The notes below the pieces were generated by a model, which worked only from the letters and a program-made list of their open reading frames with translations, ran no database searches and was not told the origin of the DNA. Made by a program: the position numbers and the translations under genes. A stretch of DNA of 64,000 bases from Maribacter thermophilus (GTDB taxonomy: Bacteria > Bacteroidota > Bacteroidia > Flavobacteriales > Flavobacteriaceae): assembly GCF_001020565.1 (NCBI RefSeq), contig NZ_LDAS01000001.1, forward strand, positions 3,434,520-3,498,519, in the 5' to 3' direction. Shown here one piece after another: positions 1-64,000 of this stretch. Each line of letters opens with the position of its first letter. The first letter of the stretch is position 1.

Positions 1-411
1 GATAGAACCTTTAATAGGGAGAAGACCACCGCCAAAATGGTGGCCAGTGGTTCTGTTTTGTCCATTATTCTAAGTTGTATGGGGCTTTTTGCCATGTCGT
101 TGTTGATCGTTTCACAACGTACCAAAGAAATAGGGATTCGCAAAGTGGTTGGGGCCAGTGTGGCTTCTATCACCTATATACTTACCAAAGATTTTCTAAA
201 ATTGGTGCTGTTGGCATTTTTGATTGCATCGCCCGTTGCATGGTGGATTATGGGAGAATGGCTTCAGAACTATGCATATAGGATAGAACTTAGTATTTGG
301 TTTTTTGTTGCTGCTGGCGCTATAGCCGTACTTATAGCCTTATTGACGATTGGAACGAGAACCATTAGGGCGGCAAGGGTGAATCCCGTAAAGAGTTTAC
401 GAACCGAATAA
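1..411 (+). CDS. ABC transporter permease, FtsX/MacB type (3' part only)
   Basis: The frame is open from base 1, so only about 136 C-terminal residues are present and the start lies outside the window. It carries the last FtsX domain: a membrane segment (SIILSCMGLFAMSLLIVSQ), the cytoplasmic coupling-helix motif RTKEIGIRKVVGA, two more hydrophobic segments, and the family ending NPVKSLRTE. The next gene ends almost identically (DPVKSLRTE), so these are tandem paralogues. Proteins of this family are inner-membrane subunits of MacB-like exporters or mechanotransmitters. The substrate cannot be read from the sequence. It lies 11 bases upstream of the next permease and is probably in the same operon. 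Confidence 0.9.
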   Translation, partial: DRTFNREKTTAKMVASGSVLSIILSCMGLFAMSLLIVSQRTKEIGIRKVVGASVASITYILTKDFLKLVLLAFLIASPVAWWIMGEWLQNYAYRIELSIWFFVAAGAIAVLIALLTIGTRTIRAARVNPVKSLRTE

Positions 412-422
412 AATAGATTGCT

Positions 423-2873
423 ATGCTACGTAATTATTTAAAGATCGCTTTTCGTAATGTTTGGAAGAACAAAGTGTTTTCCCTCATAAATATTTTAGGA
501 CTTTCCGTTGGTCTTAGTGCCGCTTTTGTTATCGGGGCCATGGTATTTTATGACCTTTCTTTTGATAAGTTCCATCCGGATGGAGATAGAATTTATAGGA
601 TAACCACGGCGTTTAAAAGTCCGGAAGGCAATTTTTATAATGCAGGGGTAACGGTTCCCTTGGCACAAGCACTCAAAGACCTTAAGATGGAAGAATTGGA
701 AACGGTGGCGCCTTTTTTTACCGCCTATCCCCTTCATGTAGAAAACCAGGAGACCGAGAGTCGTTTTAAGGATCCTGAGTTCGTAATCTATACCGATGGA
801 TCCTATTTCCGAACATTTGAGTACGACTGGCTCGTGGGGGATAAAAATACTGCTTTAGAAGAACCTAATACCGTTGTATTGTCAGAGAATAGGGCACGAA
901 AATATTTTCCTGATCAACAGTTGTCCGAGATAATGGGGAAATCGGTGGTGTACAATGATAGTATTCGTACTGTGATTTCTGGGGTAGTGGCCAATTTTAA
1001 GGATAGAACGGATATTGTGTTCGAAGAGTTTATCTCTTTAAAAACCGCTGGCACACAAGATATGACCAATGCGGTGAACGAAGCAAATTGGGACAATACC
1101 AACTCGGCGTCGCAATTGTTCGTTAAACTGTCGGAAAAAGCGGACCCGACCAAGGTTCAAGAAACACTGGCGCAAATTGCAAAAGAACACGATGACCCCA
1201 AGATGGTTGCCATCGGCAGAAGCAATACGTACAATATTCAACCTTTGGCCGATCTTCATTTGAACCAAGATTACGGTACTTTTGATTTTAACGATAGTCG
1301 TACCACTATGGCAACCTTAAACAGCTTGCTTTTGTTAGCAGGTATTTTGGTATTGCTAGGTTGTATAAACTTTATTAATCTTAATACGGCACAGGCCATA
1401 CAACGGGCCAAGGAAATCGGAATTAGAAAAACCTTGGGCAGCTCTAGAACACAATTGGTGTTTCAATTTTTGGGCGAGACATTTTTATTGACCTTGGCGG
1501 CGGCCATACTTTCTGTGTTGTTGGCAAAATGGTTGTTGCATTTGTTTGTGGACTTTATTCCAGAAGGACTCAATTTTGAGCTTTTCTACAATCCTTGGGT
1601 AATTGTGGGCATGGTACTATTGTTATTGTCGGTCACATTGTTGTCGGGTTTTTATCCAGCCTTGGTATTATCCAAATACAAACCCGTTTCTGTGTTTAAA
1701 CAACAGGTTGTACCCAATTCGGACAAAGGAACCTTAAGAAAGTATCTAACTGTTTTTCAATTTGTAATTGCACAGGTTTTTATCATAGCCACCTTGTTGG
1801 TGGGTAAGCAGTTAAATTATATTATGAAAAAAGACATGGGCTTTAAGACAGAGGCGATCGCTTATTTTAGAACGCCATGGCAAGATACCTCGTCGGTTAA
1901 GAGGGCAAGGTTTGTACGTGAAATGGAAACCATACCGGGCTTGTCCAAAACTGTTCTTTCCGGTAACCCGCCTGCTTCGTTTACAACGATGTCTATGGGT
2001 GTTTTGTTTGCCGATGGGGAAAAAGAAGTGAATTCTTACCTGCAATTATTATATGGAAACGCCGATTATTTTAATTTATATCATTTAAAACTACTAGCGG
2101 GCAGGTTGCCCCTAAACGATAGTGTAAAAGAATTTGTGGTAAATAGGTCCTACTTAAAAGTTGTGGGTATCGATGATCCGGAAAAAATAATAGGAAAATC
2201 TCTAAAGTCAGGTGACCAAAATTTGCCTATCGTTGGTGTAATGGATGATTTTAATCAACATTCCTTAAGGTACGGAGTATCACCTATGGCTTTTACAGGA
2301 GGGTCATATAGTGGAAAACATACACAGTTTAAGACCATTCATTTTAAGTTTAAAAATATGGATACCGATAATTGGTCCCATACACTGGCTAAGATTGAAG
2401 AGATTTGGAAAAATACCTACCCAGAGGAAGTTTTTGAATATCGGTTTATGGACGATACCATTAAAAGCTTTTATGAAAGTGAACAAAAAACGTCCATTCT
2501 TTTAAAGTGGGCCACCGGTCTGGCCATTTTTATCAGCTGTCTAGGGCTGTTAGGCTTGGTGATATATACTACGGAAAGAAGAACAAAAGAAATAGGAGTG
2601 CGAAAAATTTTGGGCGCTACGGTACTTCAGTTGAACCTATTGTTGTCGAAAGAGTTTTTAAAATTGGTATTGATAGCCTTTTTGATAGCGGCCCCTGTCT
2701 CATGGTACGCCCTGAGTTATTGGCTAGAGGGTTTTGCCAATAAAACAGCCTTAAGCTGGTGGATTTTTGTTTTGAGCGGTGTGGCAATGATCCTTATCGC
2801 CCTTCTGATAATTGCTATAAAGACAGTTGGGTCGGCCAATGCAGATCCGGTAAAAAGTTTACGAACAGAATAA
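423..2873 (+). CDS. ABC transporter permease, FtsX/MacB type
   Basis: An 816-residue protein with the MacB-PCD layout. There is an N-terminal membrane anchor (residues ~20-42), a large periplasmic domain, three membrane helices with the coupling motif RAKEIGIRKTLG (~330), a second periplasmic domain, and a final FtsX domain with RTKEIGVRKILGA near residue 720. It ends in DPVKSLRTE. This double-FtsX form of about 800 residues is the usual Bacteroidetes version. It follows a paralogue and precedes the matching ATPase by 10 bases, so the three form one transport complex. MacB-type systems extrude antimicrobial compounds, peptides or lipoproteins; nothing here fixes the substrate. Confidence 0.93.
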   Translation: MLRNYLKIAFRNVWKNKVFSLINILGLSVGLSAAFVIGAMVFYDLSFDKFHPDGDRIYRITTAFKSPEGNFYNAGVTVPLAQALKDLKMEELETVAPFFTAYPLHVENQETESRFKDPEFVIYTDGSYFRTFEYDWLVGDKNTALEEPNTVVLSENRARKYFPDQQLSEIMGKSVVYNDSIRTVISGVVANFKDRTDIVFEEFISLKTAGTQDMTNAVNEANWDNTNSASQLFVKLSEKADPTKVQETLAQIAKEHDDPKMVAIGRSNTYNIQPLADLHLNQDYGTFDFNDSRTTMATLNSLLLLAGILVLLGCINFINLNTAQAIQRAKEIGIRKTLGSSRTQLVFQFLGETFLLTLAAAILSVLLAKWLLHLFVDFIPEGLNFELFYNPWVIVGMVLLLLSVTLLSGFYPALVLSKYKPVSVFKQQVVPNSDKGTLRKYLTVFQFVIAQVFIIATLLVGKQLNYIMKKDMGFKTEAIAYFRTPWQDTSSVKRARFVREMETIPGLSKTVLSGNPPASFTTMSMGVLFADGEKEVNSYLQLLYGNADYFNLYHLKLLAGRLPLNDSVKEFVVNRSYLKVVGIDDPEKIIGKSLKSGDQNLPIVGVMDDFNQHSLRYGVSPMAFTGGSYSGKHTQFKTIHFKFKNMDTDNWSHTLAKIEEIWKNTYPEEVFEYRFMDDTIKSFYESEQKTSILLKWATGLAIFISCLGLLGLVIYTTERRTKEIGVRKILGATVLQLNLLLSKEFLKLVLIAFLIAAPVSWYALSYWLEGFANKTALSWWIFVLSGVAMILIALLIIAIKTVGSANADPVKSLRTE

Positions 2874-2883
2874 TACAATATAT

Positions 2884-3549
2884 ATGCTACTACAATTAAA
2901 GAATGTTTTTAAATGGGTAAATACAGGTGGGCAGCGAATCTTCTTGTTGAAGGATATTAATTTGGAAGTCGAGGAAGGTGAATTCATTTCGGTAATGGGG
3001 CCTTCGGGGTCCGGTAAATCCACGTTGCTAAACGTTATCGGAATGCTCGATACTTTTGATGAGGGAGAATATCACTTTTTGGATGAAAGTGTACATACCC
3101 TAAAAGAGAAGTATCGTTCTAATTTGTATAAAGAGTATATAGGGTTTGTCTTTCAATCCTATCATCTGCTCGACGACCTTACCGTTGCCGAGAATTTAGA
3201 GATGCCGTTGTTGTACAAAAAAGTGAAGGGGTCTGAACGAAAGGCCTTGGTCGCCGATATATTGGATCGGTTTAACATTGTGGGCAAGAAAGATCTTTTT
3301 CCTTCCCAATTAAGTGGTGGTCAGCAACAATTGGTGGGCGTGGCGAGGGCCTTGATCGCTAGTCCCAAATTAATTTTGGCAGATGAGCCCACCGGAAATT
3401 TAAATTCCCAGCAAAGCGAAGAGATCATGGAGCTCTTTAAAAAACTGAACAAAGAGGACGGTGTTACCATTATTCAGGTAACTCATTCAGAAAAAAATGC
3501 GGCCTATGGTTCTAGGGTGATCAACCTTTTAGATGGCAGAAAAGTTTAA
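2884..3549 (+). CDS. ABC transporter ATP-binding protein, MacB/LolD type
   Basis: A 221-residue cytoplasmic ATPase that should power the two upstream permeases. It has Walker A GPSGSGKST (~40-48), the signature LSGGQQQLVGVARAL, Walker B LILADEPTGNL and a switch His in QVTHSE. The family signature normally reads LSGGQQQRVAIARAL. Here Leu replaces the Arg after QQQ, a mild oddity common enough not to imply loss of function. The gene sits 10 bases after the permease gene. Its stop lies in the sequence TTAA, which also provides the stop of the convergent amidase gene, so the two overlap by four bases. Confidence 0.93.
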   Translation: MLLQLKNVFKWVNTGGQRIFLLKDINLEVEEGEFISVMGPSGSGKSTLLNVIGMLDTFDEGEYHFLDESVHTLKEKYRSNLYKEYIGFVFQSYHLLDDLTVAENLEMPLLYKKVKGSERKALVADILDRFNIVGKKDLFPSQLSGGQQQLVGVARALIASPKLILADEPTGNLNSQQSEEIMELFKKLNKEDGVTIIQVTHSEKNAAYGSRVINLLDGRKV

Positions 3550-5219
3550 TCTAGATAACCGCTAGGATGCATTTCATCAAACTCTGTTTGCTCTTGAAAG
3601 GCTTTCGCCAATACAAGAATACTGGCCTCGTCATAAAGGTTGCCCACCAATGTTATACTGGTAGGGTGCTTGTCTTTATCCAAGCCGGTAGGTATGGAGA
3701 TTACAGGATGCCCGGTCAGATTGGTAATTATCAGTTGGCGGTTACCTGAAGTAGGGGAAATAACTACATCATACTCTTTGATAAGCTCGTTCATTTTCTC
3801 TATTAGTACCGCTCTATGCCTGTTTGCCTGTAAATATTCCACTGCGGGAATAAAACGCGCCTGACGCAAAGAATTAGCTCTTGATCGCTGGTCTTGCTCC
3901 ACCATTTTATCTACGTCACCAGAACGCACCAAATCATCGAAGAATGCACCGGCCTCTGCCCTTAAAATAACATCAAAACTATTATAGGGTAGGTCTTCGG
4001 GCAGTTTTAATGCTTCTGGCTCAATGCCCATTTTCTTGAATGTCTCCAAAGCCTTCACCATATTGTCCTTTGATTTTGAAGAATCTTTTTCGATATCTTC
4101 CTTCAAATACCCGACCTTAAGTGTTTTTATATCTCTGTTAAGGTCAATACCAACAGAAAAATCTGTGGTTGTAGGGTCTTTAGGGTCTTTTCCTGAAATA
4201 ATACTGTAAACAATAGCACAATCTTGGGCCGAACGTGCCATGGGGCCTACTTTGTCCATAGACCAGCTAAGGCTCATTACCCCATATCTACTTACCCTGC
4301 CATAAGTGGGGCGTAGTCCTGTAATGCCGGTTCTTGTACTTGGTGAGGTGATACTTCCCAATGTTTCGGTCCCTAAAGCAAAGGGTACCAGTCCTGCTGA
4401 TGTGGCCGCGCCCGAACCTGCGGACGAACCTGTGGCCCCTTGTGCTGTGTCCCATGGGTTTTTTGTTTTTCCACCAAACCAAACATCACCTCTTGCAAGA
4501 GATCCAGATACGAGTTTGGCGATCAACACGCCCCCAGCGTTCTGCAATTTTTCTACAGCAGTGGCCGTTACATCAAATTGCTGGTCTTTATAAGGGGCTG
4601 CTCCCCAGGTAGTTTTATATCCTTTTACCGACATAAGATCTTTAACGCCATAGGGTATACCGTGCAATATGCCTCGGTACTTTCCATTGGCCAGTTCGTC
4701 ATCCAGTTTCTTTGCTTGCTCCAAGGCCATTTTCTCTGTAATGGTAATGGTAGATTGCAAAACGTCATCATACTTTTTTATTCTATCGATAAAAAATCTT
4801 GTCAGCTCAACACAGCTTATTTTTTTGTTTTTGATCAAAGAGGCCAGCTGGGGTATGGTATAAAAAGCAAGTTCCGATTTGTTGTTGGGCATTTCTATAT
4901 TGTTCGGAATTTCCCAGTCCGGTATGCTTCCTTGAGGTTTTTGGTTAAAATTGAGCGGTAAAGGGTCAAACTTTACGGCCGGAAAAACATTGGGGTCCAA
5001 AGAATAGGTTCTAAGGGAATCGAACCCTTTTCTATTTCTTAATAGATACGGATAGATCGTATCTACCTGCTTGTCCGTAAAGGATAGCCCAATAAGGTTT
5101 TGTGAGTGTTTTACATCTTTTTTTGAAAATTTTTTATTGGTTCCTGCACATGAACTCATTAAAAGAACAACAATAAAGGAAACAAAGACAGGATATTTTG
5201 TCTTAAGTGTTGGGAACAT
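3546..5219 (-). CDS. Amidase family lipoprotein (amidase signature enzyme)
   Basis: A 557-residue protein with an N-terminal hydrophobic stretch ending in a lipobox (LLMSSCAG), so it is probably a lipoprotein anchored outside the cytoplasm. The amidase signature fold is clear. The catalytic Lys is in YGVKDLMSVKG, and the Gly/Ser-rich loop ATGSSAGSGAATSAG with the following ALGTETLGSI supplies the cis-Ser and nucleophile Ser. The family hydrolyses carboxamides, but its members range widely in substrate (peptide amides, aryl amides, GatA), so no substrate is assigned. About 110 N-terminal residues precede the conserved domain, longer than in GatA. It converges on the ABC ATPase gene with a shared TTAA stop. 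Confidence 0.9.
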   Translation of the reverse strand: MFPTLKTKYPVFVSFIVVLLMSSCAGTNKKFSKKDVKHSQNLIGLSFTDKQVDTIYPYLLRNRKGFDSLRTYSLDPNVFPAVKFDPLPLNFNQKPQGSIPDWEIPNNIEMPNNKSELAFYTIPQLASLIKNKKISCVELTRFFIDRIKKYDDVLQSTITITEKMALEQAKKLDDELANGKYRGILHGIPYGVKDLMSVKGYKTTWGAAPYKDQQFDVTATAVEKLQNAGGVLIAKLVSGSLARGDVWFGGKTKNPWDTAQGATGSSAGSGAATSAGLVPFALGTETLGSITSPSTRTGITGLRPTYGRVSRYGVMSLSWSMDKVGPMARSAQDCAIVYSIISGKDPKDPTTTDFSVGIDLNRDIKTLKVGYLKEDIEKDSSKSKDNMVKALETFKKMGIEPEALKLPEDLPYNSFDVILRAEAGAFFDDLVRSGDVDKMVEQDQRSRANSLRQARFIPAVEYLQANRHRAVLIEKMNELIKEYDVVISPTSGNRQLIITNLTGHPVISIPTGLDKDKHPTSITLVGNLYDEASILVLAKAFQEQTEFDEMHPSGYLD

Positions 5220-5389
5220 CTGATTTGGTTTAGTTGGTAAGTTCGAATTTACTACAAATACGGCTTTTTTTGTTAAGGTTTTTAGGAAAAATTTCCTGTA
5301 GACTCTAGAGAAAAAGTAATTTATAGGTTTAGTTTATTCATTCATGTTCAATTTCAATGTTATAGCTTCATAATCTCGAGCCTAAGAAC

Positions 5390-5397
5390 TATCTTTG
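5390..5397 (+). promoter_or_regulatory. Probable promoter -7 element (TATCTTTG) of mrp operon
   Basis: TATCTTTG matches the Bacteroidetes housekeeping consensus TAnnTTTG exactly and lies 22 bases before the mrp start. I do not see a well-spaced TTG at -33. The same gap (5220-5419) also holds an inverted repeat AGGAAA-AA-TTTCCT at 5284-5297 and the palindrome CTCTAGAG just after it, either of which could be a regulator site. Confidence 0.5.
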
Positions 5398-5419
5398 TTG
5401 TTTAGAATGAGTATACATA

Positions 5420-6562
5420 ATGAAGATAGATAGAAAACAAGTTTTAGAGGCATTAAAGTATATTACGGTTCCTGGAGAAGGCCAAAACATGGTAGAGAGC
5501 GGAGCGGTAAAAAACGTTCAGATTTTTGGTGATGAGGTAGAGATAGACGTTACCATTGGCAACCCTAGTTTGCAGGCCCGTAAAAAGACCGAGGTAGAGA
5601 TTCTAAAGGTAATCCACAAAGAGGTCTATGAGAAGGCAAAAATAAAGGTGAACATTAAAGTAGATGCACCTGCTGCCAAGCCAAAAGTGAATGAGATAAA
5701 AGGAAAACCGATTCCGGGAATTCAGAACATAATTGCAGTGGCGTCGGGTAAAGGAGGCGTTGGTAAGTCGACCGTTACGGCAAACATTGCTGTTACCTTG
5801 GCCAAAATGGGTTTCAAGGTAGGTTTGTTGGATGCTGACATCTATGGTCCGTCCATGCCCATAATGTTCGATGTTGCCCATGAAAAACCCTTGGCGGTCA
5901 ATGTTGATGGTAAGTCGAAGATGAAACCCATAGAGAGTTATGGCGTAAAATTATTATCGATAGGATTTTTTACCCAACCCAACCAAGCGGTTATATGGAG
6001 AGGGCCCATGGCATCGAAGGCATTGAACCAGATGATTTTTGATGCACATTGGGAAGAGTTGGATTTTATGTTGATAGATCTACCACCAGGTACGGGAGAT
6101 ATACATCTAAGTATAATGCAGGCAATGCCCGTAACTGGAGCGGTTGTCGTAAGTACTCCGCAAGAGGTTGCCTTGGCCGATGCCCGAAAGGGGGTGGCTA
6201 TGTTCCAACAAGACTCCATCAATGTGCCTGTCCTAGGAATTGTGGAAAATATGGCCTATTTTACTCCTGCAGAGCTTCCGGACAACAAATATTATATTTT
6301 CGGAAAAGAAGGGGCCAAGCATTTGTCAGAAGATTTGAACGTTCCCTTTTTAGGCGAAATACCTTTGGTACAGAGTATAAGGGAAGCCGGTGACGTGGGT
6401 AGGCCTGCAGCACTGCAAACTGCGACCCCTATCGAGGCGGCTTTTGAGGAACTTACCAAAAAGGTAGTACAAGAGGTCGTAAACAGAAATAAGAACATAC
6501 CCCCCACAGAGGCGATTAAAATAACAACAATGGCTGGCTGTGCCGCCGTTAAAAAGAAGTAA
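5420..6562 (+). CDS. mrp: Mrp/NBP35 family Fe-S cluster carrier ATPase
   Basis: A 380-residue cytoplasmic P-loop protein. Residues ~1-80 form the DUF59/MIP18-like domain. The deviant Walker A is GKGGVGKST at 110-118, followed by DADIYGPSMP and MLIDLPPGTGD. Mrp/ApbC proteins bind and hand over Fe-S clusters in an ATP-dependent way, and the next gene encodes an Nfu-type scaffold only 2 bases downstream. In E. coli-type Mrp a CxxC pair follows the ENM motif. Here the equivalent stretch, ENMAYFTPAELPDNKYYIFG, has no Cys, and the only Cys near the C-terminus is in MAGCAAVKKK. Cluster binding must therefore differ or rely on other residues. Confidence 0.93.
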   Translation: MKIDRKQVLEALKYITVPGEGQNMVESGAVKNVQIFGDEVEIDVTIGNPSLQARKKTEVEILKVIHKEVYEKAKIKVNIKVDAPAAKPKVNEIKGKPIPGIQNIIAVASGKGGVGKSTVTANIAVTLAKMGFKVGLLDADIYGPSMPIMFDVAHEKPLAVNVDGKSKMKPIESYGVKLLSIGFFTQPNQAVIWRGPMASKALNQMIFDAHWEELDFMLIDLPPGTGDIHLSIMQAMPVTGAVVVSTPQEVALADARKGVAMFQQDSINVPVLGIVENMAYFTPAELPDNKYYIFGKEGAKHLSEDLNVPFLGEIPLVQSIREAGDVGRPAALQTATPIEAAFEELTKKVVQEVVNRNKNIPPTEAIKITTMAGCAAVKKK

Positions 6563-6564
6563 CT

Positions 6565-6816
6565 ATGACGACAATGACTTCAGGTGATCTAAGAGAAAAA
6601 GTAGAAAAAGCGTTGGAAGAAATACGCCCTTTTTTACAAAGTGACGGCGGTGATATATCATTGATATCCATTGATAACGACAATTCGGTCAAAGTAAAGC
6701 TTCATGGCGCATGTGTGGGTTGCAGCGTTAATCAGATGACCTTGAAAAGTGGCGTGGAAATGACCATTAAAAAATACGCCCCGCAAGTGGTAGAGGTAAT
6801 CAACGTTCAAGAATAA
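6565..6816 (+). CDS. NifU C-terminal-type (Nfu) Fe-S scaffold protein
   Basis: A small 83-residue protein consisting only of the Nfu domain. It has the conserved IRPFLQSDGGDI segment and the cluster-binding pair CVGC at Cys50 and Cys53. Nfu dimers bridge a 4Fe-4S cluster between these Cys pairs and deliver it to apoproteins. It is translated right behind mrp (2-base gap), and a ferredoxin reductase and ferredoxin follow, so this is a small Fe-S maturation and electron-transfer operon. A second ATG four codons in is possible as the start. Confidence 0.93.
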   Translation: MTTMTSGDLREKVEKALEEIRPFLQSDGGDISLISIDNDNSVKVKLHGACVGCSVNQMTLKSGVEMTIKKYAPQVVEVINVQE

Positions 6817-6883
6817 TAACTTGATAAAAATCATAAAATTTTAATCTACCCGATAGTAATTTAGCCAGATTTAATAGCGCTTT

Positions 6884-7945
6884 TTGATGATTAAGACAGA
6901 TATTCTAATTATTGGGGCTGGCCCCACAGGACTTTTCGCAGTTTTTGAAGCAGGATTATTAAAGTTAAAATGCCATCTTATAGATGCGTTGCCGCAACCA
7001 GGCGGACAGTGTTCGGAAATATATCCTAAAAAACCCATCTACGATATACCCGGTTTTCCTGAAGTATTGGCAGGTGATCTAGTGGATAATTTAATGGAGC
7101 AGATAAAGCCTTTTCAACCGACCTTTACCCTCGGTGAAAGAGCGGAGACTATTGATAAGTTAGAGGATGGTACTTTTGTGGTTACCACCAACAAAGGAAC
7201 AAAGCACAATGCTCCCGTGGTTGCCATCGCTGGCGGATTGGGTAGTTTTGAGCCTAGAAAACCATTGTTAGAGAATCTTGCCCAGTACGAGGATAACGGT
7301 ATTGCCTACATGATAAAAGACCCTGAAATTTATAGGGACAAAAAGGTGGTTATTGCCGGTGGTGGAGATTCTGCCTTGGATTGGAGTATCTTTTTGACCG
7401 ATGTTGCCAGTGAGGTCACCTTGGTACATAGAAGAAACGAGTTCAGGGGTGCCTTGGATTCCGTAGAAAAAGTACAGCAATTAAAGAACGAAGGTAAAAT
7501 AAACCTGATTACTCCTGCAGAAATTGTTGGTCTACACGGTGAAGACAAATTAGAATCGGTAACGATCAAAAAATCGGCTGCAGAGGTAGAGCATATAACA
7601 TTGGAGGTAGATAACTTTATCCCATTGTTCGGACTTTCCCCAAAATTGGGGCCCATTGCCAACTGGGGTCTCGAGATTGAGAAAAATGCCATTAAGGTAG
7701 ATACTTTCGATTATCAGACCAATGTGCCTGGTATATATGCTATTGGTGACGTAAATACGTATCCCGGTAAGTTGAAATTAATTTTGTGTGGTTTTCATGA
7801 GGCTACCTTAATGTGCCAAAGTGCTTACCAACGAATATTCCCCGACAAAAAATATGTAATGAAATACACGACCGTAGGTGGGGTCAGTGGTTTCGACGGA
7901 ACTAAGAAAGAGGCGCCAAAAGCCGTAATAAAAGCGATAGATTAA
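6884..7945 (+). CDS. Ferredoxin--NADP reductase, thioredoxin-reductase-like type
   Basis: A 353-residue flavoprotein. It has an N-terminal FAD site IIGAGPTGLFAVFEAG, the segment LPQPGGQCSEIYPKKPIYDIPG typical of the TrxR-like ferredoxin reductases, a pyridine-nucleotide site VVIAGGGDSALDW near residue 155, and a C-terminal AIGDVNTYPGK. There is no CxxC redox-active pair, which separates it from true thioredoxin reductase. The ferredoxin gene begins one base after its stop, so the two are very likely redox partners. The pair probably supplies electrons from NADPH, possibly for Fe-S assembly given the upstream genes. Confidence 0.92.
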   Translation: MMIKTDILIIGAGPTGLFAVFEAGLLKLKCHLIDALPQPGGQCSEIYPKKPIYDIPGFPEVLAGDLVDNLMEQIKPFQPTFTLGERAETIDKLEDGTFVVTTNKGTKHNAPVVAIAGGLGSFEPRKPLLENLAQYEDNGIAYMIKDPEIYRDKKVVIAGGGDSALDWSIFLTDVASEVTLVHRRNEFRGALDSVEKVQQLKNEGKINLITPAEIVGLHGEDKLESVTIKKSAAEVEHITLEVDNFIPLFGLSPKLGPIANWGLEIEKNAIKVDTFDYQTNVPGIYAIGDVNTYPGKLKLILCGFHEATLMCQSAYQRIFPDKKYVMKYTTVGGVSGFDGTKKEAPKAVIKAID

Positions 7946-7946
7946 A

Positions 7947-8279
7947 ATGACCGATATTAAATTAAAGATTACGGACCGTGACGGGGTAATGCATGAGATA
8001 GAGGCTCCGACCGATATGAACATGAACCTTATGGAGGTGGTACGTTCGTACGAATTGGCTCCCGAAGGCACCATAGGTATCTGTGGCGGTATGGCCATGT
8101 GTGCCTCTTGCCAATGCTATGTTTTATCGGATCATGAGCTTCCCGAAAAGTCGGATGATGAAGAAGCAATGCTTGCCGAGGCTTTTAATGTAAAAGAAAA
8201 TAGCCGTTTGGGTTGTCAGTTACATATCTCGGAAGAAATGGACGGACTCGAAGTAGAGCTGGCTCCGGAAGAACTTTAA
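7947..8279 (+). CDS. 2Fe-2S ferredoxin, adrenodoxin-like
   Basis: A 110-residue protein with the spacing of vertebrate/Isc-type ferredoxins: Cys46, Cys52, Cys55 and Cys90 (GICGGMAMCASCQC and LGCQLH). An extra Cys57 sits beside the cluster. It is acidic, as expected for an electron carrier. It is coupled to the reductase gene with a one-base gap and should be its acceptor. The convergent exporter gene lies 80 bases on. That gap holds the palindrome CCAATAATTATTGG at 8339-8352 but no clear terminator. Confidence 0.93.
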   Translation: MTDIKLKITDRDGVMHEIEAPTDMNMNLMEVVRSYELAPEGTIGICGGMAMCASCQCYVLSDHELPEKSDDEEAMLAEAFNVKENSRLGCQLHISEEMDGLEVELAPEEL

Positions 8280-8359
8280 GGTCGGTTTGTAAGGGTTTAG
8301 GTATTATAAGGAATACGTAAGTTCTTTTTAGACCGTTCCCAATAATTATTGGCTACCTG

Positions 8360-10099
8360 TTATATTCTTGCTTGGTAGGTAAATAGATTGTAGTACCTGC
8401 CTTCTTTGGCGATCAGTTCTTCGTGGGTGCCTTGTTCGGCAATTCGGCCATTCTCAATAACCAAAATCTGATGGGCTTTTCTAATGGTACTTAAGCGGTG
8501 TGCAATAACAAAGGTGGTTCTTCCCTTTGTGAGTTCGGCCAAACTTTTTTGAATTAGGGCTTCACTTTCTGTATCAAGATTAGAGGTGGCCTCGTCCAAT
8601 ATTAAAATTCTGGGATCCGCTAGTACGGCCCGGGCAATGGCGATACGTTGACGCTGGCCGCCCGATAGTTTTACGCCACGTTCTCCGATCAAGGTATCCA
8701 ATCCATCATCGAACCTGTCGGTAAATTCATCTACATAGGCAGCCTTTACGGCTTCTCGTAGTTCTTCTTCCGAGGCATTGGGCCTTGGAAAAAGAATATT
8801 GTCGCGTATGGTGCCTTCGAATAAAAAATCATCTTGAAGAACCACTCCTAAAAACTGACGGAAACTTGTGAGGTCTACCTTGGTCAGATCATGCCCGTCA
8901 ATGGTAATGGTCCCCGAATCCGGATTTAAAAAACTAGCTGCCAAACCTGCAATTGTAGATTTCCCAGAACCAGAACTTCCGACAAGGGCGATTACATCGC
9001 CGGATTTTGCCTCAAAGCTTATGTTGTGCAAGACATCTTTGTCTTCCTCATAGGCAAAAGAAACATCTTTAAAGATGACGTCACCTTTTATATTTTCAAG
9101 AACAATGGTGCGGTCTTTTTCATCGGCTTCGGTTATTTGGTTCATTAGCTCTTCGGTACGGTCCAAACCTGCCAAGGCCTCTGTGAGTTGACTTCCAATA
9201 TTGCTCATTTGAACAATGGGCGCTACCATTAGGGCCAACAAAAATGTAAATTCAAAATATTCACCGGTCGTTAGTTCACCCTGCATCATTTTGTATCCGC
9301 CAAACCCCATCATGATGCCAGTTGTGGCAAGTCCCAATAAAAAGGTGGACGAACTGGTCATTATTGCCGTGGCGGTCAAACTCTTTTTTACGTTCTTGTA
9401 TAATTTATGTACCCCTTCTTCAAAAACCTTTGCTTCTTGTTTTTCGGCATTAAATCCTTTTATAACACGTATGCCTCCCAAAGTTTCGGTTAAGCGACCT
9501 TTTACTTCGGCATTTATCTTACCCCGTTCCCTAAATACGGGGCGTATGATCTTAAAGGCCTTTAGGGCGATAAAGGCAAATAAGAGTAAGGGAATAAAGG
9601 TCAATAAGGTCATGGTGGGGCTTATCCGCAATAATAATATTAAAGAGACGATGGCGGTAATAGTACCCCCTACCAATTGTACCAGTCCTGTGCCGATGAG
9701 GTTTCGTACGCCTTCAACATCACTCATAATACGTGATACCAACCCTCCAGATTTAGTGTTGTCGAAAAATCGGATGGGCAGGGCCAATACTTGTTTTTGC
9801 ACCTGGGCCCTAAGTTCAGAAATCATAAATTGTGCTTGTATGCTGAGTACCTTCGTCAATAAAAAAGACATAATGCCTTGGACCAAAAAAGAAAATATAA
9901 CAACGCCTACCAATACTTTTAGTAAATCGTAGTTTTTGTTGGGTACGATATCATCTAAAAAGTAACGTAGGGAAACAGGGGCCACAAAACTGGCCGCCTT
10001 GCTAATGACTATCAATAAAAGTCCAATAAAAACAAGCTTTCGCCTGGGCCAAATAATGGTTTTGAACGCGGTAAGGATACTAACTTTTTTTTCTGACAT
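8360..10099 (-). CDS. ABC exporter with fused membrane and ATPase domains (MsbA-like)
   Basis: A 579-residue half-transporter. Its six-helix ABC type-1 membrane domain (~1-320) includes the conserved FFDNTKSGGLVSRIMSDV region. The ATPase domain has Walker A GSSGSGKST, signature SGGQRQRIAIARA, Walker B ILILDEATSNLD and an AHRLSTI switch. Homodimers of this type export lipids, drugs or peptides; MsbA flips lipid A in Gram-negative cells, but many paralogues exist and the substrate is not fixed here. It is monocistronic and divergent from the TPM-domain gene. Confidence 0.92.
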   Translation of the reverse strand: MSEKKVSILTAFKTIIWPRRKLVFIGLLLIVISKAASFVAPVSLRYFLDDIVPNKNYDLLKVLVGVVIFSFLVQGIMSFLLTKVLSIQAQFMISELRAQVQKQVLALPIRFFDNTKSGGLVSRIMSDVEGVRNLIGTGLVQLVGGTITAIVSLILLLRISPTMTLLTFIPLLLFAFIALKAFKIIRPVFRERGKINAEVKGRLTETLGGIRVIKGFNAEKQEAKVFEEGVHKLYKNVKKSLTATAIMTSSSTFLLGLATTGIMMGFGGYKMMQGELTTGEYFEFTFLLALMVAPIVQMSNIGSQLTEALAGLDRTEELMNQITEADEKDRTIVLENIKGDVIFKDVSFAYEEDKDVLHNISFEAKSGDVIALVGSSGSGKSTIAGLAASFLNPDSGTITIDGHDLTKVDLTSFRQFLGVVLQDDFLFEGTIRDNILFPRPNASEEELREAVKAAYVDEFTDRFDDGLDTLIGERGVKLSGGQRQRIAIARAVLADPRILILDEATSNLDTESEALIQKSLAELTKGRTTFVIAHRLSTIRKAHQILVIENGRIAEQGTHEELIAKEGRYYNLFTYQARI

Positions 10100-10201
10100 A
10101 GGGCACTTCGTAATAAGGTTGCAAGTTACTTTAAATCTGAGGAAACAAAAGTTTCTTCCTGTAGTTTTAAAATTGATTCTATGTTCTGATAAAGGGTTTT
10201 T

Positions 10202-10209
10202 TATATTTG
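10202..10209 (+). promoter_or_regulatory. Probable promoter -7 element (TATATTTG)
   Basis: An exact match to TAnnTTTG, 25 bases before the start of the TPM-domain gene and within the divergent gap with the ABC exporter. The -33 element is not convincing. Confidence 0.4.
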
Positions 10210-10234
10210 AGGAACAGTATTATAACATACGACC

Positions 10235-11293
10235 ATGTACAAAAAAAACTTTATCATTCTTTTTTTGCTGAGTTTCATGTGTACACGTGGACAACAACAG
10301 TATTACGAACTACGCGATTTTGTCACCGATAGTGCCCATATATTCTCTAGCGAAGAAGCACGAAGATTAAATCAAAAATTGTTGGATTTTGAAAAGGAAA
10401 CCACAAATCAAGTGGTGGTCGTTACCATAGAGCAGTTGGGTTTTGAAACCATAGAGGGGTATGCCAATGGTCTTTTTAACCAAAATGGTGTAGGTGATAG
10501 TGGAAAAGACAATGGACTCTTAATATTATTCGCGGAATCGGACAGAGAAGTGCGCATTGAAGTAGGCTATGGCTTAGAACCCTATATTACAGATGCTGTG
10601 GCCTCGAGGATTATTAGAAATACAATGATTCCCCTTTTTAAAAAGGAACGTTACTACGAGGGAATAGATGACGGTGTAGATCAAATAATTGAGTTTTTAA
10701 ACAATCCGGAGGCCATAGCAGAATTTAAAAATGATATCGCGGCAAGTGAACGCAAGGGAGAAATTATTGGATTTATTTTCATGGGGATATTTGTATTGGT
10801 GTTTGTAGGGGTAGGCGGGTTTCTCTTTTATAATGGTTACAGGGTGCTGGTTGAGGTGTTCAGGGGTGTTTTTATGGGGAAGTTAGGAGTTATACCTGGG
10901 TTTTTTATGCTTATCTCCAGTTCTTTCTCATCTTTATTTGCACTGGCATTTGTGGTTATTCCATTGGGTGTTGGCTATAGTGTCTATACTTCTAGTAACC
11001 ATATCGATAATATTTTAGAAGGGGGTATGGACAATCCGTATAATTTGTGGTGGGGATTAGTACCCTTTTATGGAATAGCCGCAGGAATAGCCTTAATACA
11101 ACTAAAGCTAAAGGGAAAGGAAGATTTAAAGATATCGTGGGTCAAAAATGATGAGGTCTACTATAGAAGAACATTCTCTTCTTCGGGAACCCATGCCCTA
11201 AGTTCTGGTAGTGGTTCTTCTGGTGGAAGTTCTAGTTCGTTCTCTGGAGGGGGTGGAAGTTCTGGAGGAGGTGGAGCTAGCGGAAGCTGGTAA
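10235..11293 (+). CDS. TPM-domain membrane protein (YgcG/Psb32-like)
   Basis: A 352-residue protein. A signal peptide (LFLLSFMCTRGQ) is followed by a TPM domain (~25-160) with the hallmarks VTDSAHIFS, TNQVVVVTI, NGLLILFAESDREVRIEVGYGLE and RIIRNTMIPLF. Two or more membrane helices lie at ~180-265. The tail is Ser/Gly-rich and ends SSGGGGASGSW, the usual flexible tail of this family. TPM domains are found in proteins tied to photosystem repair in plants, but their bacterial role is poorly known; envelope protein quality control is one possibility. It stands 45 bases before the acylase gene. Confidence 0.88.
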   Translation: MYKKNFIILFLLSFMCTRGQQQYYELRDFVTDSAHIFSSEEARRLNQKLLDFEKETTNQVVVVTIEQLGFETIEGYANGLFNQNGVGDSGKDNGLLILFAESDREVRIEVGYGLEPYITDAVASRIIRNTMIPLFKKERYYEGIDDGVDQIIEFLNNPEAIAEFKNDIAASERKGEIIGFIFMGIFVLVFVGVGGFLFYNGYRVLVEVFRGVFMGKLGVIPGFFMLISSSFSSLFALAFVVIPLGVGYSVYTSSNHIDNILEGGMDNPYNLWWGLVPFYGIAAGIALIQLKLKGKEDLKISWVKNDEVYYRRTFSSSGTHALSSGSGSSGGSSSSFSGGGGSSGGGGASGSW

Positions 11294-11338
11294 AATTAAT
11301 CGCAAAAGTGTAACTTCAAACCTTATAAAACCATTTCG

Positions 11339-13519
11339 ATGAAACGCATTCTATATTTTTTTGCTTTTTTACTGATTTTCGCCTGTAAGTCCGAAACCAA
11401 TGATACTTCAGAATTGGAAAAATGGAAGACACGGGCATCTAATGTCGAAATTATAAGGGATGATTTTGGGGTACCGCATATATATGGTAAAACGGATGCC
11501 GATGCCGTTTTTGGCCTCTTGTACGCCCAATGCGAAGATGATTTTAATAGGGTAGAGCAAAATTATATATGGGCTACCGGAAGATTGGCAGAGGTAGAAG
11601 GGGAAGAAGCAATTTACAGCGATCTAAGGGCTAAATTGTTCATGACCGAAGAAGAGGCGAAAGCCAATTATGAAAAAAGTCCCAAATGGTTGCAAGAGCT
11701 TTGCGATGCCTTTGCGGACGGCATAAATTATTATTTGTACACTCACCCAGAGGTAAAACCCAGGTTATTGGACCGTTTTGAGCCTTGGATGCCCATGTAT
11801 TTTAGCGAAGGCAGTATTGGTGGGGATATTGAAAGAATAGCTACCAAAAAAATAAAGGCTTTTTACGAAAGTGGGATGGAGCTACCGGAAATGGAGCTTT
11901 TGGAAATGAAGAAAAAAGAGGAAATGGAAGAGCCCCAGGGTTCTAACGGCATTGCCATTTCAGGAGAATTAACGCAGTCCGGTAATACCATGTTGCTCAT
12001 AAATCCGCATACTTCGTTTTATTTTAGGGGCGAGGTGCATGTGGTAAGCGAAGAAGGGCTAAATGCCTATGGTGCGGTTACTTGGGGGCAGTTTTTTGTG
12101 TATCAAGGGTTTAATGAAAAGACCGGCTGGATGCACACTTCTACCTATACCGATGTGATGGACGAGTTTAAGGAAACCATTGTAAAAAAGGAGGATAAGC
12201 TGTTATATCAATATGGGGAAGAATTACGCGAAGTAGAATCATATGAAATTGTTTTAAAGTATAAGGACGGAGATTCCTTAAAGGAAAAATCCTTTCCCGC
12301 TTACCGAACCCACCATGGTCCCATTACCCATTTAGAAGATGGCCAATGGACGGCTTCTGCCATGATGTGGGAACCGGTAAAGGCCTTGGAACAATCCTAT
12401 ATTAGAACCAAACAAGATGGGTATAAAGGCTTTAGGGAAATGATGGACATTAGAACAAATTCTTCCAATAATACGGTATATGCCGATGCCGAAGGCAATA
12501 TTGCCTACTTTCATGGGAACTTTGTTCCTAAACGAGATGTACAGTTTAACTATTCTGAGCCAGTAGATGGCAGCGACCCTAGAACCGATTGGAAAGGGCT
12601 GCATACGGTGGATGAGAATATTTTGGTGTTGAATCCGGAAAACGGTTGGATTCAAAACTGCAATTCCACACCGTTTACCTCGGCAGCCGAGTTTAGCCCT
12701 AAAAAAGAGGATTACCCGTATTACATGTCCCGTGATCAAGAGAATTTTAGGGGGGTACATGCCATAGCATTATTGACCGATAAACAAGGATATACATTGG
12801 ACAGTTTGATACAATTGGCCCACGACCCCTACTTGCCTGCTTTTGAGGCCCTGATTCCTGGGTTGGTAAAAGCGTACGACGCTCATCAGAAACCAAACCT
12901 AAAGGAACCTATTGAGGTGTTGCGCGAATGGGATTATAGAACATCGAAAGAGTCCGTAGCCATGACCTTGGCCCATTTTTATGGTACTATTAGTTACCAA
13001 AAGGCAAAAAGACCAGAGGGGCTAAGTAGTATGGAGTTGATAGAATTTTGGGGAAGCGATTCGCCCGATAGCGAAAAACTTGGTTTATTCGAAGAAGTAG
13101 TGGGCAATTTAGAAACTGATTTTGGTTCATGGGAAATTCCATGGGGAGAGGTCAATAGGTATCAAAGATTAAACGGTGATATAAAACAAGCCTTTAACGA
13201 TAGTTTGCCCAGTGTAGGGGTAGGTTTTGCTTCGGGTACTTGGGGGGCTTTGGCGGCATATGGTGCAAGGTATACGGCACCCGGCGCTAAAAAGATATAC
13301 GGCACAAGGGGCAATAGCTTTGTGGCGGCCGTTGAGTTTGGCGATAAGGTAAAGGCAAAAACTATTTTGGCAGGGGGACAAAGTGGAGATCCAAAATCGC
13401 CCCATTTTGATGACCAGACACAAAAATATATCAATATCGATTGGAAAGATGCGGCTTATTATCGCGAAGATGTATTAAAACGTGCCGTAGAAATTTACAA
13501 TCCGGGTAGTAGAAAATAG
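11339..13519 (+). CDS. Penicillin acylase family lipoprotein (Ntn hydrolase)
   Basis: A 726-residue protein with a lipobox (LLIFACKS), so it is probably anchored in the envelope. Penicillin acylases are cut by self-processing so that a Ser becomes the N-terminal nucleophile of the beta chain. The fitting site is QGSNGIAISG with Ser202. The alpha region carries DDFGVPHIYG and ALYAQ-like LLYAQCEDDFNR. The beta region has INPHTSFYF and GRGEVHVV-like segments. The family cleaves beta-lactam side chains, acyl-homoserine lactones and other N-acyl compounds, and the true substrate is unknown. It ends six bases from the convergent secreted protein gene, with no terminator between them. Confidence 0.9.
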   Translation: MKRILYFFAFLLIFACKSETNDTSELEKWKTRASNVEIIRDDFGVPHIYGKTDADAVFGLLYAQCEDDFNRVEQNYIWATGRLAEVEGEEAIYSDLRAKLFMTEEEAKANYEKSPKWLQELCDAFADGINYYLYTHPEVKPRLLDRFEPWMPMYFSEGSIGGDIERIATKKIKAFYESGMELPEMELLEMKKKEEMEEPQGSNGIAISGELTQSGNTMLLINPHTSFYFRGEVHVVSEEGLNAYGAVTWGQFFVYQGFNEKTGWMHTSTYTDVMDEFKETIVKKEDKLLYQYGEELREVESYEIVLKYKDGDSLKEKSFPAYRTHHGPITHLEDGQWTASAMMWEPVKALEQSYIRTKQDGYKGFREMMDIRTNSSNNTVYADAEGNIAYFHGNFVPKRDVQFNYSEPVDGSDPRTDWKGLHTVDENILVLNPENGWIQNCNSTPFTSAAEFSPKKEDYPYYMSRDQENFRGVHAIALLTDKQGYTLDSLIQLAHDPYLPAFEALIPGLVKAYDAHQKPNLKEPIEVLREWDYRTSKESVAMTLAHFYGTISYQKAKRPEGLSSMELIEFWGSDSPDSEKLGLFEEVVGNLETDFGSWEIPWGEVNRYQRLNGDIKQAFNDSLPSVGVGFASGTWGALAAYGARYTAPGAKKIYGTRGNSFVAAVEFGDKVKAKTILAGGQSGDPKSPHFDDQTQKYINIDWKDAAYYREDVLKRAVEIYNPGSRK

Positions 13520-13525
13520 GTGGTT

Positions 13526-14173
13526 TTATTCTTTGGTGACTATCAATGTGGCCTTTGATCCAGAGGAAAGAAGCCATTTGTTGGAATATAGTAACTCTCC
13601 TTTATCATCATAGACATCTACTTGTGCTGTGTTAGGAGCAGAAGAACCGTGGTTGAGCGCTTCAAAATCTATTTTGTTAAAACCGGGTTGTAGATCTACA
13701 TTGATGCCCTTGAAGGCACCGGTAAGCAATAAATTTGCTTCCACTACCACATCGTTCACATAAATTTTGACCCTATCGCCATCTACAAATTCATGGTCCC
13801 TACAAACAATACCTATAAATTTTCCGTTGCTTTTAAGGTCTCCCAGATATTGGTCCCCGAAAAATTGACCGGAGCCTCCGTACCTTTCGCCCGGCCCAAT
13901 ACGAGGGTCTATCTTTAGCCCTGTTCCTGCAGGTACCAATTCTTCATCCGGTAGCATTTTTACGGGATTGCCCTTGGTCATATCCAATTTGGGCTGCTCT
14001 TTTATTACCGATGGTATATTTAATACCGTACCTGTAGTCGACGTGCCCTTATTATCCAGTTTATTGGCAGTTTCGATCTTTAAGGGTTTTTGGGTGGGTA
14101 AATCACCTTGGGCACTGATCCATCCAAAAGAAAGAAGACAAAAAACTATAAATAAATAATGGTTTTTATTCAT
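13526..14173 (-). CDS. Secreted protein of unknown function
   Basis: A 215-residue protein with a clear signal peptide (FIVFCLLSFGWISAQG). After a linker rich in Lys/Thr/Pro comes a compact domain with many beta-like stretches, such as KFIGIVCRDHEFVDGDRVKIY and DLQPGFNKIDFEALNHG, ending in a Ser/Lys-rich strand TLIVTKE. I do not recognise a family, though the pattern resembles a beta-sandwich on a secreted protein. It is probably transcribed alone. It converges on the acylase gene, and upstream there is a TATCTTTA stretch that differs from the TAnnTTTG promoter motif in one base. Confidence 0.8.
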   Translation of the reverse strand: MNKNHYLFIVFCLLSFGWISAQGDLPTQKPLKIETANKLDNKGTSTTGTVLNIPSVIKEQPKLDMTKGNPVKMLPDEELVPAGTGLKIDPRIGPGERYGGSGQFFGDQYLGDLKSNGKFIGIVCRDHEFVDGDRVKIYVNDVVVEANLLLTGAFKGINVDLQPGFNKIDFEALNHGSSAPNTAQVDVYDDKGELLYSNKWLLSSGSKATLIVTKE

Positions 14174-14266
14174 TGGTATTATCTATACTGATAGAATAAA
14201 GATAACAAATACCCTGCCACTGCTACTTAACAGGTTGTTAAAATCGATTAATGAAACTTCTTGCGC

Positions 14267-15334
14267 TTAGTTGGGTAAGTTTTTCTCTAGAAAGCGAATA
14301 AAGTTATTGCTCATTATATTTTCTATATCCTCTTTTCGATACCCTTTATCTTTTAATAACCCTGGAATTTTCTGTAAATCGGCTATCGTATCCAGGTCTT
14401 TTGGGGATTGCTCCAGACCAAAGCCGCCATCCAAGTCGGTGCCAATACCAACATGTAGCGAGTTTCCTGCCAATTGGCATACATGGTCTATGTTCTGTAT
14501 CATATGGAGTAATGATACCCCGGTGCTTTCAGGGGTAGATTTGCCGCGTACCCAGTTGGGTACCATCATCCAAGCATCTAAGGCCATACCTATAACCGCA
14601 TTTCTATTTATAAGTTCTTTTAGTTGATCATCGGAAAACTGACGGTTATGATCCACAAATTTTCTGCAATTATTATGGCTTGCCCAGATAGCACCTTCAT
14701 AAACATCCATTGTTTCCCAAAAACTTTGGTCGCATAAATGCGTAGCATCCAGAATAAGTCGAAGGCCCTCTATTTCTTTAAGTAGTTCTTTACCCTTTTT
14801 GCCGATACCGCCTATAGAGTCCGTTCCAAAGGCATATGTTCCCGGGCCGTAATGTGCAGGGCCAATAGCTCGTAACCCTTGGTCATAAGATTTCTGTAAG
14901 TAAGATAAATCGATGATGGAATCTGCACCTTCCAAACTTAAAATGTATCCTATAGGTGTGTTTTCTTTATCGTTTTTCCATGCTTTTAAATGAGCTGTTA
15001 ATTCCTTTTTATTGGATACCTGAATCATTTCACCGGCATCTTCCATGGCTTTGTACCATGCCAATTGCCCTTGGGTCTGTGCCCAAGCCTGTTGGGGTGA
15101 ATGCCAACCGGGCAATTTATTGCCAGGTTTTACATATCTTGCTATTTGGGTAGCAACGCAGAGGCCGATGTTTCCTTTTCTCATGGCATCTAAGGAAACT
15201 GTGTTTTTCCCACGGTCGGGTTTGTCGACCATGCCTTTTTCTTTTTTTCTAATTTCCGATACGGGCAGGGTAAGGTCGCGGTTCCATTCCATGGCGTTCA
15301 TGGAAAGGTCTAGATGGGCATCAAAAATAAACAT
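14267..15334 (-). CDS. Membrane dipeptidase family (peptidase M19)
   Basis: A 355-residue zinc dipeptidase of the renal dipeptidase family. The first metal ligands are in DAHLDLSMNA (His7, Asp9), the bridging Glu in LSLEGADSI (~134), and further ligands in DATHLCDQSF and WASHNNCR. GIGTDLDGGFG is the typical C-terminal motif. No signal peptide is present, so it acts in the cytoplasm. Several bacterial M19 enzymes prefer dipeptides whose C-terminal residue is a D-amino acid. Its gene follows the D-amino-acid PLP enzyme by one base, in an operon with RidA and a GntP permease, which fits release of D-amino acids from dipeptides. Confidence 0.9.
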   Translation of the reverse strand: MFIFDAHLDLSMNAMEWNRDLTLPVSEIRKKEKGMVDKPDRGKNTVSLDAMRKGNIGLCVATQIARYVKPGNKLPGWHSPQQAWAQTQGQLAWYKAMEDAGEMIQVSNKKELTAHLKAWKNDKENTPIGYILSLEGADSIIDLSYLQKSYDQGLRAIGPAHYGPGTYAFGTDSIGGIGKKGKELLKEIEGLRLILDATHLCDQSFWETMDVYEGAIWASHNNCRKFVDHNRQFSDDQLKELINRNAVIGMALDAWMMVPNWVRGKSTPESTGVSLLHMIQNIDHVCQLAGNSLHVGIGTDLDGGFGLEQSPKDLDTIADLQKIPGLLKDKGYRKEDIENIMSNNFIRFLEKNLPN

Positions 15335-15335
15335 C

Positions 15336-16445
15336 TTAAATAGTGATTTTATTGTTGCGGGCAGCTACTTTCCAATGGGCCGTAATGTTTCCGTTTTCTA
15401 CTACCGATAGGTGGTCATATTTAGCAACCGTCGGACAAATGTGTTTGGGTATCGCATAGTGTTCTGTACCTACCTTTTCGGCTTTTAGATCGTCGTATTC
15501 CACAACTAAATGCTCTTCGGATTGACTAAGCTGTTTGCCATGTTCCAAGCTCAGAAAATCTACTCGAGGGAATGGCATTTCGGGAGCTATGGATTTATGC
15601 CCTAGATCAAAGCATAAAATTCCGGCTTTAGGTTTGCTGATTATCCTTGTAAACAAAACAGCCGCGGGAAGAAAGTCCATTTCGGGAAACAGGTTTCCAT
15701 AACCGGCATCCCAAAGCAAGGTGGTACCCGGACTGGCAATTATATTCTTGCGTTTGCAATGATAGGGGAACGTAGGTGAGCCTCCAGCAATTATTTTAGG
15801 GGTTGGTAAATTTTCTTGTGCAATACGGTGCTGTAATTTCAATACTTTATCAAAAGCCTCGTCACAATCTTTTTTTCTTGTTTCCGGGTTTGGGCTTCTA
15901 AGGTGACCGTCATAGGCGTGTAAGCCTTCGATTTCTAGAGAGGGGTGTTCAGTAATGTATTTGTATAATAGTAGGGCTTCATTATTGGGGGCAATACCGG
16001 TTCGGTTCATCCCTACGTTTAAATCAATGTACAAATGTATTTTTAGATTGTTTTTTGCCGCTAGACCTCCCAGTAGGTCGGCGGTTTCCATATTGTCCAC
16101 TAAAGCAGAAAAACGGACATCGGAAAATGTATGGATCAATGATATGAACCTTTTCATGTTAGCACCTACGGGCTGCATGGCCAATAGAACATCGGGGGCC
16201 TTGCAAATAGCCAAAAGTTCAGCCTCGGCTATGGTAGCACATTTAAATTTGTGGATACCATGATCCATTTGTAATTGTATGATCTCTGCAGTTTTATGGG
16301 TTTTTATATGGGGTCTTAAATTATCGGGACCGTTGGCCATACGAACCATTGTCTTAATATTATGTACGACCCTGTCTTTGAAGACCAATAGAGAAGGGGA
16401 GATAATTTCTTCGGTATTGTTTACTGTATACCAGTTCTGTTCCAT
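15336..16445 (-). CDS. D-threonine aldolase / D-serine dehydratase (DSD1) family PLP enzyme
   Basis: A 369-residue enzyme with the N-terminal alanine-racemase-type TIM barrel and a C-terminal DSD domain. The segment RPHIKTHK (44-51) carries the PLP-binding lysine. The C-terminal zinc pair is His335 and Cys337 in PKHICPTV. Family members either split D-threonine to glycine and acetaldehyde or dehydrate D-serine to pyruvate via 2-aminoacrylate. The RidA gene next door, whose product hydrolyses 2-aminoacrylate-type imines, favours the dehydratase role, but the sequence alone does not decide. It is translated 5 bases after ridA and 1 base before the dipeptidase. Confidence 0.87.
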   Translation of the reverse strand: MEQNWYTVNNTEEIISPSLLVFKDRVVHNIKTMVRMANGPDNLRPHIKTHKTAEIIQLQMDHGIHKFKCATIAEAELLAICKAPDVLLAMQPVGANMKRFISLIHTFSDVRFSALVDNMETADLLGGLAAKNNLKIHLYIDLNVGMNRTGIAPNNEALLLYKYITEHPSLEIEGLHAYDGHLRSPNPETRKKDCDEAFDKVLKLQHRIAQENLPTPKIIAGGSPTFPYHCKRKNIIASPGTTLLWDAGYGNLFPEMDFLPAAVLFTRIISKPKAGILCFDLGHKSIAPEMPFPRVDFLSLEHGKQLSQSEEHLVVEYDDLKAEKVGTEHYAIPKHICPTVAKYDHLSVVENGNITAHWKVAARNNKITI

Positions 16446-16450
16446 TTTTT

Positions 16451-16912
16451 TTATTTGTGAAGTTCAAACATAGCCTCTATTTCAACGGCAATATTTCCGG
16501 GAAGCATCATGCCTACGGCACTTCTTACACCTACACCGTTTTCAGGCCCGAAAACATCGGACATTAACTCGCTAAAACCATTTATTACCAATGGGTGGTC
16601 TTTAAAATCTGGCGTGCAATTTACCATGCCCAAGGTTTTTACCAGTCTTTTTATGCGGTCTAAATCGCCAAAATGGGTGGTAATGGTGGCCAACATGGTG
16701 AGCCCTACGTGTCTTGCTCCCATCTTGCCTTGCGATAGATCCAAATCGTCCCCGACCCTGCCCGTGTACAATGACCCGTCATTTAAAACAGGGCCCTGCC
16801 CCGAAACATACAAAAAGTTGTCTATGACCAGAATGGGCCGGTACAAACCTGCAGGAGGAGGGGCGGGCGGTAATTGTAGACCAAGTTCTTTTATTTTTTC
16901 TGAAGCTTTCAT
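16451..16912 (-). CDS. RidA family enamine/imine deaminase
   Basis: A 153-residue cytoplasmic protein of the YjgF/YER057c/UK114 family. It has the conserved segment FLYVSGQGPV and the Arg that binds the substrate carboxylate in GVGVRSAVG, followed by LPGNIAVEIEAMFE. RidA proteins hydrolyse reactive 2-aminoacrylate and related imines formed by PLP dehydratases, which would explain its place between the permease and the D-serine/D-threonine enzyme. It is slightly longer than the canonical 130 residues at the N-terminus. It lies 9 bases after the permease gene. Confidence 0.9.
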   Translation of the reverse strand: MKASEKIKELGLQLPPAPPPAGLYRPILVIDNFLYVSGQGPVLNDGSLYTGRVGDDLDLSQGKMGARHVGLTMLATITTHFGDLDRIKRLVKTLGMVNCTPDFKDHPLVINGFSELMSDVFGPENGVGVRSAVGMMLPGNIAVEIEAMFELHK

Positions 16913-16921
16913 TCGATGTTT

Positions 16922-18238
16922 TTAAATGAATTGATTCAATACCAATACACCCAGTAAACCCATAATGCCGACCGTAGTTTCCATTACGGTCCAAGATTTC
17001 AGCGTGTCTTTTATAGATAGGTTAAAATACTCCTTAAATAACCAAAAACCACTGTCGTTCACATGTGAGAGCATTAAACTGCCAGAACCAATGGCAAGTA
17101 CCATTAATTCTGCACTGGCACCCGTACCCTCTATAAGGGGCAATACAATACCGGCCGCAGTGAGGCCCGCAACGGTGGCGGATCCCACACAAACCCTTAT
17201 TATGGTGGCGATCAGCCATGCCAATATTAGGGGAGAAATAGAGGAATCCTTTAAGGCTTCACCTATGTAGACGCTAACACCGCTATCTATTAATACCTGT
17301 TTTAAGGCACCGGCGCCAGCTATTATAAGAAGTACCATGGTAATGCCGGTCACGGCACCGGCAACGGTATTCATAACCTCCTTCATTTTTTTTCCACGTG
17401 CCAAGCCTAGTGTATAAATGGCTACCAGTACAGATATGAGCATGGCCATGACAGGGTTGCCTGCGAAGACTAAAATTGTTTTAATCAAAGAACCTTCGGT
17501 TATAAAAAGCTCGGCAGCAGCAGCAATTGCCATGAGAATTACCGGTAAAAGGGCGGTAAAAATACTAACGGCCGTTCCTGGCATTTCATCCTCTTTTAAA
17601 ATTTTTGGGTTTAGAAACTCTTTTAAGGGGGATGCTTTAATGTTTTTCATTGTTCTTGATAGTAACGGTCCGGCTACTATAATGGCAGGAATGGCTATAA
17701 TAATTCCGTATAGTAATGTTTTGCTGATATTGGCATTGAAAGTAGAGGCAATTGCCGTGGGGGCCGGATGAGGAGGAAGGTAACCATGGGTAACAGACAA
17801 TGATGCCAACATTGGAAGTCCAACATATAGTAAAGGTAGCCCGGTTGCTGCCGCAATGGTGAAGACTAAGGGCACCAGAATTACGAAACCGACCGAATAG
17901 AACATAGGTATGCCGACAATAAAACCGGTTAAGACCACGGCCCACTGAATATTCTTTTTACCGAACTTCTCTACAAGTTTGGTCGTGATTCTTTGTGCTG
18001 CACCACTTTCGGCGACGAGTTTTCCTAACATGGCCCCAAGGCCCAAAATAAGTACAAGAAAACCTAAAATGTTTCCGATACCTTTCTGTATAGATTCAAC
18101 TACGGCGACCGGCTCCATACCTTCCGCTATTCCAACAAAAAGAGAAACAAGAATAAAAGCTATAAAGCCATTGAGTTTGAACTTTGCGACTAAAAGGAAT
18201 AAAAGAAGAATTCCTATGATTACGATAATAAGTGGCAT
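16922..18238 (-). CDS. GntP family H+ symporter (gluconate/D-serine type)
   Basis: A 438-residue inner-membrane protein with about 12 hydrophobic segments. Motifs of the GntP family are visible, including LGLGAMLGKLVAESGAAQRI, the HPAPTAIA segment (PPHPAPTAIA) and SHVNDSGFWLFKEYFN near the C-terminus. The family includes gluconate and other sugar-acid permeases and also DsdX, the D-serine permease of E. coli. Because the next three genes handle D-amino acids, a DsdX-like role is my best inference; no gluconate kinase is nearby. It is the first gene of the operon, with a 164-base gap upstream. Confidence 0.9.
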   Translation of the reverse strand: MPLIIVIIGILLLFLLVAKFKLNGFIAFILVSLFVGIAEGMEPVAVVESIQKGIGNILGFLVLILGLGAMLGKLVAESGAAQRITTKLVEKFGKKNIQWAVVLTGFIVGIPMFYSVGFVILVPLVFTIAAATGLPLLYVGLPMLASLSVTHGYLPPHPAPTAIASTFNANISKTLLYGIIIAIPAIIVAGPLLSRTMKNIKASPLKEFLNPKILKEDEMPGTAVSIFTALLPVILMAIAAAAELFITEGSLIKTILVFAGNPVMAMLISVLVAIYTLGLARGKKMKEVMNTVAGAVTGITMVLLIIAGAGALKQVLIDSGVSVYIGEALKDSSISPLILAWLIATIIRVCVGSATVAGLTAAGIVLPLIEGTGASAELMVLAIGSGSLMLSHVNDSGFWLFKEYFNLSIKDTLKSWTVMETTVGIMGLLGVLVLNQFI

Positions 18239-18402
18239 ATGGTTTTGGTTGTATTAGAATGGAGCTTTAAATATACCATAATTTACAGATTCGTAACATA
18301 GCGAATTGTTTTTTACGATTTCGATAATCTACCATGAGGACTAAGAAAGAAAGCCTTTATTGTGTTTTTAGGGCTTTGGTGCTATTGTTTAAAAAGCAAG
18401 GT

Positions 18403-19305
18403 TTACTGTTCTTTTTGTATGTAGTCAGATAGTTTTTCAGGACCCTCTAGCAGTACCCTTACTACTTTCAAGGTGCCATCGGTAGTGGTATCTATATGCC
18501 ATTTGATGAGGGAAATTTGACCATTTTCGATTTCTATACCGGTAATGCTTCTAGGATGTACACAGCTACCATCGTTAAATAAGGGGATATCTCCAGGTTC
18601 TGGAAATCTAGGTCTGTGGGTGTGACCTACAATGGTGACCAATAAATTATTTTTTAAGATCCATTTTTTGATCCTACGTTCCATTTTTATAAGTTCCTTG
18701 TAATTTTTGGCCGGACTCGTAGGATCCGCTATGCCCCACACTTGCAACGGTTTCCATAATACCCTGACTAAAAACCTTCCCAAACGCCAGAAGGTGTAGT
18801 TCCACCAATCGGCTTGGTGGCCATGGGTCAAGAAAATTTCTTGTTGGGTCTCGCTATGTTGCAATATTATGGCTTCTGTATAGGTAATATCTTCAAAAAG
18901 TTCTTTATCCGTGTTGTCTATAGGTTCAAAATAACTGGACAGGTTCTTTTCTACATAGGCCTTGTCTTTGTATACCATATCATGATTGCCCCAAATCATA
19001 TGAAGTCGTTTCTCTAAATGAAACTTGCGTAATAATTGATAAATGTTTTTATGGGCTTCGAATATGGATTCAAAGTTCATATTCTCCCATAATTCATCTC
19101 CATCGCCCAGTTCACAATAATCAAAACCTTCGTTATAGTAGTGGTTTAGGGCATGAAAATAAATATTTCTGTTATTGGCGAACTCATCTGCAAAGCTATT
19201 GTCGCCCCTATGGCAATCGCTAAATAATATAAACTTGGATCGGTCGTCGAACATAACTTTTTTTGCATTCTCGTATGCTCTTGATAACCTTTGGGACGAA
19301 GACAT
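18403..19305 (-). CDS. Calcineurin-like metallophosphoesterase, LpxH-like
   Basis: A 300-residue cytoplasmic protein with all blocks of the calcineurin-like fold: FSDCHRGD (Asp30, His32), GDGDELW, WGNHDMVY, LTHGHQADWW and VGHTHRPRFP, closed by FNDGSC. The layout resembles UDP-2,3-diacylglucosamine hydrolases, but this length and the extra C-terminal strand fit a wider Bacteroidetes group with unknown substrate. It stands alone and is divergent from the GAF-domain gene. The upstream gap to the permease (18239-18402) shows only a weak AAAGCC/GGCTTT inverted repeat. Confidence 0.88.
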   Translation of the reverse strand: MSSSQRLSRAYENAKKVMFDDRSKFILFSDCHRGDNSFADEFANNRNIYFHALNHYYNEGFDYCELGDGDELWENMNFESIFEAHKNIYQLLRKFHLEKRLHMIWGNHDMVYKDKAYVEKNLSSYFEPIDNTDKELFEDITYTEAIILQHSETQQEIFLTHGHQADWWNYTFWRLGRFLVRVLWKPLQVWGIADPTSPAKNYKELIKMERRIKKWILKNNLLVTIVGHTHRPRFPEPGDIPLFNDGSCVHPRSITGIEIENGQISLIKWHIDTTTDGTLKVVRVLLEGPEKLSDYIQKEQ

Positions 19306-19520
19306 ATTTTTGATTGAAACGTGTTTGCTAATTTAAACAGTTATTCGTAACCCTGAAAAAAAATACGCTATGGGGAGTGCCAATTCTATTGGTATACAAG
19401 GGGGCGGGGTCAAACAATTCGGTAAGAGGAGCGTTTATTAAGATGTACAAAGAGATGTTTAACTGCCGAGAGGCTATTTATTTTGTAATTTTACGCCCAA
19501 GAACACGACTGATATTGGGT

Positions 19521-21896
19521 ATGAAAGTAGAGAAAGGTAAAGAGCTTCCATTGATGCAACTTATTAGCTTTAACAAGTTGTTGCAGAAGTATGAGGTGTT
19601 GGCCGAAAGTGACGATGAGTTCTTGGCCAGTAAAGCCCGTCGTATTTTGGCTGCGCAAGCACCATATCCAGAACTTCGGGAAGGGTTTACCGATATTTCT
19701 TTATTGGAGAAGCACAAAGATGTAATTCAGATTATTTTACAGGATGTTTTCTCGGAAGTACTTACGGATAATGAAATTAAGGCGGCTTCGCTTCCTTACA
19801 ACGATGTCATCTTTAATTCCTCTAAACGGTTTAAGAGAATTTTGGAGCAGGCCGGGGGAAAGGATTTTGTTCTTGAAATGCGAAGCATGCCGCACGATGA
19901 GATGTATGTAATGGCCTGTGCCGTGATACTTAATTTCTATTATGGCTTTTCGTTAGATTTTAAACGCCCTATTTTTTACGATATACCTGACGCCAACGGT
20001 GTAATAAGACATTATCGTATTCTTTATAATGCCGATTTTATAGAGCTTGTGCCAACCGATAAGGCAAAGGAGCTTACTACCGAAGATTTGGACGAATTGT
20101 TGGCCAATTTTGATAATATCGATTTATGGAAAGAGAAAATTCCGCCCAATAGCTTTATCTCAAAAGGTTTTGTGATTTCTAACATGTTCGATGTATCTAC
20201 AGAACATTCGATTTCGGAAATAAAATCGAGTTTGATCGCAAGTACAAAAAGAAACGATGAAGGGTTTATGGAAGGTCTTCAAGATACTTTTAGATCTTTT
20301 TTCAACCAAGCGAACCTTCGGGCAGGCTTCATGACCTATAATGAGAAAAACGATAGTTTTGAGCCTGTATATGGTGACGGTATGGACAGCTTTATTCTTA
20401 GAGATAAGGAAACGGCAAGCTGTAAAGAGATTCTTTGTGGATATTCTTATGAAAAATTGTTACAAAAGAACACTTATTTTGCCATATCGGATATTGAACA
20501 TTACACAAAAAGATCTGATGCTCTGTTATATAAAAGGCTAAAAGAACAAGGTATTAAGAGCGCTATTTTTGCTCCTATTGCACATAATGAAGAATTGTTG
20601 GGTATCTTAGAACTGGTGTCTACCAAAAAGAACGCTCTGAACAGTGTCAATGCCAATAAGTTGGAAGATATTATGCCTTACATCGTATCTGCCGTGCTAC
20701 GTTCAAAAACAGAAGAGGAAAATCTTATAGATGCAATTATACAGAATGAATGTACTTCGGTGCACGAATCTGTTTATTGGCGTTTTCAAGAAGAGGCCAA
20801 ACGTTTTATAAAAGATGAACTTGATGGGATACAACCCACCTTTAAAGAAATTGTTTTTAAAGAAGTATATCCCTTGTATGGGCAAATAGATATCAAAAAT
20901 TCTTCTAATGCCCGAAACGCGGCCATTCAGCGAGATTTGATGATTCAGCTCTCTGCGGCTAACAAGGTCTTGGGCCATGCTTGGCAAAAAAGAAAGTTGC
21001 CCATTTACGAAGAGTTAATGTTTAGGGTAAATGATCATATAGAGAGTATTAAAGACATACTCCACGCAAATAGTGAACAATCTATTTTTGATTTTATGGC
21101 CGATGAGGTCCATCCTATATTTTCGCATTTGAAAAAGATAGATCCCGAAATGCGAAATCTGATAATGGAGTATGAATCTTCTATAGACAAGGGAACGGAC
21201 TCCTATTACGATCATAGAAGAAATTATGATGAAAGTGTAATGCTGATCAACAAACGGTTGGCGGCACTTATCGATAGAAAACAGCGAGATGCGCAGGCCA
21301 TGTTTCCACATTATTTTGAGCGATATAAGACCGATGGCGTAGAACACAATATGTATATAGGGGACTCAATAGCTGGTGATTTGGAGTTTGAACCTATTTA
21401 CTTGAACAACCTACGTTTATGGCAGTTACAGGTAATGTGCGAAATGGAAAATGCACACTATAAACTTAAGCCCGAATTACTGGTGCCTCTTGATGTGGCC
21501 TCATTGATACTGGTCTATAATACCTCTCTGTCGATTCGTTTTCGAATGGACGAGAAACGGTTCGATGTGGACGGCACCTATAATGCCCGTTACGAGGTTA
21601 TCAAAAAACGAATAGACAAATCATTTATCAAGGGTACCAATGAAAGGCTTACCCAACCGGGTAAAATGACAATTGTTTATTCTCAGAAAAAGGACGAGTT
21701 AGAGTATCTGCGCTATATCAAGTTCTTAAAGTCAAAAGGGTATTTTACCGGTAAGGTAGAAATTGTTGAGCTAGAGGGCTTACAGGGCGTGTCTGGTCTT
21801 AAGGCCATACGTGCCGATATTCTGTATAAAAAGGTTGATAAGGCGGAGGAAAAGACCTATACCTTTGATGACCTTATGGAAACCTTAAAAGAGTAG
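19521..21896 (+). CDS. Large GAF-domain protein of unknown function
   Basis: The frame is open from a GTG at 19377, but I choose the ATG at 19521. The extra 48 residues look non-coding, and a near-consensus promoter element (TAATTTTA) lies inside them. That gives 791 residues, with no signal peptide and no clear membrane helix. A GAF-like sensory domain spans roughly residues 230-400 (FMTYNEKNDSFEPVYGDGMD, AIFAPIAHNEELLGILEL). The rest is helical and matches no enzyme family I know. GAF domains bind small ligands such as cyclic nucleotides. Its stop overlaps the convergent HD-domain gene by 12 bases. Confidence 0.82.
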   Translation: MKVEKGKELPLMQLISFNKLLQKYEVLAESDDEFLASKARRILAAQAPYPELREGFTDISLLEKHKDVIQIILQDVFSEVLTDNEIKAASLPYNDVIFNSSKRFKRILEQAGGKDFVLEMRSMPHDEMYVMACAVILNFYYGFSLDFKRPIFYDIPDANGVIRHYRILYNADFIELVPTDKAKELTTEDLDELLANFDNIDLWKEKIPPNSFISKGFVISNMFDVSTEHSISEIKSSLIASTKRNDEGFMEGLQDTFRSFFNQANLRAGFMTYNEKNDSFEPVYGDGMDSFILRDKETASCKEILCGYSYEKLLQKNTYFAISDIEHYTKRSDALLYKRLKEQGIKSAIFAPIAHNEELLGILELVSTKKNALNSVNANKLEDIMPYIVSAVLRSKTEEENLIDAIIQNECTSVHESVYWRFQEEAKRFIKDELDGIQPTFKEIVFKEVYPLYGQIDIKNSSNARNAAIQRDLMIQLSAANKVLGHAWQKRKLPIYEELMFRVNDHIESIKDILHANSEQSIFDFMADEVHPIFSHLKKIDPEMRNLIMEYESSIDKGTDSYYDHRRNYDESVMLINKRLAALIDRKQRDAQAMFPHYFERYKTDGVEHNMYIGDSIAGDLEFEPIYLNNLRLWQLQVMCEMENAHYKLKPELLVPLDVASLILVYNTSLSIRFRMDEKRFDVDGTYNARYEVIKKRIDKSFIKGTNERLTQPGKMTIVYSQKKDELEYLRYIKFLKSKGYFTGKVEIVELEGLQGVSGLKAIRADILYKKVDKAEEKTYTFDDLMETLKE

Positions 21897-23105
21897 CAAC
21901 TGTGATATCAATGATTCTGCTTGCCTGTCGGCACCGTAAAGTTTAAAAGACACGGCGAAGGCGATTACAGAAAGTACCATCCCTATCATGAAAATGGTAT
22001 AGGTCCATCGTAACAACCGATATTTTCTATTGAGTACAAGGCCCAGATAATAAAGGTCTTTGGTTAACGAACTGTATATGTAATCTTTGTCGGAAATCAA
22101 CTCGTCGATCGCCCATTGGTAATCCGATAAGCTCATTTTATGAAAATTGCCGAAAAAGAGTAAGTTGACCTTTTTTTGCTTTACATCCTCTTTTGTAAAC
22201 TCCCCACTGGTTACGTTAGGTCTGGTGGCCAATACGGCCAAGACCATAGATATTACACTGAACATTACAAAAATTACAGTAGGGTAAATTAAATAGTCAT
22301 TTGACGGGTTGTCCAATTTTGGAATCAGATTTGACAAGGCCAAAGAGATGATAATGGCATTAACGGACAAAAGGATGTTTGCCTTGGTGTCGGCAATATC
22401 ACTTAAGGTAATATGGTTTTTAAGGGTTACCCGAAACAGCGTTTGAATACCTCTATCGGGACTTTCACTTTTGTACTTGGCCTTAAGGGCTTCCTTTTTT
22501 TCTATTTCCTTAATGTTTTTTTTCTCCTTGATCAGCCTTTTAATATTCTTTTCCTTTTCTTTTTGCCAATTTTCCTTTGCATAATCTGTATAATATCTAT
22601 GTTGGGATCCCAACATTTTAATGTTGATGTTGATCCATTCTTTTAAGCTGTAATCGGCTATATTCAATAAACGCAGCTCTTCCCGCAAGAAATCGGAGGT
22701 TTCTAAATAACTTTTTTGGGCAAAGTGCGATGCGTCGGCATCTCTAAGTATTTTCTCTTGTAGTGTATCGGGTTGGGCATCTTTGGCCGTTGCCATAATA
22801 CATTCGTTCACCTTGGCAATTAACTTGGGGTCGTATTTTTGTTCATTTAAAAAAGAAGTGGCAATTTTACAACTGTTTTTTTCATGGTTTTTAGAGCCCA
22901 TGGTATAGCCCGTATCGTGCAGCCAAGCAGCAAGTTGTAAGACTTCTGACTCTTGTTCCGACAACTCATATGCATTAGATAATTCTTTAGTACTTTTGAC
23001 AACCCGCTGAGTATGCCTTAGGTTATGGTATAAATAATCGGGACTGAGTTTTTCCGATAAAAGTGCTACTACGTAGTTCTCGGTTTTCTGAAGAATATCA
23101 GGCAT
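21885..23105 (-). CDS. HD-domain phosphohydrolase fused to Pycsar-effector-like membrane domain
   Basis: A TTG at 23129 would add eight residues; I take the ATG at 23105, giving 406 residues. Residues ~1-165 are an HD domain with His31, the His63-Asp64 pair (AAWLHDTGYT) and Asp122/Asp124 (LRDADASHF). A charged coiled-coil linker (~175-212, rich in Lys/Glu) follows. Residues ~221-398 match the Pycsar effector transmembrane domain (DUF5706 type), with helices around DIADTKANILLSVNAIIIS, VIFVMFSVISMVLAVLAT and a last one near the C-terminus. HD domains often hydrolyse nucleotides, so this may be a membrane protein that degrades or senses a nucleotide signal. No nucleotide cyclase gene is nearby. 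It is divergent from the next gene, with 55 bases between the starts. Confidence 0.85.
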   Translation of the reverse strand: MPDILQKTENYVVALLSEKLSPDYLYHNLRHTQRVVKSTKELSNAYELSEQESEVLQLAAWLHDTGYTMGSKNHEKNSCKIATSFLNEQKYDPKLIAKVNECIMATAKDAQPDTLQEKILRDADASHFAQKSYLETSDFLREELRLLNIADYSLKEWININIKMLGSQHRYYTDYAKENWQKEKEKNIKRLIKEKKNIKEIEKKEALKAKYKSESPDRGIQTLFRVTLKNHITLSDIADTKANILLSVNAIIISLALSNLIPKLDNPSNDYLIYPTVIFVMFSVISMVLAVLATRPNVTSGEFTKEDVKQKKVNLLFFGNFHKMSLSDYQWAIDELISDKDYIYSSLTKDLYYLGLVLNRKYRLLRWTYTIFMIGMVLSVIAFAVSFKLYGADRQAESLISQLLLF

Positions 23106-23160
23106 AGGAAAATGGGTTAGAAAGGCCAAATTACGAAATTTTGAATATTAGGGCATTTAC

Positions 23161-26100
23161 ATGAAAAAATATTACTCCTATATTTTATTAATTTTATTTT
23201 TTAGCGGGTGTGCAACGTATAAAAGTAAATATGCGGATGATGGCGATGCCGTTGATGTCGCTAACAAAAAAGAGGTGTTGCATACCTTTTACCTTATCGG
23301 CGACGCTGGTCTTTCCCCTATAGGAGATATGAACCCTGTTTTAAAGAGCTTTAAGAGAAGACTTGATGAGGCCGATAAAAATAGCACCGCTATATTTCTT
23401 GGGGATAATATTTACCCGGCAGGTTTTCCAGATCCCAAAGATTCTACCGTTGCCTATTTAACGGCCAAGAACCATTTAGATGCTCAATTGAATACATTGA
23501 CGGGCTTTAAAGGATCTAAGTTATTTATTCCAGGTAATCACGATTGGTATACCGATGGTTTACAAGGTCTTAAGCGAGAGCAGAAATATATACAGAAAAT
23601 ACTGGACGATAAAGATGCCTTTTTGCCTAAAAATGGCTGCCCCATTGATGTGGTGGAGGTTAACGACGATATAGCTATTATTGTTTTGGATACAGAATGG
23701 TATTTGACCAATTGGAACAAAAAACCGGGTATCAACGATAAATGTGATATAAAAAGTAGGGAAAAGTTTTTTTTGGAACTGGAAGATGCCATAAAGGACC
23801 ATCGCGAAAAAACGACGATTATAGCCATGCACCATCCTATGAGCAGTTATGGCATTCATGGCGGGCAATATTCTTTAAGAAAACAATTGTATCCGAAAGA
23901 GTTGCCGATACCGTTACCAGTATTGGGAACGTTTATAAATGTTCTTAGAAAAACCACCGGGGCATCGACCGAAGATTTGCAGAACAAAAGATATTTGGAA
24001 TTGATAAAAAGGGTAACCACTTTGTCCCAATCTTCAGATAAGATAGTTTTTGCTTCGGGGCACGAACATACGTTGCAGTATATAGAAGAGAACAATATAC
24101 CTCAAATTGTTAGTGGGGCCGGATCAAAAGAGGGAAGTACGAGGCTGTTGAACGGTTCCCGTTTTTCTACAGGAAGAAGAGGGTACGCTACCTTAGAAGT
24201 ATACAAAGACGGTTCTTCAAGAGTGCGGTTTTATGGAATAGATGAAAAAGGAGAAGAGGTTTTTCTTTTTACATCCGAAGTTTTGTCGCCAGATGCGCAA
24301 GAACCCGATGGGGTTTATACCAATACCTTTCCAGATAAAGTAAAGGCATCTGTTTACTCCAAGGAAGCAGTGGATAAAACAGGTTTTTTTAAGGCCATTT
24401 GGGGAGATCGTTATAGAAAATATTACGGTAAGGAAGTAACGGCACCAGTTGTATTGTTAGATACTTTGTATGGTGGGCTTACTCCTGTAAAAAAAGGGGG
24501 AGGGCATCAATCAAAATCGTTGAGGTTGCGAGATGCCAGTGGAAAAGAGTATGTTATGAGGGCACTGAAAAAGAGCGCGGAGCTCTATTTGCAGTCAATG
24601 GCCTTTAAGGATCAATACGTTCTAGAAGACCTACAGGAAACCTATACACAAGAGTTGTTGGAAGATTTTTATACAGGTTCGCATCCGTACGCCCCGTTTA
24701 CGGTCGGTAAACTTTCCGATGCGGTCGGAATCTACCACACCAATCCAGTACTTTACTATGTTCCCAAGCAAAAGGCTCTTGGTAAGTATAACGATGTTTT
24801 TGGAGATGAGCTATATATGATAGAGGAACATGCAGGTGATGGTCATGGAGATTTAAAGAGTTTTGGTTATTCCAATGAGTTGAAGAGTTCCGATGCCATG
24901 CTAGAAAATTTAAGGGACGATGAAAAATATGCGGTAGACGCCCAAGCCTACATAAGAGCCAGGTTGTTCGATATGATAATTGGTGATTGGGACCGCCATG
25001 TAGATCAATGGCGTTGGGCGGAGTTCAAAGAAAATAAAAAGGTCATATATAGACCGGTGCCAAGGGATCGTGATCAGGTATTTTCTAAAATGGGAGATGG
25101 CCTACTTATGGGGCTGGCAACGAGAATAATTCCGGGCCTACGTTTAATGGAGGGGTTTAAAGAAGAAATAAGGAGTGTAAAAGGATTTAATTCATCACCA
25201 AAGACATATGCGTTAGATTTGGCCTTGCTGTCCCAGACCGCAAAGGAGGAATGGATGGAACAAGCCTCTTTCTTAAGGGAAAATTTGGACGAGAAGGCAA
25301 TAGACGAAGCCTTAAAAATGTTTCCGGAAGAAGTAAGGGATGAAGAAGGTATAGGGGAAATAAAAAAGATTTTGCTTGCCAGGGCCAGCCATATAGAGGA
25401 GACCGCGAACGAGTACTTTGATATTTTAAACAAATTTGCCACGGTAATAGGTACTGATAAGGACGACTGGTTCGAGGTTACACGTTTAGATGATGAAAGG
25501 ACAGAGGTGAAGGTCTATAGAATTATAAAAGGGGAAAAGAAGAGGCTGTTTTTTAGCAAGATTTTTTACCGATCCATTACAAAGGAAATCTGGATTTACG
25601 GTTTGGACGATGATGATGTTTTCGAAGTTAAAAATGAAGCAGGCCATAAGGGGATGAAAGTACGCATCATAGGAGGACAAAATAACGATGTGTATACCAT
25701 TGAAAATGGTAAAGGCGTGGTGGTTTATGATTATAAGAGCAAGAAAAACACCTTTGATAAGGTTGAGGGGGCCAAGGTAAGGCTAACGGATGACTATGGT
25801 GTAAACACGTATGATCCGTTGAACATTAGAAGCAGTACAAACCAAGCCTTGCCTACCATAGGGTTTAACCCCGACGATGGTATTAAGATAGGTTTTATGG
25901 ATACCTATACTTATAATGGTTTTAGGCAAAATCCTTTTACCCAACAACATACATTGAAGGCTTCTTATTATTTTGCGACCAGTGGTGTAGAACTCGAGTA
26001 TAAGGGAGAGTTGGCCAATTTGTTCGAAAACTGGAACCTAGAGTTAAAAACCAGATTTACCACTCCGAATTTTGCGATCAATTTTTTTGGATATGGAAAT

Positions 26101-26874
26101 AATACCGAAAACAATGACGATGAACTGGGCATGGATTACAATAGGGTCCGTATTCAAAATTTTGAAGTATCCCCGTCATTGGTTTGGAGAAGCCAAATGG
26201 GAGCAAAGTTCAGAACAGGAATTTCATATGAAACTATCGAGGTAGAGGAAACGGATAACAGGTTTATAAACACTTTTTACCAAGAAAATGGGGCAGAAAC
26301 GGTAAACAGTTTCATTGGGGTACATGGTGAGTATACGTACGAAAACTATGATAATACCGGTTTTCCGACGATGGGAATGGCTACTGCCATTGAGGTAGGT
26401 TATAAAAATAATACCAACGGCGATGGTAAAAGTTTTGGTTACCTTGTTCCCAGTCTATCTTTTAATTATAAGTTGATACCTAACGGACGTCTGGTATTGG
26501 CTACCAAATGGAAAGGGCATTTGAACATAGGAAATGGGTATGAATTTTACCAAGCTGCAAGTATAGGGGGGATAGATGGATTAAGAGGATTTAGAAACCA
26601 AAGGTTTACAGGTAAAACCGCTTACTATCAGAACACGGATATAAGATATAGCCTAAGAAGAATGAAAACTAGGATCTTGCCAACATCAATGGGGCTTTTT
26701 GCCGGTTTCGATTATGGTAAGGTATGGTCTCCGTTAATCGAATCGAATGAGTGGCATACCTCATATGGGGGAGGGTTCTTTATAAACGGTTCTGATATTT
26801 TGTCTGTTAATCTTGCCTTGTTCAACAGTGTGGACGGAGCAAGATTCACTTTTGGTCTGGGCTTTGCTTTTTAG
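23161..26874 (+). CDS. Metallophosphoesterase fused to BamA-like outer-membrane beta-barrel
   Basis: A 1237-residue protein with a lipobox (LFFSGCATYK). Residues ~35-380 are a calcineurin-like phosphoesterase: LIGDAGLS, FLGDNIYP, PGNHDWYTDG, AMHHPMSSYG and ASGHEHTL (His301). The middle part (~430-760) has a kinase-like flavour, with EYVMRALKKS followed by GDWDRHVDQWRW (~608) and RPVPRDRDQVF (~635), but this is only a resemblance. The last ~340 residues are an Omp85/surface-antigen barrel with the motif GLRGFRNQRFTG (Leu1141) and a C-terminal Phe (FTFGLGFAF). It is probably in the outer membrane, with the enzymatic part on one face. It overlaps the convergent gene by four bases (TTAG). Confidence 0.88.
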   Translation: MKKYYSYILLILFFSGCATYKSKYADDGDAVDVANKKEVLHTFYLIGDAGLSPIGDMNPVLKSFKRRLDEADKNSTAIFLGDNIYPAGFPDPKDSTVAYLTAKNHLDAQLNTLTGFKGSKLFIPGNHDWYTDGLQGLKREQKYIQKILDDKDAFLPKNGCPIDVVEVNDDIAIIVLDTEWYLTNWNKKPGINDKCDIKSREKFFLELEDAIKDHREKTTIIAMHHPMSSYGIHGGQYSLRKQLYPKELPIPLPVLGTFINVLRKTTGASTEDLQNKRYLELIKRVTTLSQSSDKIVFASGHEHTLQYIEENNIPQIVSGAGSKEGSTRLLNGSRFSTGRRGYATLEVYKDGSSRVRFYGIDEKGEEVFLFTSEVLSPDAQEPDGVYTNTFPDKVKASVYSKEAVDKTGFFKAIWGDRYRKYYGKEVTAPVVLLDTLYGGLTPVKKGGGHQSKSLRLRDASGKEYVMRALKKSAELYLQSMAFKDQYVLEDLQETYTQELLEDFYTGSHPYAPFTVGKLSDAVGIYHTNPVLYYVPKQKALGKYNDVFGDELYMIEEHAGDGHGDLKSFGYSNELKSSDAMLENLRDDEKYAVDAQAYIRARLFDMIIGDWDRHVDQWRWAEFKENKKVIYRPVPRDRDQVFSKMGDGLLMGLATRIIPGLRLMEGFKEEIRSVKGFNSSPKTYALDLALLSQTAKEEWMEQASFLRENLDEKAIDEALKMFPEEVRDEEGIGEIKKILLARASHIEETANEYFDILNKFATVIGTDKDDWFEVTRLDDERTEVKVYRIIKGEKKRLFFSKIFYRSITKEIWIYGLDDDDVFEVKNEAGHKGMKVRIIGGQNNDVYTIENGKGVVVYDYKSKKNTFDKVEGAKVRLTDDYGVNTYDPLNIRSSTNQALPTIGFNPDDGIKIGFMDTYTYNGFRQNPFTQQHTLKASYYFATSGVELEYKGELANLFENWNLELKTRFTTPNFAINFFGYGNNTENNDDELGMDYNRVRIQNFEVSPSLVWRSQMGAKFRTGISYETIEVEETDNRFINTFYQENGAETVNSFIGVHGEYTYENYDNTGFPTMGMATAIEVGYKNNTNGDGKSFGYLVPSLSFNYKLIPNGRLVLATKWKGHLNIGNGYEFYQAASIGGIDGLRGFRNQRFTGKTAYYQNTDIRYSLRRMKTRILPTSMGLFAGFDYGKVWSPLIESNEWHTSYGGGFFINGSDILSVNLALFNSVDGARFTFGLGFAF

Positions 26875-27752
26875 TTCTCTTTAGGGAGGTTATAATAATA
26901 GAGATTGCCACCTCTGCCGTGCGAGCGTTCATCGGATAACAATAAAGTGTTTTCGTTCATAAAGAATACCGATTCTAGTTGTGTTCTAGTGCCTAGGTCA
27001 ATTTCTTCAATTTTTCCTTTGGTGAAATCGTCCCATGAAAATTCTGAAAAAACAAAAAGCTTTCCATAGCTGAGAGCCACAATTCTGTCACCTTTTGGAG
27101 AAATGTCCATACCTGTGATCTGGCATGTTTTCCATGTGTTGCATAGTTTTAGGCGAGATATCAATTTGGCTTCGTAAGACCCTTCAGAATCAGGCACGGT
27201 GTATACCAATGCCTCGCCCGTAAAAGGGTTTGAACGGTTTTTTGTAATAATATAAAGTTGGCTGCCATGATGAAAAAGAGCTTCTGCATCATAAAGTCTT
27301 TCAGCTTTGTGGGGAGGAAACTCTGTTTGTTCCGGGTAGCTGAAGGTTATTTTCTCTGCATCTATTTTGTCTCCCGGTTCAATTTCAGGATTGGGGACCT
27401 TATAAATGGTAAGGCGCTTCCGTTCATTAGCGTTGTTTCCTATATCGCCTATATAAACATTGCCTTGGTCGTCTTTCGCTAAATCTTCCCAATCCTTGTT
27501 TTTTGCGTTTTTTACTTTTAAGGTCTTAACGATTTTTCCATGGAAATCAACCTTGTAAATTTCGTCTTTGTTTCCACTATCTTCAATAAGCCAAACTGTA
27601 GAGTCCTTGAGGCTTACCATGCCAGAATTCTCCTTTAAACTCTTGGGTAGGTCCGTAATTACCTTAAGTTGCCCATAGTTGTTACAAGATATCGCCGTTG
27701 TAATGAATAGGAACAAATAGGTTTTGAGCCATAAATTGGTTTTTAAGATCAT
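26871..27752 (-). CDS. Lipoprotein with likely beta-propeller fold, function unknown
   Basis: A 293-residue protein with a hydrophobic start ending in a lipobox (TTAISCNN). The rest shows repeated WLIEDSG, DWEDLAKDDQGNVYIGDIGNN and GMDISPKGDRIVALSYG patterns, like the strands of a propeller as seen in NHL or SMP-30-type proteins. I cannot assign a substrate or family with confidence. Its stop overlaps that of the phosphoesterase-barrel gene. Its only same-strand upstream neighbour is the haloperoxidase gene, which ends 42 bases before its start, so the two may be co-transcribed. Confidence 0.75.
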   Translation of the reverse strand: MILKTNLWLKTYLFLFITTAISCNNYGQLKVITDLPKSLKENSGMVSLKDSTVWLIEDSGNKDEIYKVDFHGKIVKTLKVKNAKNKDWEDLAKDDQGNVYIGDIGNNANERKRLTIYKVPNPEIEPGDKIDAEKITFSYPEQTEFPPHKAERLYDAEALFHHGSQLYIITKNRSNPFTGEALVYTVPDSEGSYEAKLISRLKLCNTWKTCQITGMDISPKGDRIVALSYGKLFVFSEFSWDDFTKGKIEEIDLGTRTQLESVFFMNENTLLLSDERSHGRGGNLYYYNLPKEN

Positions 27753-27794
27753 ACAAGTGCCATGTGCTTAATGTTATGAACAAGAAGATAATAT

Positions 27795-29174
27795 TTACTC
27801 GGTGGTAACTACTTGGTCATTTTTCAACATTTTAATTTTTTTGTTTAGGTAGGCGCCAACATTTTTGCCTTGGTCAACACCTACTTCTACTGCGGAGCGG
27901 TAATGGATTCCTCCATACATTCTACTAAAAGCAGCTTCTTTGGCAGCTTCGTTAAAAGATGGGAAAGATCGTACCGGAAGCCCATATGGTAATTCGGTAT
28001 CGTCGTCAAAAGCAAATCCGTCACCAAAAATATCTGTCAATGCTGTACTGGCGGCACCTGATACTACACTATGACCACTTGTGTATTCTGGAAAAGGAGG
28101 GGTTTGTAATATGGGTACCCAGTCTTCATCAATATGTAAATTGATCAACGTTTCTGGTCTAATAAGGTTGCTTCTATATTTTTCGTCCCAACAGCTAATA
28201 AAAGCATCTGCAATGGCCATCGATGTTTTTGTATAGGCAAATACGGTTTTTGCAAAATCGCTACCGGTTTTTTTACAAGCTATTTTTGTAATACCGATCC
28301 AATGGGCACCCGGTGTAATTTTTTTGGTAGCGAACATTAGATGTCCCCTCGTTACGGACACATAAGGGTTACAGTCCCAGAATTTGGCCATTGCCACTTC
28401 TTCCGATTCATCGCCATTAGCGGTAATTCTGTTACTAATGTCATAGATTTCTTTGACCTCTTTGTAAAAGTCGGAACCTTCTTCCATAGAAAAAGGAGGA
28501 GGGGGAACAGGTTTAAATTGAGATGCCGAATCCAAGAAAAAAGGTCTGATCTTGTCCCAATGGGGTTCAATGCCGTCCATGTATGCCGGTGGTGTGGGTT
28601 GCCATCTAGCTGGGTCATTGGTGTCCACCGTAAATTTGGGCATGGTGCGGGTCTCGTTATATTTATCGTTGTTCATCCATTTTTTTATGTGTTCGGCAAC
28701 CTTTGTACCGTAAGCCATGGATGCTTCAAATTCTTTTTCGTTGGTAGATTTCCACTTATTAAAAAGGCTATCTTGAAATACGTTAAACTTGTCCTCAGAG
28801 AAAATAAGTTGCTTACTAATGTTCATATGGGCTATGATGGCCGCTAAATTTGGGTTTACACCTGCAATCGAATCTAGTTTTGGAATCGGGGTAAGTTCAT
28901 TCACTTGTCCGGCCAAAGATTGGTATTCAGGATTCACCTGTGCCACAATTTCGTAAGCCGCAATATTTGGATAGGCAAATATTCTACTTGCCACTGGTGG
29001 AGAGAATATATCATGGACCATAATATCCACGACCTTATCAATAGAGGTATGCAGGTCTTCGGGGGTTACAATGATCGGTTCTTCTTTCGTTGTCGTTTCG
29101 GCACATGAAAATACAATAAACAGAAGTATTAAAACTGAAATTCGTTTAAACATATCTTGTGGTTTTATTTTCAT
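27795..29174 (-). CDS. Vanadium-dependent haloperoxidase / PAP2 superfamily lipoprotein
   Basis: A 459-residue protein with a hydrophobic start and lipobox (FIVFSCAE). An ATG seven codons in (29153) would give a more usual signal peptide. The vanadate/phosphate-binding motifs are all present: Lys...Arg-Pro in KYRSNLIRPETL, the YTSGHS motif with His368, and RMYGGIHYRSA with His424. In vanadium haloperoxidases the same residues bind vanadate. In PAP2 phosphatases they act on phosphate, so peroxidase activity is likely but not proven. Such enzymes in marine flavobacteria use hydrogen peroxide to oxidise iodide or bromide. It is divergent from the maltose genes, with 251 bases between. Confidence 0.88.
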   Translation of the reverse strand: MKIKPQDMFKRISVLILLFIVFSCAETTTKEEPIIVTPEDLHTSIDKVVDIMVHDIFSPPVASRIFAYPNIAAYEIVAQVNPEYQSLAGQVNELTPIPKLDSIAGVNPNLAAIIAHMNISKQLIFSEDKFNVFQDSLFNKWKSTNEKEFEASMAYGTKVAEHIKKWMNNDKYNETRTMPKFTVDTNDPARWQPTPPAYMDGIEPHWDKIRPFFLDSASQFKPVPPPPFSMEEGSDFYKEVKEIYDISNRITANGDESEEVAMAKFWDCNPYVSVTRGHLMFATKKITPGAHWIGITKIACKKTGSDFAKTVFAYTKTSMAIADAFISCWDEKYRSNLIRPETLINLHIDEDWVPILQTPPFPEYTSGHSVVSGAASTALTDIFGDGFAFDDDTELPYGLPVRSFPSFNEAAKEAAFSRMYGGIHYRSAVEVGVDQGKNVGAYLNKKIKMLKNDQVVTTE

Positions 29175-29272
29175 CCTAGGTGGTTGGAATTATAACAGAA
29201 GAAACAAAATTACATTATTTTACCTGCGATTCAAGGCTTTACCGTTAAATATGGAATTAACTTAAACATATT

Positions 29273-29289
29273 AAACTTTCGTTAAGTTT
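29273..29289. repeat. Inverted repeat AAACTT-TCGTT-AAGTTT, possible operator
   Basis: A perfect 6-base inverted repeat with a 5-base spacer in the middle of the divergent gap between the haloperoxidase gene and the maltose genes (29175-29425). It would suit a dimeric regulator, but no regulator gene is adjacent. An AT-rich region can show such repeats by chance. Confidence 0.25.
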
Positions 29290-29412
29290 CATTAATGTTT
29301 TCTTGGGGAATTTTGGGCGTTTGGCAAGCCGTTAACGTAAAAGGGCGATAAGGTGTAAGTTATGCCAAGTATTTCAGCTATTCGGGTGGTATATAGATCC
29401 ACTATCAATTAG

Positions 29413-29420
29413 TACTTTTG
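29413..29420 (+). promoter_or_regulatory. Possible promoter -7 element (TACTTTTG) of maltose operon
   Basis: It matches TAnnTTTG exactly but ends only five bases before the ATG of the beta-phosphoglucomutase gene. If this is the real promoter, the message would be leaderless or nearly so. No convincing -33 TTG is seen. Confidence 0.35.
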
Positions 29421-29425
29421 TTGGT

Positions 29426-30076
29426 ATGGGAAAAAAAGGATTTGTATTTGATTTAGACGGGGTAATAGTAGATACGGCCAAGTACCATTATCTGGCTTGG
29501 AAAAAATTGGCCGGTGAATTGGGGTTTGTGTTTACCGAAGAGCAAAATGAACTGTTTAAGGGTGTAAGTAGAAAAAGATGTCTTGAAATTTTACTAGAGA
29601 TCGGAAACATAAAGGCCAACCAAGAACAATTCGATAAATGGATGAAGGAGAAAAATGAAGATTACTTGGCCTACATAGAAAAGATGGGCAAATCGGAAAT
29701 TTTGCCCGATGTACCAAGGGTGCTTTCATTTCTTAAGAATAGGAACGTTAAGATCGCTTTAGGCTCTGCCAGTAAAAATGCCCGTACAATTTTAGAAAAA
29801 GTAGAATTGCTCCCTTATTTTGACAGCATTGTTGATGGCAACGATGTGTCAAAGGCGAAGCCCGACCCCCAAGTATTTTTGATAGCGGCCAAGAACTTAC
29901 ATGTAGATCCTATGGATTGCGTGGTTTTTGAGGATGCTGTGGCCGGTATTCAAGCGGCAAATAATGCAAAAATGGTAAGTATTGGAATCGGCGATAGTGA
30001 TATTCTTAACGAAGCCAAATATAATTTCAATGATTTTACCGAAATTGGAGATGATTTTTTAGAATCACTTCTGTAA
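29426..30076 (+). CDS. pgmB: Beta-phosphoglucomutase (HAD superfamily)
   Basis: A 216-residue cytoplasmic HAD enzyme. The catalytic pair is Asp9 and Asp11 in DLDGVIVDT, with the helical cap in between. Later come GSASKNARTILE, KPDPQVFL and the acidic end FEDAVAGIQAA. It converts beta-glucose 1-phosphate to glucose 6-phosphate. The next gene is a GH65 phosphorylase, whose product is beta-glucose 1-phosphate, so the two form a standard maltose-phosphorolysis pair. The start is fixed by the catalytic motif lying nine residues in. Confidence 0.92.
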   Translation: MGKKGFVFDLDGVIVDTAKYHYLAWKKLAGELGFVFTEEQNELFKGVSRKRCLEILLEIGNIKANQEQFDKWMKEKNEDYLAYIEKMGKSEILPDVPRVLSFLKNRNVKIALGSASKNARTILEKVELLPYFDSIVDGNDVSKAKPDPQVFLIAAKNLHVDPMDCVVFEDAVAGIQAANNAKMVSIGIGDSDILNEAKYNFNDFTEIGDDFLESLL

Positions 30077-30094
30077 TAATGCCCAAAGGCATTA
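30077..30094 (+). other. Intercistronic hairpin after pgmB
   Basis: TAATGCC-CAAA-GGCATTA is a perfect 7-base stem with a 4-base loop starting at the base after the pgmB stop. Only a short weak T stretch follows, so it may be an mRNA-stabilising or partial terminator structure that sets the level of the downstream GH65 gene, rather than a full terminator. Confidence 0.45.
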
Positions 30095-30132
30095 CTTTAA
30101 GGGACCGATTAAATTTGAACATCAGATAATAA

Positions 30133-32448
30133 ATGAATCAAGACTATATAAAAGCGAACAAATGGTCCATTATAGAAGAAGGCTTTGATACCGATAGGGT
30201 AAAATCTTCCGAAAGCCTTTTTAGTCTAGGAAACGGTGCCATGGGGCAACGCGCCAATTTTGAGGAAACATATACGGGGCCGTCATTTCAAGGTAGTTAT
30301 ATAGCCGGGGTCTATTATCCCGATAAAACCCGGGTAGGGTGGTGGAAAAACGGATACCCCGAGTACTTTGCCAAAGTTTTGAACGCACCTAATTGGATCG
30401 GTATAAAGCTTTTTGTGAACGATACCGAGTTAGATTTGGCTACCTGTAAAAAGGTATCGGATTTTAGACGTGAACTCGATATGAAAGAAGGTTGGTATAA
30501 ACGTAGTTTCAATGCCTTGCTTCCTAACAACGTGGAAATATCTGTAGAAGTAGTAAGGTTCTTGAGCCTATATTTAGACGAGGTTGGGGCCATTTCTTAT
30601 AAAGTACATGTATTAAATACGGATGCTACGGTGGTTTTTGAGCCCTATCTGGATAGTGGTATTACCAATGAGGATAGTAATTGGGACGATAAATTTTGGA
30701 ATACGACCCATATGGCTACAGCAGAAAACCGTGCTTTTATAGAGGCCCATACCATGAAGACCAATTTTAGCACATGTACCTTTATGCAGGCTTCTTTGGA
30801 TTATAACGGACAAAGTATAAAAGGTACTTTCGGTACAGGTTCTGAAACATATGTTTCAATGAGCTTTTCTCAAAAGGTCAAGGCCGGAGAAGAGCTTACA
30901 TTAACAAAATTCGGAGGGTATACCGTATCTAGAAACCATCCGGAAAATAAGTTGATAGATGCCGCCAATAAAGCTTTGGATAAGGCATCGACCATGGGTT
31001 TTGAACAATTGTTGCAGAAACAAAAAGAAGCATGGGCATCTATATGGGAAATGAGCGATATCGTCATTGAAGGCGATATAAAGGCCCAGCAAGGTATCCG
31101 ATTTAATATTTTTCAGCTCAACCAAACGTATTTGGGTACCGATTCTCGATTAAATATTGGTCCCAAAGGTTTTACGGGAGAAAAGTATGGCGGTAGTACC
31201 TATTGGGATACGGAGGCCTATTGCATTCCATTTTACATGGCGACCAAAGACGAGAAGGTTGCCAGAAATCTGTTAAAGTACAGGTACAATCATCTGGGTA
31301 AAGCTATTGAAAATGCTGAAAAATTAGGATTTTCAAATGGTGCGGCATTATATCCTATGGTAACCATGAACGGGGAGGAGTGCCATAATGAGTGGGAAAT
31401 TACCTTTGAGGAAATCCATAGAAACGGAGCTATTGTCTTTGCTATCTATAATTATTATAGATATACCGGTGATTATAGCTATATACCTGAGATGGGGTTG
31501 GAAGTATTGATCGGTATAGCAAGATTTTGGTATCAACGGGCCAATTTCTCTACCAGTAAGGGTAAATATATGATACTGGGCGTTACGGGCCCTAATGAAT
31601 ACGAGAACAATGTAAATAATAACTGGTACACTAATTATTTGGCCCAATGGTGTATTCGTTTTACGATAGAACAGATTAAAAAAGTTAAAGAAGGGTATCC
31701 AAAAGATTATAACAGGGTATTGGGGAAAACAAATCTTACCCATAAAGAATGTGACGAATGGGAAAAAGTAGCGGACAATATGTATTTTCCTTATTCAGAG
31801 GAGCACGGAGTCTTTTTGCAACAAGACGGATTTTTGGATAAAGAGTTGGTTCGTGTTAGTGATTTGAAAAAAGACCAACGTCCCATAAACCAAAAATGGA
31901 GCTGGGACCGCATATTACGGTCGCCCTACATTAAGCAGGCCGATGTTCTTCAAGGCTTTTATTTCTTCGAGGAAAATTTTTCTACCGAAGATTTAGAAAA
32001 ACACTTTGATTTTTATGAGCCTTTTACGGTGCATGAGTCTTCGTTATCACCTTGTGTGCATAGTATTTTGGCTGCAAAATTGGGTAGGATGGAACAAGCG
32101 TACCAATTTTATTTAAGAACATCTAGATTGGATCTAGATGATTATAACAAAGAAGTGGAAGAGGGGTTGCATATAACGTCTATGGTCGGTACTTGGATGA
32201 GCATTGTCGAAGGTTTTGGAGGTATGCGGGTCATTAAGGGCATGTTGTCATTTGAACCACGCATTCCAAAACAATGGGAGCTATATTCATTTAAGGTAAA
32301 CTTCAGAAACAGGATAATTAAGGTTACGGTGTCGTCCAATGAACTAATGTTCGAGTTGACCGGAAAAGAGGAAATCGATATAAGAGTAGTAGGCAAAGAG
32401 GTGAAATTGACACCGAATAAGCCAGTGGGTATAGAGGTAAAACATTAA
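30133..32448 (+). CDS. GH65 family phosphorylase (maltose phosphorylase type)
   Basis: A 771-residue cytoplasmic enzyme with the three-part GH65 layout: an N-terminal beta-sandwich (~1-270), an alpha/alpha barrel, and a small C-terminal beta domain. The general acid is the Glu of GPNEYENNV (Glu489). Barrel motifs YWDTEAYCIPFY and GEECHNEWE are present, and the phosphate-binding region is near HESSLSPCVHS. GH65 members act by phosphorolysis on maltose, trehalose, kojibiose or nigerose. With pgmB upstream and an alpha-amylase downstream, maltose is the likely substrate, releasing glucose and beta-glucose 1-phosphate. Confidence 0.9.
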   Translation: MNQDYIKANKWSIIEEGFDTDRVKSSESLFSLGNGAMGQRANFEETYTGPSFQGSYIAGVYYPDKTRVGWWKNGYPEYFAKVLNAPNWIGIKLFVNDTELDLATCKKVSDFRRELDMKEGWYKRSFNALLPNNVEISVEVVRFLSLYLDEVGAISYKVHVLNTDATVVFEPYLDSGITNEDSNWDDKFWNTTHMATAENRAFIEAHTMKTNFSTCTFMQASLDYNGQSIKGTFGTGSETYVSMSFSQKVKAGEELTLTKFGGYTVSRNHPENKLIDAANKALDKASTMGFEQLLQKQKEAWASIWEMSDIVIEGDIKAQQGIRFNIFQLNQTYLGTDSRLNIGPKGFTGEKYGGSTYWDTEAYCIPFYMATKDEKVARNLLKYRYNHLGKAIENAEKLGFSNGAALYPMVTMNGEECHNEWEITFEEIHRNGAIVFAIYNYYRYTGDYSYIPEMGLEVLIGIARFWYQRANFSTSKGKYMILGVTGPNEYENNVNNNWYTNYLAQWCIRFTIEQIKKVKEGYPKDYNRVLGKTNLTHKECDEWEKVADNMYFPYSEEHGVFLQQDGFLDKELVRVSDLKKDQRPINQKWSWDRILRSPYIKQADVLQGFYFFEENFSTEDLEKHFDFYEPFTVHESSLSPCVHSILAAKLGRMEQAYQFYLRTSRLDLDDYNKEVEEGLHITSMVGTWMSIVEGFGGMRVIKGMLSFEPRIPKQWELYSFKVNFRNRIIKVTVSSNELMFELTGKEEIDIRVVGKEVKLTPNKPVGIEVKH

Positions 32449-32495
32449 ATTAACAAAAGATAATCGTGTTTTTTACGAATTAGGATTAATGGAAT

Positions 32496-34265
32496 ATGAA
32501 CAGTAAAATAGTTGTTTACCATGTCTTTACAAGACTTTTTGGTAACACGAATACCTCCAATAAACCTTGGGGGACCATTGAGGAAAACGGAGTAGGTAAA
32601 TTTGCCGATTTTTCTGATAAGGCTTTGTCGGAAATAAAGGATTTGGGAGTAACCCATATTTGGTATACAGGGGTGCTCCATCATGCGGTAATAAGGGATT
32701 ATACGGCATATGGTATTTCTAATGACGATCCAAATATAGTGAAGGGCAGGGCGGGTTCTCCCTATGCCGTTAAAGATTATTACAACGTAAATCCTGATTT
32801 GGCCATCGATCCGGCCAACAGGTTGGAAGAGTTCAAGGCCTTGATAGATAGAACTCATGAACAAGGCATGAAAGTTATTATAGATATTGTTCCCAATCAT
32901 GTGTCAAGGGCCTATGAGAGTATTACAAATCCAAAAGGAGGCAAAAGTTTTGGTGCTGACGATGATGTTACCGTTACCTATAAAAAAAACAATAACTTTT
33001 ATTATATACCTGGATCCGATTTTGAAGTGCCGGACTGGCAAGAAGGTTATAAGCCTTTAGGGGGAGAAGAAAATGAAACCATTGGCACTTTCATAGAAAA
33101 ACCTGCCAAATGGACCGGTAATGGATCTAGAAGCCCCAAGCCCAATATGAACGATTGGTACGAGACCGTGCGGGTAAATTATGGCGTAAGACCAGATGGT
33201 AGTGTCGATTTTGACTTGCTTCCGCATGATTTTGGAGAAAGGGATTATGAAGAACATTTTAAATTTTGGAAACACAAAGACGTACCGGATTCTTGGGTCA
33301 AGTTTAAGAACATTGCCCTGTACTGGTTAGATTTTGGAGTTGATGGATTTAGGTATGATATGGCAGAGATGGTGCCTGTAGAGTTTTGGAGTTATATGAA
33401 CTCTTCCATCAAAATGAAAAATAAGGAAGCCTTTCTAATGGCAGAGGTGTATAACCCAGATTTGTATAGAACCTATATTCATAAGGGTAAGATGGATTAT
33501 CTATATGATAAAGTGGATTTTTACGACGGGTTAAAACATATTATGAAGGGCTATGGCTGGTCCGATCATATTCCTGTAGTACAAAAAGGACTGCAAGATA
33601 TAGAACACCATATGCTCCATTTTTTAGAAAATCATGACGAGCAGCGTATTGCCAGTCCCGAGTTTGTGGGCAATGCCGAAATTGCAAAACCTGCGATGGT
33701 GGTGTCGGCGACCATAAGCACGTCTCCTACCATGATATATTTTGGTCAGGAAGTAGGGGAGCCCGCAGCTGAAGATGCGGGATTTGGAAGTGCTTCTAGA
33801 ACATCTATCTTCGATTATATAGGAGTACCCCATTTTCAAAGATGGGTAAACAATAAAAAGTTTGATGGGGGCCAATTAAGCAAGGAAGAGAAGTCCTTAA
33901 GGCATTTTTACAAAAAATTGTTGAACTTTACCAATAACAGTAAAGCCTTGATGGGCCATTATCGTGAAATCCATTTTTATAATAAAGAACTTACCGAGAA
34001 CTATAATCACAGGGTACTGTCGTTTGTGCGTTGGTCCAAAGATCAAAAATTGATAATTGTCGTTAATTTTGATGTGCATGAGTCTTTCTCTTTTGATCTA
34101 AAATTACCGGTAGACCTTATAGAAGAATGGAGAATGAAGGAAGGTCCATATAAGTTGTTAGATGCTCTTTACGGTGCAGAAAATGAGTTGAACATAATAA
34201 ATAGGGAAGGTCATGTGGCGGTTGACCTAGCCCCGTTACAATCGTATATTTTTGAAATTTATTGA
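32496..34265 (+). CDS. GH13 alpha-amylase family glycoside hydrolase (cytoplasmic)
   Basis: A 589-residue enzyme without a signal peptide. The GH13 blocks are DIVPNHV (~130), the nucleophile Asp288 in GFRYDMAEM, the acid/base Glu317 in FLMAEVYNP, and the transition-state Asp381 in FLENHDEQRI. A C-terminal beta domain follows. It likely trims maltodextrins inside the cell, feeding the GH65 phosphorylase. Subfamily members may transfer glucosyl units instead of only hydrolysing. It follows the GH65 gene by 47 bases and belongs to the same operon. Confidence 0.9.
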   Translation: MNSKIVVYHVFTRLFGNTNTSNKPWGTIEENGVGKFADFSDKALSEIKDLGVTHIWYTGVLHHAVIRDYTAYGISNDDPNIVKGRAGSPYAVKDYYNVNPDLAIDPANRLEEFKALIDRTHEQGMKVIIDIVPNHVSRAYESITNPKGGKSFGADDDVTVTYKKNNNFYYIPGSDFEVPDWQEGYKPLGGEENETIGTFIEKPAKWTGNGSRSPKPNMNDWYETVRVNYGVRPDGSVDFDLLPHDFGERDYEEHFKFWKHKDVPDSWVKFKNIALYWLDFGVDGFRYDMAEMVPVEFWSYMNSSIKMKNKEAFLMAEVYNPDLYRTYIHKGKMDYLYDKVDFYDGLKHIMKGYGWSDHIPVVQKGLQDIEHHMLHFLENHDEQRIASPEFVGNAEIAKPAMVVSATISTSPTMIYFGQEVGEPAAEDAGFGSASRTSIFDYIGVPHFQRWVNNKKFDGGQLSKEEKSLRHFYKKLLNFTNNSKALMGHYREIHFYNKELTENYNHRVLSFVRWSKDQKLIIVVNFDVHESFSFDLKLPVDLIEEWRMKEGPYKLLDALYGAENELNIINREGHVAVDLAPLQSYIFEIY

Positions 34266-34267
34266 AT

Positions 34268-35011
34268 ATGAAAAAAACTTTATTAGTATTGGGTATCACC
34301 ATATTGTTAATCTCATGTAATATGAAACAACCATTAGTTATAGGACACCGAGGAGCCATGGGGCACGAAACGGAAAATACATTGGCATCTGTTCAAAAGG
34401 CAATGGATTTAGGGGTAGATATGATAGAAATTGATGTTTTTAAGGTGAAAAGTGGTGAAATTGTGGTTTTTCATGATGAAACAGTTGATAGGCTCACCAA
34501 TGGTCCGGGAAAGATTGAAGAATATAATTATGTAGACTTGCTACAACTGACCCTTGATGGAGGACATAAGATACCTATGCTCCAAGAAGTCTTAAAGCTC
34601 ATAGACAACAAAGTGGCCCTAAATATTGAACTAAAGGGGGGCGGTACGGCCGACAGGGTAAACCACGCCATGAATTATTATATAGAAAAAAAGGGATGGT
34701 CGAAAGATAATTTTGTAATATCCAGCTTTGATTGGGATGAGCTCAAAGAAATGAGAAAAATCAATTCTGATGTTAAAATAGCGGTCCTTACAGAAGACGA
34801 TCCAATAGATGCCATACCCATAGCTAAAGAATTGAACGCCGTGGCCATTAATCCCTATTTCAAAAAACTTGATTTGGAAACGGCCGACCAAATAAAAAAG
34901 GAAGGATTAAAAATTTATGTTTGGACGGTAAATGAACCTGAAGACATTGAAGCGATGAAAGATATTGGGGTAGACGGTATTATTACCAATTATCCCGAAA
35001 GAGTAAATTAA
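34268..35011 (+). CDS. Glycerophosphodiester phosphodiesterase family lipoprotein
   Basis: The frame starts at a TTG (34262), but the ATG at 34268 is the better start. The 247-residue protein begins with a hydrophobic stretch and a lipobox (TILLISCNM). The GDPD signature is complete: IGHRGAMGHETENTL, then DMIEIDVFKVKSGEIVVFHDETVDR, and the closing DGIITNYPERV. It cleaves glycerophosphodiesters to glycerol 3-phosphate and an alcohol, probably in the periplasm. It starts right after the amylase stop, yet its function has no evident link to maltose use. Confidence 0.9.
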   Translation: MKKTLLVLGITILLISCNMKQPLVIGHRGAMGHETENTLASVQKAMDLGVDMIEIDVFKVKSGEIVVFHDETVDRLTNGPGKIEEYNYVDLLQLTLDGGHKIPMLQEVLKLIDNKVALNIELKGGGTADRVNHAMNYYIEKKGWSKDNFVISSFDWDELKEMRKINSDVKIAVLTEDDPIDAIPIAKELNAVAINPYFKKLDLETADQIKKEGLKIYVWTVNEPEDIEAMKDIGVDGIITNYPERVN

Positions 35012-36291
35012 TGTACGACGTTATTGTTGTTGGCGGGGGCGCTGCAGGCTTTTTCTCGGCCATCCAGATTGCGGCCCAAAGACCATCGTCAAAAATTGCA
35101 ATTCTAGAAAGGGGCAAAGAAGTTCTTACAAAAGTAAAGGTTTCGGGGGGCGGAAGATGTAATGTAACCCATGCAGAATTCGACCCAAAGGCGTTGGTGT
35201 CCAATTATCCACGTGGAGAAAAAGAGCTCTTAGGGCCTTTTCACCAGTTTAGTAGTGGCGATACCGTAGATTTTTTTGAAAAAAAGGGAGTAAGCCTAAA
35301 AATCGAAGAGGATGGTAGAATGTTTCCCGTTACCGATTCCTCACAAACAATTATAGATTGTTTTACCGACGAGGCCGAACGTTTAGGAGTACAGGTTTTT
35401 AAGTTGTGTTCCGTCACCGGTATAGAACGTTCGAACAACAATGGCAACAATATTTGGCAGATAAAAACGACTAAAGATGTTTTTAGTTCCAAAAAACTAT
35501 TGTTGGCAACGGGCAGTAACCCTAAAATATGGGAAATGTTGGGCCAAATGGGGCATACGATTGTACCGCCCGTACCCTCCTTGTTTACTTTTAATATAAA
35601 TGACGAAAGAATCAATAAGATTCCAGGTATAAGTACATATGCCGAAGTTTCTATCTTGGACAAAAATAAATCCCGAAGAAATTTTAAGAACGGGTCAAAT
35701 GTCCAAGGAGTTCTTTTCTCCGATGGGCCACTTTTAATAACCCACTGGGGTATGAGCGGACCGGCCATATTAAAATTGTCGGCTTGGGGAGCTAGGCTGT
35801 TGGAGTCATATAACTATCAATTTAAAATTAAAGTGAATTGGGTACCAGAGTACCACCAAGAAGGGCTTTTGCAATTATTTTTAAAAATAAAGCAGGAAGA
35901 AAAAAAAACCATTCTAAGAACAAAGGCCGTAGACCTTCCAAAAAGGTTATGGGGTAATTTAGTGAGGGCTGCTGATATAAATGACACCCTTACTTGGCCA
36001 GAAGCAAGTAAGGATCAGCTAATAAGGTTGGCTTCGGAGTTGACCAATTGTGTTTTTATTGTAAACGGAAAAAGCACCTTTAAGGAAGAATTTGTTACCG
36101 CGGGCGGTGTTGATTTAAAGGAAATCAATTTTAAGACTTTTGAAAGCAAAATTCTAGGTGGCCTATATTTAGCGGGTGAAATTATTAATGTAGATGCCAT
36201 TACCGGGGGGTTCAATTTTCAAAATGCATGGACCAGTGGCTACCTATCGGCAAGGGGTATCGTAAATAGTTTGAACAATACTTCGTTGTAG
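35011..36291 (+). CDS. NAD(P)/FAD-dependent oxidoreductase, BaiN/HI0933-like
   Basis: A 426-residue flavoprotein of the HI0933/YhiN family. The N-terminal FAD site is VVGGGAAGFFSAIQIA. The family motif VSGGGRCNVTHAE is present, together with LATGSNP and the C-terminal GLYLAGEIINVDAITGGFNFQNAWTSG, split here across adjacent strands. The function of most members is unknown; some reduce unsaturated compounds, such as the bile-acid enzyme BaiN. Its start overlaps the previous stop by one base (TAATG), so translation is coupled. Confidence 0.9.
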   Translation: MYDVIVVGGGAAGFFSAIQIAAQRPSSKIAILERGKEVLTKVKVSGGGRCNVTHAEFDPKALVSNYPRGEKELLGPFHQFSSGDTVDFFEKKGVSLKIEEDGRMFPVTDSSQTIIDCFTDEAERLGVQVFKLCSVTGIERSNNNGNNIWQIKTTKDVFSSKKLLLATGSNPKIWEMLGQMGHTIVPPVPSLFTFNINDERINKIPGISTYAEVSILDKNKSRRNFKNGSNVQGVLFSDGPLLITHWGMSGPAILKLSAWGARLLESYNYQFKIKVNWVPEYHQEGLLQLFLKIKQEEKKTILRTKAVDLPKRLWGNLVRAADINDTLTWPEASKDQLIRLASELTNCVFIVNGKSTFKEEFVTAGGVDLKEINFKTFESKILGGLYLAGEIINVDAITGGFNFQNAWTSGYLSARGIVNSLNNTSL

Positions 36292-36837
36292 ATGAAAAGG
36301 TATATCGGTTTTTTGAGGGGAATAAATGTGGGAGGGCAGAAAAAAGTTCCGATGTCCGAGCTGCGAACACTATTAATGGGGGTTGGCCTACAAAATGTAA
36401 AAACATACATTCAGAGCGGTAATGTTGTTTTTGACAGCAATGCTGGCTCCATTGAGGAACTGAATGCTTTAATGGGCAAATCTATATTTGATAGGTATGG
36501 GTTTAAGGTTCCGGTACTGTTAAAATCGGTTTCAGAGGTTGTGGATATCTTGGCGCAGAATCCTTATAATGATCAAGAAGATATAAGTGCCAATAAGGTG
36601 TATTTTGTGCTGCTTTTTGCAGAACCCACAAAAGAGGCTATGATTGTATTGGAAAAAGGAGAGTATGGCAACGAAGAATTTAAGGTTGCAAAAAACTGTG
36701 TTTATCTGTGTTGTGGACAGGGATATGGAAAGGCAAAATTGAACAATAATTTAGTGGAGCGTAAACTACAGGTAAAAGCCACTACAAGAAATTATAGAAC
36801 TATGGCCAAAATGGCGGGCCTAGCTGAGGAGCTTTAA
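36292..36837 (+). CDS. DUF1697 family protein
   Basis: A 181-residue cytoplasmic protein with the typical opening YIGFLRGINVGGQKKVPMSE and the stretch NVKTYIQSGNVVFDS. The end, RNYRTMAKMAGLAEEL, is also characteristic. No function is established for this family, which is common in Gram-positive and Bacteroidetes genomes. It starts at the base after the stop of the flavoprotein gene, in the same direction. Its stop is shared with the convergent tspO gene through TTAA. Confidence 0.88.
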   Translation: MKRYIGFLRGINVGGQKKVPMSELRTLLMGVGLQNVKTYIQSGNVVFDSNAGSIEELNALMGKSIFDRYGFKVPVLLKSVSEVVDILAQNPYNDQEDISANKVYFVLLFAEPTKEAMIVLEKGEYGNEEFKVAKNCVYLCCGQGYGKAKLNNNLVERKLQVKATTRNYRTMAKMAGLAEEL

Positions 36838-37307
36838 TTTAGTTCCCAAATTTTATAGTTCAGAAGTGTCGCAAAGCACACCCATATTAAATAGGGAATT
36901 AAAAGAAGGGCCGCTAATTTGCTTACTACTTTAAACCATTTTATAGTTAACAAAAGCATGGTCAATAGCCCAAGTATGACCAATAATGCCCAAAATGGAG
37001 ATTTAAGGCCAAAGAAAACAATACTCCATAGGGCATTTAAAAGAAGTTGAAATCCAAAATGATAGAGGGCCGTTTTTACCCATTTATGGTGAAATCCTTT
37101 TGCCCATACCAAACCTGCAGAAATACCCATGAGAATATAAAGCATGGTCCATACAGGTGCAAATAACCAGTTTGGAGGGTTAAAGTTGGGTTTGTTCAAG
37201 GTTAGATACCAGTCGTTGACAGAACTTTGGGTAACAATACTAGATAGAAAGCCAATAATTAGGCAGGTAATAACACATACGGAAATATAGGTTATTTTCT
37301 TTTTCAA
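36834..37307 (-). CDS. tspO: TspO/MBR family membrane protein
   Basis: A 157-residue protein with five hydrophobic segments and the TspO signature: WYLTLNKPNFNPPNWLFAPVWTMLYI (split over the first loop and helix), ALWSIVFFGLK and a Trp-rich end. TspO proteins bind tetrapyrroles such as protoporphyrin IX, and often respond to oxygen and light. The start codon is TTG (37307): no ATG lies upstream in frame, and the next Met falls inside a helix. It stands alone on its strand and overlaps the DUF1697 gene by four bases. Confidence 0.9.
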   Translation of the reverse strand: MKKKITYISVCVITCLIIGFLSSIVTQSSVNDWYLTLNKPNFNPPNWLFAPVWTMLYILMGISAGLVWAKGFHHKWVKTALYHFGFQLLLNALWSIVFFGLKSPFWALLVILGLLTMLLLTIKWFKVVSKLAALLLIPYLIWVCFATLLNYKIWELN

Positions 37308-37364
37308 TGCTTTATTGTTTATTCTCTAAAATAACGATTTATTTTAATTGGTGTTGCTAAAAAC

Positions 37365-37372
37365 TATCTTTG
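37365..37372 (+). promoter_or_regulatory. Probable promoter -7 element (TATCTTTG) of mevalonate genes
   Basis: An exact TAnnTTTG match 17 bases before the mvaD start. TTG triplets lie upstream but are not at the usual spacing. Confidence 0.45.
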
Positions 37373-37389
37373 TACCAAACAATGTATGA

Positions 37390-38478
37390 ATGACCGAGAA
37401 AGATTTTATCCTTTCAGGATATCAAGATTTAAAGAAAGAAGGAAAGGTAGGTTATAAATCTCCAAGTAATATTGCTTTGATAAAATATTGGGGAAAGCGT
37501 GCAGATCAGATTCCGGCCAATCCTTCGGTCAGTTTTACATTGGATGCATGTGCGACTCAAACTACCATGTCGTTTGAACGGCTTGGAAAACCAACCGAAA
37601 AATTCTCGTTCGAACTATATTTTGAAGGAGAGCCCAAACCGGATTTTAAACCCAAGATCGAAACCTTTTTTAATAGAATATCTCTGTATGTGCCTTTTCT
37701 TAAAGAATATCATTTCGTGATCAATACCGGTAATTCATTTCCCCATAGTAGCGGTATAGCGTCTTCCGCTAGTGGAATGTCTGCTTTGGCCTTGTGCATA
37801 ATGGAGATAGAAAGGGAGCATCATCCAGAAATGGACGATGATTTTTTTCTTAAAAAAGCTTCTTTTTTAGCCCGTTTGGGTTCTGGTAGTGCTTGTAGAA
37901 GCATTGAAGGTAGTATAGTGCAATGGGGAGAACATAAGGGTATTGCCGATAGTACAGATTTGTACGGTATAAAATACTCCCGTGAAGTACACCCAGTTTT
38001 TAACAACTATCATGACACTATATTACTGGTAGATAAAGGAGAAAAACAGGTGAGTAGTACGGTAGGGCATAATTTAATGCACGACCATCCGTTTGCGGCC
38101 CAACGTTTTGAGCAAGCGCATCGTAATTTAGAACAACTGATGAATGCCTTTAAGATAGGAGACTTGGATGGGTTTGTCAAAATAGTAGAAAGTGAAGCCT
38201 TGACATTGCACGCCATGATGATGACGAGCATGCCCTATTTTATATTGATGAAGCCGAATACTTTGGAGATTATTAATAAAATATGGGCTTTTAGGGAAAC
38301 CTCGAAGACACATGTGTGCTTTACTTTGGATGCAGGGGCCAACGTACACGTGCTATATCCGGAAAATGAAAAGGAAATAGTTCATCAATTTATTAAGGAT
38401 GAGTTGGTTGTATACTGTCAAAACCAACAGTATATTTGCGACCGAATTGGATTTGGAGCAAAAAAGTTAACGGTATAA
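37390..38478 (+). CDS. mvaD: Diphosphomevalonate decarboxylase
   Basis: A 362-residue GHMP-family enzyme of the mevalonate pathway that forms isopentenyl diphosphate. Features are NIALIKYWGKR near residue 27, the ATP-binding loop FPHSSGIASSASGMSALAL, the segment RLGSGSACRSIEG, and a C-terminal TLDAGANVHVLYP. The length fits the family. It is the first gene of the isoprenoid group, with the GHMP kinase 144 bases downstream. It confirms that this organism makes isoprenoids from mevalonate, as many Flavobacteriaceae do. Confidence 0.94.
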   Translation: MTEKDFILSGYQDLKKEGKVGYKSPSNIALIKYWGKRADQIPANPSVSFTLDACATQTTMSFERLGKPTEKFSFELYFEGEPKPDFKPKIETFFNRISLYVPFLKEYHFVINTGNSFPHSSGIASSASGMSALALCIMEIEREHHPEMDDDFFLKKASFLARLGSGSACRSIEGSIVQWGEHKGIADSTDLYGIKYSREVHPVFNNYHDTILLVDKGEKQVSSTVGHNLMHDHPFAAQRFEQAHRNLEQLMNAFKIGDLDGFVKIVESEALTLHAMMMTSMPYFILMKPNTLEIINKIWAFRETSKTHVCFTLDAGANVHVLYPENEKEIVHQFIKDELVVYCQNQQYICDRIGFGAKKLTV

Positions 38479-38622
38479 TTATATACTTAAGACTTGTATA
38501 TTACGTTTTTGAAGTAATCTTTTAATCAAAAAGCATAACTATTTAAGGTAAAAATTGTAAAATTTGCACCTTTGTTGGTTATCTTTAAAGTACTAAACAT
38601 CATTATCCATTGATATTTGCAG

Positions 38623-39561
38623 ATGAAAGGACCATTATTTTACTCTAAGATTCTTCTGTTTGGAGAATACGGGATCATTAAAGATTCCAAGGGGCTCTCT
38701 ATACCCTATAATTTTTTTAAGGGTGCGTTAAAGCGCAATAAAAACAACTCACCGGAAGCAAAGGAATCTAATAGGGCATTGGCCGGTTTTGCAGAATATT
38801 TAGAAGAATTAACGGAGAAAGAACCTACTTTGGTTTCTTTTGATCTAGAGCGTTTAAAGGAAGATGTTGCTAATGGTATGTATTTTGACAGTTCTATTCC
38901 ACAGGGCTATGGTGTAGGTAGTAGTGGTGCTTTGGTGGCCGCCATCTATGATAAGTATGCCGAAGATAAGATTACGGTCTTAGAGAACCTTACCCGTGAA
39001 AAGTTATTAAGGCTTAAGACCATTTTTGGTCACATGGAATCCTTTTTTCATGGTAAATCTTCTGGTTTGGATCCTTTGAACAGTTATTTGAGCTTGCCTA
39101 TTCTGATCAATTCAAAAGATAACATAGAGTCTACCAGTATTCCATCTCAAAACATGGAAGGAAAAGGAGCCGTATTTTTACTGGATAGCGGTTCTACAGG
39201 TGAAACCGCCCCCATGATACAGATTTTTATGGATCAAATGAAGAATGAAGGATTCAGAAAAATGATAAAAGATCAGTTTATTAAACATACAGATGCCTGT
39301 GTAGAAGATTTTGTGAATGGTAATGTAAAATCGTTGTTCAGAAATTTAAAACAGTTATCGCATGTGGTACTGGACAACTTTAAGCCGATGATACCCGTAA
39401 AGTTCCACGATCTATGGAAAAAAGGTATAGAAACCAACGAGTATTATCTAAAACTATGTGGTTCTGGTGGTGGTGGCTATTTTTTAGGGTTTACCGAAGA
39501 TTTTGAAAAAGCAAAAGAAGCTCTTAAAGATTATAAATTAGAGGTGGTGTATAACTTCTAG
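38623..39561 (+). CDS. mvk: Mevalonate kinase-like GHMP kinase
   Basis: A TTG at 38617 is in frame, but the ATG at 38623 is the natural start, giving 312 residues. The protein opens with SKILLFGEYGII and has the ATP loop PQGYGVGSSGALVAAIYD, the segment HMESFFHGKSSGLDPLNSYL, and a C-terminal CGSGGGGYFLGF. It phosphorylates mevalonate, or a close pathway intermediate. It lies between mvaD and a UbiA prenyltransferase. The 138-base upstream gap contains CACCTTTG, one base off the promoter consensus, so it may have its own promoter. Confidence 0.87.
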   Translation: MKGPLFYSKILLFGEYGIIKDSKGLSIPYNFFKGALKRNKNNSPEAKESNRALAGFAEYLEELTEKEPTLVSFDLERLKEDVANGMYFDSSIPQGYGVGSSGALVAAIYDKYAEDKITVLENLTREKLLRLKTIFGHMESFFHGKSSGLDPLNSYLSLPILINSKDNIESTSIPSQNMEGKGAVFLLDSGSTGETAPMIQIFMDQMKNEGFRKMIKDQFIKHTDACVEDFVNGNVKSLFRNLKQLSHVVLDNFKPMIPVKFHDLWKKGIETNEYYLKLCGSGGGGYFLGFTEDFEKAKEALKDYKLEVVYNF

Positions 39562-39573
39562 GATCTTCCAACA

Positions 39574-40479
39574 ATGCTCAACAGAAAAAATAAACTCTTA
39601 CTATTAAAGGTATTGAGTCTATTTTCTGTAGTAAGAGGTTACAATCTTTTGATCATCGTTTTGGCCCAGTATTTGGCGTCTATCTATATTCTTGCACCAC
39701 ATTTACCGCTAAGAAAGGTAATTTTCGATGTGGATCTTTTTGTAATCGTATTTGCTTCAATATTGGTTATTGCCGGAGGATATATAATAAATAACTTCTA
39801 CGATGCCGAAAAAGACCTGATTAACAAACCCACAAAAAGTATGTTGGATCGCTTGGTGAGCCAACGTTTTAAGTTGACCACCTATTTTGTGTTGAATTTT
39901 TTTGCTGTTTTTGCCGCTAGTTATGTGTCCTTTAAGGCGGTATTATTTTTTTCTGCCTATATATTCGGTATTTGGTTTTATTCACATAAACTAAAGAAAA
40001 TACCCTTTGTGGGTAATTTTGTTTCGGCGACCTTGGCTATTACACCTTTTTTTGCCGTTTTCGTTTATTATAAAAATTTCGAGACCGTAATCTTTGTGCA
40101 TGCCGTATTTCTCTTCTTGCTTATTTTGTCGAGGGAAATAATAAAGGATTTGGAAAATATGTCCGGCGATATGGCACAGAATTATAGAACCATTCCTATT
40201 ATCTATGGGGTCGGGGTGTCTAAAATACTGATAACCATTTTAATATTGTTGACTCTTATACCCTCTTTGTTGTTGATTTTTAAGTTCGATATAGGTTATA
40301 TGCATTACTACTTTGCAGGTTGTATTGTTTTGTTGATCTTATTCTTGTTTATATTATTTAAGTCCAATACAAAGAAGCAATACGTTTGGCTACATAATAT
40401 TATAAAATTGATTATAGTGGTAGGCGTCTTTAGTATTTTATTGATTAATGTAAATTTAGTGTTGAATAGAATTTTATAA
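39574..40479 (+). CDS. UbiA family prenyltransferase
   Basis: A 301-residue inner-membrane protein with about eight to nine hydrophobic helices. The two aspartate-rich motifs that bind prenyl diphosphate and Mg are NNFYDAEKDLINKP (~70-85) and DLENMSGD (~190). The closest described class is geranylgeranylglycerol-phosphate geranylgeranyltransferase-like, but UbiA members also make quinones and hemes, so the acceptor is not certain. It sits 12 bases after the GHMP kinase and overlaps the nitrilase start by one base (TAATG). Confidence 0.87.
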   Translation: MLNRKNKLLLLKVLSLFSVVRGYNLLIIVLAQYLASIYILAPHLPLRKVIFDVDLFVIVFASILVIAGGYIINNFYDAEKDLINKPTKSMLDRLVSQRFKLTTYFVLNFFAVFAASYVSFKAVLFFSAYIFGIWFYSHKLKKIPFVGNFVSATLAITPFFAVFVYYKNFETVIFVHAVFLFLLILSREIIKDLENMSGDMAQNYRTIPIIYGVGVSKILITILILLTLIPSLLLIFKFDIGYMHYYFAGCIVLLILFLFILFKSNTKKQYVWLHNIIKLIIVVGVFSILLINVNLVLNRIL

Positions 40480-41429
40480 TGGAGAATATATTGAAAGTGG
40501 CCATGGCTCAAATTTCACCGGTATGGTTGAATAAGGATGCTACTTTAAAAAAGATAGAAACTGCTATTAAAGAAGCGGGGCAAGAGAATGCAGAGCTTTT
40601 GGTTTTTGGTGAGGCCCTTTTGCCAGGTTATCCATTTTGGTTGTCATTGACCGATGGTGCTGCTTGGAACACTAAGGTCAATAAAGAATTACACGCTCAC
40701 TACGCCCGTAATGCCATACAGATTGAAATGGGCGAACTGGATTCGGTGTGTAAACTTGCACAAAAGAACAAAATCGCTATTTATTTAGGAATTATAGAAA
40801 GGGCCCAAAATCGTGGAGGGCACAGTTTATACTGTTCTTTGGTATATATTGATGCCAATGGAAAAATCAAGTCCGTACACCGTAAGTTACAGCCTACTTA
40901 TGATGAGCGTTTAACGTGGGCTCCCGGTGATGGAAACGGACTTCAAGTGCATAGCCTTAAAAAGTTCACCGTTGGCGGGCTCAACTGTTGGGAAAATTGG
41001 ATGCCTTTGCCCAGAACTGCCTTGTATGGTCAAGGTGAGAATCTACATATTGCCGTTTGGCCCGGCAGCGATTACAATACAAAGGATATTACACGTTTTA
41101 TTGCTCGCGAGTCTCGGAGTTTTGTAATTTCGGTTTCCTCGTTGATGAAGAGAGATGATTTTCCTGAAACAACGCCGCATTTAGACGAAATATTAAAAAA
41201 AGCACCGGCAGTAATGGCCAATGGAGGATCCTGTATAGCGGGTCCGGATGGGGAATGGTTGGTAGAGCCTGTGATAGATAAGGAAGGCTTGCTGTACCAT
41301 AACCTCGATTTTAACCGGGTTTATGCAGAACGCCAAAATTTTGATCCTGTAGGTCACTATTCAAGACCCGATGTTACCAAGTTAATCGTAAATAGAGAAA
41401 GACAATCTACTATAGAGATCAAAGATTAA
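40479..41429 (+). CDS. Nitrilase-type carbon-nitrogen hydrolase
   Basis: A 316-residue cytoplasmic enzyme with the complete catalytic set: Glu45 (FGEALLPG), Lys136 (VHRKLQPT), Glu144 (YDERLTW) and Cys170 (GGLNCWENWMPL). CWENWMP and the RKLQPTYDERLTW stretch are typical of true nitrilases, which turn nitriles into acids, rather than of amidases such as Nit2. Its start overlaps the UbiA stop, so it is translated with the isoprenoid genes, an unusual place for a nitrilase. Natural substrates of such enzymes are mostly unknown. Confidence 0.9.
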   Translation: MENILKVAMAQISPVWLNKDATLKKIETAIKEAGQENAELLVFGEALLPGYPFWLSLTDGAAWNTKVNKELHAHYARNAIQIEMGELDSVCKLAQKNKIAIYLGIIERAQNRGGHSLYCSLVYIDANGKIKSVHRKLQPTYDERLTWAPGDGNGLQVHSLKKFTVGGLNCWENWMPLPRTALYGQGENLHIAVWPGSDYNTKDITRFIARESRSFVISVSSLMKRDDFPETTPHLDEILKKAPAVMANGGSCIAGPDGEWLVEPVIDKEGLLYHNLDFNRVYAERQNFDPVGHYSRPDVTKLIVNRERQSTIEIKD

Positions 41430-41432
41430 AGC

Positions 41433-41440
41433 TACCTTTG
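41433..41440 (+). promoter_or_regulatory. Probable promoter -7 element (TACCTTTG)
   Basis: An exact TAnnTTTG match just after the nitrilase stop and 17 bases before the pseudouridine synthase start. It suggests an internal promoter. Confidence 0.42.
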
Positions 41441-41457
41441 TATAAAATCAGGAAGTT

Positions 41458-42300
41458 ATGAGCAGGGATGATTCCAAGAAGGATAAAAGAGTATCAGGTA
41501 GGCAAGGAGGTAATTTCAGAAAGAAGAGCTATGCGCGTGGCAATGCTCCCATAAAGAAGAATACGGCCCCAAAGCAACCTAGCGACCCCAACTCAATTCG
41601 CTTGAACAAGTATGTCGCCAACTCAGGAGTTTGTTCTAGGCGAGATGCAGATATATATATTGCGGCAGGCAGTGTTACCGTAAATGGAAAACCTGTTACC
41701 GAAATGGGGTACAAGGTAAAATTGACCGATGAGGTGAAGTTTGACGGACAAATATTGAATCCGGTCAAAAAGGAATACGTTGTACTCAACAAACCAAAAG
41801 ATTTTACGACCACCATTAGGGATGAAAAAGGAAAAAGACATGTTTCGGGCTTAATTTCCAATGCGTCCAAATCAAAGCTGTTACCCGTAGATAAGTTAGA
41901 TAAAGAAGATACCGGATTATTGGTTTTTACCAATGATGGTGATTTGACCAAGCGCCTAAAGAGCCCTATAAACGGATTGCGAAAAATATATCACTTGGTC
42001 TTGGACCAAGATTTGAGCAGTGCCGATCTCAAAAAAATAGAAGAAGGAGTCATCGTTGATGAAAAAGTGGTGAGGGTCCACGACATCAGTTATATTGATA
42101 ATGCACCAAAAAGGGAAGTAGGTATAGAAATCTATAGCTCTAGAAACAAAATTGTACAACGGTTGTTCGAACATTTGGGCTACAAAGTCGTAAAATTGGA
42201 CCGCGTTGTGTATGGTGGACTCACAAAAAAAGATTTACCCAGAGGTCATTGGCGCTATTTAACGGAGCAAGAAATCATCAATTTTAAGATGATCAAGTAA
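41458..42300 (+). CDS. rRNA pseudouridine synthase, RsuA/RluB/RluE/RluF family
   Basis: A 280-residue protein with a basic N-terminal tail (~1-45, many Lys/Arg/Asn), an S4 RNA-binding domain (RLNKYVANSGVCSRRDAD), and the catalytic domain with the nucleophile Asp in PVDKLDKEDTGLLVFTNDG. The C-terminal VVKLDRVVYGGLTKKDLPRGHWR is typical of RluB. It isomerises a uridine in large-subunit rRNA. It follows the nitrilase gene and ends 57 bases from the convergent M1 peptidase gene. Confidence 0.92.
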   Translation: MSRDDSKKDKRVSGRQGGNFRKKSYARGNAPIKKNTAPKQPSDPNSIRLNKYVANSGVCSRRDADIYIAAGSVTVNGKPVTEMGYKVKLTDEVKFDGQILNPVKKEYVVLNKPKDFTTTIRDEKGKRHVSGLISNASKSKLLPVDKLDKEDTGLLVFTNDGDLTKRLKSPINGLRKIYHLVLDQDLSSADLKKIEEGVIVDEKVVRVHDISYIDNAPKREVGIEIYSSRNKIVQRLFEHLGYKVVKLDRVVYGGLTKKDLPRGHWRYLTEQEIINFKMIK

Positions 42301-42317
42301 ATAGGCTCCAACGGTCA

Positions 42318-42344
42318 TATGATACATAAAATTTATGTACCATA
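42318..42344. terminator. AT-rich inverted repeat between convergent genes, likely bidirectional terminator
   Basis: TATG-A-TACATAAA-A-TTTATGTA-C-CATA forms a 13-base stem with one mismatch and a single-base spacer, in the middle of the gap between the pseudouridine synthase and the M1 peptidase. There is no long T run, so the terminator role rests on the position and the strength of the repeat. Confidence 0.5.
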
Positions 42345-42357
42345 GGTGCTAGGTATC

Positions 42358-43953
42358 TTATTTTTCTTCGAACAATAGCCAAGATTCGGGGTCCAGTACC
42401 ACATCATCGGGTTTATCGTCGAGTTTGATCGTAAAGTTTTTTAAGGCAGCATCCATTTCCGTTTGGTAGATGGTGATTTTTCCATCTTTTTTGACCCCTA
42501 TTTCCAAGGGAAACTTAAATATGTGGTGTTTTTGAAGCTGCTCTAGATTGATCTGTAGTCGCTTCTTGTTGTAGCTCCAGTTCCATTTGATCTCCGGATG
42601 CCCTTTGGTAAAGATCCATTGTTGGAAAAAGGCTTTTAAATCTTCGCCGGAGACCTCTTCCATGATTTTTCGAAAATCAAAGGTAAGGGCGTTCGAGTTT
42701 CGGAAGGCTTTGTAATAGGCTCGTATACCTTCCCAGAATTTTTCATCCCCTATTTCATGGCGTAGCATGTTCAAGACCCAACCGCCTTTTTGGTAGGTGT
42801 TGACACTTAAGACATTCATAGGATCTGTAATGCTTGGGTCTACAATGGGTGAGGGGTTCTTTAGATAATAGTCGATAATCTGCTTACGGTCTAGCTCTAA
42901 TTCCTCTTTTCGCTTCTCATTGCCGTATACACTTTCCTGATAGAGTATAGCGAAGTAGGTAGCAAAACCTTCGCTGAGCCACACGTGGTTCCAGTCGTTT
43001 TCACTGGCGGAGTTTCCAAACCACTGGTGGGCAATTTCGTGGGCGATCAGTCCTTCTACCTCATTTTTTCCGTTGACCGAATTTTCAAAATAAGCAATAG
43101 TGCCCGCATTTTCCAGTCCGCCCCATTGGGTCTTGGCCTGCATATTCGCCAGTTTGGCGTATGAATACGGACCAATGTTGTCTATAAAATATTTTAATAC
43201 TTTGGTGGCCACCCCGTAATCGGAAAAGCCCTCGAGTCGGTTTTCGGGGTATACCCAGGCCGAAACAGGAATATCGTAGACCTCGTCAAGCAGTTTACTG
43301 GCGAATTTCGTAACACCGATGGTCACCACTTTCATGGCCACAGGGGCCGGCTCTTTGTACGTGGTAAGCTTTAATCCGTTGCCTAAGTAGCTTTCCTCTA
43401 TTTTTTCGCCAGTAGCCACCACGTCGTAATGGGCTGGAGCCTTAATCCGGAATTCAATTGTTGCCTTGTCGTACGGGTGGTCTACCGAAGGAAGCCAATG
43501 CCTTGCCAAGTTGGGCCAGTTATCGCCAAAGAAAGAACGTTGTCCGAATTTGGTGGTATCGATAACGAGTCCCCTCTCGGGTATACCCTCATAAACCACT
43601 TTGTAAGTCCGATTTTTTTCTTCGGATGGAGTGGGTACAATTTTTATTTTATTGCCTTCATAACTATAGTTTGCAGGTTGGTCTCCCTCAAAAACACCGG
43701 AAACGTTCATACCATAGGTACCCGATTTGGCAATGAGATCCAGGGCAAATGGGGTGGTACCGTTTTTAAAGTCGACCGTAATTTCGGCCTCGCCTTTTAT
43801 CTTGTTCGATTCATCGTTTAAAGTAAGACCAAAGACATAGTTCTGTACGTCGGCAGACGTATTTCTTAGGTAAGTGTCTTGGGCTTTTAAGCATAACCCG
43901 ATCATTAAAAAAAGAAAGAAAATGAAATGTTGGTAATGCGCTTGTTTTTTCAT
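42358..43953 (-). CDS. M1 family metallopeptidase (aminopeptidase N-like), secreted
   Basis: A 531-residue enzyme with a signal peptide (FIFFLFLMIGLCLKAQ), so it acts outside the cytoplasm. The zinc site is His305-Glu-x-x-His309 (HEIAHQWFGNS) with Glu328 18 residues later, and the exopeptidase motif appears as GGLEN. It is shorter than classic 850-residue aminopeptidase N; the C-terminal helical domain is reduced, as in many Bacteroidetes homologues. It lies 31 bases downstream of argH on the same strand with no terminator seen between, so it may be read through from the arginine operon. Confidence 0.92.
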   Translation of the reverse strand: MKKQAHYQHFIFFLFLMIGLCLKAQDTYLRNTSADVQNYVFGLTLNDESNKIKGEAEITVDFKNGTTPFALDLIAKSGTYGMNVSGVFEGDQPANYSYEGNKIKIVPTPSEEKNRTYKVVYEGIPERGLVIDTTKFGQRSFFGDNWPNLARHWLPSVDHPYDKATIEFRIKAPAHYDVVATGEKIEESYLGNGLKLTTYKEPAPVAMKVVTIGVTKFASKLLDEVYDIPVSAWVYPENRLEGFSDYGVATKVLKYFIDNIGPYSYAKLANMQAKTQWGGLENAGTIAYFENSVNGKNEVEGLIAHEIAHQWFGNSASENDWNHVWLSEGFATYFAILYQESVYGNEKRKEELELDRKQIIDYYLKNPSPIVDPSITDPMNVLSVNTYQKGGWVLNMLRHEIGDEKFWEGIRAYYKAFRNSNALTFDFRKIMEEVSGEDLKAFFQQWIFTKGHPEIKWNWSYNKKRLQINLEQLQKHHIFKFPLEIGVKKDGKITIYQTEMDAALKNFTIKLDDKPDDVVLDPESWLLFEEK

Positions 43954-43984
43954 GAATCGGTTTTTCGGCGGTAGTTGTGCTAAT

Positions 43985-45265
43985 TTATGAAATCTTCTCC
44001 ATCTTGGCCCTGATTTCCTCTAGGCATAAATTTCCCAGACTGCCTTCGTGGGTATGGTGGATGTCGCGTTTAGGGGTAAAGGTGCCTTCCTGAATCTCCA
44101 TTCCCATTTTTTTATAGGCGTCCCTAAAGGGCATGCCGCTCTGTACCAGCTCGTTTAGGGTGTCGACACTAAAAAGGTAGTCGTATTTGGGGTCTTCCAG
44201 TATACCCTTGTTTACCTGCATTTCCTTAAGGCTAAAAGTCAATATTTCCAAACACGCTTTCATATCTTGAATAGCGGGAACAATAATTTCCTTCACCAAT
44301 TGCAGGTCCCTATGGTAGCCACTGGGAAGGTTGTTGATGACCAAGGTCAACTGATTGGGAATGCCTTGTAGCTTGTTGCATTTGCCCCGTACCAATTCAA
44401 AAACATCGGGGTTCTTTTTATGTGGCATAATACTGCTGCCGGTAGTCAATTCGTCCGGGAAGGATACAAAGTTGAAATTCTGGCTCATGTACAGGCAAAT
44501 ATCCATGGACAGTTTTGATAGGGTAGCGGCAATGTTCGCCATTCCAAATGCAGTGGCTTTCTCTACCTTGCCACGGCCCATTTGTGCGGCCACTACATTA
44601 TATTTTAAGGTCTTAAAGCCCATTTCTTGGGTCGTGAAACTTCGGTCTATTGGAAAGGAGCTTCCATAACCTGCGGCACTCCCCAACGGATTCTGGTCCG
44701 CTACTTTATAGGCGGCATCGACAAAATACAAATCGTCGATAAGGCTTTCGGCATAGGCCGATAACCACAGGCCAAATGAGGACGGCATGGCAATTTGTAA
44801 GTGCGTATATCCGGGCAACAGAACATCTTTATATTTTTCGGCCAGTTGCAATAGCAGATCAAAAAGTTCTTTGGTACCTGATTTTATTTCTGAAAGTTCG
44901 TTTTTCAAGTATAGGTGCATGGCGACCAAAACCTGGTCGTTTCTTGACCGTGCGGTGTGTATTTTTTTTCCGGTATCGCCCAATTTTTCCGTGAGTACGT
45001 ATTCGATTTTCGAGTGCATGTCCTCAAAGGAATCCTCGATGGTAAATTCTCCTTTTTCAATGGTTTCGGCAATGGCATCCAGTTCTGTCACCAAGGCAGA
45101 AGTTTCCTCTTCGGTCAACAATCCTATTTTGCCCAGCATCTTGGCATGGGCCTGCGAGGCGATTACGTCGTATTTCGCCAAGTGCAGATCCAGTTCGCGG
45201 TCGTTACCTACAGTGAAATGGTCTATTTTTTTGTCTGTGCTAAAGCCTTTGTCCCAGAGTTTCAT
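43985..45265 (-). CDS. argH: Argininosuccinate lyase
   Basis: The start is the ATG at 45265; a TTG at 45295 would add ten poor residues. The 426-residue enzyme has the fumarase-superfamily signature GSSIMPHKKNPD at 276-287, with TARSRNDQV at 104-112, and an N-terminal MKLWDKGF typical of ArgH. It splits argininosuccinate into arginine and fumarate, the last step of the pathway. It is the last arginine gene of the operon; a 62-base gap with an inverted repeat separates it from argE. Confidence 0.95.
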   Translation of the reverse strand: MKLWDKGFSTDKKIDHFTVGNDRELDLHLAKYDVIASQAHAKMLGKIGLLTEEETSALVTELDAIAETIEKGEFTIEDSFEDMHSKIEYVLTEKLGDTGKKIHTARSRNDQVLVAMHLYLKNELSEIKSGTKELFDLLLQLAEKYKDVLLPGYTHLQIAMPSSFGLWLSAYAESLIDDLYFVDAAYKVADQNPLGSAAGYGSSFPIDRSFTTQEMGFKTLKYNVVAAQMGRGKVEKATAFGMANIAATLSKLSMDICLYMSQNFNFVSFPDELTTGSSIMPHKKNPDVFELVRGKCNKLQGIPNQLTLVINNLPSGYHRDLQLVKEIIVPAIQDMKACLEILTFSLKEMQVNKGILEDPKYDYLFSVDTLNELVQSGMPFRDAYKKMGMEIQEGTFTPKRDIHHTHEGSLGNLCLEEIRAKMEKIS

Positions 45266-45285
45266 AATTGTAAGTTTGCATTGAT

Positions 45286-45333
45286 CAATAAACAATTATC
45301 CATCGATTTTTGTTTACTGATTATTGTTTATTG
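45286..45333 (-). repeat. 11-base inverted repeat in argE-argH junction
   Basis: CAATAAACAAT (45286-45296) and its exact reverse complement ATTGTTTATTG (45323-45333) flank 26 bases. In the mRNA this can form a long-loop hairpin overlapping the argE stop and ending 20 bases before the argH start. It might set argH translation or an RNase cut, or be a chance AT-rich repeat. Confidence 0.35.
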
Positions 45334-46392
45334 TAAAAATCCTTTTAATAAGTTAATGTACAGGTCAATTCCCTCTTCAATTTCGTGAATGTAAATATAC
45401 TCATCTGCAGAATGCGAACGGGTACTGTCGCCAGGGCCCAATTTCAACGATTGGCAGTTTAAGGCCGCTTGGTCCGACAAGGTGGGCGAACCGTAGGTCT
45501 TTCTTCCCAATGCGATCCCCGACTGCACAAGGGGATGGTCTTTGGATATGGACGAGGAGTTTAACCGTAGCGAACGTTCCTTTAATTCACAGGGAGCTTC
45601 CTTTTTTAACAGTTCGGCAATTTCGGCATTGGTGTATTTGTCGTTTACCCGAACGTCTACGACCAATTCTACCTTGGCAGGTACCACATTATGTTGGGTT
45701 CCCGCGTTTATTTGCGTAACGGTCATTTTCACAGGTCCCAGAACGTCTGATACTTTCGGGAATTTATAGTTTTTAAACCACTCTAAAACCTCAATGGTGT
45801 TGTAAATGGAGTTGTTGTCGTTCGGGTGTGCGGCGTGTGAAGGCATACCTTTTACCACGGCATCGAAAACAATGAGGCCCTTTTCGGCAATGGCCAAATC
45901 GAGTAGGGTAGGTTCCCCGACGATGGCCACATCAATTTTGGGAAGCAAGGGTAAAAGTCCCCTTAAACTATTGGGGCCGGCACTTTCTTCTTCCATAGAG
46001 GCCACCATCAAAATATTGTGGTTGAGGTTCTGTTCGGCGTAGTAATGGGTAAAGGTAGCCATGAGGGAAACCAAGGCTCCGCCGGCATCGTTGCTTCCCA
46101 AACCATACAGTTTACCATCTTCGATATGGGGGAGAAAGGGATCTCTTGTATAGGCCGAATTCGGTTTTACGGTATCGTGGTGCGAATTGAGAAGAAGCGT
46201 GGGCTTGTTTTCGTCAAAATGCTTGTTCACCGCATATACGTTGTTGATGTGGCGTTTGCACGGAATGCCGAAAGCCTTGAACCAGTTTTCAATGGCATCG
46301 GCGGTCTTGTCCTCCTCCGATGAGAACGACTGGATCGAGATCAGTTCCTTTAGTAATTCTATTGCTTTTTGCGTTAATGCTGCTTGTTCCAT
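45328..46392 (-). CDS. argE: M20 family deacylase ArgE (N-acyl-citrulline/ornithine deacylase)
   Basis: I start at the ATG 46392 (354 residues); the frame runs further, but those 34 residues lie inside argB and look spurious. M20 metal ligands are in HHDTVKPN (71-78), ND at 101-102 and the catalytic MEEES (133-137), with a late His near HSADEY. In this type of cluster ArgE removes the acyl group from N-acylcitrulline after the ArgF' step. Whether the group is acetyl or succinyl is discussed under argF'. The gene starts 2 bases after argB ends. Confidence 0.9.
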   Translation of the reverse strand: MEQAALTQKAIELLKELISIQSFSSEEDKTADAIENWFKAFGIPCKRHINNVYAVNKHFDENKPTLLLNSHHDTVKPNSAYTRDPFLPHIEDGKLYGLGSNDAGGALVSLMATFTHYYAEQNLNHNILMVASMEEESAGPNSLRGLLPLLPKIDVAIVGEPTLLDLAIAEKGLIVFDAVVKGMPSHAAHPNDNNSIYNTIEVLEWFKNYKFPKVSDVLGPVKMTVTQINAGTQHNVVPAKVELVVDVRVNDKYTNAEIAELLKKEAPCELKERSLRLNSSSISKDHPLVQSGIALGRKTYGSPTLSDQAALNCQSLKLGPGDSTRSHSADEYIYIHEIEEGIDLYINLLKGFLQ

Positions 46393-46394
46393 TT

Positions 46395-47174
46395 TTATAG
46401 GGTAAGGGTCGTGAATAAGGTAGCTTTGGGGTCGAGCATGCCAATATCCCCAATGCGTACCTGGTGTACGTTTTTGTGAAGGGCATGAAAACAATTCTCC
46501 ATTTTGGGAAGCATGCCGTCGGCGATGATCTTTTGCTCAAGTAGGCTTTGGTACGATTGGCTATCGATATGTTTTACCACCGATGTGTCATCGTTTACAT
46601 CCATCAAAACCCCCTTTTTCTCAAAACAATAGTAGAGGGTGGTCTCGTAATTTTTGCTCATACCTATGGCGAGTTCCGAGGCAATGGTGTCGGCATTGGT
46701 GTTCAGTAATTGTCCTTTGCCGTCATGCGTCATGGCACAGAAAACGGGGGTAAGGCCGGCTTCTAAGAGTTTGGATACCGTTGGGGCGCTTACGCCGTCA
46801 ACATCCCCGGCAAAGCCGTAATCGATCTCCTTTACCGGTCGTTTATGGGCCTGAATGGTATTGCCGTCGGCACCACTGAGTCCAATCGCATTACAGTTGA
46901 GCGACTGCAGTTCGGCCACGATGTTCTTGTTTACGAGTCCGCCATAGACCATGGTAATGAGTTCGAGGCTTTGGGCGTCGGTAATGCGGCGTCCGCCGAT
47001 GAGTTTTGATTCTATTCCGAGTTTTTTGCCCAGTTGGGTGGCCAGTTTTCCGCCGCCGTGGACCAATATTTTTGGGCCTTCCAGTTCGGAAAACGCCTTT
47101 AGGAACTTAGAAAGTTCTTCTTTGTTTTCGATGACGTTGCCGCCGATCTTTATGATGGATAATTTCTTTTTCAT
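46395..47174 (-). CDS. argB: N-acetylglutamate kinase (amino acid kinase family)
   Basis: A 259-residue kinase with the opening IIKIGGNVIE, the acyl-glutamate site HGGGKLATQLGKKLG, GLSGADGNTI and NTNADTIASELA. It phosphorylates N-acylglutamate, the second step of the pathway. It lacks the N-terminal helix that many arginine-inhibited hexameric forms have, so it is probably a dimer of the arginine-insensitive type, as in E. coli. It starts one base after the SDR gene and ends 2 bases before argE. Confidence 0.94.
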   Translation of the reverse strand: MKKKLSIIKIGGNVIENKEELSKFLKAFSELEGPKILVHGGGKLATQLGKKLGIESKLIGGRRITDAQSLELITMVYGGLVNKNIVAELQSLNCNAIGLSGADGNTIQAHKRPVKEIDYGFAGDVDGVSAPTVSKLLEAGLTPVFCAMTHDGKGQLLNTNADTIASELAIGMSKNYETTLYYCFEKKGVLMDVNDDTSVVKHIDSQSYQSLLEQKIIADGMLPKMENCFHALHKNVHQVRIGDIGMLDPKATLFTTLTL

Positions 47175-47175
47175 G

Positions 47176-47922
47176 TTACGAATTTATGATTCCTCCGTCA
47201 ATGGTCATAGCCGTACCGGTGATCCATGACGCATCTTCGGACACCAGAAAAAGGGCCAGTTTGGCGATATCTTCGGGCGTGCCCAATCGATTTAACAAGG
47301 TGGATTCGGCTGCATTTTCAACGGCCTTGTCCGGGTTTTTGAAGGCTTGTGCCGAATTCCATAGCAAAGGGGTGTCCACCGGGCCCGGACACATGGCGTT
47401 CACCCTGATGTCGGGTGCGTACTCTACGGCCATTTGCTTCATCAGTGCCACGGCCCCTGCTTTTGAGGCACAGTAGGCAGGGTGGTTGGGGAAGCTCTTG
47501 AAGGCCGCAATGGATGCGTTGATCAATATACTTCCTTTTTCTTTTTGTAAATGGGGAAGGGCAAACTTGGAGAGTGAAAAAATACTCGTCAAATTGGTTG
47601 CCAGGGTTTCGTTCCAAAGTGCATCCGAGAGATTGACAACATTGCCCAATCCGAGTATACCGGCATTAAGTGATACGATATCTAGCTTTCCAAAATTTTC
47701 TAGGGCGCTGGAGACCAAGCTTTCGTTATAGGAGGCATCCTTAACATCGCCTGCTACGAATATGGAGTGGGGCAATTGTTCGGACAGTGCGATGCCCCGT
47801 TCTTGGTTTCTACCCGAAAGCACCAATTGGGCCCCTTCGGCAGAAAACTGCTCGGCTATGGCCTTGCCCATTCCACTCGTGGCCCCCGTAATAATGCATA
47901 CCTTGTTCCCTAGTTTTTTGAT
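47176..47922 (-). CDS. SDR family oxidoreductase inside the arginine operon; start codon unclear
   Basis: A short-chain dehydrogenase with the nucleotide motif TGATSGMGKAIA and the catalytic Ser/Tyr/Lys set in INASIAAF and YCASKAG. The only ATG in frame (47871) lies inside the motif and would remove the first Rossmann strand. Upstream, the frame reads KQLAIKKLGNKVCIITGATSG back to the TAA that ends argF' (47935-47937), which is in this same frame, and holds no ATG, GTG or TTG. Starting at the ATC of 47922 gives 248 residues, the normal length. Either a rare ATC start is used, or a start codon was lost, or there is a sequencing error. Its substrate is unknown. Confidence 0.8.
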   Translation of the reverse strand: MKKLGNKVCIITGATSGMGKAIAEQFSAEGAQLVLSGRNQERGIALSEQLPHSIFVAGDVKDASYNESLVSSALENFGKLDIVSLNAGILGLGNVVNLSDALWNETLATNLTSIFSLSKFALPHLQKEKGSILINASIAAFKSFPNHPAYCASKAGAVALMKQMAVEYAPDIRVNAMCPGPVDTPLLWNSAQAFKNPDKAVENAAESTLLNRLGTPEDIAKLALFLVSEDASWITGTAMTIDGGIINS

Positions 47923-47934
47923 GGCTAGTTGTTT

Positions 47935-48873
47935 TTAATTGTTTTCCAGAATTTTCTTGAGTACCACCTGCGCCGCATAGGTTCGGTTGTTGGCCTGCTC
48001 TATGACGAGGGATTGGTCGCTGTCCAACACATCATCTGAAACCACCACGTTTCTTCGTACCGGTAGGCAGTGCATAAATTTGGCCTTGCCTACTTTTTCC
48101 GGGGTCATGGTCCAGCTTTTATCTTGGTTCAGTACTTTTCCGTAGTCGGTATAACTGCTCCAGTTCTTTACATAGATGAAATCGGCATTTTCACATGCCT
48201 TTTTCTGGTCGTATTCAATGGGCGTTCCTCGGGTGATCTCGGCATTGAGCTCATAGCCTTCGGGGTGGGTGATCACAAAGTCGGCATCCTGCAACTGCAT
48301 CATTTCTACGAATGAATTGGCTACGGCATGCGGCAGGGCCTTCGGATGCGGGGCCCATGACAGTACCACTTTGGGCCGTTTCTTTGTGTTTTGTTCGGCC
48401 AGGGTAATGGCATCTGCAAGGGCCTGTAAAGGGTGACCTACCGAACTTTCCATGTTTACGATGGGTACGGAGGCGTACTTTTTAAATCCGTTCAATACTT
48501 TTTCCGATTCATCCTCCTCCTTGTCCTTTAATCCGGCGAAAGCCCTAATGGCGATAATATCACAGTATTGCGAAATAACCTGGGCGGCCTCTTTGATGTG
48601 TTCCGAGGTGCCTTGGTCCATAATGGTTCCGTCAGCGTATTCCAAGGCCCAACCTTCACTACCAAAATTCATGACGATAACCTCTAGGCCTAGGTTCATG
48701 GCTGCCTTTTGGGTGCTTAGGCGGGTACGGAGACTGTTGTTGAAAAACAACAGCCCAATGGTTTTGTCGGTACCTAGGTTCCTGTGTTTTTTAGGGTTCT
48801 TTTTTAGGTCTCGGGCTTCTTCTACCCAATTAGGTAATGAGTCTATGTCCTGTACGGAGAGGTAATGCTTCAT
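47935..48873 (-). CDS. argF': N-acyl-L-ornithine transcarbamylase ArgF' (probably N-succinylornithine type)
   Basis: A 312-residue transcarbamylase with the carbamoyl-phosphate loop NNSLRTRLS (45-53), HPLQ (147-150) and HCLPVRRN (268-275). The layout is that of the Bacteroidetes/Xanthomonas enzymes that act on acylated ornithine, not of OTCase. The residue that separates the two kinds is Glu92 in the Xanthomonas N-acetyl enzyme and Pro90 in the Bacteroides N-succinyl enzyme. Here it is Ser90 in GTSEH. As I recall, changing Glu92 to Ser, Pro, Ala or Val turned the acetyl enzyme into a succinyl one, so Ser90 favours the succinylated pathway. Confidence 0.93.
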   Translation of the reverse strand: MKHYLSVQDIDSLPNWVEEARDLKKNPKKHRNLGTDKTIGLLFFNNSLRTRLSTQKAAMNLGLEVIVMNFGSEGWALEYADGTIMDQGTSEHIKEAAQVISQYCDIIAIRAFAGLKDKEEDESEKVLNGFKKYASVPIVNMESSVGHPLQALADAITLAEQNTKKRPKVVLSWAPHPKALPHAVANSFVEMMQLQDADFVITHPEGYELNAEITRGTPIEYDQKKACENADFIYVKNWSSYTDYGKVLNQDKSWTMTPEKVGKAKFMHCLPVRRNVVVSDDVLDSDQSLVIEQANNRTYAAQVVLKKILENN

Positions 48874-48928
48874 TGCTGTTTTATTTCTCTGGCTATTTTT
48901 GTTTTAATTTAGATGTCCTAATCGTTTT

Positions 48929-49705
48929 TTAAAGGCTGTCTTTGGTCTTGATCTTAGTGTGTTTTCCCAACCCTTTAAAAGCATCGGTGATAAAGCTGTC
49001 GTTAAGACCGTTTACGATCCATGTTTCAATGTTCGCTTGCTGGGCAATAGTGGCCGCTTCAACTTTTGATTGCATGCCCCCGGTACCGTGCGATGATTTT
49101 TGTGAACTGATCTGGTGTTGTAGGTCATGGACCCCCAGAACTTCATAAATAGTTTCCGGTTGTCCTTTTTCGATAGAGATTTTGGTGTATATACCATCGG
49201 TATTGGTGGCAATCATCAACAGGTCGGCGTTGAGCAAGGTAGCTGTTAATGCGGCCAACTTATCATTGTCACCAAACTGGATCTCATCTGCAGCTACCGT
49301 ATCATTTTCGTTGATGATGGGAATAAAGTTATTGCTGATCAAAATATCTATCGTGTTCTTAATGTTGGCCTTTGATTTCTGATTCTCAAAATCGGAGTAA
49401 GACAAAAGACACTGGGCCGCAAACAGGCCAAGTTCACGAAAACTTTCTTGAAACATTCGCATTAAATGGGGCTGTCCAATGGCTGCTAAGGCTTGTTTTA
49501 CGTTAATGTCCTCACCATTGTGCTCCAATTTTACAAACTGCTTGGCAGCGGCTATGGCACCTGAGCTTACGATGATAAACTCATAGTCGTCTTTAAGGGA
49601 GGCAATCTGCCTACCGATATCCTCTATCTTTCCCCGAGAAATCTGATTTGTTTCCTTGGTAAGTGTATTGGAGCCAATTTTTAGTAATATTCTTTTTTTA
49701 GACAT
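48929..49705 (-). CDS. proB: Glutamate 5-kinase (kinase domain only)
   Basis: A 258-residue amino-acid kinase with the opening ILLKIGSNTLT, the segment IIVSSGAIAAAKQF, NENDTVAADEIQFGDNDKLAALTA, and GTGGMQSKVEAA. It makes gamma-glutamyl phosphate, the first step of proline synthesis. The C-terminal PUA domain of the E. coli-type enzyme (about 367 residues) is absent. That domain contributes to oligomer form and proline control, so regulation may differ. It lies in the arginine operon between proA and argF', with a 55-base gap to argF'. Confidence 0.93.
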   Translation of the reverse strand: MSKKRILLKIGSNTLTKETNQISRGKIEDIGRQIASLKDDYEFIIVSSGAIAAAKQFVKLEHNGEDINVKQALAAIGQPHLMRMFQESFRELGLFAAQCLLSYSDFENQKSKANIKNTIDILISNNFIPIINENDTVAADEIQFGDNDKLAALTATLLNADLLMIATNTDGIYTKISIEKGQPETIYEVLGVHDLQHQISSQKSSHGTGGMQSKVEAATIAQQANIETWIVNGLNDSFITDAFKGLGKHTKIKTKDSL

Positions 49706-49733
49706 AGTATTTTGATCTAAGCTAAAGAAGGTT

Positions 49734-50933
49734 TTAATTTCTTGTTTGCCCGTTCCCTTTTACGTACCATTTATTGGTTACCAAATGTTGTAAGCCTATA
49801 GGGCCTCGTTGGTGCAATTTATCGGTGCTGATGGCCAGTTCTCCACCTAGGCCAAATTGGCCTCCATCGGTAAAACGCGTTGATGCGTTATGATATACGG
49901 CCGCAGCGTCTATAGAGGTCATAAATTCATCCGCTTTTTCATTATTGTTGGTAATGATAGCTGCAGAATGACCGCCTCCATAGGTATTTATCAATTGTAT
50001 CGCTTCTTTTAAATCGGGCACTTGGCCTAACAGAATTTTATAATCCAAGAATTCTTCGAACCAAACCGCATTACTGCCCATAAGTGATGTGCCTTCTAGG
50101 CCTTCCAATTTTTTATCCGTTAAAATTTCGACATTATGTCTTTTCAATGCTTTTACAAGATGTTGCAAAAATTCTTGTTTTCTAGGTAAGTTTCTTGAAA
50201 CAAGAACTTTATCCAAAGCATTGCATGCTGATATTTTTGAGGTTTTGCCGTTAATAATAATATCCGCGGCCATTTCTAAATCTGCCTCATCGTCTATGTA
50301 TAAAAAATTGTTTCCTCGTCCACTAACAATTACCGGACATGAGGCATGTTGTTTTACAAAGGCAATTAGCCTTTCTCCTCCCCTAGGTACAATTAGATCT
50401 ATTTTCTGCGAGGGTTTTTCAAGAAAAGCCTGTGTTTCAGTTCTACTAAATTGTAGGTAGGTGACCCAATTCGTGTCGGCTTCGTTTGCTTCTAGAGCCT
50501 TGTGCCATAGATCCACCAGGAACAAATTACTGTGCAATGATTCCTTACCGCCTTTTAAAAGTATTTTGTTGCCTGATTTAAAAGCGATACCGGCCGCTTC
50601 GATAGTTACATCGGGCCTAGATTCATATATGATAAGAATGGTTCCGAAAGGTGCCGTTTTATTGCTTACCTGAATACCATTGTCATGGGTAAAGCTAAAA
50701 CGTTCCACGCTCAATGGGTCTTTTTGTGTCGCAAGTTGTTGCAAGCTCAAGACCATGCCCTCTATTTTTGCTTGGTCGACCTTTAGGCGATCTCTCATGG
50801 CCAAGTCATCACCCTCATATTTTTCAAGGTCCATATGGTTTGCGACCATTAAGGCTTGTTTTTTTTCGGCGATTAGTTCGGCCATGGTCATTAAAACAGC
50901 ATTGCGCACTTTTATGTTGAGTTGCTTGTTCAC
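49734..50933 (-). CDS. proA: Glutamate-5-semialdehyde dehydrogenase
   Basis: A 399-residue dehydrogenase of proline synthesis that reduces gamma-glutamyl phosphate. The catalytic Cys is Cys237 in KISACNALDK; YESRPDVTIEAA, LKGGKES and IVPRGGERLI are family blocks. The start is GTG (50933), overlapping the argD stop as GTGA, so it is probably translated by coupling to argD. Its product feeds both proline (through ProC, also in the operon) and, by ring opening in some organisms, ornithine metabolism. Confidence 0.95.
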   Translation of the reverse strand: MNKQLNIKVRNAVLMTMAELIAEKKQALMVANHMDLEKYEGDDLAMRDRLKVDQAKIEGMVLSLQQLATQKDPLSVERFSFTHDNGIQVSNKTAPFGTILIIYESRPDVTIEAAGIAFKSGNKILLKGGKESLHSNLFLVDLWHKALEANEADTNWVTYLQFSRTETQAFLEKPSQKIDLIVPRGGERLIAFVKQHASCPVIVSGRGNNFLYIDDEADLEMAADIIINGKTSKISACNALDKVLVSRNLPRKQEFLQHLVKALKRHNVEILTDKKLEGLEGTSLMGSNAVWFEEFLDYKILLGQVPDLKEAIQLINTYGGGHSAAIITNNNEKADEFMTSIDAAAVYHNASTRFTDGGQFGLGGELAISTDKLHQRGPIGLQHLVTNKWYVKGNGQTRN

Positions 50934-52057
50934 GGTAGTTGTGCTTTTAGTGCATTAAAGAATATATCGATGTGTTTTTCGGTAATATTTAGGGCGGGTA
51001 ATATTCTTAATAACTTTTTGTTTTTTGCCCCACCGGTAAACAAATGCTGGTCATATATTAGTTTTTTTCTAAGTTCGGCTACTTCGAAATCAAATTCAAG
51101 ACCTAGCATTAACCCTTGGCCTTTTACTTTTTTTACCTGTGGAATTTCTTTTGCTTTTTCTTTGAAATAGGCACCTATTTTGGCAGCGTTCTCAATAAGG
51201 TTTTCTTTTTCCAGTACCTCTAAAACAGCCAAAGAAGCTGCACAAGCCAAGTGGTTTCCTCCAAAGGTAGTTCCCAATAGGCCATAACTTGCCTTTATAT
51301 CTTCATGAATTAAAATACCTCCGATCGGAAAGCCGTTTCCCATTCCTTTGGCAACACTTATGATATCTGGTAAAATGTTATGGTGTTGAAATGCGAAAAA
51401 CTTACCGCTTCTTCCAAAACCGGATTGTACTTCGTCTGCAATGAGCAGGGTGTTGTTTTGTTTGCACAGGGTTTCCGTTTCTTTAAAAAAATCCTTGGTC
51501 GGTTCATCCAGACCACCTACACCTTGTATCGGTTCTATTATTACGGCACATACATCGCCTTTCTCCAATTCTTTTTGAAGGTTATTGATATCGTTAAAAT
51601 CTAGGAAAGTAACGGCTTGTTGCTTGTTTATGGGAGCATTAATGGTCGCATTGTCCGTTGCGGCAACAGCGGCGGAAGTTCTTCCGTGAAAACTGTTTTT
51701 AAAAGCGATCACTCTAGATTTTCCGGTCACGAAGGAAGCCATTTTTAAGGCGTTTTCGTTGGCTTCGGCACCAGAGTTACAGAGAAAGAGGTTATAGTTT
51801 TCACAGCCCGATAGAGTGCCTAATTTTGTAGCAAGTTCTTTTTGTAAAGGGTTTTGGACTGCATTGCTATAGAAACCAATTTTGTTCAACTGGTCAGAGA
51901 TTCTTTTAATATAATGTGGATGGGAGTGTCCGATTGATATGACGGCATGGCCTCCATAAAAATCAAGATATTCTTGACCTTTATCATCTATTACTATGAT
52001 TCCTTTGGCGGAAACAGGTGTTACGTCATATAAGGGGTATACATCGAATAGTTTCAT
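50930..52057 (-). CDS. argD: Acetylornithine (acylornithine) aminotransferase
   Basis: A 375-residue class III aminotransferase. The PLP lysine is Lys237 in SVAKGMGNGFPIGG; NSGAEAN (94-100) and DEVQSGFGR (208-216) are the cofactor blocks. It forms N-acylornithine from the semialdehyde using glutamate. Its start overlaps the proC stop as ATGA, and its own stop overlaps proA as GTGA, so three genes are tightly coupled in translation. Confidence 0.94.
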   Translation of the reverse strand: MKLFDVYPLYDVTPVSAKGIIVIDDKGQEYLDFYGGHAVISIGHSHPHYIKRISDQLNKIGFYSNAVQNPLQKELATKLGTLSGCENYNLFLCNSGAEANENALKMASFVTGKSRVIAFKNSFHGRTSAAVAATDNATINAPINKQQAVTFLDFNDINNLQKELEKGDVCAVIIEPIQGVGGLDEPTKDFFKETETLCKQNNTLLIADEVQSGFGRSGKFFAFQHHNILPDIISVAKGMGNGFPIGGILIHEDIKASYGLLGTTFGGNHLACAASLAVLEVLEKENLIENAAKIGAYFKEKAKEIPQVKKVKGQGLMLGLEFDFEVAELRKKLIYDQHLFTGGAKNKKLLRILPALNITEKHIDIFFNALKAQLP

Positions 52058-52848
52058 TTCTTTTTGAATTCTGTTATTTTATCATACGAAGCCACTATGC
52101 CTTGAATAAGGGAAGAGCTGAGTCCTTGATGTTCCATTTCGTTTAAACCTTGTATGGTACAGCCCATAGGAGTGGTCACCCTGTCTATTTCTTCTTCGGG
52201 ATGATTGCCGGATTGAATCAAGAGTTTAGCGGCACCATTGCAGGTGTGCATGGCCAATTCTTGGGCTTCTTTGGCATCGAAACCTAATTGTATGGCCCCT
52301 TGTGTAGTAGCTCTTATAAGTCGCATCCAGAAAGCAATGCCACTTGCGCAGATTACTGTTGCTGCTTGCATTTGAGCTTCGGGTATTTCCATGGAATGTC
52401 CCATTCTATTAAAAATGGATTTTGCCAATTCAATTCTTTTTTGGCCTTTTTTGTTACTGCATAAACAAGTCATGGATGCTTCTACCGAAATAGCAGTATT
52501 GGGCATACTTCTAATAATATAGTTGTCTGGCCCTATAATGTTTTCGATTTTATAAATCTCAAATCCCGTAATGGTCGAAATAATCACATGGTTGTCGTTC
52601 AACAAATCTTTAACATCTTCCAAAATTTTCGAAAAATGGCCAGGTTGTACCGCAAAGATTAGAATGTCGGAGTTAGAAACGGCCTCACGGTTATCGGAAG
52701 TAACGGTAACATTACCATAGTTTTCGTATTTGGAGATAGCTTCCGTATTTCTTTTGGTGAGGAACATTTTGGTGGCTCCATTGGTATTTAAAATACCTTT
52801 GGCAATGGAAAGTCCCAAATTACCGGCTCCTATTATTGCGATTTTCAT
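52054..52848 (-). CDS. proC: Pyrroline-5-carboxylate reductase
   Basis: A 264-residue NAD(P)H-dependent enzyme, the last step of proline synthesis. The nucleotide motif is IGAGNLG (5-11), and the C-terminal half carries ASGIAFWMRLIRA and the typical VTTPMGCTIQGLNEMEHQGLSS. Some ProC proteins in arginine clusters act on related imines, but nothing here suggests this. It starts 31 bases after argC ends and overlaps argD by four bases. Confidence 0.94.
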   Translation of the reverse strand: MKIAIIGAGNLGLSIAKGILNTNGATKMFLTKRNTEAISKYENYGNVTVTSDNREAVSNSDILIFAVQPGHFSKILEDVKDLLNDNHVIISTITGFEIYKIENIIGPDNYIIRSMPNTAISVEASMTCLCSNKKGQKRIELAKSIFNRMGHSMEIPEAQMQAATVICASGIAFWMRLIRATTQGAIQLGFDAKEAQELAMHTCNGAAKLLIQSGNHPEEEIDRVTTPMGCTIQGLNEMEHQGLSSSLIQGIVASYDKITEFKKK

Positions 52849-52879
52849 ATCTTATAGTATTGGTTAATAATGGTTTTTG

Positions 52880-53854
52880 TTAAAATACACTTGCCTTGAG
52901 GTTTAGTCCAAGATCTTCCTCGAATCCAAAAATCAAGTTCATGTTCTGTACTGCTTGTCCTGAAGCTCCTTTTAATAAATTATCTATTGCCGATGTTATT
53001 AAAAGGGTGTCCTCATGTTTGTGCAAGTGAATATGACATTGATTGGTGTTTACCACTTGCTTTAAATTAACGGGGTCTTCCGAGACTTGTGTAAAGACGG
53101 CGTCGGTGTAAAAATCGCTGTACAATTTTTGCGCATTTTCTAAACTACCTTCAAAATGGGTATAGGCAGTTGCTAGAATACCCCTTGTGAAATTTCCTCG
53201 GTTAGGAAGAAAAAATAGTTCTCCCGTATCTGGTTGCAATCTGTGTAAGCTTTCGTTTATTTCACCAAGATGCTGGTGGGTAAATGGCTTGTACCAGCTT
53301 ACATTGTTGTTTCTCCAACTAAAATGTGATGTGGCAGACGGACTAACACCGGCCCCGGTACTTCCAGTTACCGCGTTGATGTGTACGGCCGAATTAAGTT
53401 TGCCTGCTTTGGCCAGAGGCAACAGGGCCAATTGTATCGCTGTGGCGAAGCACCCCGGATTCGCTATAAATTCGGCATTTTCAATTTGTGGTTTATTAAG
53501 CTCTGGCAGTCCGTACACAAATTCTTTGCCGTTGAAATTGGCGTCGGCCTCTAGTCTAAAATCATTGCTAAGATCAATAATTTTAGTGTTCGATGAAAAA
53601 TCGTGTTCTTTTAAGAATTTGGACGAGTTGCCATGACCTAGGCACAAAAAAACAATATCAACATTCAAATGTACTTCCCCTGTAAACTGTAGATCTGTAA
53701 TGCCCAACAAGTCGGGGTGTGCAGAGGTCAAAGGTTTGCCTGCCCTGGTGGTGGAATATACAAAATCGATTTGCATACCAGGATGGTTCAATAGAATTCT
53801 GATAAGTTCTCCCCCGGTATAGCCAGAGCCTCCAATAATTCCTGCTTTAATCAT
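52880..53854 (-). CDS. argC: N-acetyl-gamma-glutamyl-phosphate reductase
   Basis: A 324-residue enzyme with the NADP motif GGSGYTGGELIRIL (8-21), and the catalytic Cys135 in ANPGCFATAI. A later His lies in NRGNFTRGI and neighbours, and VTGSTGAGVSPS is the usual loop. It reduces N-acylglutamyl phosphate to the semialdehyde. Its start lies within the last codons of argG (an eight-base overlap), so the two are coupled. Confidence 0.95.
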   Translation of the reverse strand: MIKAGIIGGSGYTGGELIRILLNHPGMQIDFVYSTTRAGKPLTSAHPDLLGITDLQFTGEVHLNVDIVFLCLGHGNSSKFLKEHDFSSNTKIIDLSNDFRLEADANFNGKEFVYGLPELNKPQIENAEFIANPGCFATAIQLALLPLAKAGKLNSAVHINAVTGSTGAGVSPSATSHFSWRNNNVSWYKPFTHQHLGEINESLHRLQPDTGELFFLPNRGNFTRGILATAYTHFEGSLENAQKLYSDFYTDAVFTQVSEDPVNLKQVVNTNQCHIHLHKHEDTLLITSAIDNLLKGASGQAVQNMNLIFGFEEDLGLNLKASVF

Positions 53855-55034
53855 CGCTATTGTTTACATGGTTATATATTTTACCTGCATTTGACTGTAT
53901 TTTTATAAAGCCTTTGGCTTCATCGGCCGTCCAACCTTTGTTCATTTCACCATAACTTCCAAAGGCGGCGTTCATTAGGTCATGCGGAGACGATATACCG
54001 TTTAACCTAAACTGAAATGGATACAGTGTAACGAATACATCACCGGATACTGTTTTTTGGGTGTCGGTCAAAAAGGCCTCTATATTTCTCATTACAGCAT
54101 CTAGATAATTGCCTTCATGTAAAAGCATACCGTAGAAATTTGCCTGTTGTTCTTTTTGAAACTGTTGCCATTTTGTCAAAGTATGTTTTTCCAATAAGTG
54201 GTGTGCTTTGATAATGATCAGTGCCGCGGCCGCTTCAAAACCTACCCTGCCCTTTATGCCGATAATGGTGTCACCTACGTGAATATCTCTACCTATGGCG
54301 TATTTAGAGGCCATGGCTTCCAATTTTTCAATGTTGTTTACCGGTGTGTCCTTTACGCCATTTATGGCAATCAACTCCCCTTGGTTAAAGGTAAGTTTTA
54401 CATCCGTTGGATTTTTTTCTTCTAACTGGCTGGGGTATGCACTGTCTGGCAATGGTTTGTCGGAAGTCAATGTTTCGTCGCCACCAACAGATGTTCCCCA
54501 AAGACCTCTGTTGATAGAGTATTTTGCCTTTTCCCAAGAATATTCGATACCGTTTTCTTTTAGATATTCGATTTCTGTTTCCCGGGCAAGTTTGTTGTCC
54601 CTGATAGGGGTTATGATTTCTATTTCAGGAGCTATGATTTGGAAGATCATATCGAACCGTACTTGGTCGTTTCCTGCTCCGGTACTACCATGGGCAATGT
54701 ATTTGGCGCCAATCTTTTTTGCGTAGTTTACAATTTCAATTGCCTGTACAATTCTTTCGGCACTTACAGAAAGGGGGTAAGTGTTGTTTTTAAGTACGTT
54801 TCCAAAGATCAGGTATTTTACCACCTTGTCGTAAAAAGTCTGCACCGCATCTATAGAGGTATACGAAGAAGCTCCCAGTTCTAAGGCTTTTTCCTCGATG
54901 GTCTTAATTTCTTCAGGAGAAAAACCGCCGGTGTTTACACTTACTGCATGTACTTCAAATCCTTTTTCTTTTGATAAATATTTGGCGCAATATGAGGTGT
55001 CCAATCCTCCACTGTATGCTAATACTAATTTCAT
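53847..55034 (-). CDS. argG: Argininosuccinate synthase
   Basis: A 395-residue ATP-dependent enzyme joining citrulline and aspartate. The N-terminal PP-loop AYSGGLDTSYCAK (6-18), the stretch HGSTGAGNDQVRF and SINRGLWGTS are all present. In this organism it appears second in the operon, after the GNAT gene, although it acts near the end of the pathway. It overlaps argC by eight bases and is separated from the GNAT gene by 76 bases. Confidence 0.95.
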   Translation of the reverse strand: MKLVLAYSGGLDTSYCAKYLSKEKGFEVHAVSVNTGGFSPEEIKTIEEKALELGASSYTSIDAVQTFYDKVVKYLIFGNVLKNNTYPLSVSAERIVQAIEIVNYAKKIGAKYIAHGSTGAGNDQVRFDMIFQIIAPEIEIITPIRDNKLARETEIEYLKENGIEYSWEKAKYSINRGLWGTSVGGDETLTSDKPLPDSAYPSQLEEKNPTDVKLTFNQGELIAINGVKDTPVNNIEKLEAMASKYAIGRDIHVGDTIIGIKGRVGFEAAAALIIIKAHHLLEKHTLTKWQQFQKEQQANFYGMLLHEGNYLDAVMRNIEAFLTDTQKTVSGDVFVTLYPFQFRLNGISSPHDLMNAAFGSYGEMNKGWTADEAKGFIKIQSNAGKIYNHVNNSDD

Positions 55035-55110
55035 GATGCTTTATTTTGTTTTCCTAATCGGAATATGGTTTATAGGGCAGGTTGTCATGCCCCTTAGAAT
55101 GATTATTTTT

Positions 55111-55722
55111 CTATTTTTTCTTTTTTAAGAACAAAGATTCTTTTATGCTTTTTAATCTTCTAAACGACTTCTTGTCGATGCTCTTTTTTTCTTTTCTCTC
55201 TCTTTCGGGATCATGTAACATACCGGTACATAGGCACATTTTACGTTCGGTTCTAGTTAGGATATCGAAATTTTTACAGGTTTGGCAACCCTTCCAAAAC
55301 TCTGGGTCATCGGTTAGTTCAGAAAAGGTTACGGGTTGGTAGCCTAGTTCATAATTTATTTTCATGACGGCTAGGCCTGTGGTGATACCAAATATCTTGG
55401 CACCTGGAAATTTCTCTTTGCTCAGTTCAAAGATTCTTTTTTTGATTTTTTTTGCCAAGCCTTGCCCTCTATAATCCGGATGTACGATTAAACCCGAATT
55501 GGCTACAAATTTTTCGTGTCCCCAAACTTCTATATAACAGAAGCCGGCAAAAGTATCCCCGTCCAAGGCAATTATGGCATTACCGTTAGATAACTTTTTC
55601 TGAATATATTCAGGAGTACGCTTTGCGATTCCTGTTCCACGTACTTTTGCCGATTCCGCGATGGTATTGCAAATAATCTGTGCGTATTTAAAATGTGATT
55701 CGTTAGCAACAACTAGCTTCAT
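55111..55722 (-). CDS. GNAT acyltransferase, candidate glutamate N-acylation enzyme
   Basis: A 203-residue GNAT protein with the acyl-CoA loop HPDYRGQGLAKKIKKR (~80-95) and a typical NSGLIV strand. The C-terminal part carries a Cys-rich stretch, KGCQTCKNF then MCLCTGM, that could bind a metal, followed by a Lys-rich tail. It is the first enzyme gene of the arginine operon, and no argA or argJ is present, so it is the natural candidate for acylating glutamate (acetyl or succinyl). This role is inferred from context only. It lies directly after the putative arginine leader. Confidence 0.83.
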   Translation of the reverse strand: MKLVVANESHFKYAQIICNTIAESAKVRGTGIAKRTPEYIQKKLSNGNAIIALDGDTFAGFCYIEVWGHEKFVANSGLIVHPDYRGQGLAKKIKKRIFELSKEKFPGAKIFGITTGLAVMKINYELGYQPVTFSELTDDPEFWKGCQTCKNFDILTRTERKMCLCTGMLHDPERERKEKKSIDKKSFRRLKSIKESLFLKKKK

Positions 55723-55735
55723 TGCTATTTAGATT

Positions 55736-55795
55736 TTAAGAAAATAAAGAAATAATTGATTTTGCTTGTGCGGAAATGGACTCACCTAATTCCAT
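55736..55795 (-). CDS. Small ORF between arginine leader and GNAT gene
   Basis: A 19-residue ORF (MELGESISAQ... ending SLFS) that starts 16 bases after the leader ORF stop and ends 13 bases before the GNAT ATG. Its start sits in a short hairpin, ATGGA (55791-55795) pairing with TCCAT (55776-55780). It may be a second leader, a coupling ORF that loads ribosomes for GNAT, or chance. There is no Shine-Dalgarno site to help decide. Confidence 0.4.
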   Translation of the reverse strand: MELGESISAQAKSIISLFS

Positions 55796-55807
55796 AAAAT
55801 ATACCCT

Positions 55808-55819
55808 ACCCTTACGGGC
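55808..55819 (-). promoter_or_regulatory. Hairpin enclosing the leader stop codon
   Basis: In the RNA, GCCC-GUAA-GGGU forms a four-base stem (one G-U pair) with a GNRA loop that contains the UAA stop of the leader ORF. A ribosome ending there would open it, while a ribosome stalled upstream might leave it closed. It is short, so this is a suggestion only. I see no strong intrinsic terminator in the leader. Confidence 0.3.
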
Positions 55820-55898
55820 GACGGCGGCGAAGTGCGAACGGACGACGTACGGGAGTAGAAATGCCCATAGTAGTTGATATGTAGTTTTGTTCGTTCAT
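55812..55898 (-). CDS. Putative arginine leader peptide (attenuator) of the arg/pro operon
   Basis: An ATG at 55898 opens a 28-residue ORF ending at TAA 55812-55814. Its end reads PVRRPFALRRRRP, with six Arg among the last eleven residues, encoded by CGT CGT and then CGC CGC CGT CGC. The region is strikingly GC-rich within an AT-rich gap. A run of the end-product codon just before a stop, directly upstream of the operon that makes that amino acid and on the same strand, is the hallmark of leader-peptide attenuation. Low arginine would stall ribosomes at these codons. A longer frame over 55786-55986 exists but has no such logic. The promoter is unclear; TATTATTTG lies about 15 bases upstream. 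Confidence 0.75.
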   Translation of the reverse strand: MNEQNYISTTMGISTPVRRPFALRRRRP

Positions 55899-55963
55899 TG
55901 TGGGGGTAAATGTACAAATAATATTGGACCGACCTAATAGATGGAATTTTTTTTACAAAAACT

Positions 55964-57307
55964 TTAATTTTTGTTAGGATGTACAAAAAAATCGTAACTC
56001 ATAAAACCTATCACTGAAATATATTCAATGGCCAGTAGTACGAGATTTTCTTTAAAATCTACCTGAGAATAGGCGAAATAACTTAAAACGATGGCTGCGG
56101 ACCATATGATCGCATATCTATATGTGGTAAAAGAGGATAACAAAACCAAGAAAATTATATACCATGGGTGAACGGTGGTAGAGATCAAATAATAAATGGT
56201 CAATGCCCACATCATGGATTTTAAGAGTCCTAAAAGGGTGCTGTTTTTTCCAAAAAAAGTTAGTAGCAATATCACAGAAACAGTAATAATGGGTGTTATT
56301 TTACCATAGATCTTAATGAACTCCCATGGTTTTTGATCTAAATAAACAGCTATTTGTTTAATAAGGTTGTAGAGGCTGGCATTGAACTCAAAATTAGAAA
56401 ACCACAAACTAAGGGTTTGTGAATAATTTGAAACAAACTCTAAAGTATAAAATGGGGCAAAAGACAGCGCCAGGGTACTTAAGACGATCATGTAAAACAG
56501 GATACTTCTTTTAAGTCCGAAGTATTTTAAAAAAAGAGGTAAAAATAACAAAGGCACCAATTTGATAGAAATGGAACACCCCAGCATTACTGCGGCCCAT
56601 TGCCATTTTTTAACGGATAGTAAATACATGGACCACACGAAAAAGAACAACATTACACCTTCAAAATGAAGATTGCCCGTTAGTTCCACTATAACCAGTG
56701 GGTTTAGAAAATACCAAAAGATGAGATGGGGAGAACAGTTCAGTTTTTTTAAGAACTTTCTTCCAAAATAAAAAATTCCGATATCTGCGAGAATAATAAA
56801 ACTTCTCATCGCAATTATAGAACCTAAAATCGTTTTTCCGCCCCATAGGGCTGCCATGGCAAAAATCAATTGGTTCAAAGGTGGATAGTTACTATAATGC
56901 TTGGCGCTTAGTTCTCCCATACCCATATATAGTTCTTGGGCATTGGGTATTATGTGGTCGGATTGTTGGATCAGTATGTTTGGTACTTCTACATACGGGT
57001 TTATGAAATTGCGCACCAATTCGCCATCCCAAATAAAACGATAAAAATCTTGCGATAAGTGAGGTTCTAAAGGCAAGAACACGAATCTGGCCAAAATACC
57101 TGCTGCCAAGAGAAACCTAAAATTCCATTTTTCGAATTGTATCAATTTTAGGTAAAAGAAAAAAAGAGCAAGAAATAAGGTTAGTAGTTTAATAAAATCT
57201 GTGCGCTCTGTCCGGTATGCAAGGGTGTAGTAAAACACCAGTGATAGCAACACAAATAGTATGGAGAATTTATGAAGTTTAAGGTACGTTGTTAACCTGG
57301 TAGACAT
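55964..57307 (-). CDS. GT87-like membrane glycosyltransferase (DUF2029)
   Basis: A 447-residue protein with about ten or more membrane helices, consistent with polyprenyl-phosphate-sugar-dependent GT-C transferases. The first periplasmic loop holds the conserved acidic pair region HLSQDFYRFIWDGELV, and NYPPLNQLIF follows. A mannosyltransferase role is common in this group, but the sugar and acceptor are unknown. It is 213 bases downstream of the GT2 gene and 65 bases upstream of the arginine leader on the same strand. A terminator at 57468-57500 separates it from the GT2 genes. Confidence 0.83.
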   Translation of the reverse strand: MSTRLTTYLKLHKFSILFVLLSLVFYYTLAYRTERTDFIKLLTLFLALFFFYLKLIQFEKWNFRFLLAAGILARFVFLPLEPHLSQDFYRFIWDGELVRNFINPYVEVPNILIQQSDHIIPNAQELYMGMGELSAKHYSNYPPLNQLIFAMAALWGGKTILGSIIAMRSFIILADIGIFYFGRKFLKKLNCSPHLIFWYFLNPLVIVELTGNLHFEGVMLFFFVWSMYLLSVKKWQWAAVMLGCSISIKLVPLLFLPLFLKYFGLKRSILFYMIVLSTLALSFAPFYTLEFVSNYSQTLSLWFSNFEFNASLYNLIKQIAVYLDQKPWEFIKIYGKITPIITVSVILLLTFFGKNSTLLGLLKSMMWALTIYYLISTTVHPWYIIFLVLLSSFTTYRYAIIWSAAIVLSYFAYSQVDFKENLVLLAIEYISVIGFMSYDFFVHPNKN

Positions 57308-57467
57308 TTTATAGTTTACATATGTAAGTGTGCGAATTTAAGCGATTTTTATGGCATTGATTTGAAGAGGGGGCTTAATTGGTGTTTTATGAAAGAATTC
57401 TTTTTTATCAACCTGTTAGAACTTAGTGATAGTAAGTTGCTTGTGAGGGCGGTGTAAATTAATGTAC

Positions 57468-57500
57468 AAAAAAAGGATGGCATTTGTGCCATCCTTTTTT
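57468..57500. terminator. Bidirectional intrinsic terminator
   Basis: AAAAAAA GGATGGCA TTTG TGCCATCC TTTTTT: an 8-base perfect GC-containing stem with a TTTG loop, flanked by A on one side and T on the other, so it can end transcription both ways. It sits 20 bases after the stop of the GT2 gene (minus strand). Confidence 0.9.
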
Positions 57501-57520
57501 AATAGGTTTTTTAAGAATAT

Positions 57521-59005
57521 TTATGCTCTGGAGGTTAACGATTTAAAGAAAACGAAACTAAAGCCCAAGAACAGCATAAAGTGAAACGGGAACAATCCGA
57601 AATCGTTTAGGGGTACCGCACTGTACATTCCAAACAAGAAGTATAACATCAAGGCAAACTCAAGTATCATGTTCGGTGACAATTTCTTTGCTAGGTATTT
57701 GTTGCCTTTCCAACTTTCGGTCAAATTGTTGATGTTGAATTTTGGGGTACGTACAAATTCACTCCTTTTTCCCATATGACCTTCTAATACGGCAATAGAA
57801 TTGTGTAATGAAAACCCTAGGGCTACGGAGAAGAAGGTAAAAAAGAGTTTTATATAATCCACAAAATTATCAAAGCTACTTCCTTGAATGCTCTTATAGG
57901 TAAACCAATAACAGATGAACAAGATGACCGTACTGATCGTAAAGAGGCTCAGTAAAGAAAAGACCCAGTCTAAGTGGCCATATGTATTCTTTATGTATAA
58001 CGATGGGATACTTAGTAGTGCGACCAAGAAGACACATAGGAACATAGAGCTGTTCAATAAGTGCATTACACCATGAAATTTTGTTCTAAAAGGAATGTTC
58101 TTTGCGGTAATAACGCTCCAAACAGTTTTTCTAAAGTTTTCGGCCCCTCCTTTGTTCCATCTAAATTGTTGTGAGCGTGCGGCACTGATTACAACAGGAA
58201 GTTCGGCAGGCGTTTCTACGTCTTCCAAGTATTTAAATTTCCAATTCTTTAATTGGGCCCTATAGCTTAGATCCAAATCTTCTGTCAATGTATCGCCTTC
58301 CCAGTTGCCTGCATCTATGATACATTCTTTACGCCAGATACCTGCGGTGCCGTTAAAGTTGATAAAATGTCCTTTACTGTTTCTGCCTACTTGTTCCAGT
58401 GTAAAGTGGGCATCCAAGGCAAAGGCCTGTATTTTGGTCAAGGTAGAATAATCACGGTTTAGGTGGCCCCAACGGGTCTGTACCACTCCGATTTCTTCGT
58501 CTTTAAAGTAGATGACCGTTTTTTTCAACCAGTCCGATGCAGGCATGAAATCCGCATCAAAGATAGCTATGAACTCTCCTTTGGCTATTTTGAGGCCTTC
58601 TTTTAAGGCACCCGCCTTAAAACCGGTTCTGTCCTCTCTTCTAATATGTTGTATATCTAGGCCGGTTTCTTGTAGTTCCGCGATTCGTTTTGCTGTTAAC
58701 TCAACGGAGTCATCTGTAGAATCGTCTAAAACTTGAATTTCCAATTTGCTTTTTGGGTACTCTATTTTGGCAATATTGTCCAAAAGACGTTCCATTACAT
58801 ATTGTTCGTTGTATACCGGAAGTTGAATGGTGACGAACGGAATCTCCTTTGGGTCCATTAGATTGAATTTGGGAGCTGTTTGATTCTTTCTTTTTTGGCT
58901 TAGGTAATTGATCAATAAGTTCAATTGGGCCAAGCTGTAAAAAAAGATCAACAATAGGGAAATACTGTAAATGGCAATAATGATGTAAGATATTATCAAT
59001 GTCAT
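57521..59005 (-). CDS. Processive GT2 glycosyltransferase, cellulose-synthase-like
   Basis: A 494-residue membrane protein with an N-terminal helix, a GT2 domain and four C-terminal helices. The catalytic set is DDSTDDS, DADFMPASDW, TEDLDLSYRA and QQFRWNKGG (the QxxRW motif), which marks processive beta-glycosyltransferases such as cellulose, glucomannan or curdlan synthases. No BcsB- or PilZ-like partner is present. It is translated one base after the DPM1-like gene (59007-59696), so the two are an operon for a surface glycan or glycolipid. Confidence 0.9.
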   Translation of the reverse strand: MTLIISYIIIAIYSISLLLIFFYSLAQLNLLINYLSQKRKNQTAPKFNLMDPKEIPFVTIQLPVYNEQYVMERLLDNIAKIEYPKSKLEIQVLDDSTDDSVELTAKRIAELQETGLDIQHIRREDRTGFKAGALKEGLKIAKGEFIAIFDADFMPASDWLKKTVIYFKDEEIGVVQTRWGHLNRDYSTLTKIQAFALDAHFTLEQVGRNSKGHFINFNGTAGIWRKECIIDAGNWEGDTLTEDLDLSYRAQLKNWKFKYLEDVETPAELPVVISAARSQQFRWNKGGAENFRKTVWSVITAKNIPFRTKFHGVMHLLNSSMFLCVFLVALLSIPSLYIKNTYGHLDWVFSLLSLFTISTVILFICYWFTYKSIQGSSFDNFVDYIKLFFTFFSVALGFSLHNSIAVLEGHMGKRSEFVRTPKFNINNLTESWKGNKYLAKKLSPNMILEFALMLYFLFGMYSAVPLNDFGLFPFHFMLFLGFSFVFFKSLTSRA

Positions 59006-59006
59006 A

Positions 59007-59696
59007 TTATTTTATACTGTATTTAAAGATCCAACCCAATATTTTGATACCCGCAAAGATACTACCTTTTACCGTACCAGACACTTTGGAGACTCCAATT
59101 CTTTTTTTGTAACGCACTGGTACTTCGGTATATGTCATTTTTTTTCGTAAAATTTTCAATTGCATTTCTACCGTCCATCCATAAGTTTTGTCCTCCATTT
59201 CCAATTCTTTGAGCTTTTCGTATTTTATGGCTCTAAAAGGTCCTAAATCCGTAAAATTTGCCCTAAAAAACAATCGCATTAAGAAAGTGGCCAACCAGTT
59301 GCCAAAAACTTGTTGCGGGGTCATGGATCCTTCTTCTCGCAAACTTTTTTTTCTGGCGCCCACAACAAAATCAAAGTCATTTTCTGTAATAGGGGCGACT
59401 ACTTTGTCTAATTCTTCTGGATAATCGGAATAATCTCCGTCGATAAATACGATAATATCGGGTTGTTTGGATTGTTTGGCGACATAATCCATACCACAAA
59501 GACAGGCATAGCCATACCCTTTTCTGTTTTCTGTTAATACGGTTGCCCCTGCTAATCGGGCGTTCTTTGCCGTTTCGTCGGAAGAATTATTGTTTACTAC
59601 AATAATCTCGGAAACCGTTTTAGGGAGTTCGTTTATGACGTGGGCAATAGAATCTGCCTCGTTGTAAGCGGGAATAATAACTATAATATCTACCAT
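59007..59696 (-). CDS. GT2 glycosyltransferase, dolichyl-phosphate mannose synthase-like
   Basis: A 229-residue GT-A enzyme with VIIPAYNEADSI, DGDYSDYPEEL and the downstream EVPVRYKKRIGVSKVSG characteristic of the DPM1/GtrB group. It has no clear membrane anchor apart from a hydrophobic C-terminal end (GIKILGWIFKYSIK). Such enzymes load sugar onto polyprenyl phosphate. That donor could serve the GT87-like enzyme two genes downstream. It is the first gene of the pair. Confidence 0.88.
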   Translation of the reverse strand: MVDIIVIIPAYNEADSIAHVINELPKTVSEIIVVNNNSSDETAKNARLAGATVLTENRKGYGYACLCGMDYVAKQSKQPDIIVFIDGDYSDYPEELDKVVAPITENDFDFVVGARKKSLREEGSMTPQQVFGNWLATFLMRLFFRANFTDLGPFRAIKYEKLKELEMEDKTYGWTVEMQLKILRKKMTYTEVPVRYKKRIGVSKVSGTVKGSIFAGIKILGWIFKYSIK

Positions 59697-59801
59697 AATC
59701 CTGATAAGGGGTAATACCTTTTACCATGAGAATATCCATAGCAAAATTGTGGGCAAAGTTTATGAATTTAAATGAGAACGTATCTCTGTTTTTATGACAA
59801 T

Positions 59802-61382
59802 CTACTTTTTGTTCATCAGTTGCATAAGGTCAACATCGTTTCCTAACAAAACTTCGGTAGGGTTAATTCTTCCTTCCTCAGGGCCGTTCTCTAGCTTAAG
59901 AACCCCTCTTGGGCACACGGCAGAACATACACCGCAACCAACGCAGCTGGATCGTATAATGTTCTCTCCTTTTTGGGCATACGCACGAACATCAATACCT
60001 TGCTCACAATAGGTAGAGCAGTTACCGCAAGAAATACATTGTCCGCCATTGGTAGTAATTCTAAATCGAGATTTGAAACGTTGCACAAAACCAAGGTAAG
60101 CAGCCAATGGGCACCCAAATCTACACCATACCCGGTTACCGAAAATAGGATAGAACCCAGTTCCGATTACGCCTGCAAAGACGGCGCCAATTAGTAAACT
60201 ATAGGTGTTTTGAACACTTTGAGTCTTGATGCCCAATACCGTACCGGATTCGGTAAAGAAACTGTATAAGGTCATGCTTGTCATAATCACGGCAAAAAGC
60301 AGTACCCCATGTATTAACCAACGTTCTACTTTCCAAGAGAATAATGATTTGCTTGAGTGTTGACGGTAGGGGTCGCCAAGTGTTTCGGCCAGACCTCCAC
60401 AACCACAAACCCATGAACAGTACCATCTTTTTCCAAAGAAATAGACCATAACCGGCACAATTACCAAGGTAAGAACAATACCCCATACGAGAATAAACAA
60501 TCCTATTCCGCCACTGTTGAGCAATGATTTTAGATTCCACTGAAAAAAGAAATCATAGTCTAAAGGAAACGCGTTCTTAAAATCATAATAGGGCATTTGT
60601 AAGCGCACCATTATTTCAGGAATTAAGAAGGCAAACACTATCTGGAAGAACAGTACCGATGTGGTACGTACCATTTGGTATGCGTTATGGCGGTATTTAA
60701 TATACATACGTATGGCCATTACAGTCATTACTACACAGTACATAAAACCATATACAAACCAGTGGCCGGCGGGGTTGCCGCTAAGACTTTCGCTTATGGG
60801 GTCGACCAGGAATGTCCAGTTTACGGCATATTCGGGGCTAAAGTATAAGACCAAATAAAAAGAAACCAGAAATATGAATACCAACCAGGCGATCCAACCC
60901 CTATTGGTGGTACTCTCATGATAGATGCCGTCATTTTTGATGCCTTTTTTGCCCAGTAGGATAACATTGGGCAGAATAAACATTAATGCTCCAATGATAC
61001 CAAGGCCAAAGGTAAAGAACCACATTAGGCCTTTGTTTTGGGCTATAAAACCTGTGCCCGACTTTTTTCCGACCAAGGCGGCCATATCATGACCACTGGT
61101 GTAAATTACCTTTTTGTATTCCTTGTTTTTTTTGTGTTGGGCGTTGGCGTTTTCCAAGGCCGTAGTAATGGCAGGGGATAAACTTAACATGCCATTGAAT
61201 TCTTTGTCCACTACATTTTGCTCAACAGCTTGGATAAAAGCATCACTTTTAATGTTTTTCTCCTTAATTATTTCTTCGAATGTGTTTTGGTCTAATTGGT
61301 AAGTGCCTATAACCGGAATGACCGTAAAAGTAGCCAGTCCTATTAAGAAGATGACCAGTCCTATATTTTTTATTGCTTTCAT
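59802..61382 (-). CDS. Membrane-bound 4Fe-4S protein, NapH/NosR-like
   Basis: A 526-residue inner-membrane protein. It has a hydrophobic start, a periplasmic domain (~25-115), and then several helices with the NapH-like cluster motifs RWYCSWVCGCGG and RVWCRFGCPLA. At the C-terminus are two ferredoxin-type 4Fe-4S sites, CISCGNCSTYC and CVGCGVCSAVC. Relatives pass electrons between the quinone pool and periplasmic or cytoplasmic reductases. Its partner is the FAD oxidoreductase encoded 11 bases upstream. The exact acceptor is not known. Confidence 0.87.
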   Translation of the reverse strand: MKAIKNIGLVIFLIGLATFTVIPVIGTYQLDQNTFEEIIKEKNIKSDAFIQAVEQNVVDKEFNGMLSLSPAITTALENANAQHKKNKEYKKVIYTSGHDMAALVGKKSGTGFIAQNKGLMWFFTFGLGIIGALMFILPNVILLGKKGIKNDGIYHESTTNRGWIAWLVFIFLVSFYLVLYFSPEYAVNWTFLVDPISESLSGNPAGHWFVYGFMYCVVMTVMAIRMYIKYRHNAYQMVRTTSVLFFQIVFAFLIPEIMVRLQMPYYDFKNAFPLDYDFFFQWNLKSLLNSGGIGLFILVWGIVLTLVIVPVMVYFFGKRWYCSWVCGCGGLAETLGDPYRQHSSKSLFSWKVERWLIHGVLLFAVIMTSMTLYSFFTESGTVLGIKTQSVQNTYSLLIGAVFAGVIGTGFYPIFGNRVWCRFGCPLAAYLGFVQRFKSRFRITTNGGQCISCGNCSTYCEQGIDVRAYAQKGENIIRSSCVGCGVCSAVCPRGVLKLENGPEEGRINPTEVLLGNDVDLMQLMNKK

Positions 61383-61393
61383 TTTGTATTTGG

Positions 61394-62740
61394 TTAAGCT
61401 TTGCTAAAAATTCGTTTCCAACTTTTTTTCTTAACGGATAAGCTGGTATGCATAACCGAGTTGTATTTTGAAATAATCTGTTTTTCGTAGTGCGAATAGA
61501 ATTCGGGATCAAAATTGGCGTCTTTAAGGTGTTGCATCACATAATCTACATCACGTTCTTCTGTCAGCCAGCGATCAAATATCGCATGTCGCATACGAAC
61601 ACCGAAGGTATTGATACCGAGGAATTTCTTGGTGTCTTTATGATAGGCTACCGTAATACAGATATTTTCCTTTGCGTGGCGCCAATGAAAATGTTCTTCA
61701 TAATCTTTTTTGTTACGTTCACTAAAGACCCAACCGTAGGTTTGATATTCAATATCAAGAAACTTTGCGGAGTTGAACCAATGTCCGGGGTTGTATTCCA
61801 TAGGGTTTCCACATAGGGTCTGCGCCAAGGTTTCCCCCATCATTCTTCCGGTGTACCATACCGCTTCTATAGGCCTGCGATTACCAATTGCCTCATGCTG
61901 TTCCGCACAATCTCCAATAGCGTATACATCAGAAATATTGGTTTCTAAAAATCTATTGACCTTGACACCTCTGCCTATCTCGATGCTCGAATCTTTTAAA
62001 AAATCGACATTTGGGGTTACACCTGCGGTTAAGCCTACTACATTGCATGGTATAGTGTCTCCCTTGTCCGTAACAACGGCTTTGGCCTGCCCGTTTTCAT
62101 CAGCCAATATTTCTTTTAAATTGGTGTTTAATCGAAGATCTATATGGTGTTCGGCAATATGCTCGTTGATCATTTGAGATTCGCCGGCCGGTAAAACGCC
62201 ATTCCAAAAACTGGTTTCACGCACTAGAAACGTAACCGGAATTTTTCGGCTTCTCAACATTTCGGCCATTTCTATACCTATAAGTCCACCACCTACGATA
62301 ACCGCTCTTTTGCACTGCTTGTTGTTTGGGGCGTATTTCTCTAAGTTATCTAGGTCTTGCTTCGAATATAGACCTTGTACTGCTTTTAGGTCTTGACCGG
62401 GCCAACCAAACTTATTGGGTTTGGAACCTGTTGCGATTACTAATTTGTCATAGGCAACGAATGTTCCGTTGGAGAGTTCCACCTTTTTATCGGAAGTATG
62501 TACCTTTTGCACAAATCCCTTAACCAAATGGATCCTATTTTTTTTCCAAAACCAGTTTTCGTAAGGTTGTGTATGTTCAAATTTCATATGGCCCATGTAG
62601 ACATACATTAGTGCCGTACGGGAGAAAAAGTAATCGGTTTCTGATGATATGACCGTAATTTGTTTGTCGGATAACTTTCTTACGTGTCTTGCCAGAGTAA
62701 TGCCAGATATACCATTTCCAATTATTAGAACGTGCTCCAT
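61394..62740 (-). CDS. NAD(P)/FAD-dependent oxidoreductase (NDH/NirB-like)
   Basis: A 448-residue flavoprotein with two Rossmann motifs: FAD at IIGNGISGITLARHV (5-19) and NAD at VIVGGGLIGIEMAEML (~150). It also has LVIATGSKPNKFGWPG and the late VYAIGDCAEQHEA. No membrane helix is apparent. It fits the group of ferredoxin, nitrite or rubredoxin reductase-like flavoproteins. It is encoded just before the membrane 4Fe-4S protein, so it probably feeds electrons from NAD(P)H to it. Confidence 0.87.
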   Translation of the reverse strand: MEHVLIIGNGISGITLARHVRKLSDKQITVISSETDYFFSRTALMYVYMGHMKFEHTQPYENWFWKKNRIHLVKGFVQKVHTSDKKVELSNGTFVAYDKLVIATGSKPNKFGWPGQDLKAVQGLYSKQDLDNLEKYAPNNKQCKRAVIVGGGLIGIEMAEMLRSRKIPVTFLVRETSFWNGVLPAGESQMINEHIAEHHIDLRLNTNLKEILADENGQAKAVVTDKGDTIPCNVVGLTAGVTPNVDFLKDSSIEIGRGVKVNRFLETNISDVYAIGDCAEQHEAIGNRRPIEAVWYTGRMMGETLAQTLCGNPMEYNPGHWFNSAKFLDIEYQTYGWVFSERNKKDYEEHFHWRHAKENICITVAYHKDTKKFLGINTFGVRMRHAIFDRWLTEERDVDYVMQHLKDANFDPEFYSHYEKQIISKYNSVMHTSLSVKKKSWKRIFSKA

Positions 62741-62850
62741 AGATTAATTTTAATACATCATGTGTCGATTATAAAGGTAGTTACTTAACAATCATAGTTT
62801 ATTTAGAATGATTTTAAATACGTTACCGTTTAATTTTTTTGTTCCTAAAG

Positions 62851-62858
62851 TAGGTTTG
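62851..62858 (+). promoter_or_regulatory. Possible promoter -7 element (TAGGTTTG)
   Basis: A TAnnTTTG match 48 bases before the DUF547 gene in the divergent gap. The distance is long and no -33 element is clear, so this is weak. Confidence 0.28.
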
Positions 62859-62906
62859 GAAGGCTATTTGCGACCTAGAATTAAATGGTAACTTAAATTA
62901 AAGGGC

Positions 62907-63626
62907 ATGGTTAAATTTTTATGTAGTAGTATTTGCGTGTTCATGATCGGTTGTATTGTTAGGGGGCAAGAACTAACGGACTATATTGACCATGCCGATA
63001 AATTCTTAAAAACACATGTAAAGGACGGTAGGGTGAAGTATGCCGACATTAAAAAAGATCCTAGGGAGTTACTAAACTTATTGGAAATGGCAAGTGTAAT
63101 TTCTGTTTCAAAATCGGAGAAGTACAATTATCAGGCATTCTGGATCAATACCTATAACTTATTGGTTATTGATGGTATTGTAAAAAATTACCCTCTAAAA
63201 TCCCCTTTGGACGTTCCTGGTTTTTTTGATAAGATAATATATAATGCGGGAGGAACATACTTTACCTTGAACGATATAGAAAACACAATGCTTAGAGACA
63301 ATTTTCCGGACGAAGCAAGATTTCATTTTGTTCTGGTATGTGCCGGGTTGGGTTGCCCACCTATAAAGAGTGGGGCGTACAAGCCATTATTATTAAAAGA
63401 ACAATTGCAAGAACAAACGGTAAAGGCGCTCAATGACCCCAATTTTATAAAAGTGGATAATAACCAAGTGCAGGTATCACAAATTTTTGAATGGTACCAT
63501 GATGATTTTGTTAAAAACGCCTTTTCTTTAAAAGACTTTATCAATCTCTATAGAAAAGAACAGCTTCCAGAAAATAGCGTACTGTCTTACTATACGTACG
63601 ATTGGAGTCTAAACGAACTGCATTGA
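62907..63626 (+). CDS. DUF547 domain-containing secreted protein
   Basis: A 239-residue protein with a signal peptide (FLCSSICVFMIGCIVRG; the Cys of IGCIVR may be lipidated). The DUF547 core is present: KYNYQAFWINTYNLLVIDG, then FTLNDIENTMLRDNFPDEARFHF, and CAGLGCPPI. The domain is found in bacteria and plants, with unknown function. It stands next to the FAD/4Fe-4S pair, divergent from it, without evident link. Confidence 0.87.
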   Translation: MVKFLCSSICVFMIGCIVRGQELTDYIDHADKFLKTHVKDGRVKYADIKKDPRELLNLLEMASVISVSKSEKYNYQAFWINTYNLLVIDGIVKNYPLKSPLDVPGFFDKIIYNAGGTYFTLNDIENTMLRDNFPDEARFHFVLVCAGLGCPPIKSGAYKPLLLKEQLQEQTVKALNDPNFIKVDNNQVQVSQIFEWYHDDFVKNAFSLKDFINLYRKEQLPENSVLSYYTYDWSLNELH

Positions 63627-63723
63627 ACCTTTATGTCTTGTGGCAAGTTTAACATAGTATTCTCTTTTTTGTCGTAAAAAGGCATTTGAAAAAAGGCTAT
63701 TTTAGAAGGCATAATGTTTTAGT

Positions 63724-64000
63724 ATGAAAAGGTTAGGACTTCTTTTTTTATGCTGTATCCAATTTTGTTGTTCAGGAAAGGCACAGAAAAAAATAAACGG
63801 GGTAAGTTTTGTGGCATCAAGAGAAGAAGTGGCACAGTCCCATGTAGATGAGATTATAAAGATAAATGCGAACAGTGCCGCCGTTATGCCCTTTGGTTTT
63901 ATAAGAGACCTAGATTCCCCAGAAATCATTTTTGATACAGAACGGCAGTGGTTTGGAGAAACAAGAAAGGGTGCCGAACAGTATATAAAAATGCTTCAGA
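63724..64000 (+). CDS. GH113-like TIM-barrel protein, cut by the window edge
   Basis: Only the first 92 residues are present. A signal peptide (LFLCCIQFCCSGKAQ) with a likely lipobox is followed by INGVSFVASREEVAQ and NSAAVMPFGFIRD, and then a segment rich in Asp/Glu. This opening is like that of Bacteroidetes proteins annotated as glycoside hydrolase TIM-barrel (GH113, beta-mannanase-type). The part seen is too short to be sure and no catalytic Glu is visible. Confidence 0.6.
   Translation, partial: MKRLGLLFLCCIQFCCSGKAQKKINGVSFVASREEVAQSHVDEIIKINANSAAVMPFGFIRDLDSPEIIFDTERQWFGETRKGAEQYIKMLQ

Follow-up and report, generated by a model that had tools for sequence, protein, structure and literature searches.

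An arginine-codon leader with two conserved hairpins precedes the arginine/proline operon of Flavobacteriaceae and is most likely a ribosome-sensed attenuator

The window analyzed here, a 64,000-nucleotide stretch of the Maribacter thermophilus genome, carries an arginine/proline operon headed by a short arginine-rich ORF. The leader described below offers a candidate answer to the question of how arginine synthesis is controlled in a large bacterial family without a detectable ArgR. A first-pass annotation, made from the letters alone, had pointed to a 28-codon ORF directly upstream of the GNAT/argG operon, bearing six Arg codons among its last eleven sense codons, and had interpreted it as a ribosome-sensed arginine switch. 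The ORF was recovered at 55812-55898 on the minus strand as described, and its Arg codons were likewise confirmed (CGT CGT, then CGC CGC CGT CGC), with a single Pro codon (CCG) standing between the Arg run and the TAA. Two hairpins located at and after the stop codon, missing from that annotation, turned out to be the most conserved part of the region. The leader region comprises the following features, in the direction of transcription:

55907..55914, minus strand: predicted -7 promoter box TACATTTA, 8 nt before the ATG (sequence; similar boxes in relatives)
55812..55898, minus strand: leader ORF, 28 codons, ATG to TAA, ending ...VRRPFALRRRRP-stop (ORF translation)
55848..55869, minus strand: H0, a weak hairpin inside the ORF, UAUGGG/CCCGUA (by eye; folding z)
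55818..55829, minus strand: four consecutive Arg codons, CGC CGC CGT CGC, the last one within H1 (sequence; codon bias)
55807..55820, minus strand: H1, CGCCC-GTAA-GGGT(A), stop codon in the loop (model R1; pair variants)
55772..55793, minus strand: H2, GGAATT-AGGTGAGTCC-ATTTCC (H2 scan, R1, covariation, model R2)
55723..55771, minus strand: G-poor untranslated stretch from H2 to the GNAT gene (composition over 80 genomes)

The ORF translates as MNEQNYISTTMGISTPVRRPFALRRRRP (28 amino acids) and lies 89 nt from the GNAT gene; its upstream neighbor is a gene that matches GT87 weakly, under the Pfam cut-off, and no tRNA genes were found in the window. At the Arg frequency of the window, the chance of at least six Arg in 27 codons is about 3e-4 for the M. 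thermophilus ORF alone, which is weak evidence given that the ORF was hand-picked. Its reality was settled instead by conservation, both within the genus and family-wide, and the reading as a chance ORF was rejected on these grounds. The genes following the leader are:

55111..55722, minus strand: GNAT-family acetyltransferase, first gene of the operon (Pfam PF00583, PF13508; under all NCBIfam cut-offs)
53847..55034, minus strand: argG (TIGR00032, above cut-off)
52880..53854, minus strand: argC (TIGR01850, above cut-off)
52054..52848, minus strand: proC (TIGR00112, above cut-off)
50930..52057, minus strand: argD-type aminotransferase (TIGR00707, 373 bits against a cut-off of 410; PF00202)
49734..50933, minus strand: proA (TIGR00407, above cut-off)
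48929..49705, minus strand: proB (TIGR01027, above cut-off)
47935..48873, minus strand: argF-type carbamoyltransferase, nearest to N-acetylornithine carbamoyltransferase (NF003384, 284.9 bits, just under the cut-off of 288)
47176..47871, minus strand: SDR-like gene inside the operon (ORF, named by eye)
46395..47174, minus strand: argB (TIGR00761, above cut-off)
45328..46494, minus strand: argE-type peptidase, start codon uncertain (ORF, named by eye)
43985..45295, minus strand: argH, start codon uncertain (TIGR00838, above cut-off)

The GNAT protein leading the operon could be the missing acylglutamate synthase.

A strong ortholog of the GNAT gene was present in 98 of 149 sampled genomes of the family. 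Upstream regions were fetched for 90 of these 98 first and for six later (G052 and G095 were left out), and in 83 of the 90 regions a loose scan revealed a short ORF with at least three Arg among its eight C-terminal residues, most Arg-rich ORFs ending some 85 to 105 nt before GNAT. The ORF ends run into CGYCGCCCGTAAGGGTG, followed by a U-rich linker (58% T) and by GGAA..TAGGTGNGTCC..TTCC. A covariance model, termed R1, spans the ORF end, H1 and H2 and was built from 83 sequences, that is, after the H2 scan had returned no match in G110, G134, G140, G059 and G127 and the false loops of G070 and G099 had been removed; of these, G134, G059, G070 and G099 were later scored by R1. In the window, R1 matched 55769-55849 (minus strand) with 71.3 bits. 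Among the 149 genomes it matched 92 at E<1e-6, comprising 91 of the 98 with the GNAT gene and one of the 51 without it. In that single genome (G084, L292) the element precedes another gene and then argG, which ties the element to the arginine operon rather than to GNAT.

In a larger draw from the family, which includes the first sample, 247 of 397 genomes and 156 of 237 genera were matched by R1 at E<=1e-4. At the phylum level, 26 of 296 sampled genomes gave matches at E<=0.01, and all 13 matches at E<1e-7 fall within Flavobacteriaceae; the best match outside the family (E 4.9e-4) was read as chance, as was a weak second match in the M. thermophilus genome (E 0.003). We also inspected the best 80 of 587 named GNAT loci, which are the scan-confirmed ones and share some genomes with model R1, and the element stood just before GNAT in 80/80 (weakest E 8e-5). 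The genera found among these loci include Maribacter, Zobellia, Pricia, Arenibacter, Allomuricauda and Flagellimonas, as well as Robiginitalea, Cellulophaga, Gillisia, Salinimicrobium and Gelidibacter. Within the genus, M. thermophilus included, all 19 genomes have the leader, ending in Arg-Arg-Pro-stop in 18 and in Arg-Ser-Arg-Pro-stop in one. No DNA similar to the element was found in phage records.

Seven genomes with the GNAT gene gave no confident element. By eye, five of them (G033, G065, G081, G110 and G140) retain an Arg-containing ORF with the H2 core changed or lost, and in G069 no leader ORF was seen upstream of GNAT. The leader ORF is therefore more widely retained than the H2 core, which favors the ribosome as the primary sensor. 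As separate observations, G033 (L293) and G081 (L296) show by eye a hairpin with a replaced core at the H2 site, after the Arg-containing ORF, and G127 (L111), from a large genus in which most sampled members have no R1 match, has a different short ORF with few Arg, MNKISLHITSLSRTISPGTSPEVRMLSI, before GNAT and no confident element. Many genomes of the family also have a second Arg-rich ORF farther upstream, at about -305 to -225 before GNAT (L029, L063, L066, L069, L081), of the type MKNLKNKIR...RNRRRF; its AAAAATAAAATACGT codons look, by eye, complementary to a conserved ACGTAATTTTAATTTTTT located just before the second ORF.

The reading frame was examined in 82 leaders, one per genome (G031 left out), over the 25 codons preceding the final Arg. 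Stop codons occupy 2 of 2050 positions in the leader frame, compared with 128 of 1968 and 124 of 1968 in the other two frames (252 of 3936 in total), and Arg was counted 284 times in the leader frame versus 78 and 73 in the others. Most leaders end in RRP-stop (65 of 82), and five more end in another X-Arg-Pro-stop (PRP-stop in four, TRP-stop in one), leaving 12 without a Pro-stop end. Examples of the latter, with H1 present, are RRPLGV in G061 and RRTSVRV in G100, and in both G007 and G100 H1 pairs CGCAC/GTGCG; the presence of H1 in this class is partly a product of selection, since only stems with 4 or more of 5 pairs passed the scan. In attenuation theory, the choice of control codons reportedly matters. 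Outside the final two Arg positions, 165 of the 207 Arg codons of the 82 leaders are CGY (80%), as opposed to 164 of 609 (27%) in the window ORFs of at least 250 amino acids, in which AGA is the commonest, a comparison that sets 82 genomes against one and is uncorrected for kinship. CGC or CGT is also required by H1, and the bias count excludes only the last two Arg positions. In the same-genus leaders the Arg run alternates mainly between CGC and CGT, with few replacements. Because the P values ignore the relatedness of the genomes, all of them are too small. The expectation of the first-pass annotation that Arg-rich ORFs with codon-level conservation would precede orthologous operons was thus borne out in much of the family, and the comparison supports its proposal of a ribosome-sensed switch, in which arginine would be the input and expression the output.

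The hairpins differ markedly in their conservation. H0 varies in sequence and has a mean folding z of -0.94 over the 82 leaders, compared with +0.54 in M. thermophilus, where it is weak. H1 is built from the last Arg and Pro codons, usually with the stop codon in its loop, and pairs 5 of 5 positions in 150 of 189 sequences, a generous count that takes the best stem anywhere in the stretch; in M. thermophilus the outermost C-A is unpaired. H2 consists in M. thermophilus of a lower stem with one U-U mismatch, an unpaired A, the GG:CC pairs and the loop UGAGU. Its core, AGGUGNGUCC, has the general form A-GG-UGNGU-CC (N being A, T or C), with mostly one or two unpaired bases between the lower stem and GG:CC. 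In the 186 sequences with a recognized core (3 of the 189 had none) this core is near-invariant, with GGTGAGTCC in 134, GGTGTGTCC in 32, GGTGCGTCC in 11 and others in 9, while the lower stem varies, and in three genomes the inner GG:CC becomes GA:TC. The variation of the lower stem preserves pairing, as the mean best run reached 6.02 over 118 distinct arm pairs versus 3.29 with swapped partners (0/500). The covariation score on alignment A5, which was fitted to the structure and then scored, was 0.141 versus 0.071 in shuffled alignments (0/500), and every slid version scored lower.

A model of H2 alone, R2, gave E 8.9e-6 in the M. thermophilus genome and one strong match (E<=2.6e-5) per genome in all 19 same-genus genomes; among 12 other genomes of the order no strong match was detected, the next best having E 0.02. 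The motif AGGTGNGTCC occurs 15 times in the M. thermophilus genome, compared with 6 for the reversed control, and second copies of the element were rejected, since by eye only the arg copy combines the stem with a leader. From the end of the H2 core to the GNAT start codon the median distance is 55.5 nt (80 genomes), and this stretch contains 15.8% C and 4.9% G over 80 of the 82 regions, two long ones being left out.

At the other end of the leader, a box TACATTT[AG] stands 7 nt before the ATG in 17 of the 23 leaders in which the scan detected a box, and a similar -7 box is present in the 19 same-genus leaders. Given the placement of the -7 box at -12 to -5 relative to the transcription start (PMC9723704), the predicted box would set the start near 55902 and leave a 5' UTR of 3-4 nt, so that the leader ORF is probably near-leaderless. 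Leaders begin with ATG, or in many genomes with GTG or TTG, and measure 20 to 42 codons under our start rule, the first part of the peptide being variable. An ACATA-like stretch (often with Ile near codon 7) was noticed by eye around codons 7-9 of many leaders, for example at window positions 55870-55885, and keeps a constant distance from the leader start in many of them. A minimal leader of 19 codons, with a GTG start and six Arg in its last eight sense codons, was seen in G064 (L299), a genome of 1.7 Mb; it retains H1 and H2 and is too short for H0.

We then consider how the RNA could be read. In agreement with the annotation, which saw no strong intrinsic terminator, 0 terminator-like sites were detected at 55650-56100 of the M. 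thermophilus window, the only one scanned, and by eye a T-run after H2 is absent in most aligned sequences. A coevolved antiterminator was not found either among 166 items, in which the linker plus the 5' arm of H2 was compared with swapped linkers (folding -0.99 versus -1.10, the swapped versions being at least as stable in 186/200). RNAalifold proposed a long-range CGCC:GGUG helix, which was dropped because two of the three varying genomes break it: G047 alters both sides, and G096 and G199 break the helix while restoring the inner pairs of H2. The annotation had also recognized no ArgR site, and this view was strengthened at the level of the gene, as the ArgR family (PF01316) was detected in 0 of 149 family genomes, M. 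thermophilus included, and in 9 of 14 control genomes. Searches of Rfam release 15 returned only a chance-level snoRNA match (E 0.88) for window 55500-56200 and no match at E 0.5 for seven relative loci; the leader thereby adds a structured RNA unmatched by this release. By eye, the HIRRT..HIM core (DUF2618, PF10940) of SpeFL/orf34 is absent from the 82 leaders. No description of this ORF-H1-H2 element was found in the literature covered, subscription papers and preprints lying mostly, and supplements wholly, outside it.

Taken together, we consider it probable that the element is a leader-peptide attenuator that senses the charging of the arginine tRNA reading CGY codons, with a factor-dependent readout. 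Transcription would begin a few bases upstream of the leader ORF. Under arginine shortage, the ribosome would halt at the CGY codons entering the 5' arm of H1, and H1 would stay open; with ample arginine, the ribosome would arrive at the stop codon and depart, and H1 would close. The state of H1 would then decide whether RNA polymerase, or the mRNA, continues into GNAT-argG. A readout factor is proposed because the scans revealed no intrinsic terminator and no antiterminator; candidates are Rho or an RNase, with the G-poor stretch ahead of GNAT as the target, this output step being a guess. The suggestion of the annotation, a non-standard terminator or translational control, fits these observations, a conserved H2 being present instead. 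H2 may be where a protein, RNA polymerase or a ligand docks. Its core is conserved beyond what simple attenuation calls for, a possible sign of an RNA or protein sensor, and what reads a conserved hairpin with no intrinsic terminator after it is the question that the element raises. More tentatively, we envisage a two-part attenuator doing the job of ArgR in Flavobacteriaceae, in which the near-leaderless Arg-codon ORF would hold H1 open and the H2 core would bind a protein, RNA polymerase or arginine, bringing about termination or antitermination without an intrinsic terminator.

Other explanations distribute the same evidence differently. If the RNA itself were the sensor, H2, perhaps together with H1, would act as an arginine riboswitch or as the operator for an RNA-binding regulator, with the ORF in a secondary role. 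The near-invariant core above a varying lower stem suits this idea, as does the exchange of GG:CC for GA:TC, but it leaves the conserved frame, the Arg content and the CGY bias of the ORF unexplained, and in the five genomes cited above the core is changed or gone while an Arg-containing ORF persists; we regard it as unlikely. Somewhat more doubtful still is a nascent-peptide sensor of the TnaC or SpeFL type, in which Arg-Arg-Pro-stop would arrest the ribosome upon binding free arginine or a related metabolite. This would account for the prevalent Arg-Pro-stop ending, and TnaC likewise ends in Pro before its stop codon, yet 12 of the 82 leaders lack the Pro-stop end, which speaks against such a sensor, as do the variable length and first part of the peptide, and codon choice should be irrelevant to it.

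A classical attenuator of the trp/his type, with H2 as the terminator and the terminator and antiterminator overlooked by our scans, would agree with control codons that overlap a first hairpin and are followed by a second. Upstream of hisG in M. thermophilus (L291, G000:C1:1009267-1009731) the short ORF MRNRTIHHHFHTHAQAR was seen by eye, with a hairpin and a T-run after it; this leader has the look of a textbook his attenuator, gave no his-leader match in Rfam at E 1, and indicates that classical attenuators seem to exist in this organism. For the arginine leader, by contrast, the lack of a terminator-like site and mostly of a T-run, the linkers that perform no better than swapped ones, and the CGCC:GGUG helix broken in G096 and G199 make this improbable. 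The conserved frame and basic C-terminus could also reflect a functional small basic peptide without a regulatory role, but with a poorly conserved N-terminal part, a variable length and an ORF end fused to a covarying RNA hairpin, this appears very improbable. A ribosome-sensed attenuator remains the most likely reading, from sequence comparison, even though the intrinsic terminator and the antiterminator helix, two defining features of trp/his attenuators, were not found.

Like the trp and his attenuators, the arginine leader combines an ORF carrying control codons for the product of its operon with hairpins that overlap and follow these codons; unlike them, it has neither a terminator nor an antiterminator that could be found. 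The arrest peptides TnaC and SpeFL are short leaders with Arg-Pro or Arg before the stop codon, from which the flavobacterial leaders differ in that the Pro-stop end is dispensable and the codons are biased. In Flavobacterium psychrophilum, of the same bacterial family, leader-peptide attenuation is reported to be strongly indicated upstream of amino-acid operons, with conserved 5' elements at hisG and pheA (PMC9723704); the general idea is the same, and an arginine leader is not named in the main-text section concerned. Short ORFs reminiscent of leader peptides have also been noted in B. thetaiotaomicron (PMC7366714), and the portion of PMC2965389 considered contains no mention of Bacteroid, Flavobacter or arginine.

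The best precedent for a factor-dependent readout is orf34-speF of Salmonella, in which Rho and RNase G act together with pausing at a pair of Arg codons and with a hairpin beyond the stop codon (PMC6386406). Both systems place tandem Arg codons in a short leader ORF and a hairpin downstream of the leader stop; in orf34 the fate of the mRNA depends on how fast the leader is translated, and reliance on an intrinsic terminator is not described for orf34-speF in the portion of that paper considered (PMC6386406). In orf34 it made no difference whether the Arg codons were rare or frequent (PMC6386406), which implies that codon choice need not mean tRNA sensing. The two also differ in several respects (PMC6386406): orf34 serves an ornithine decarboxylase, whereas the Maribacter leader precedes arginine biosynthesis; orf34 starts at +32 with a Shine-Dalgarno sequence and spans 34 codons, whereas the leader described here is probably near-leaderless; and 484 nt separate the start of orf34 from that of speF, compared with about 55 nt from H2 to GNAT. 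The conserved H2 core and the biased CGY codons likewise set the flavobacterial leader apart from orf34-speF.
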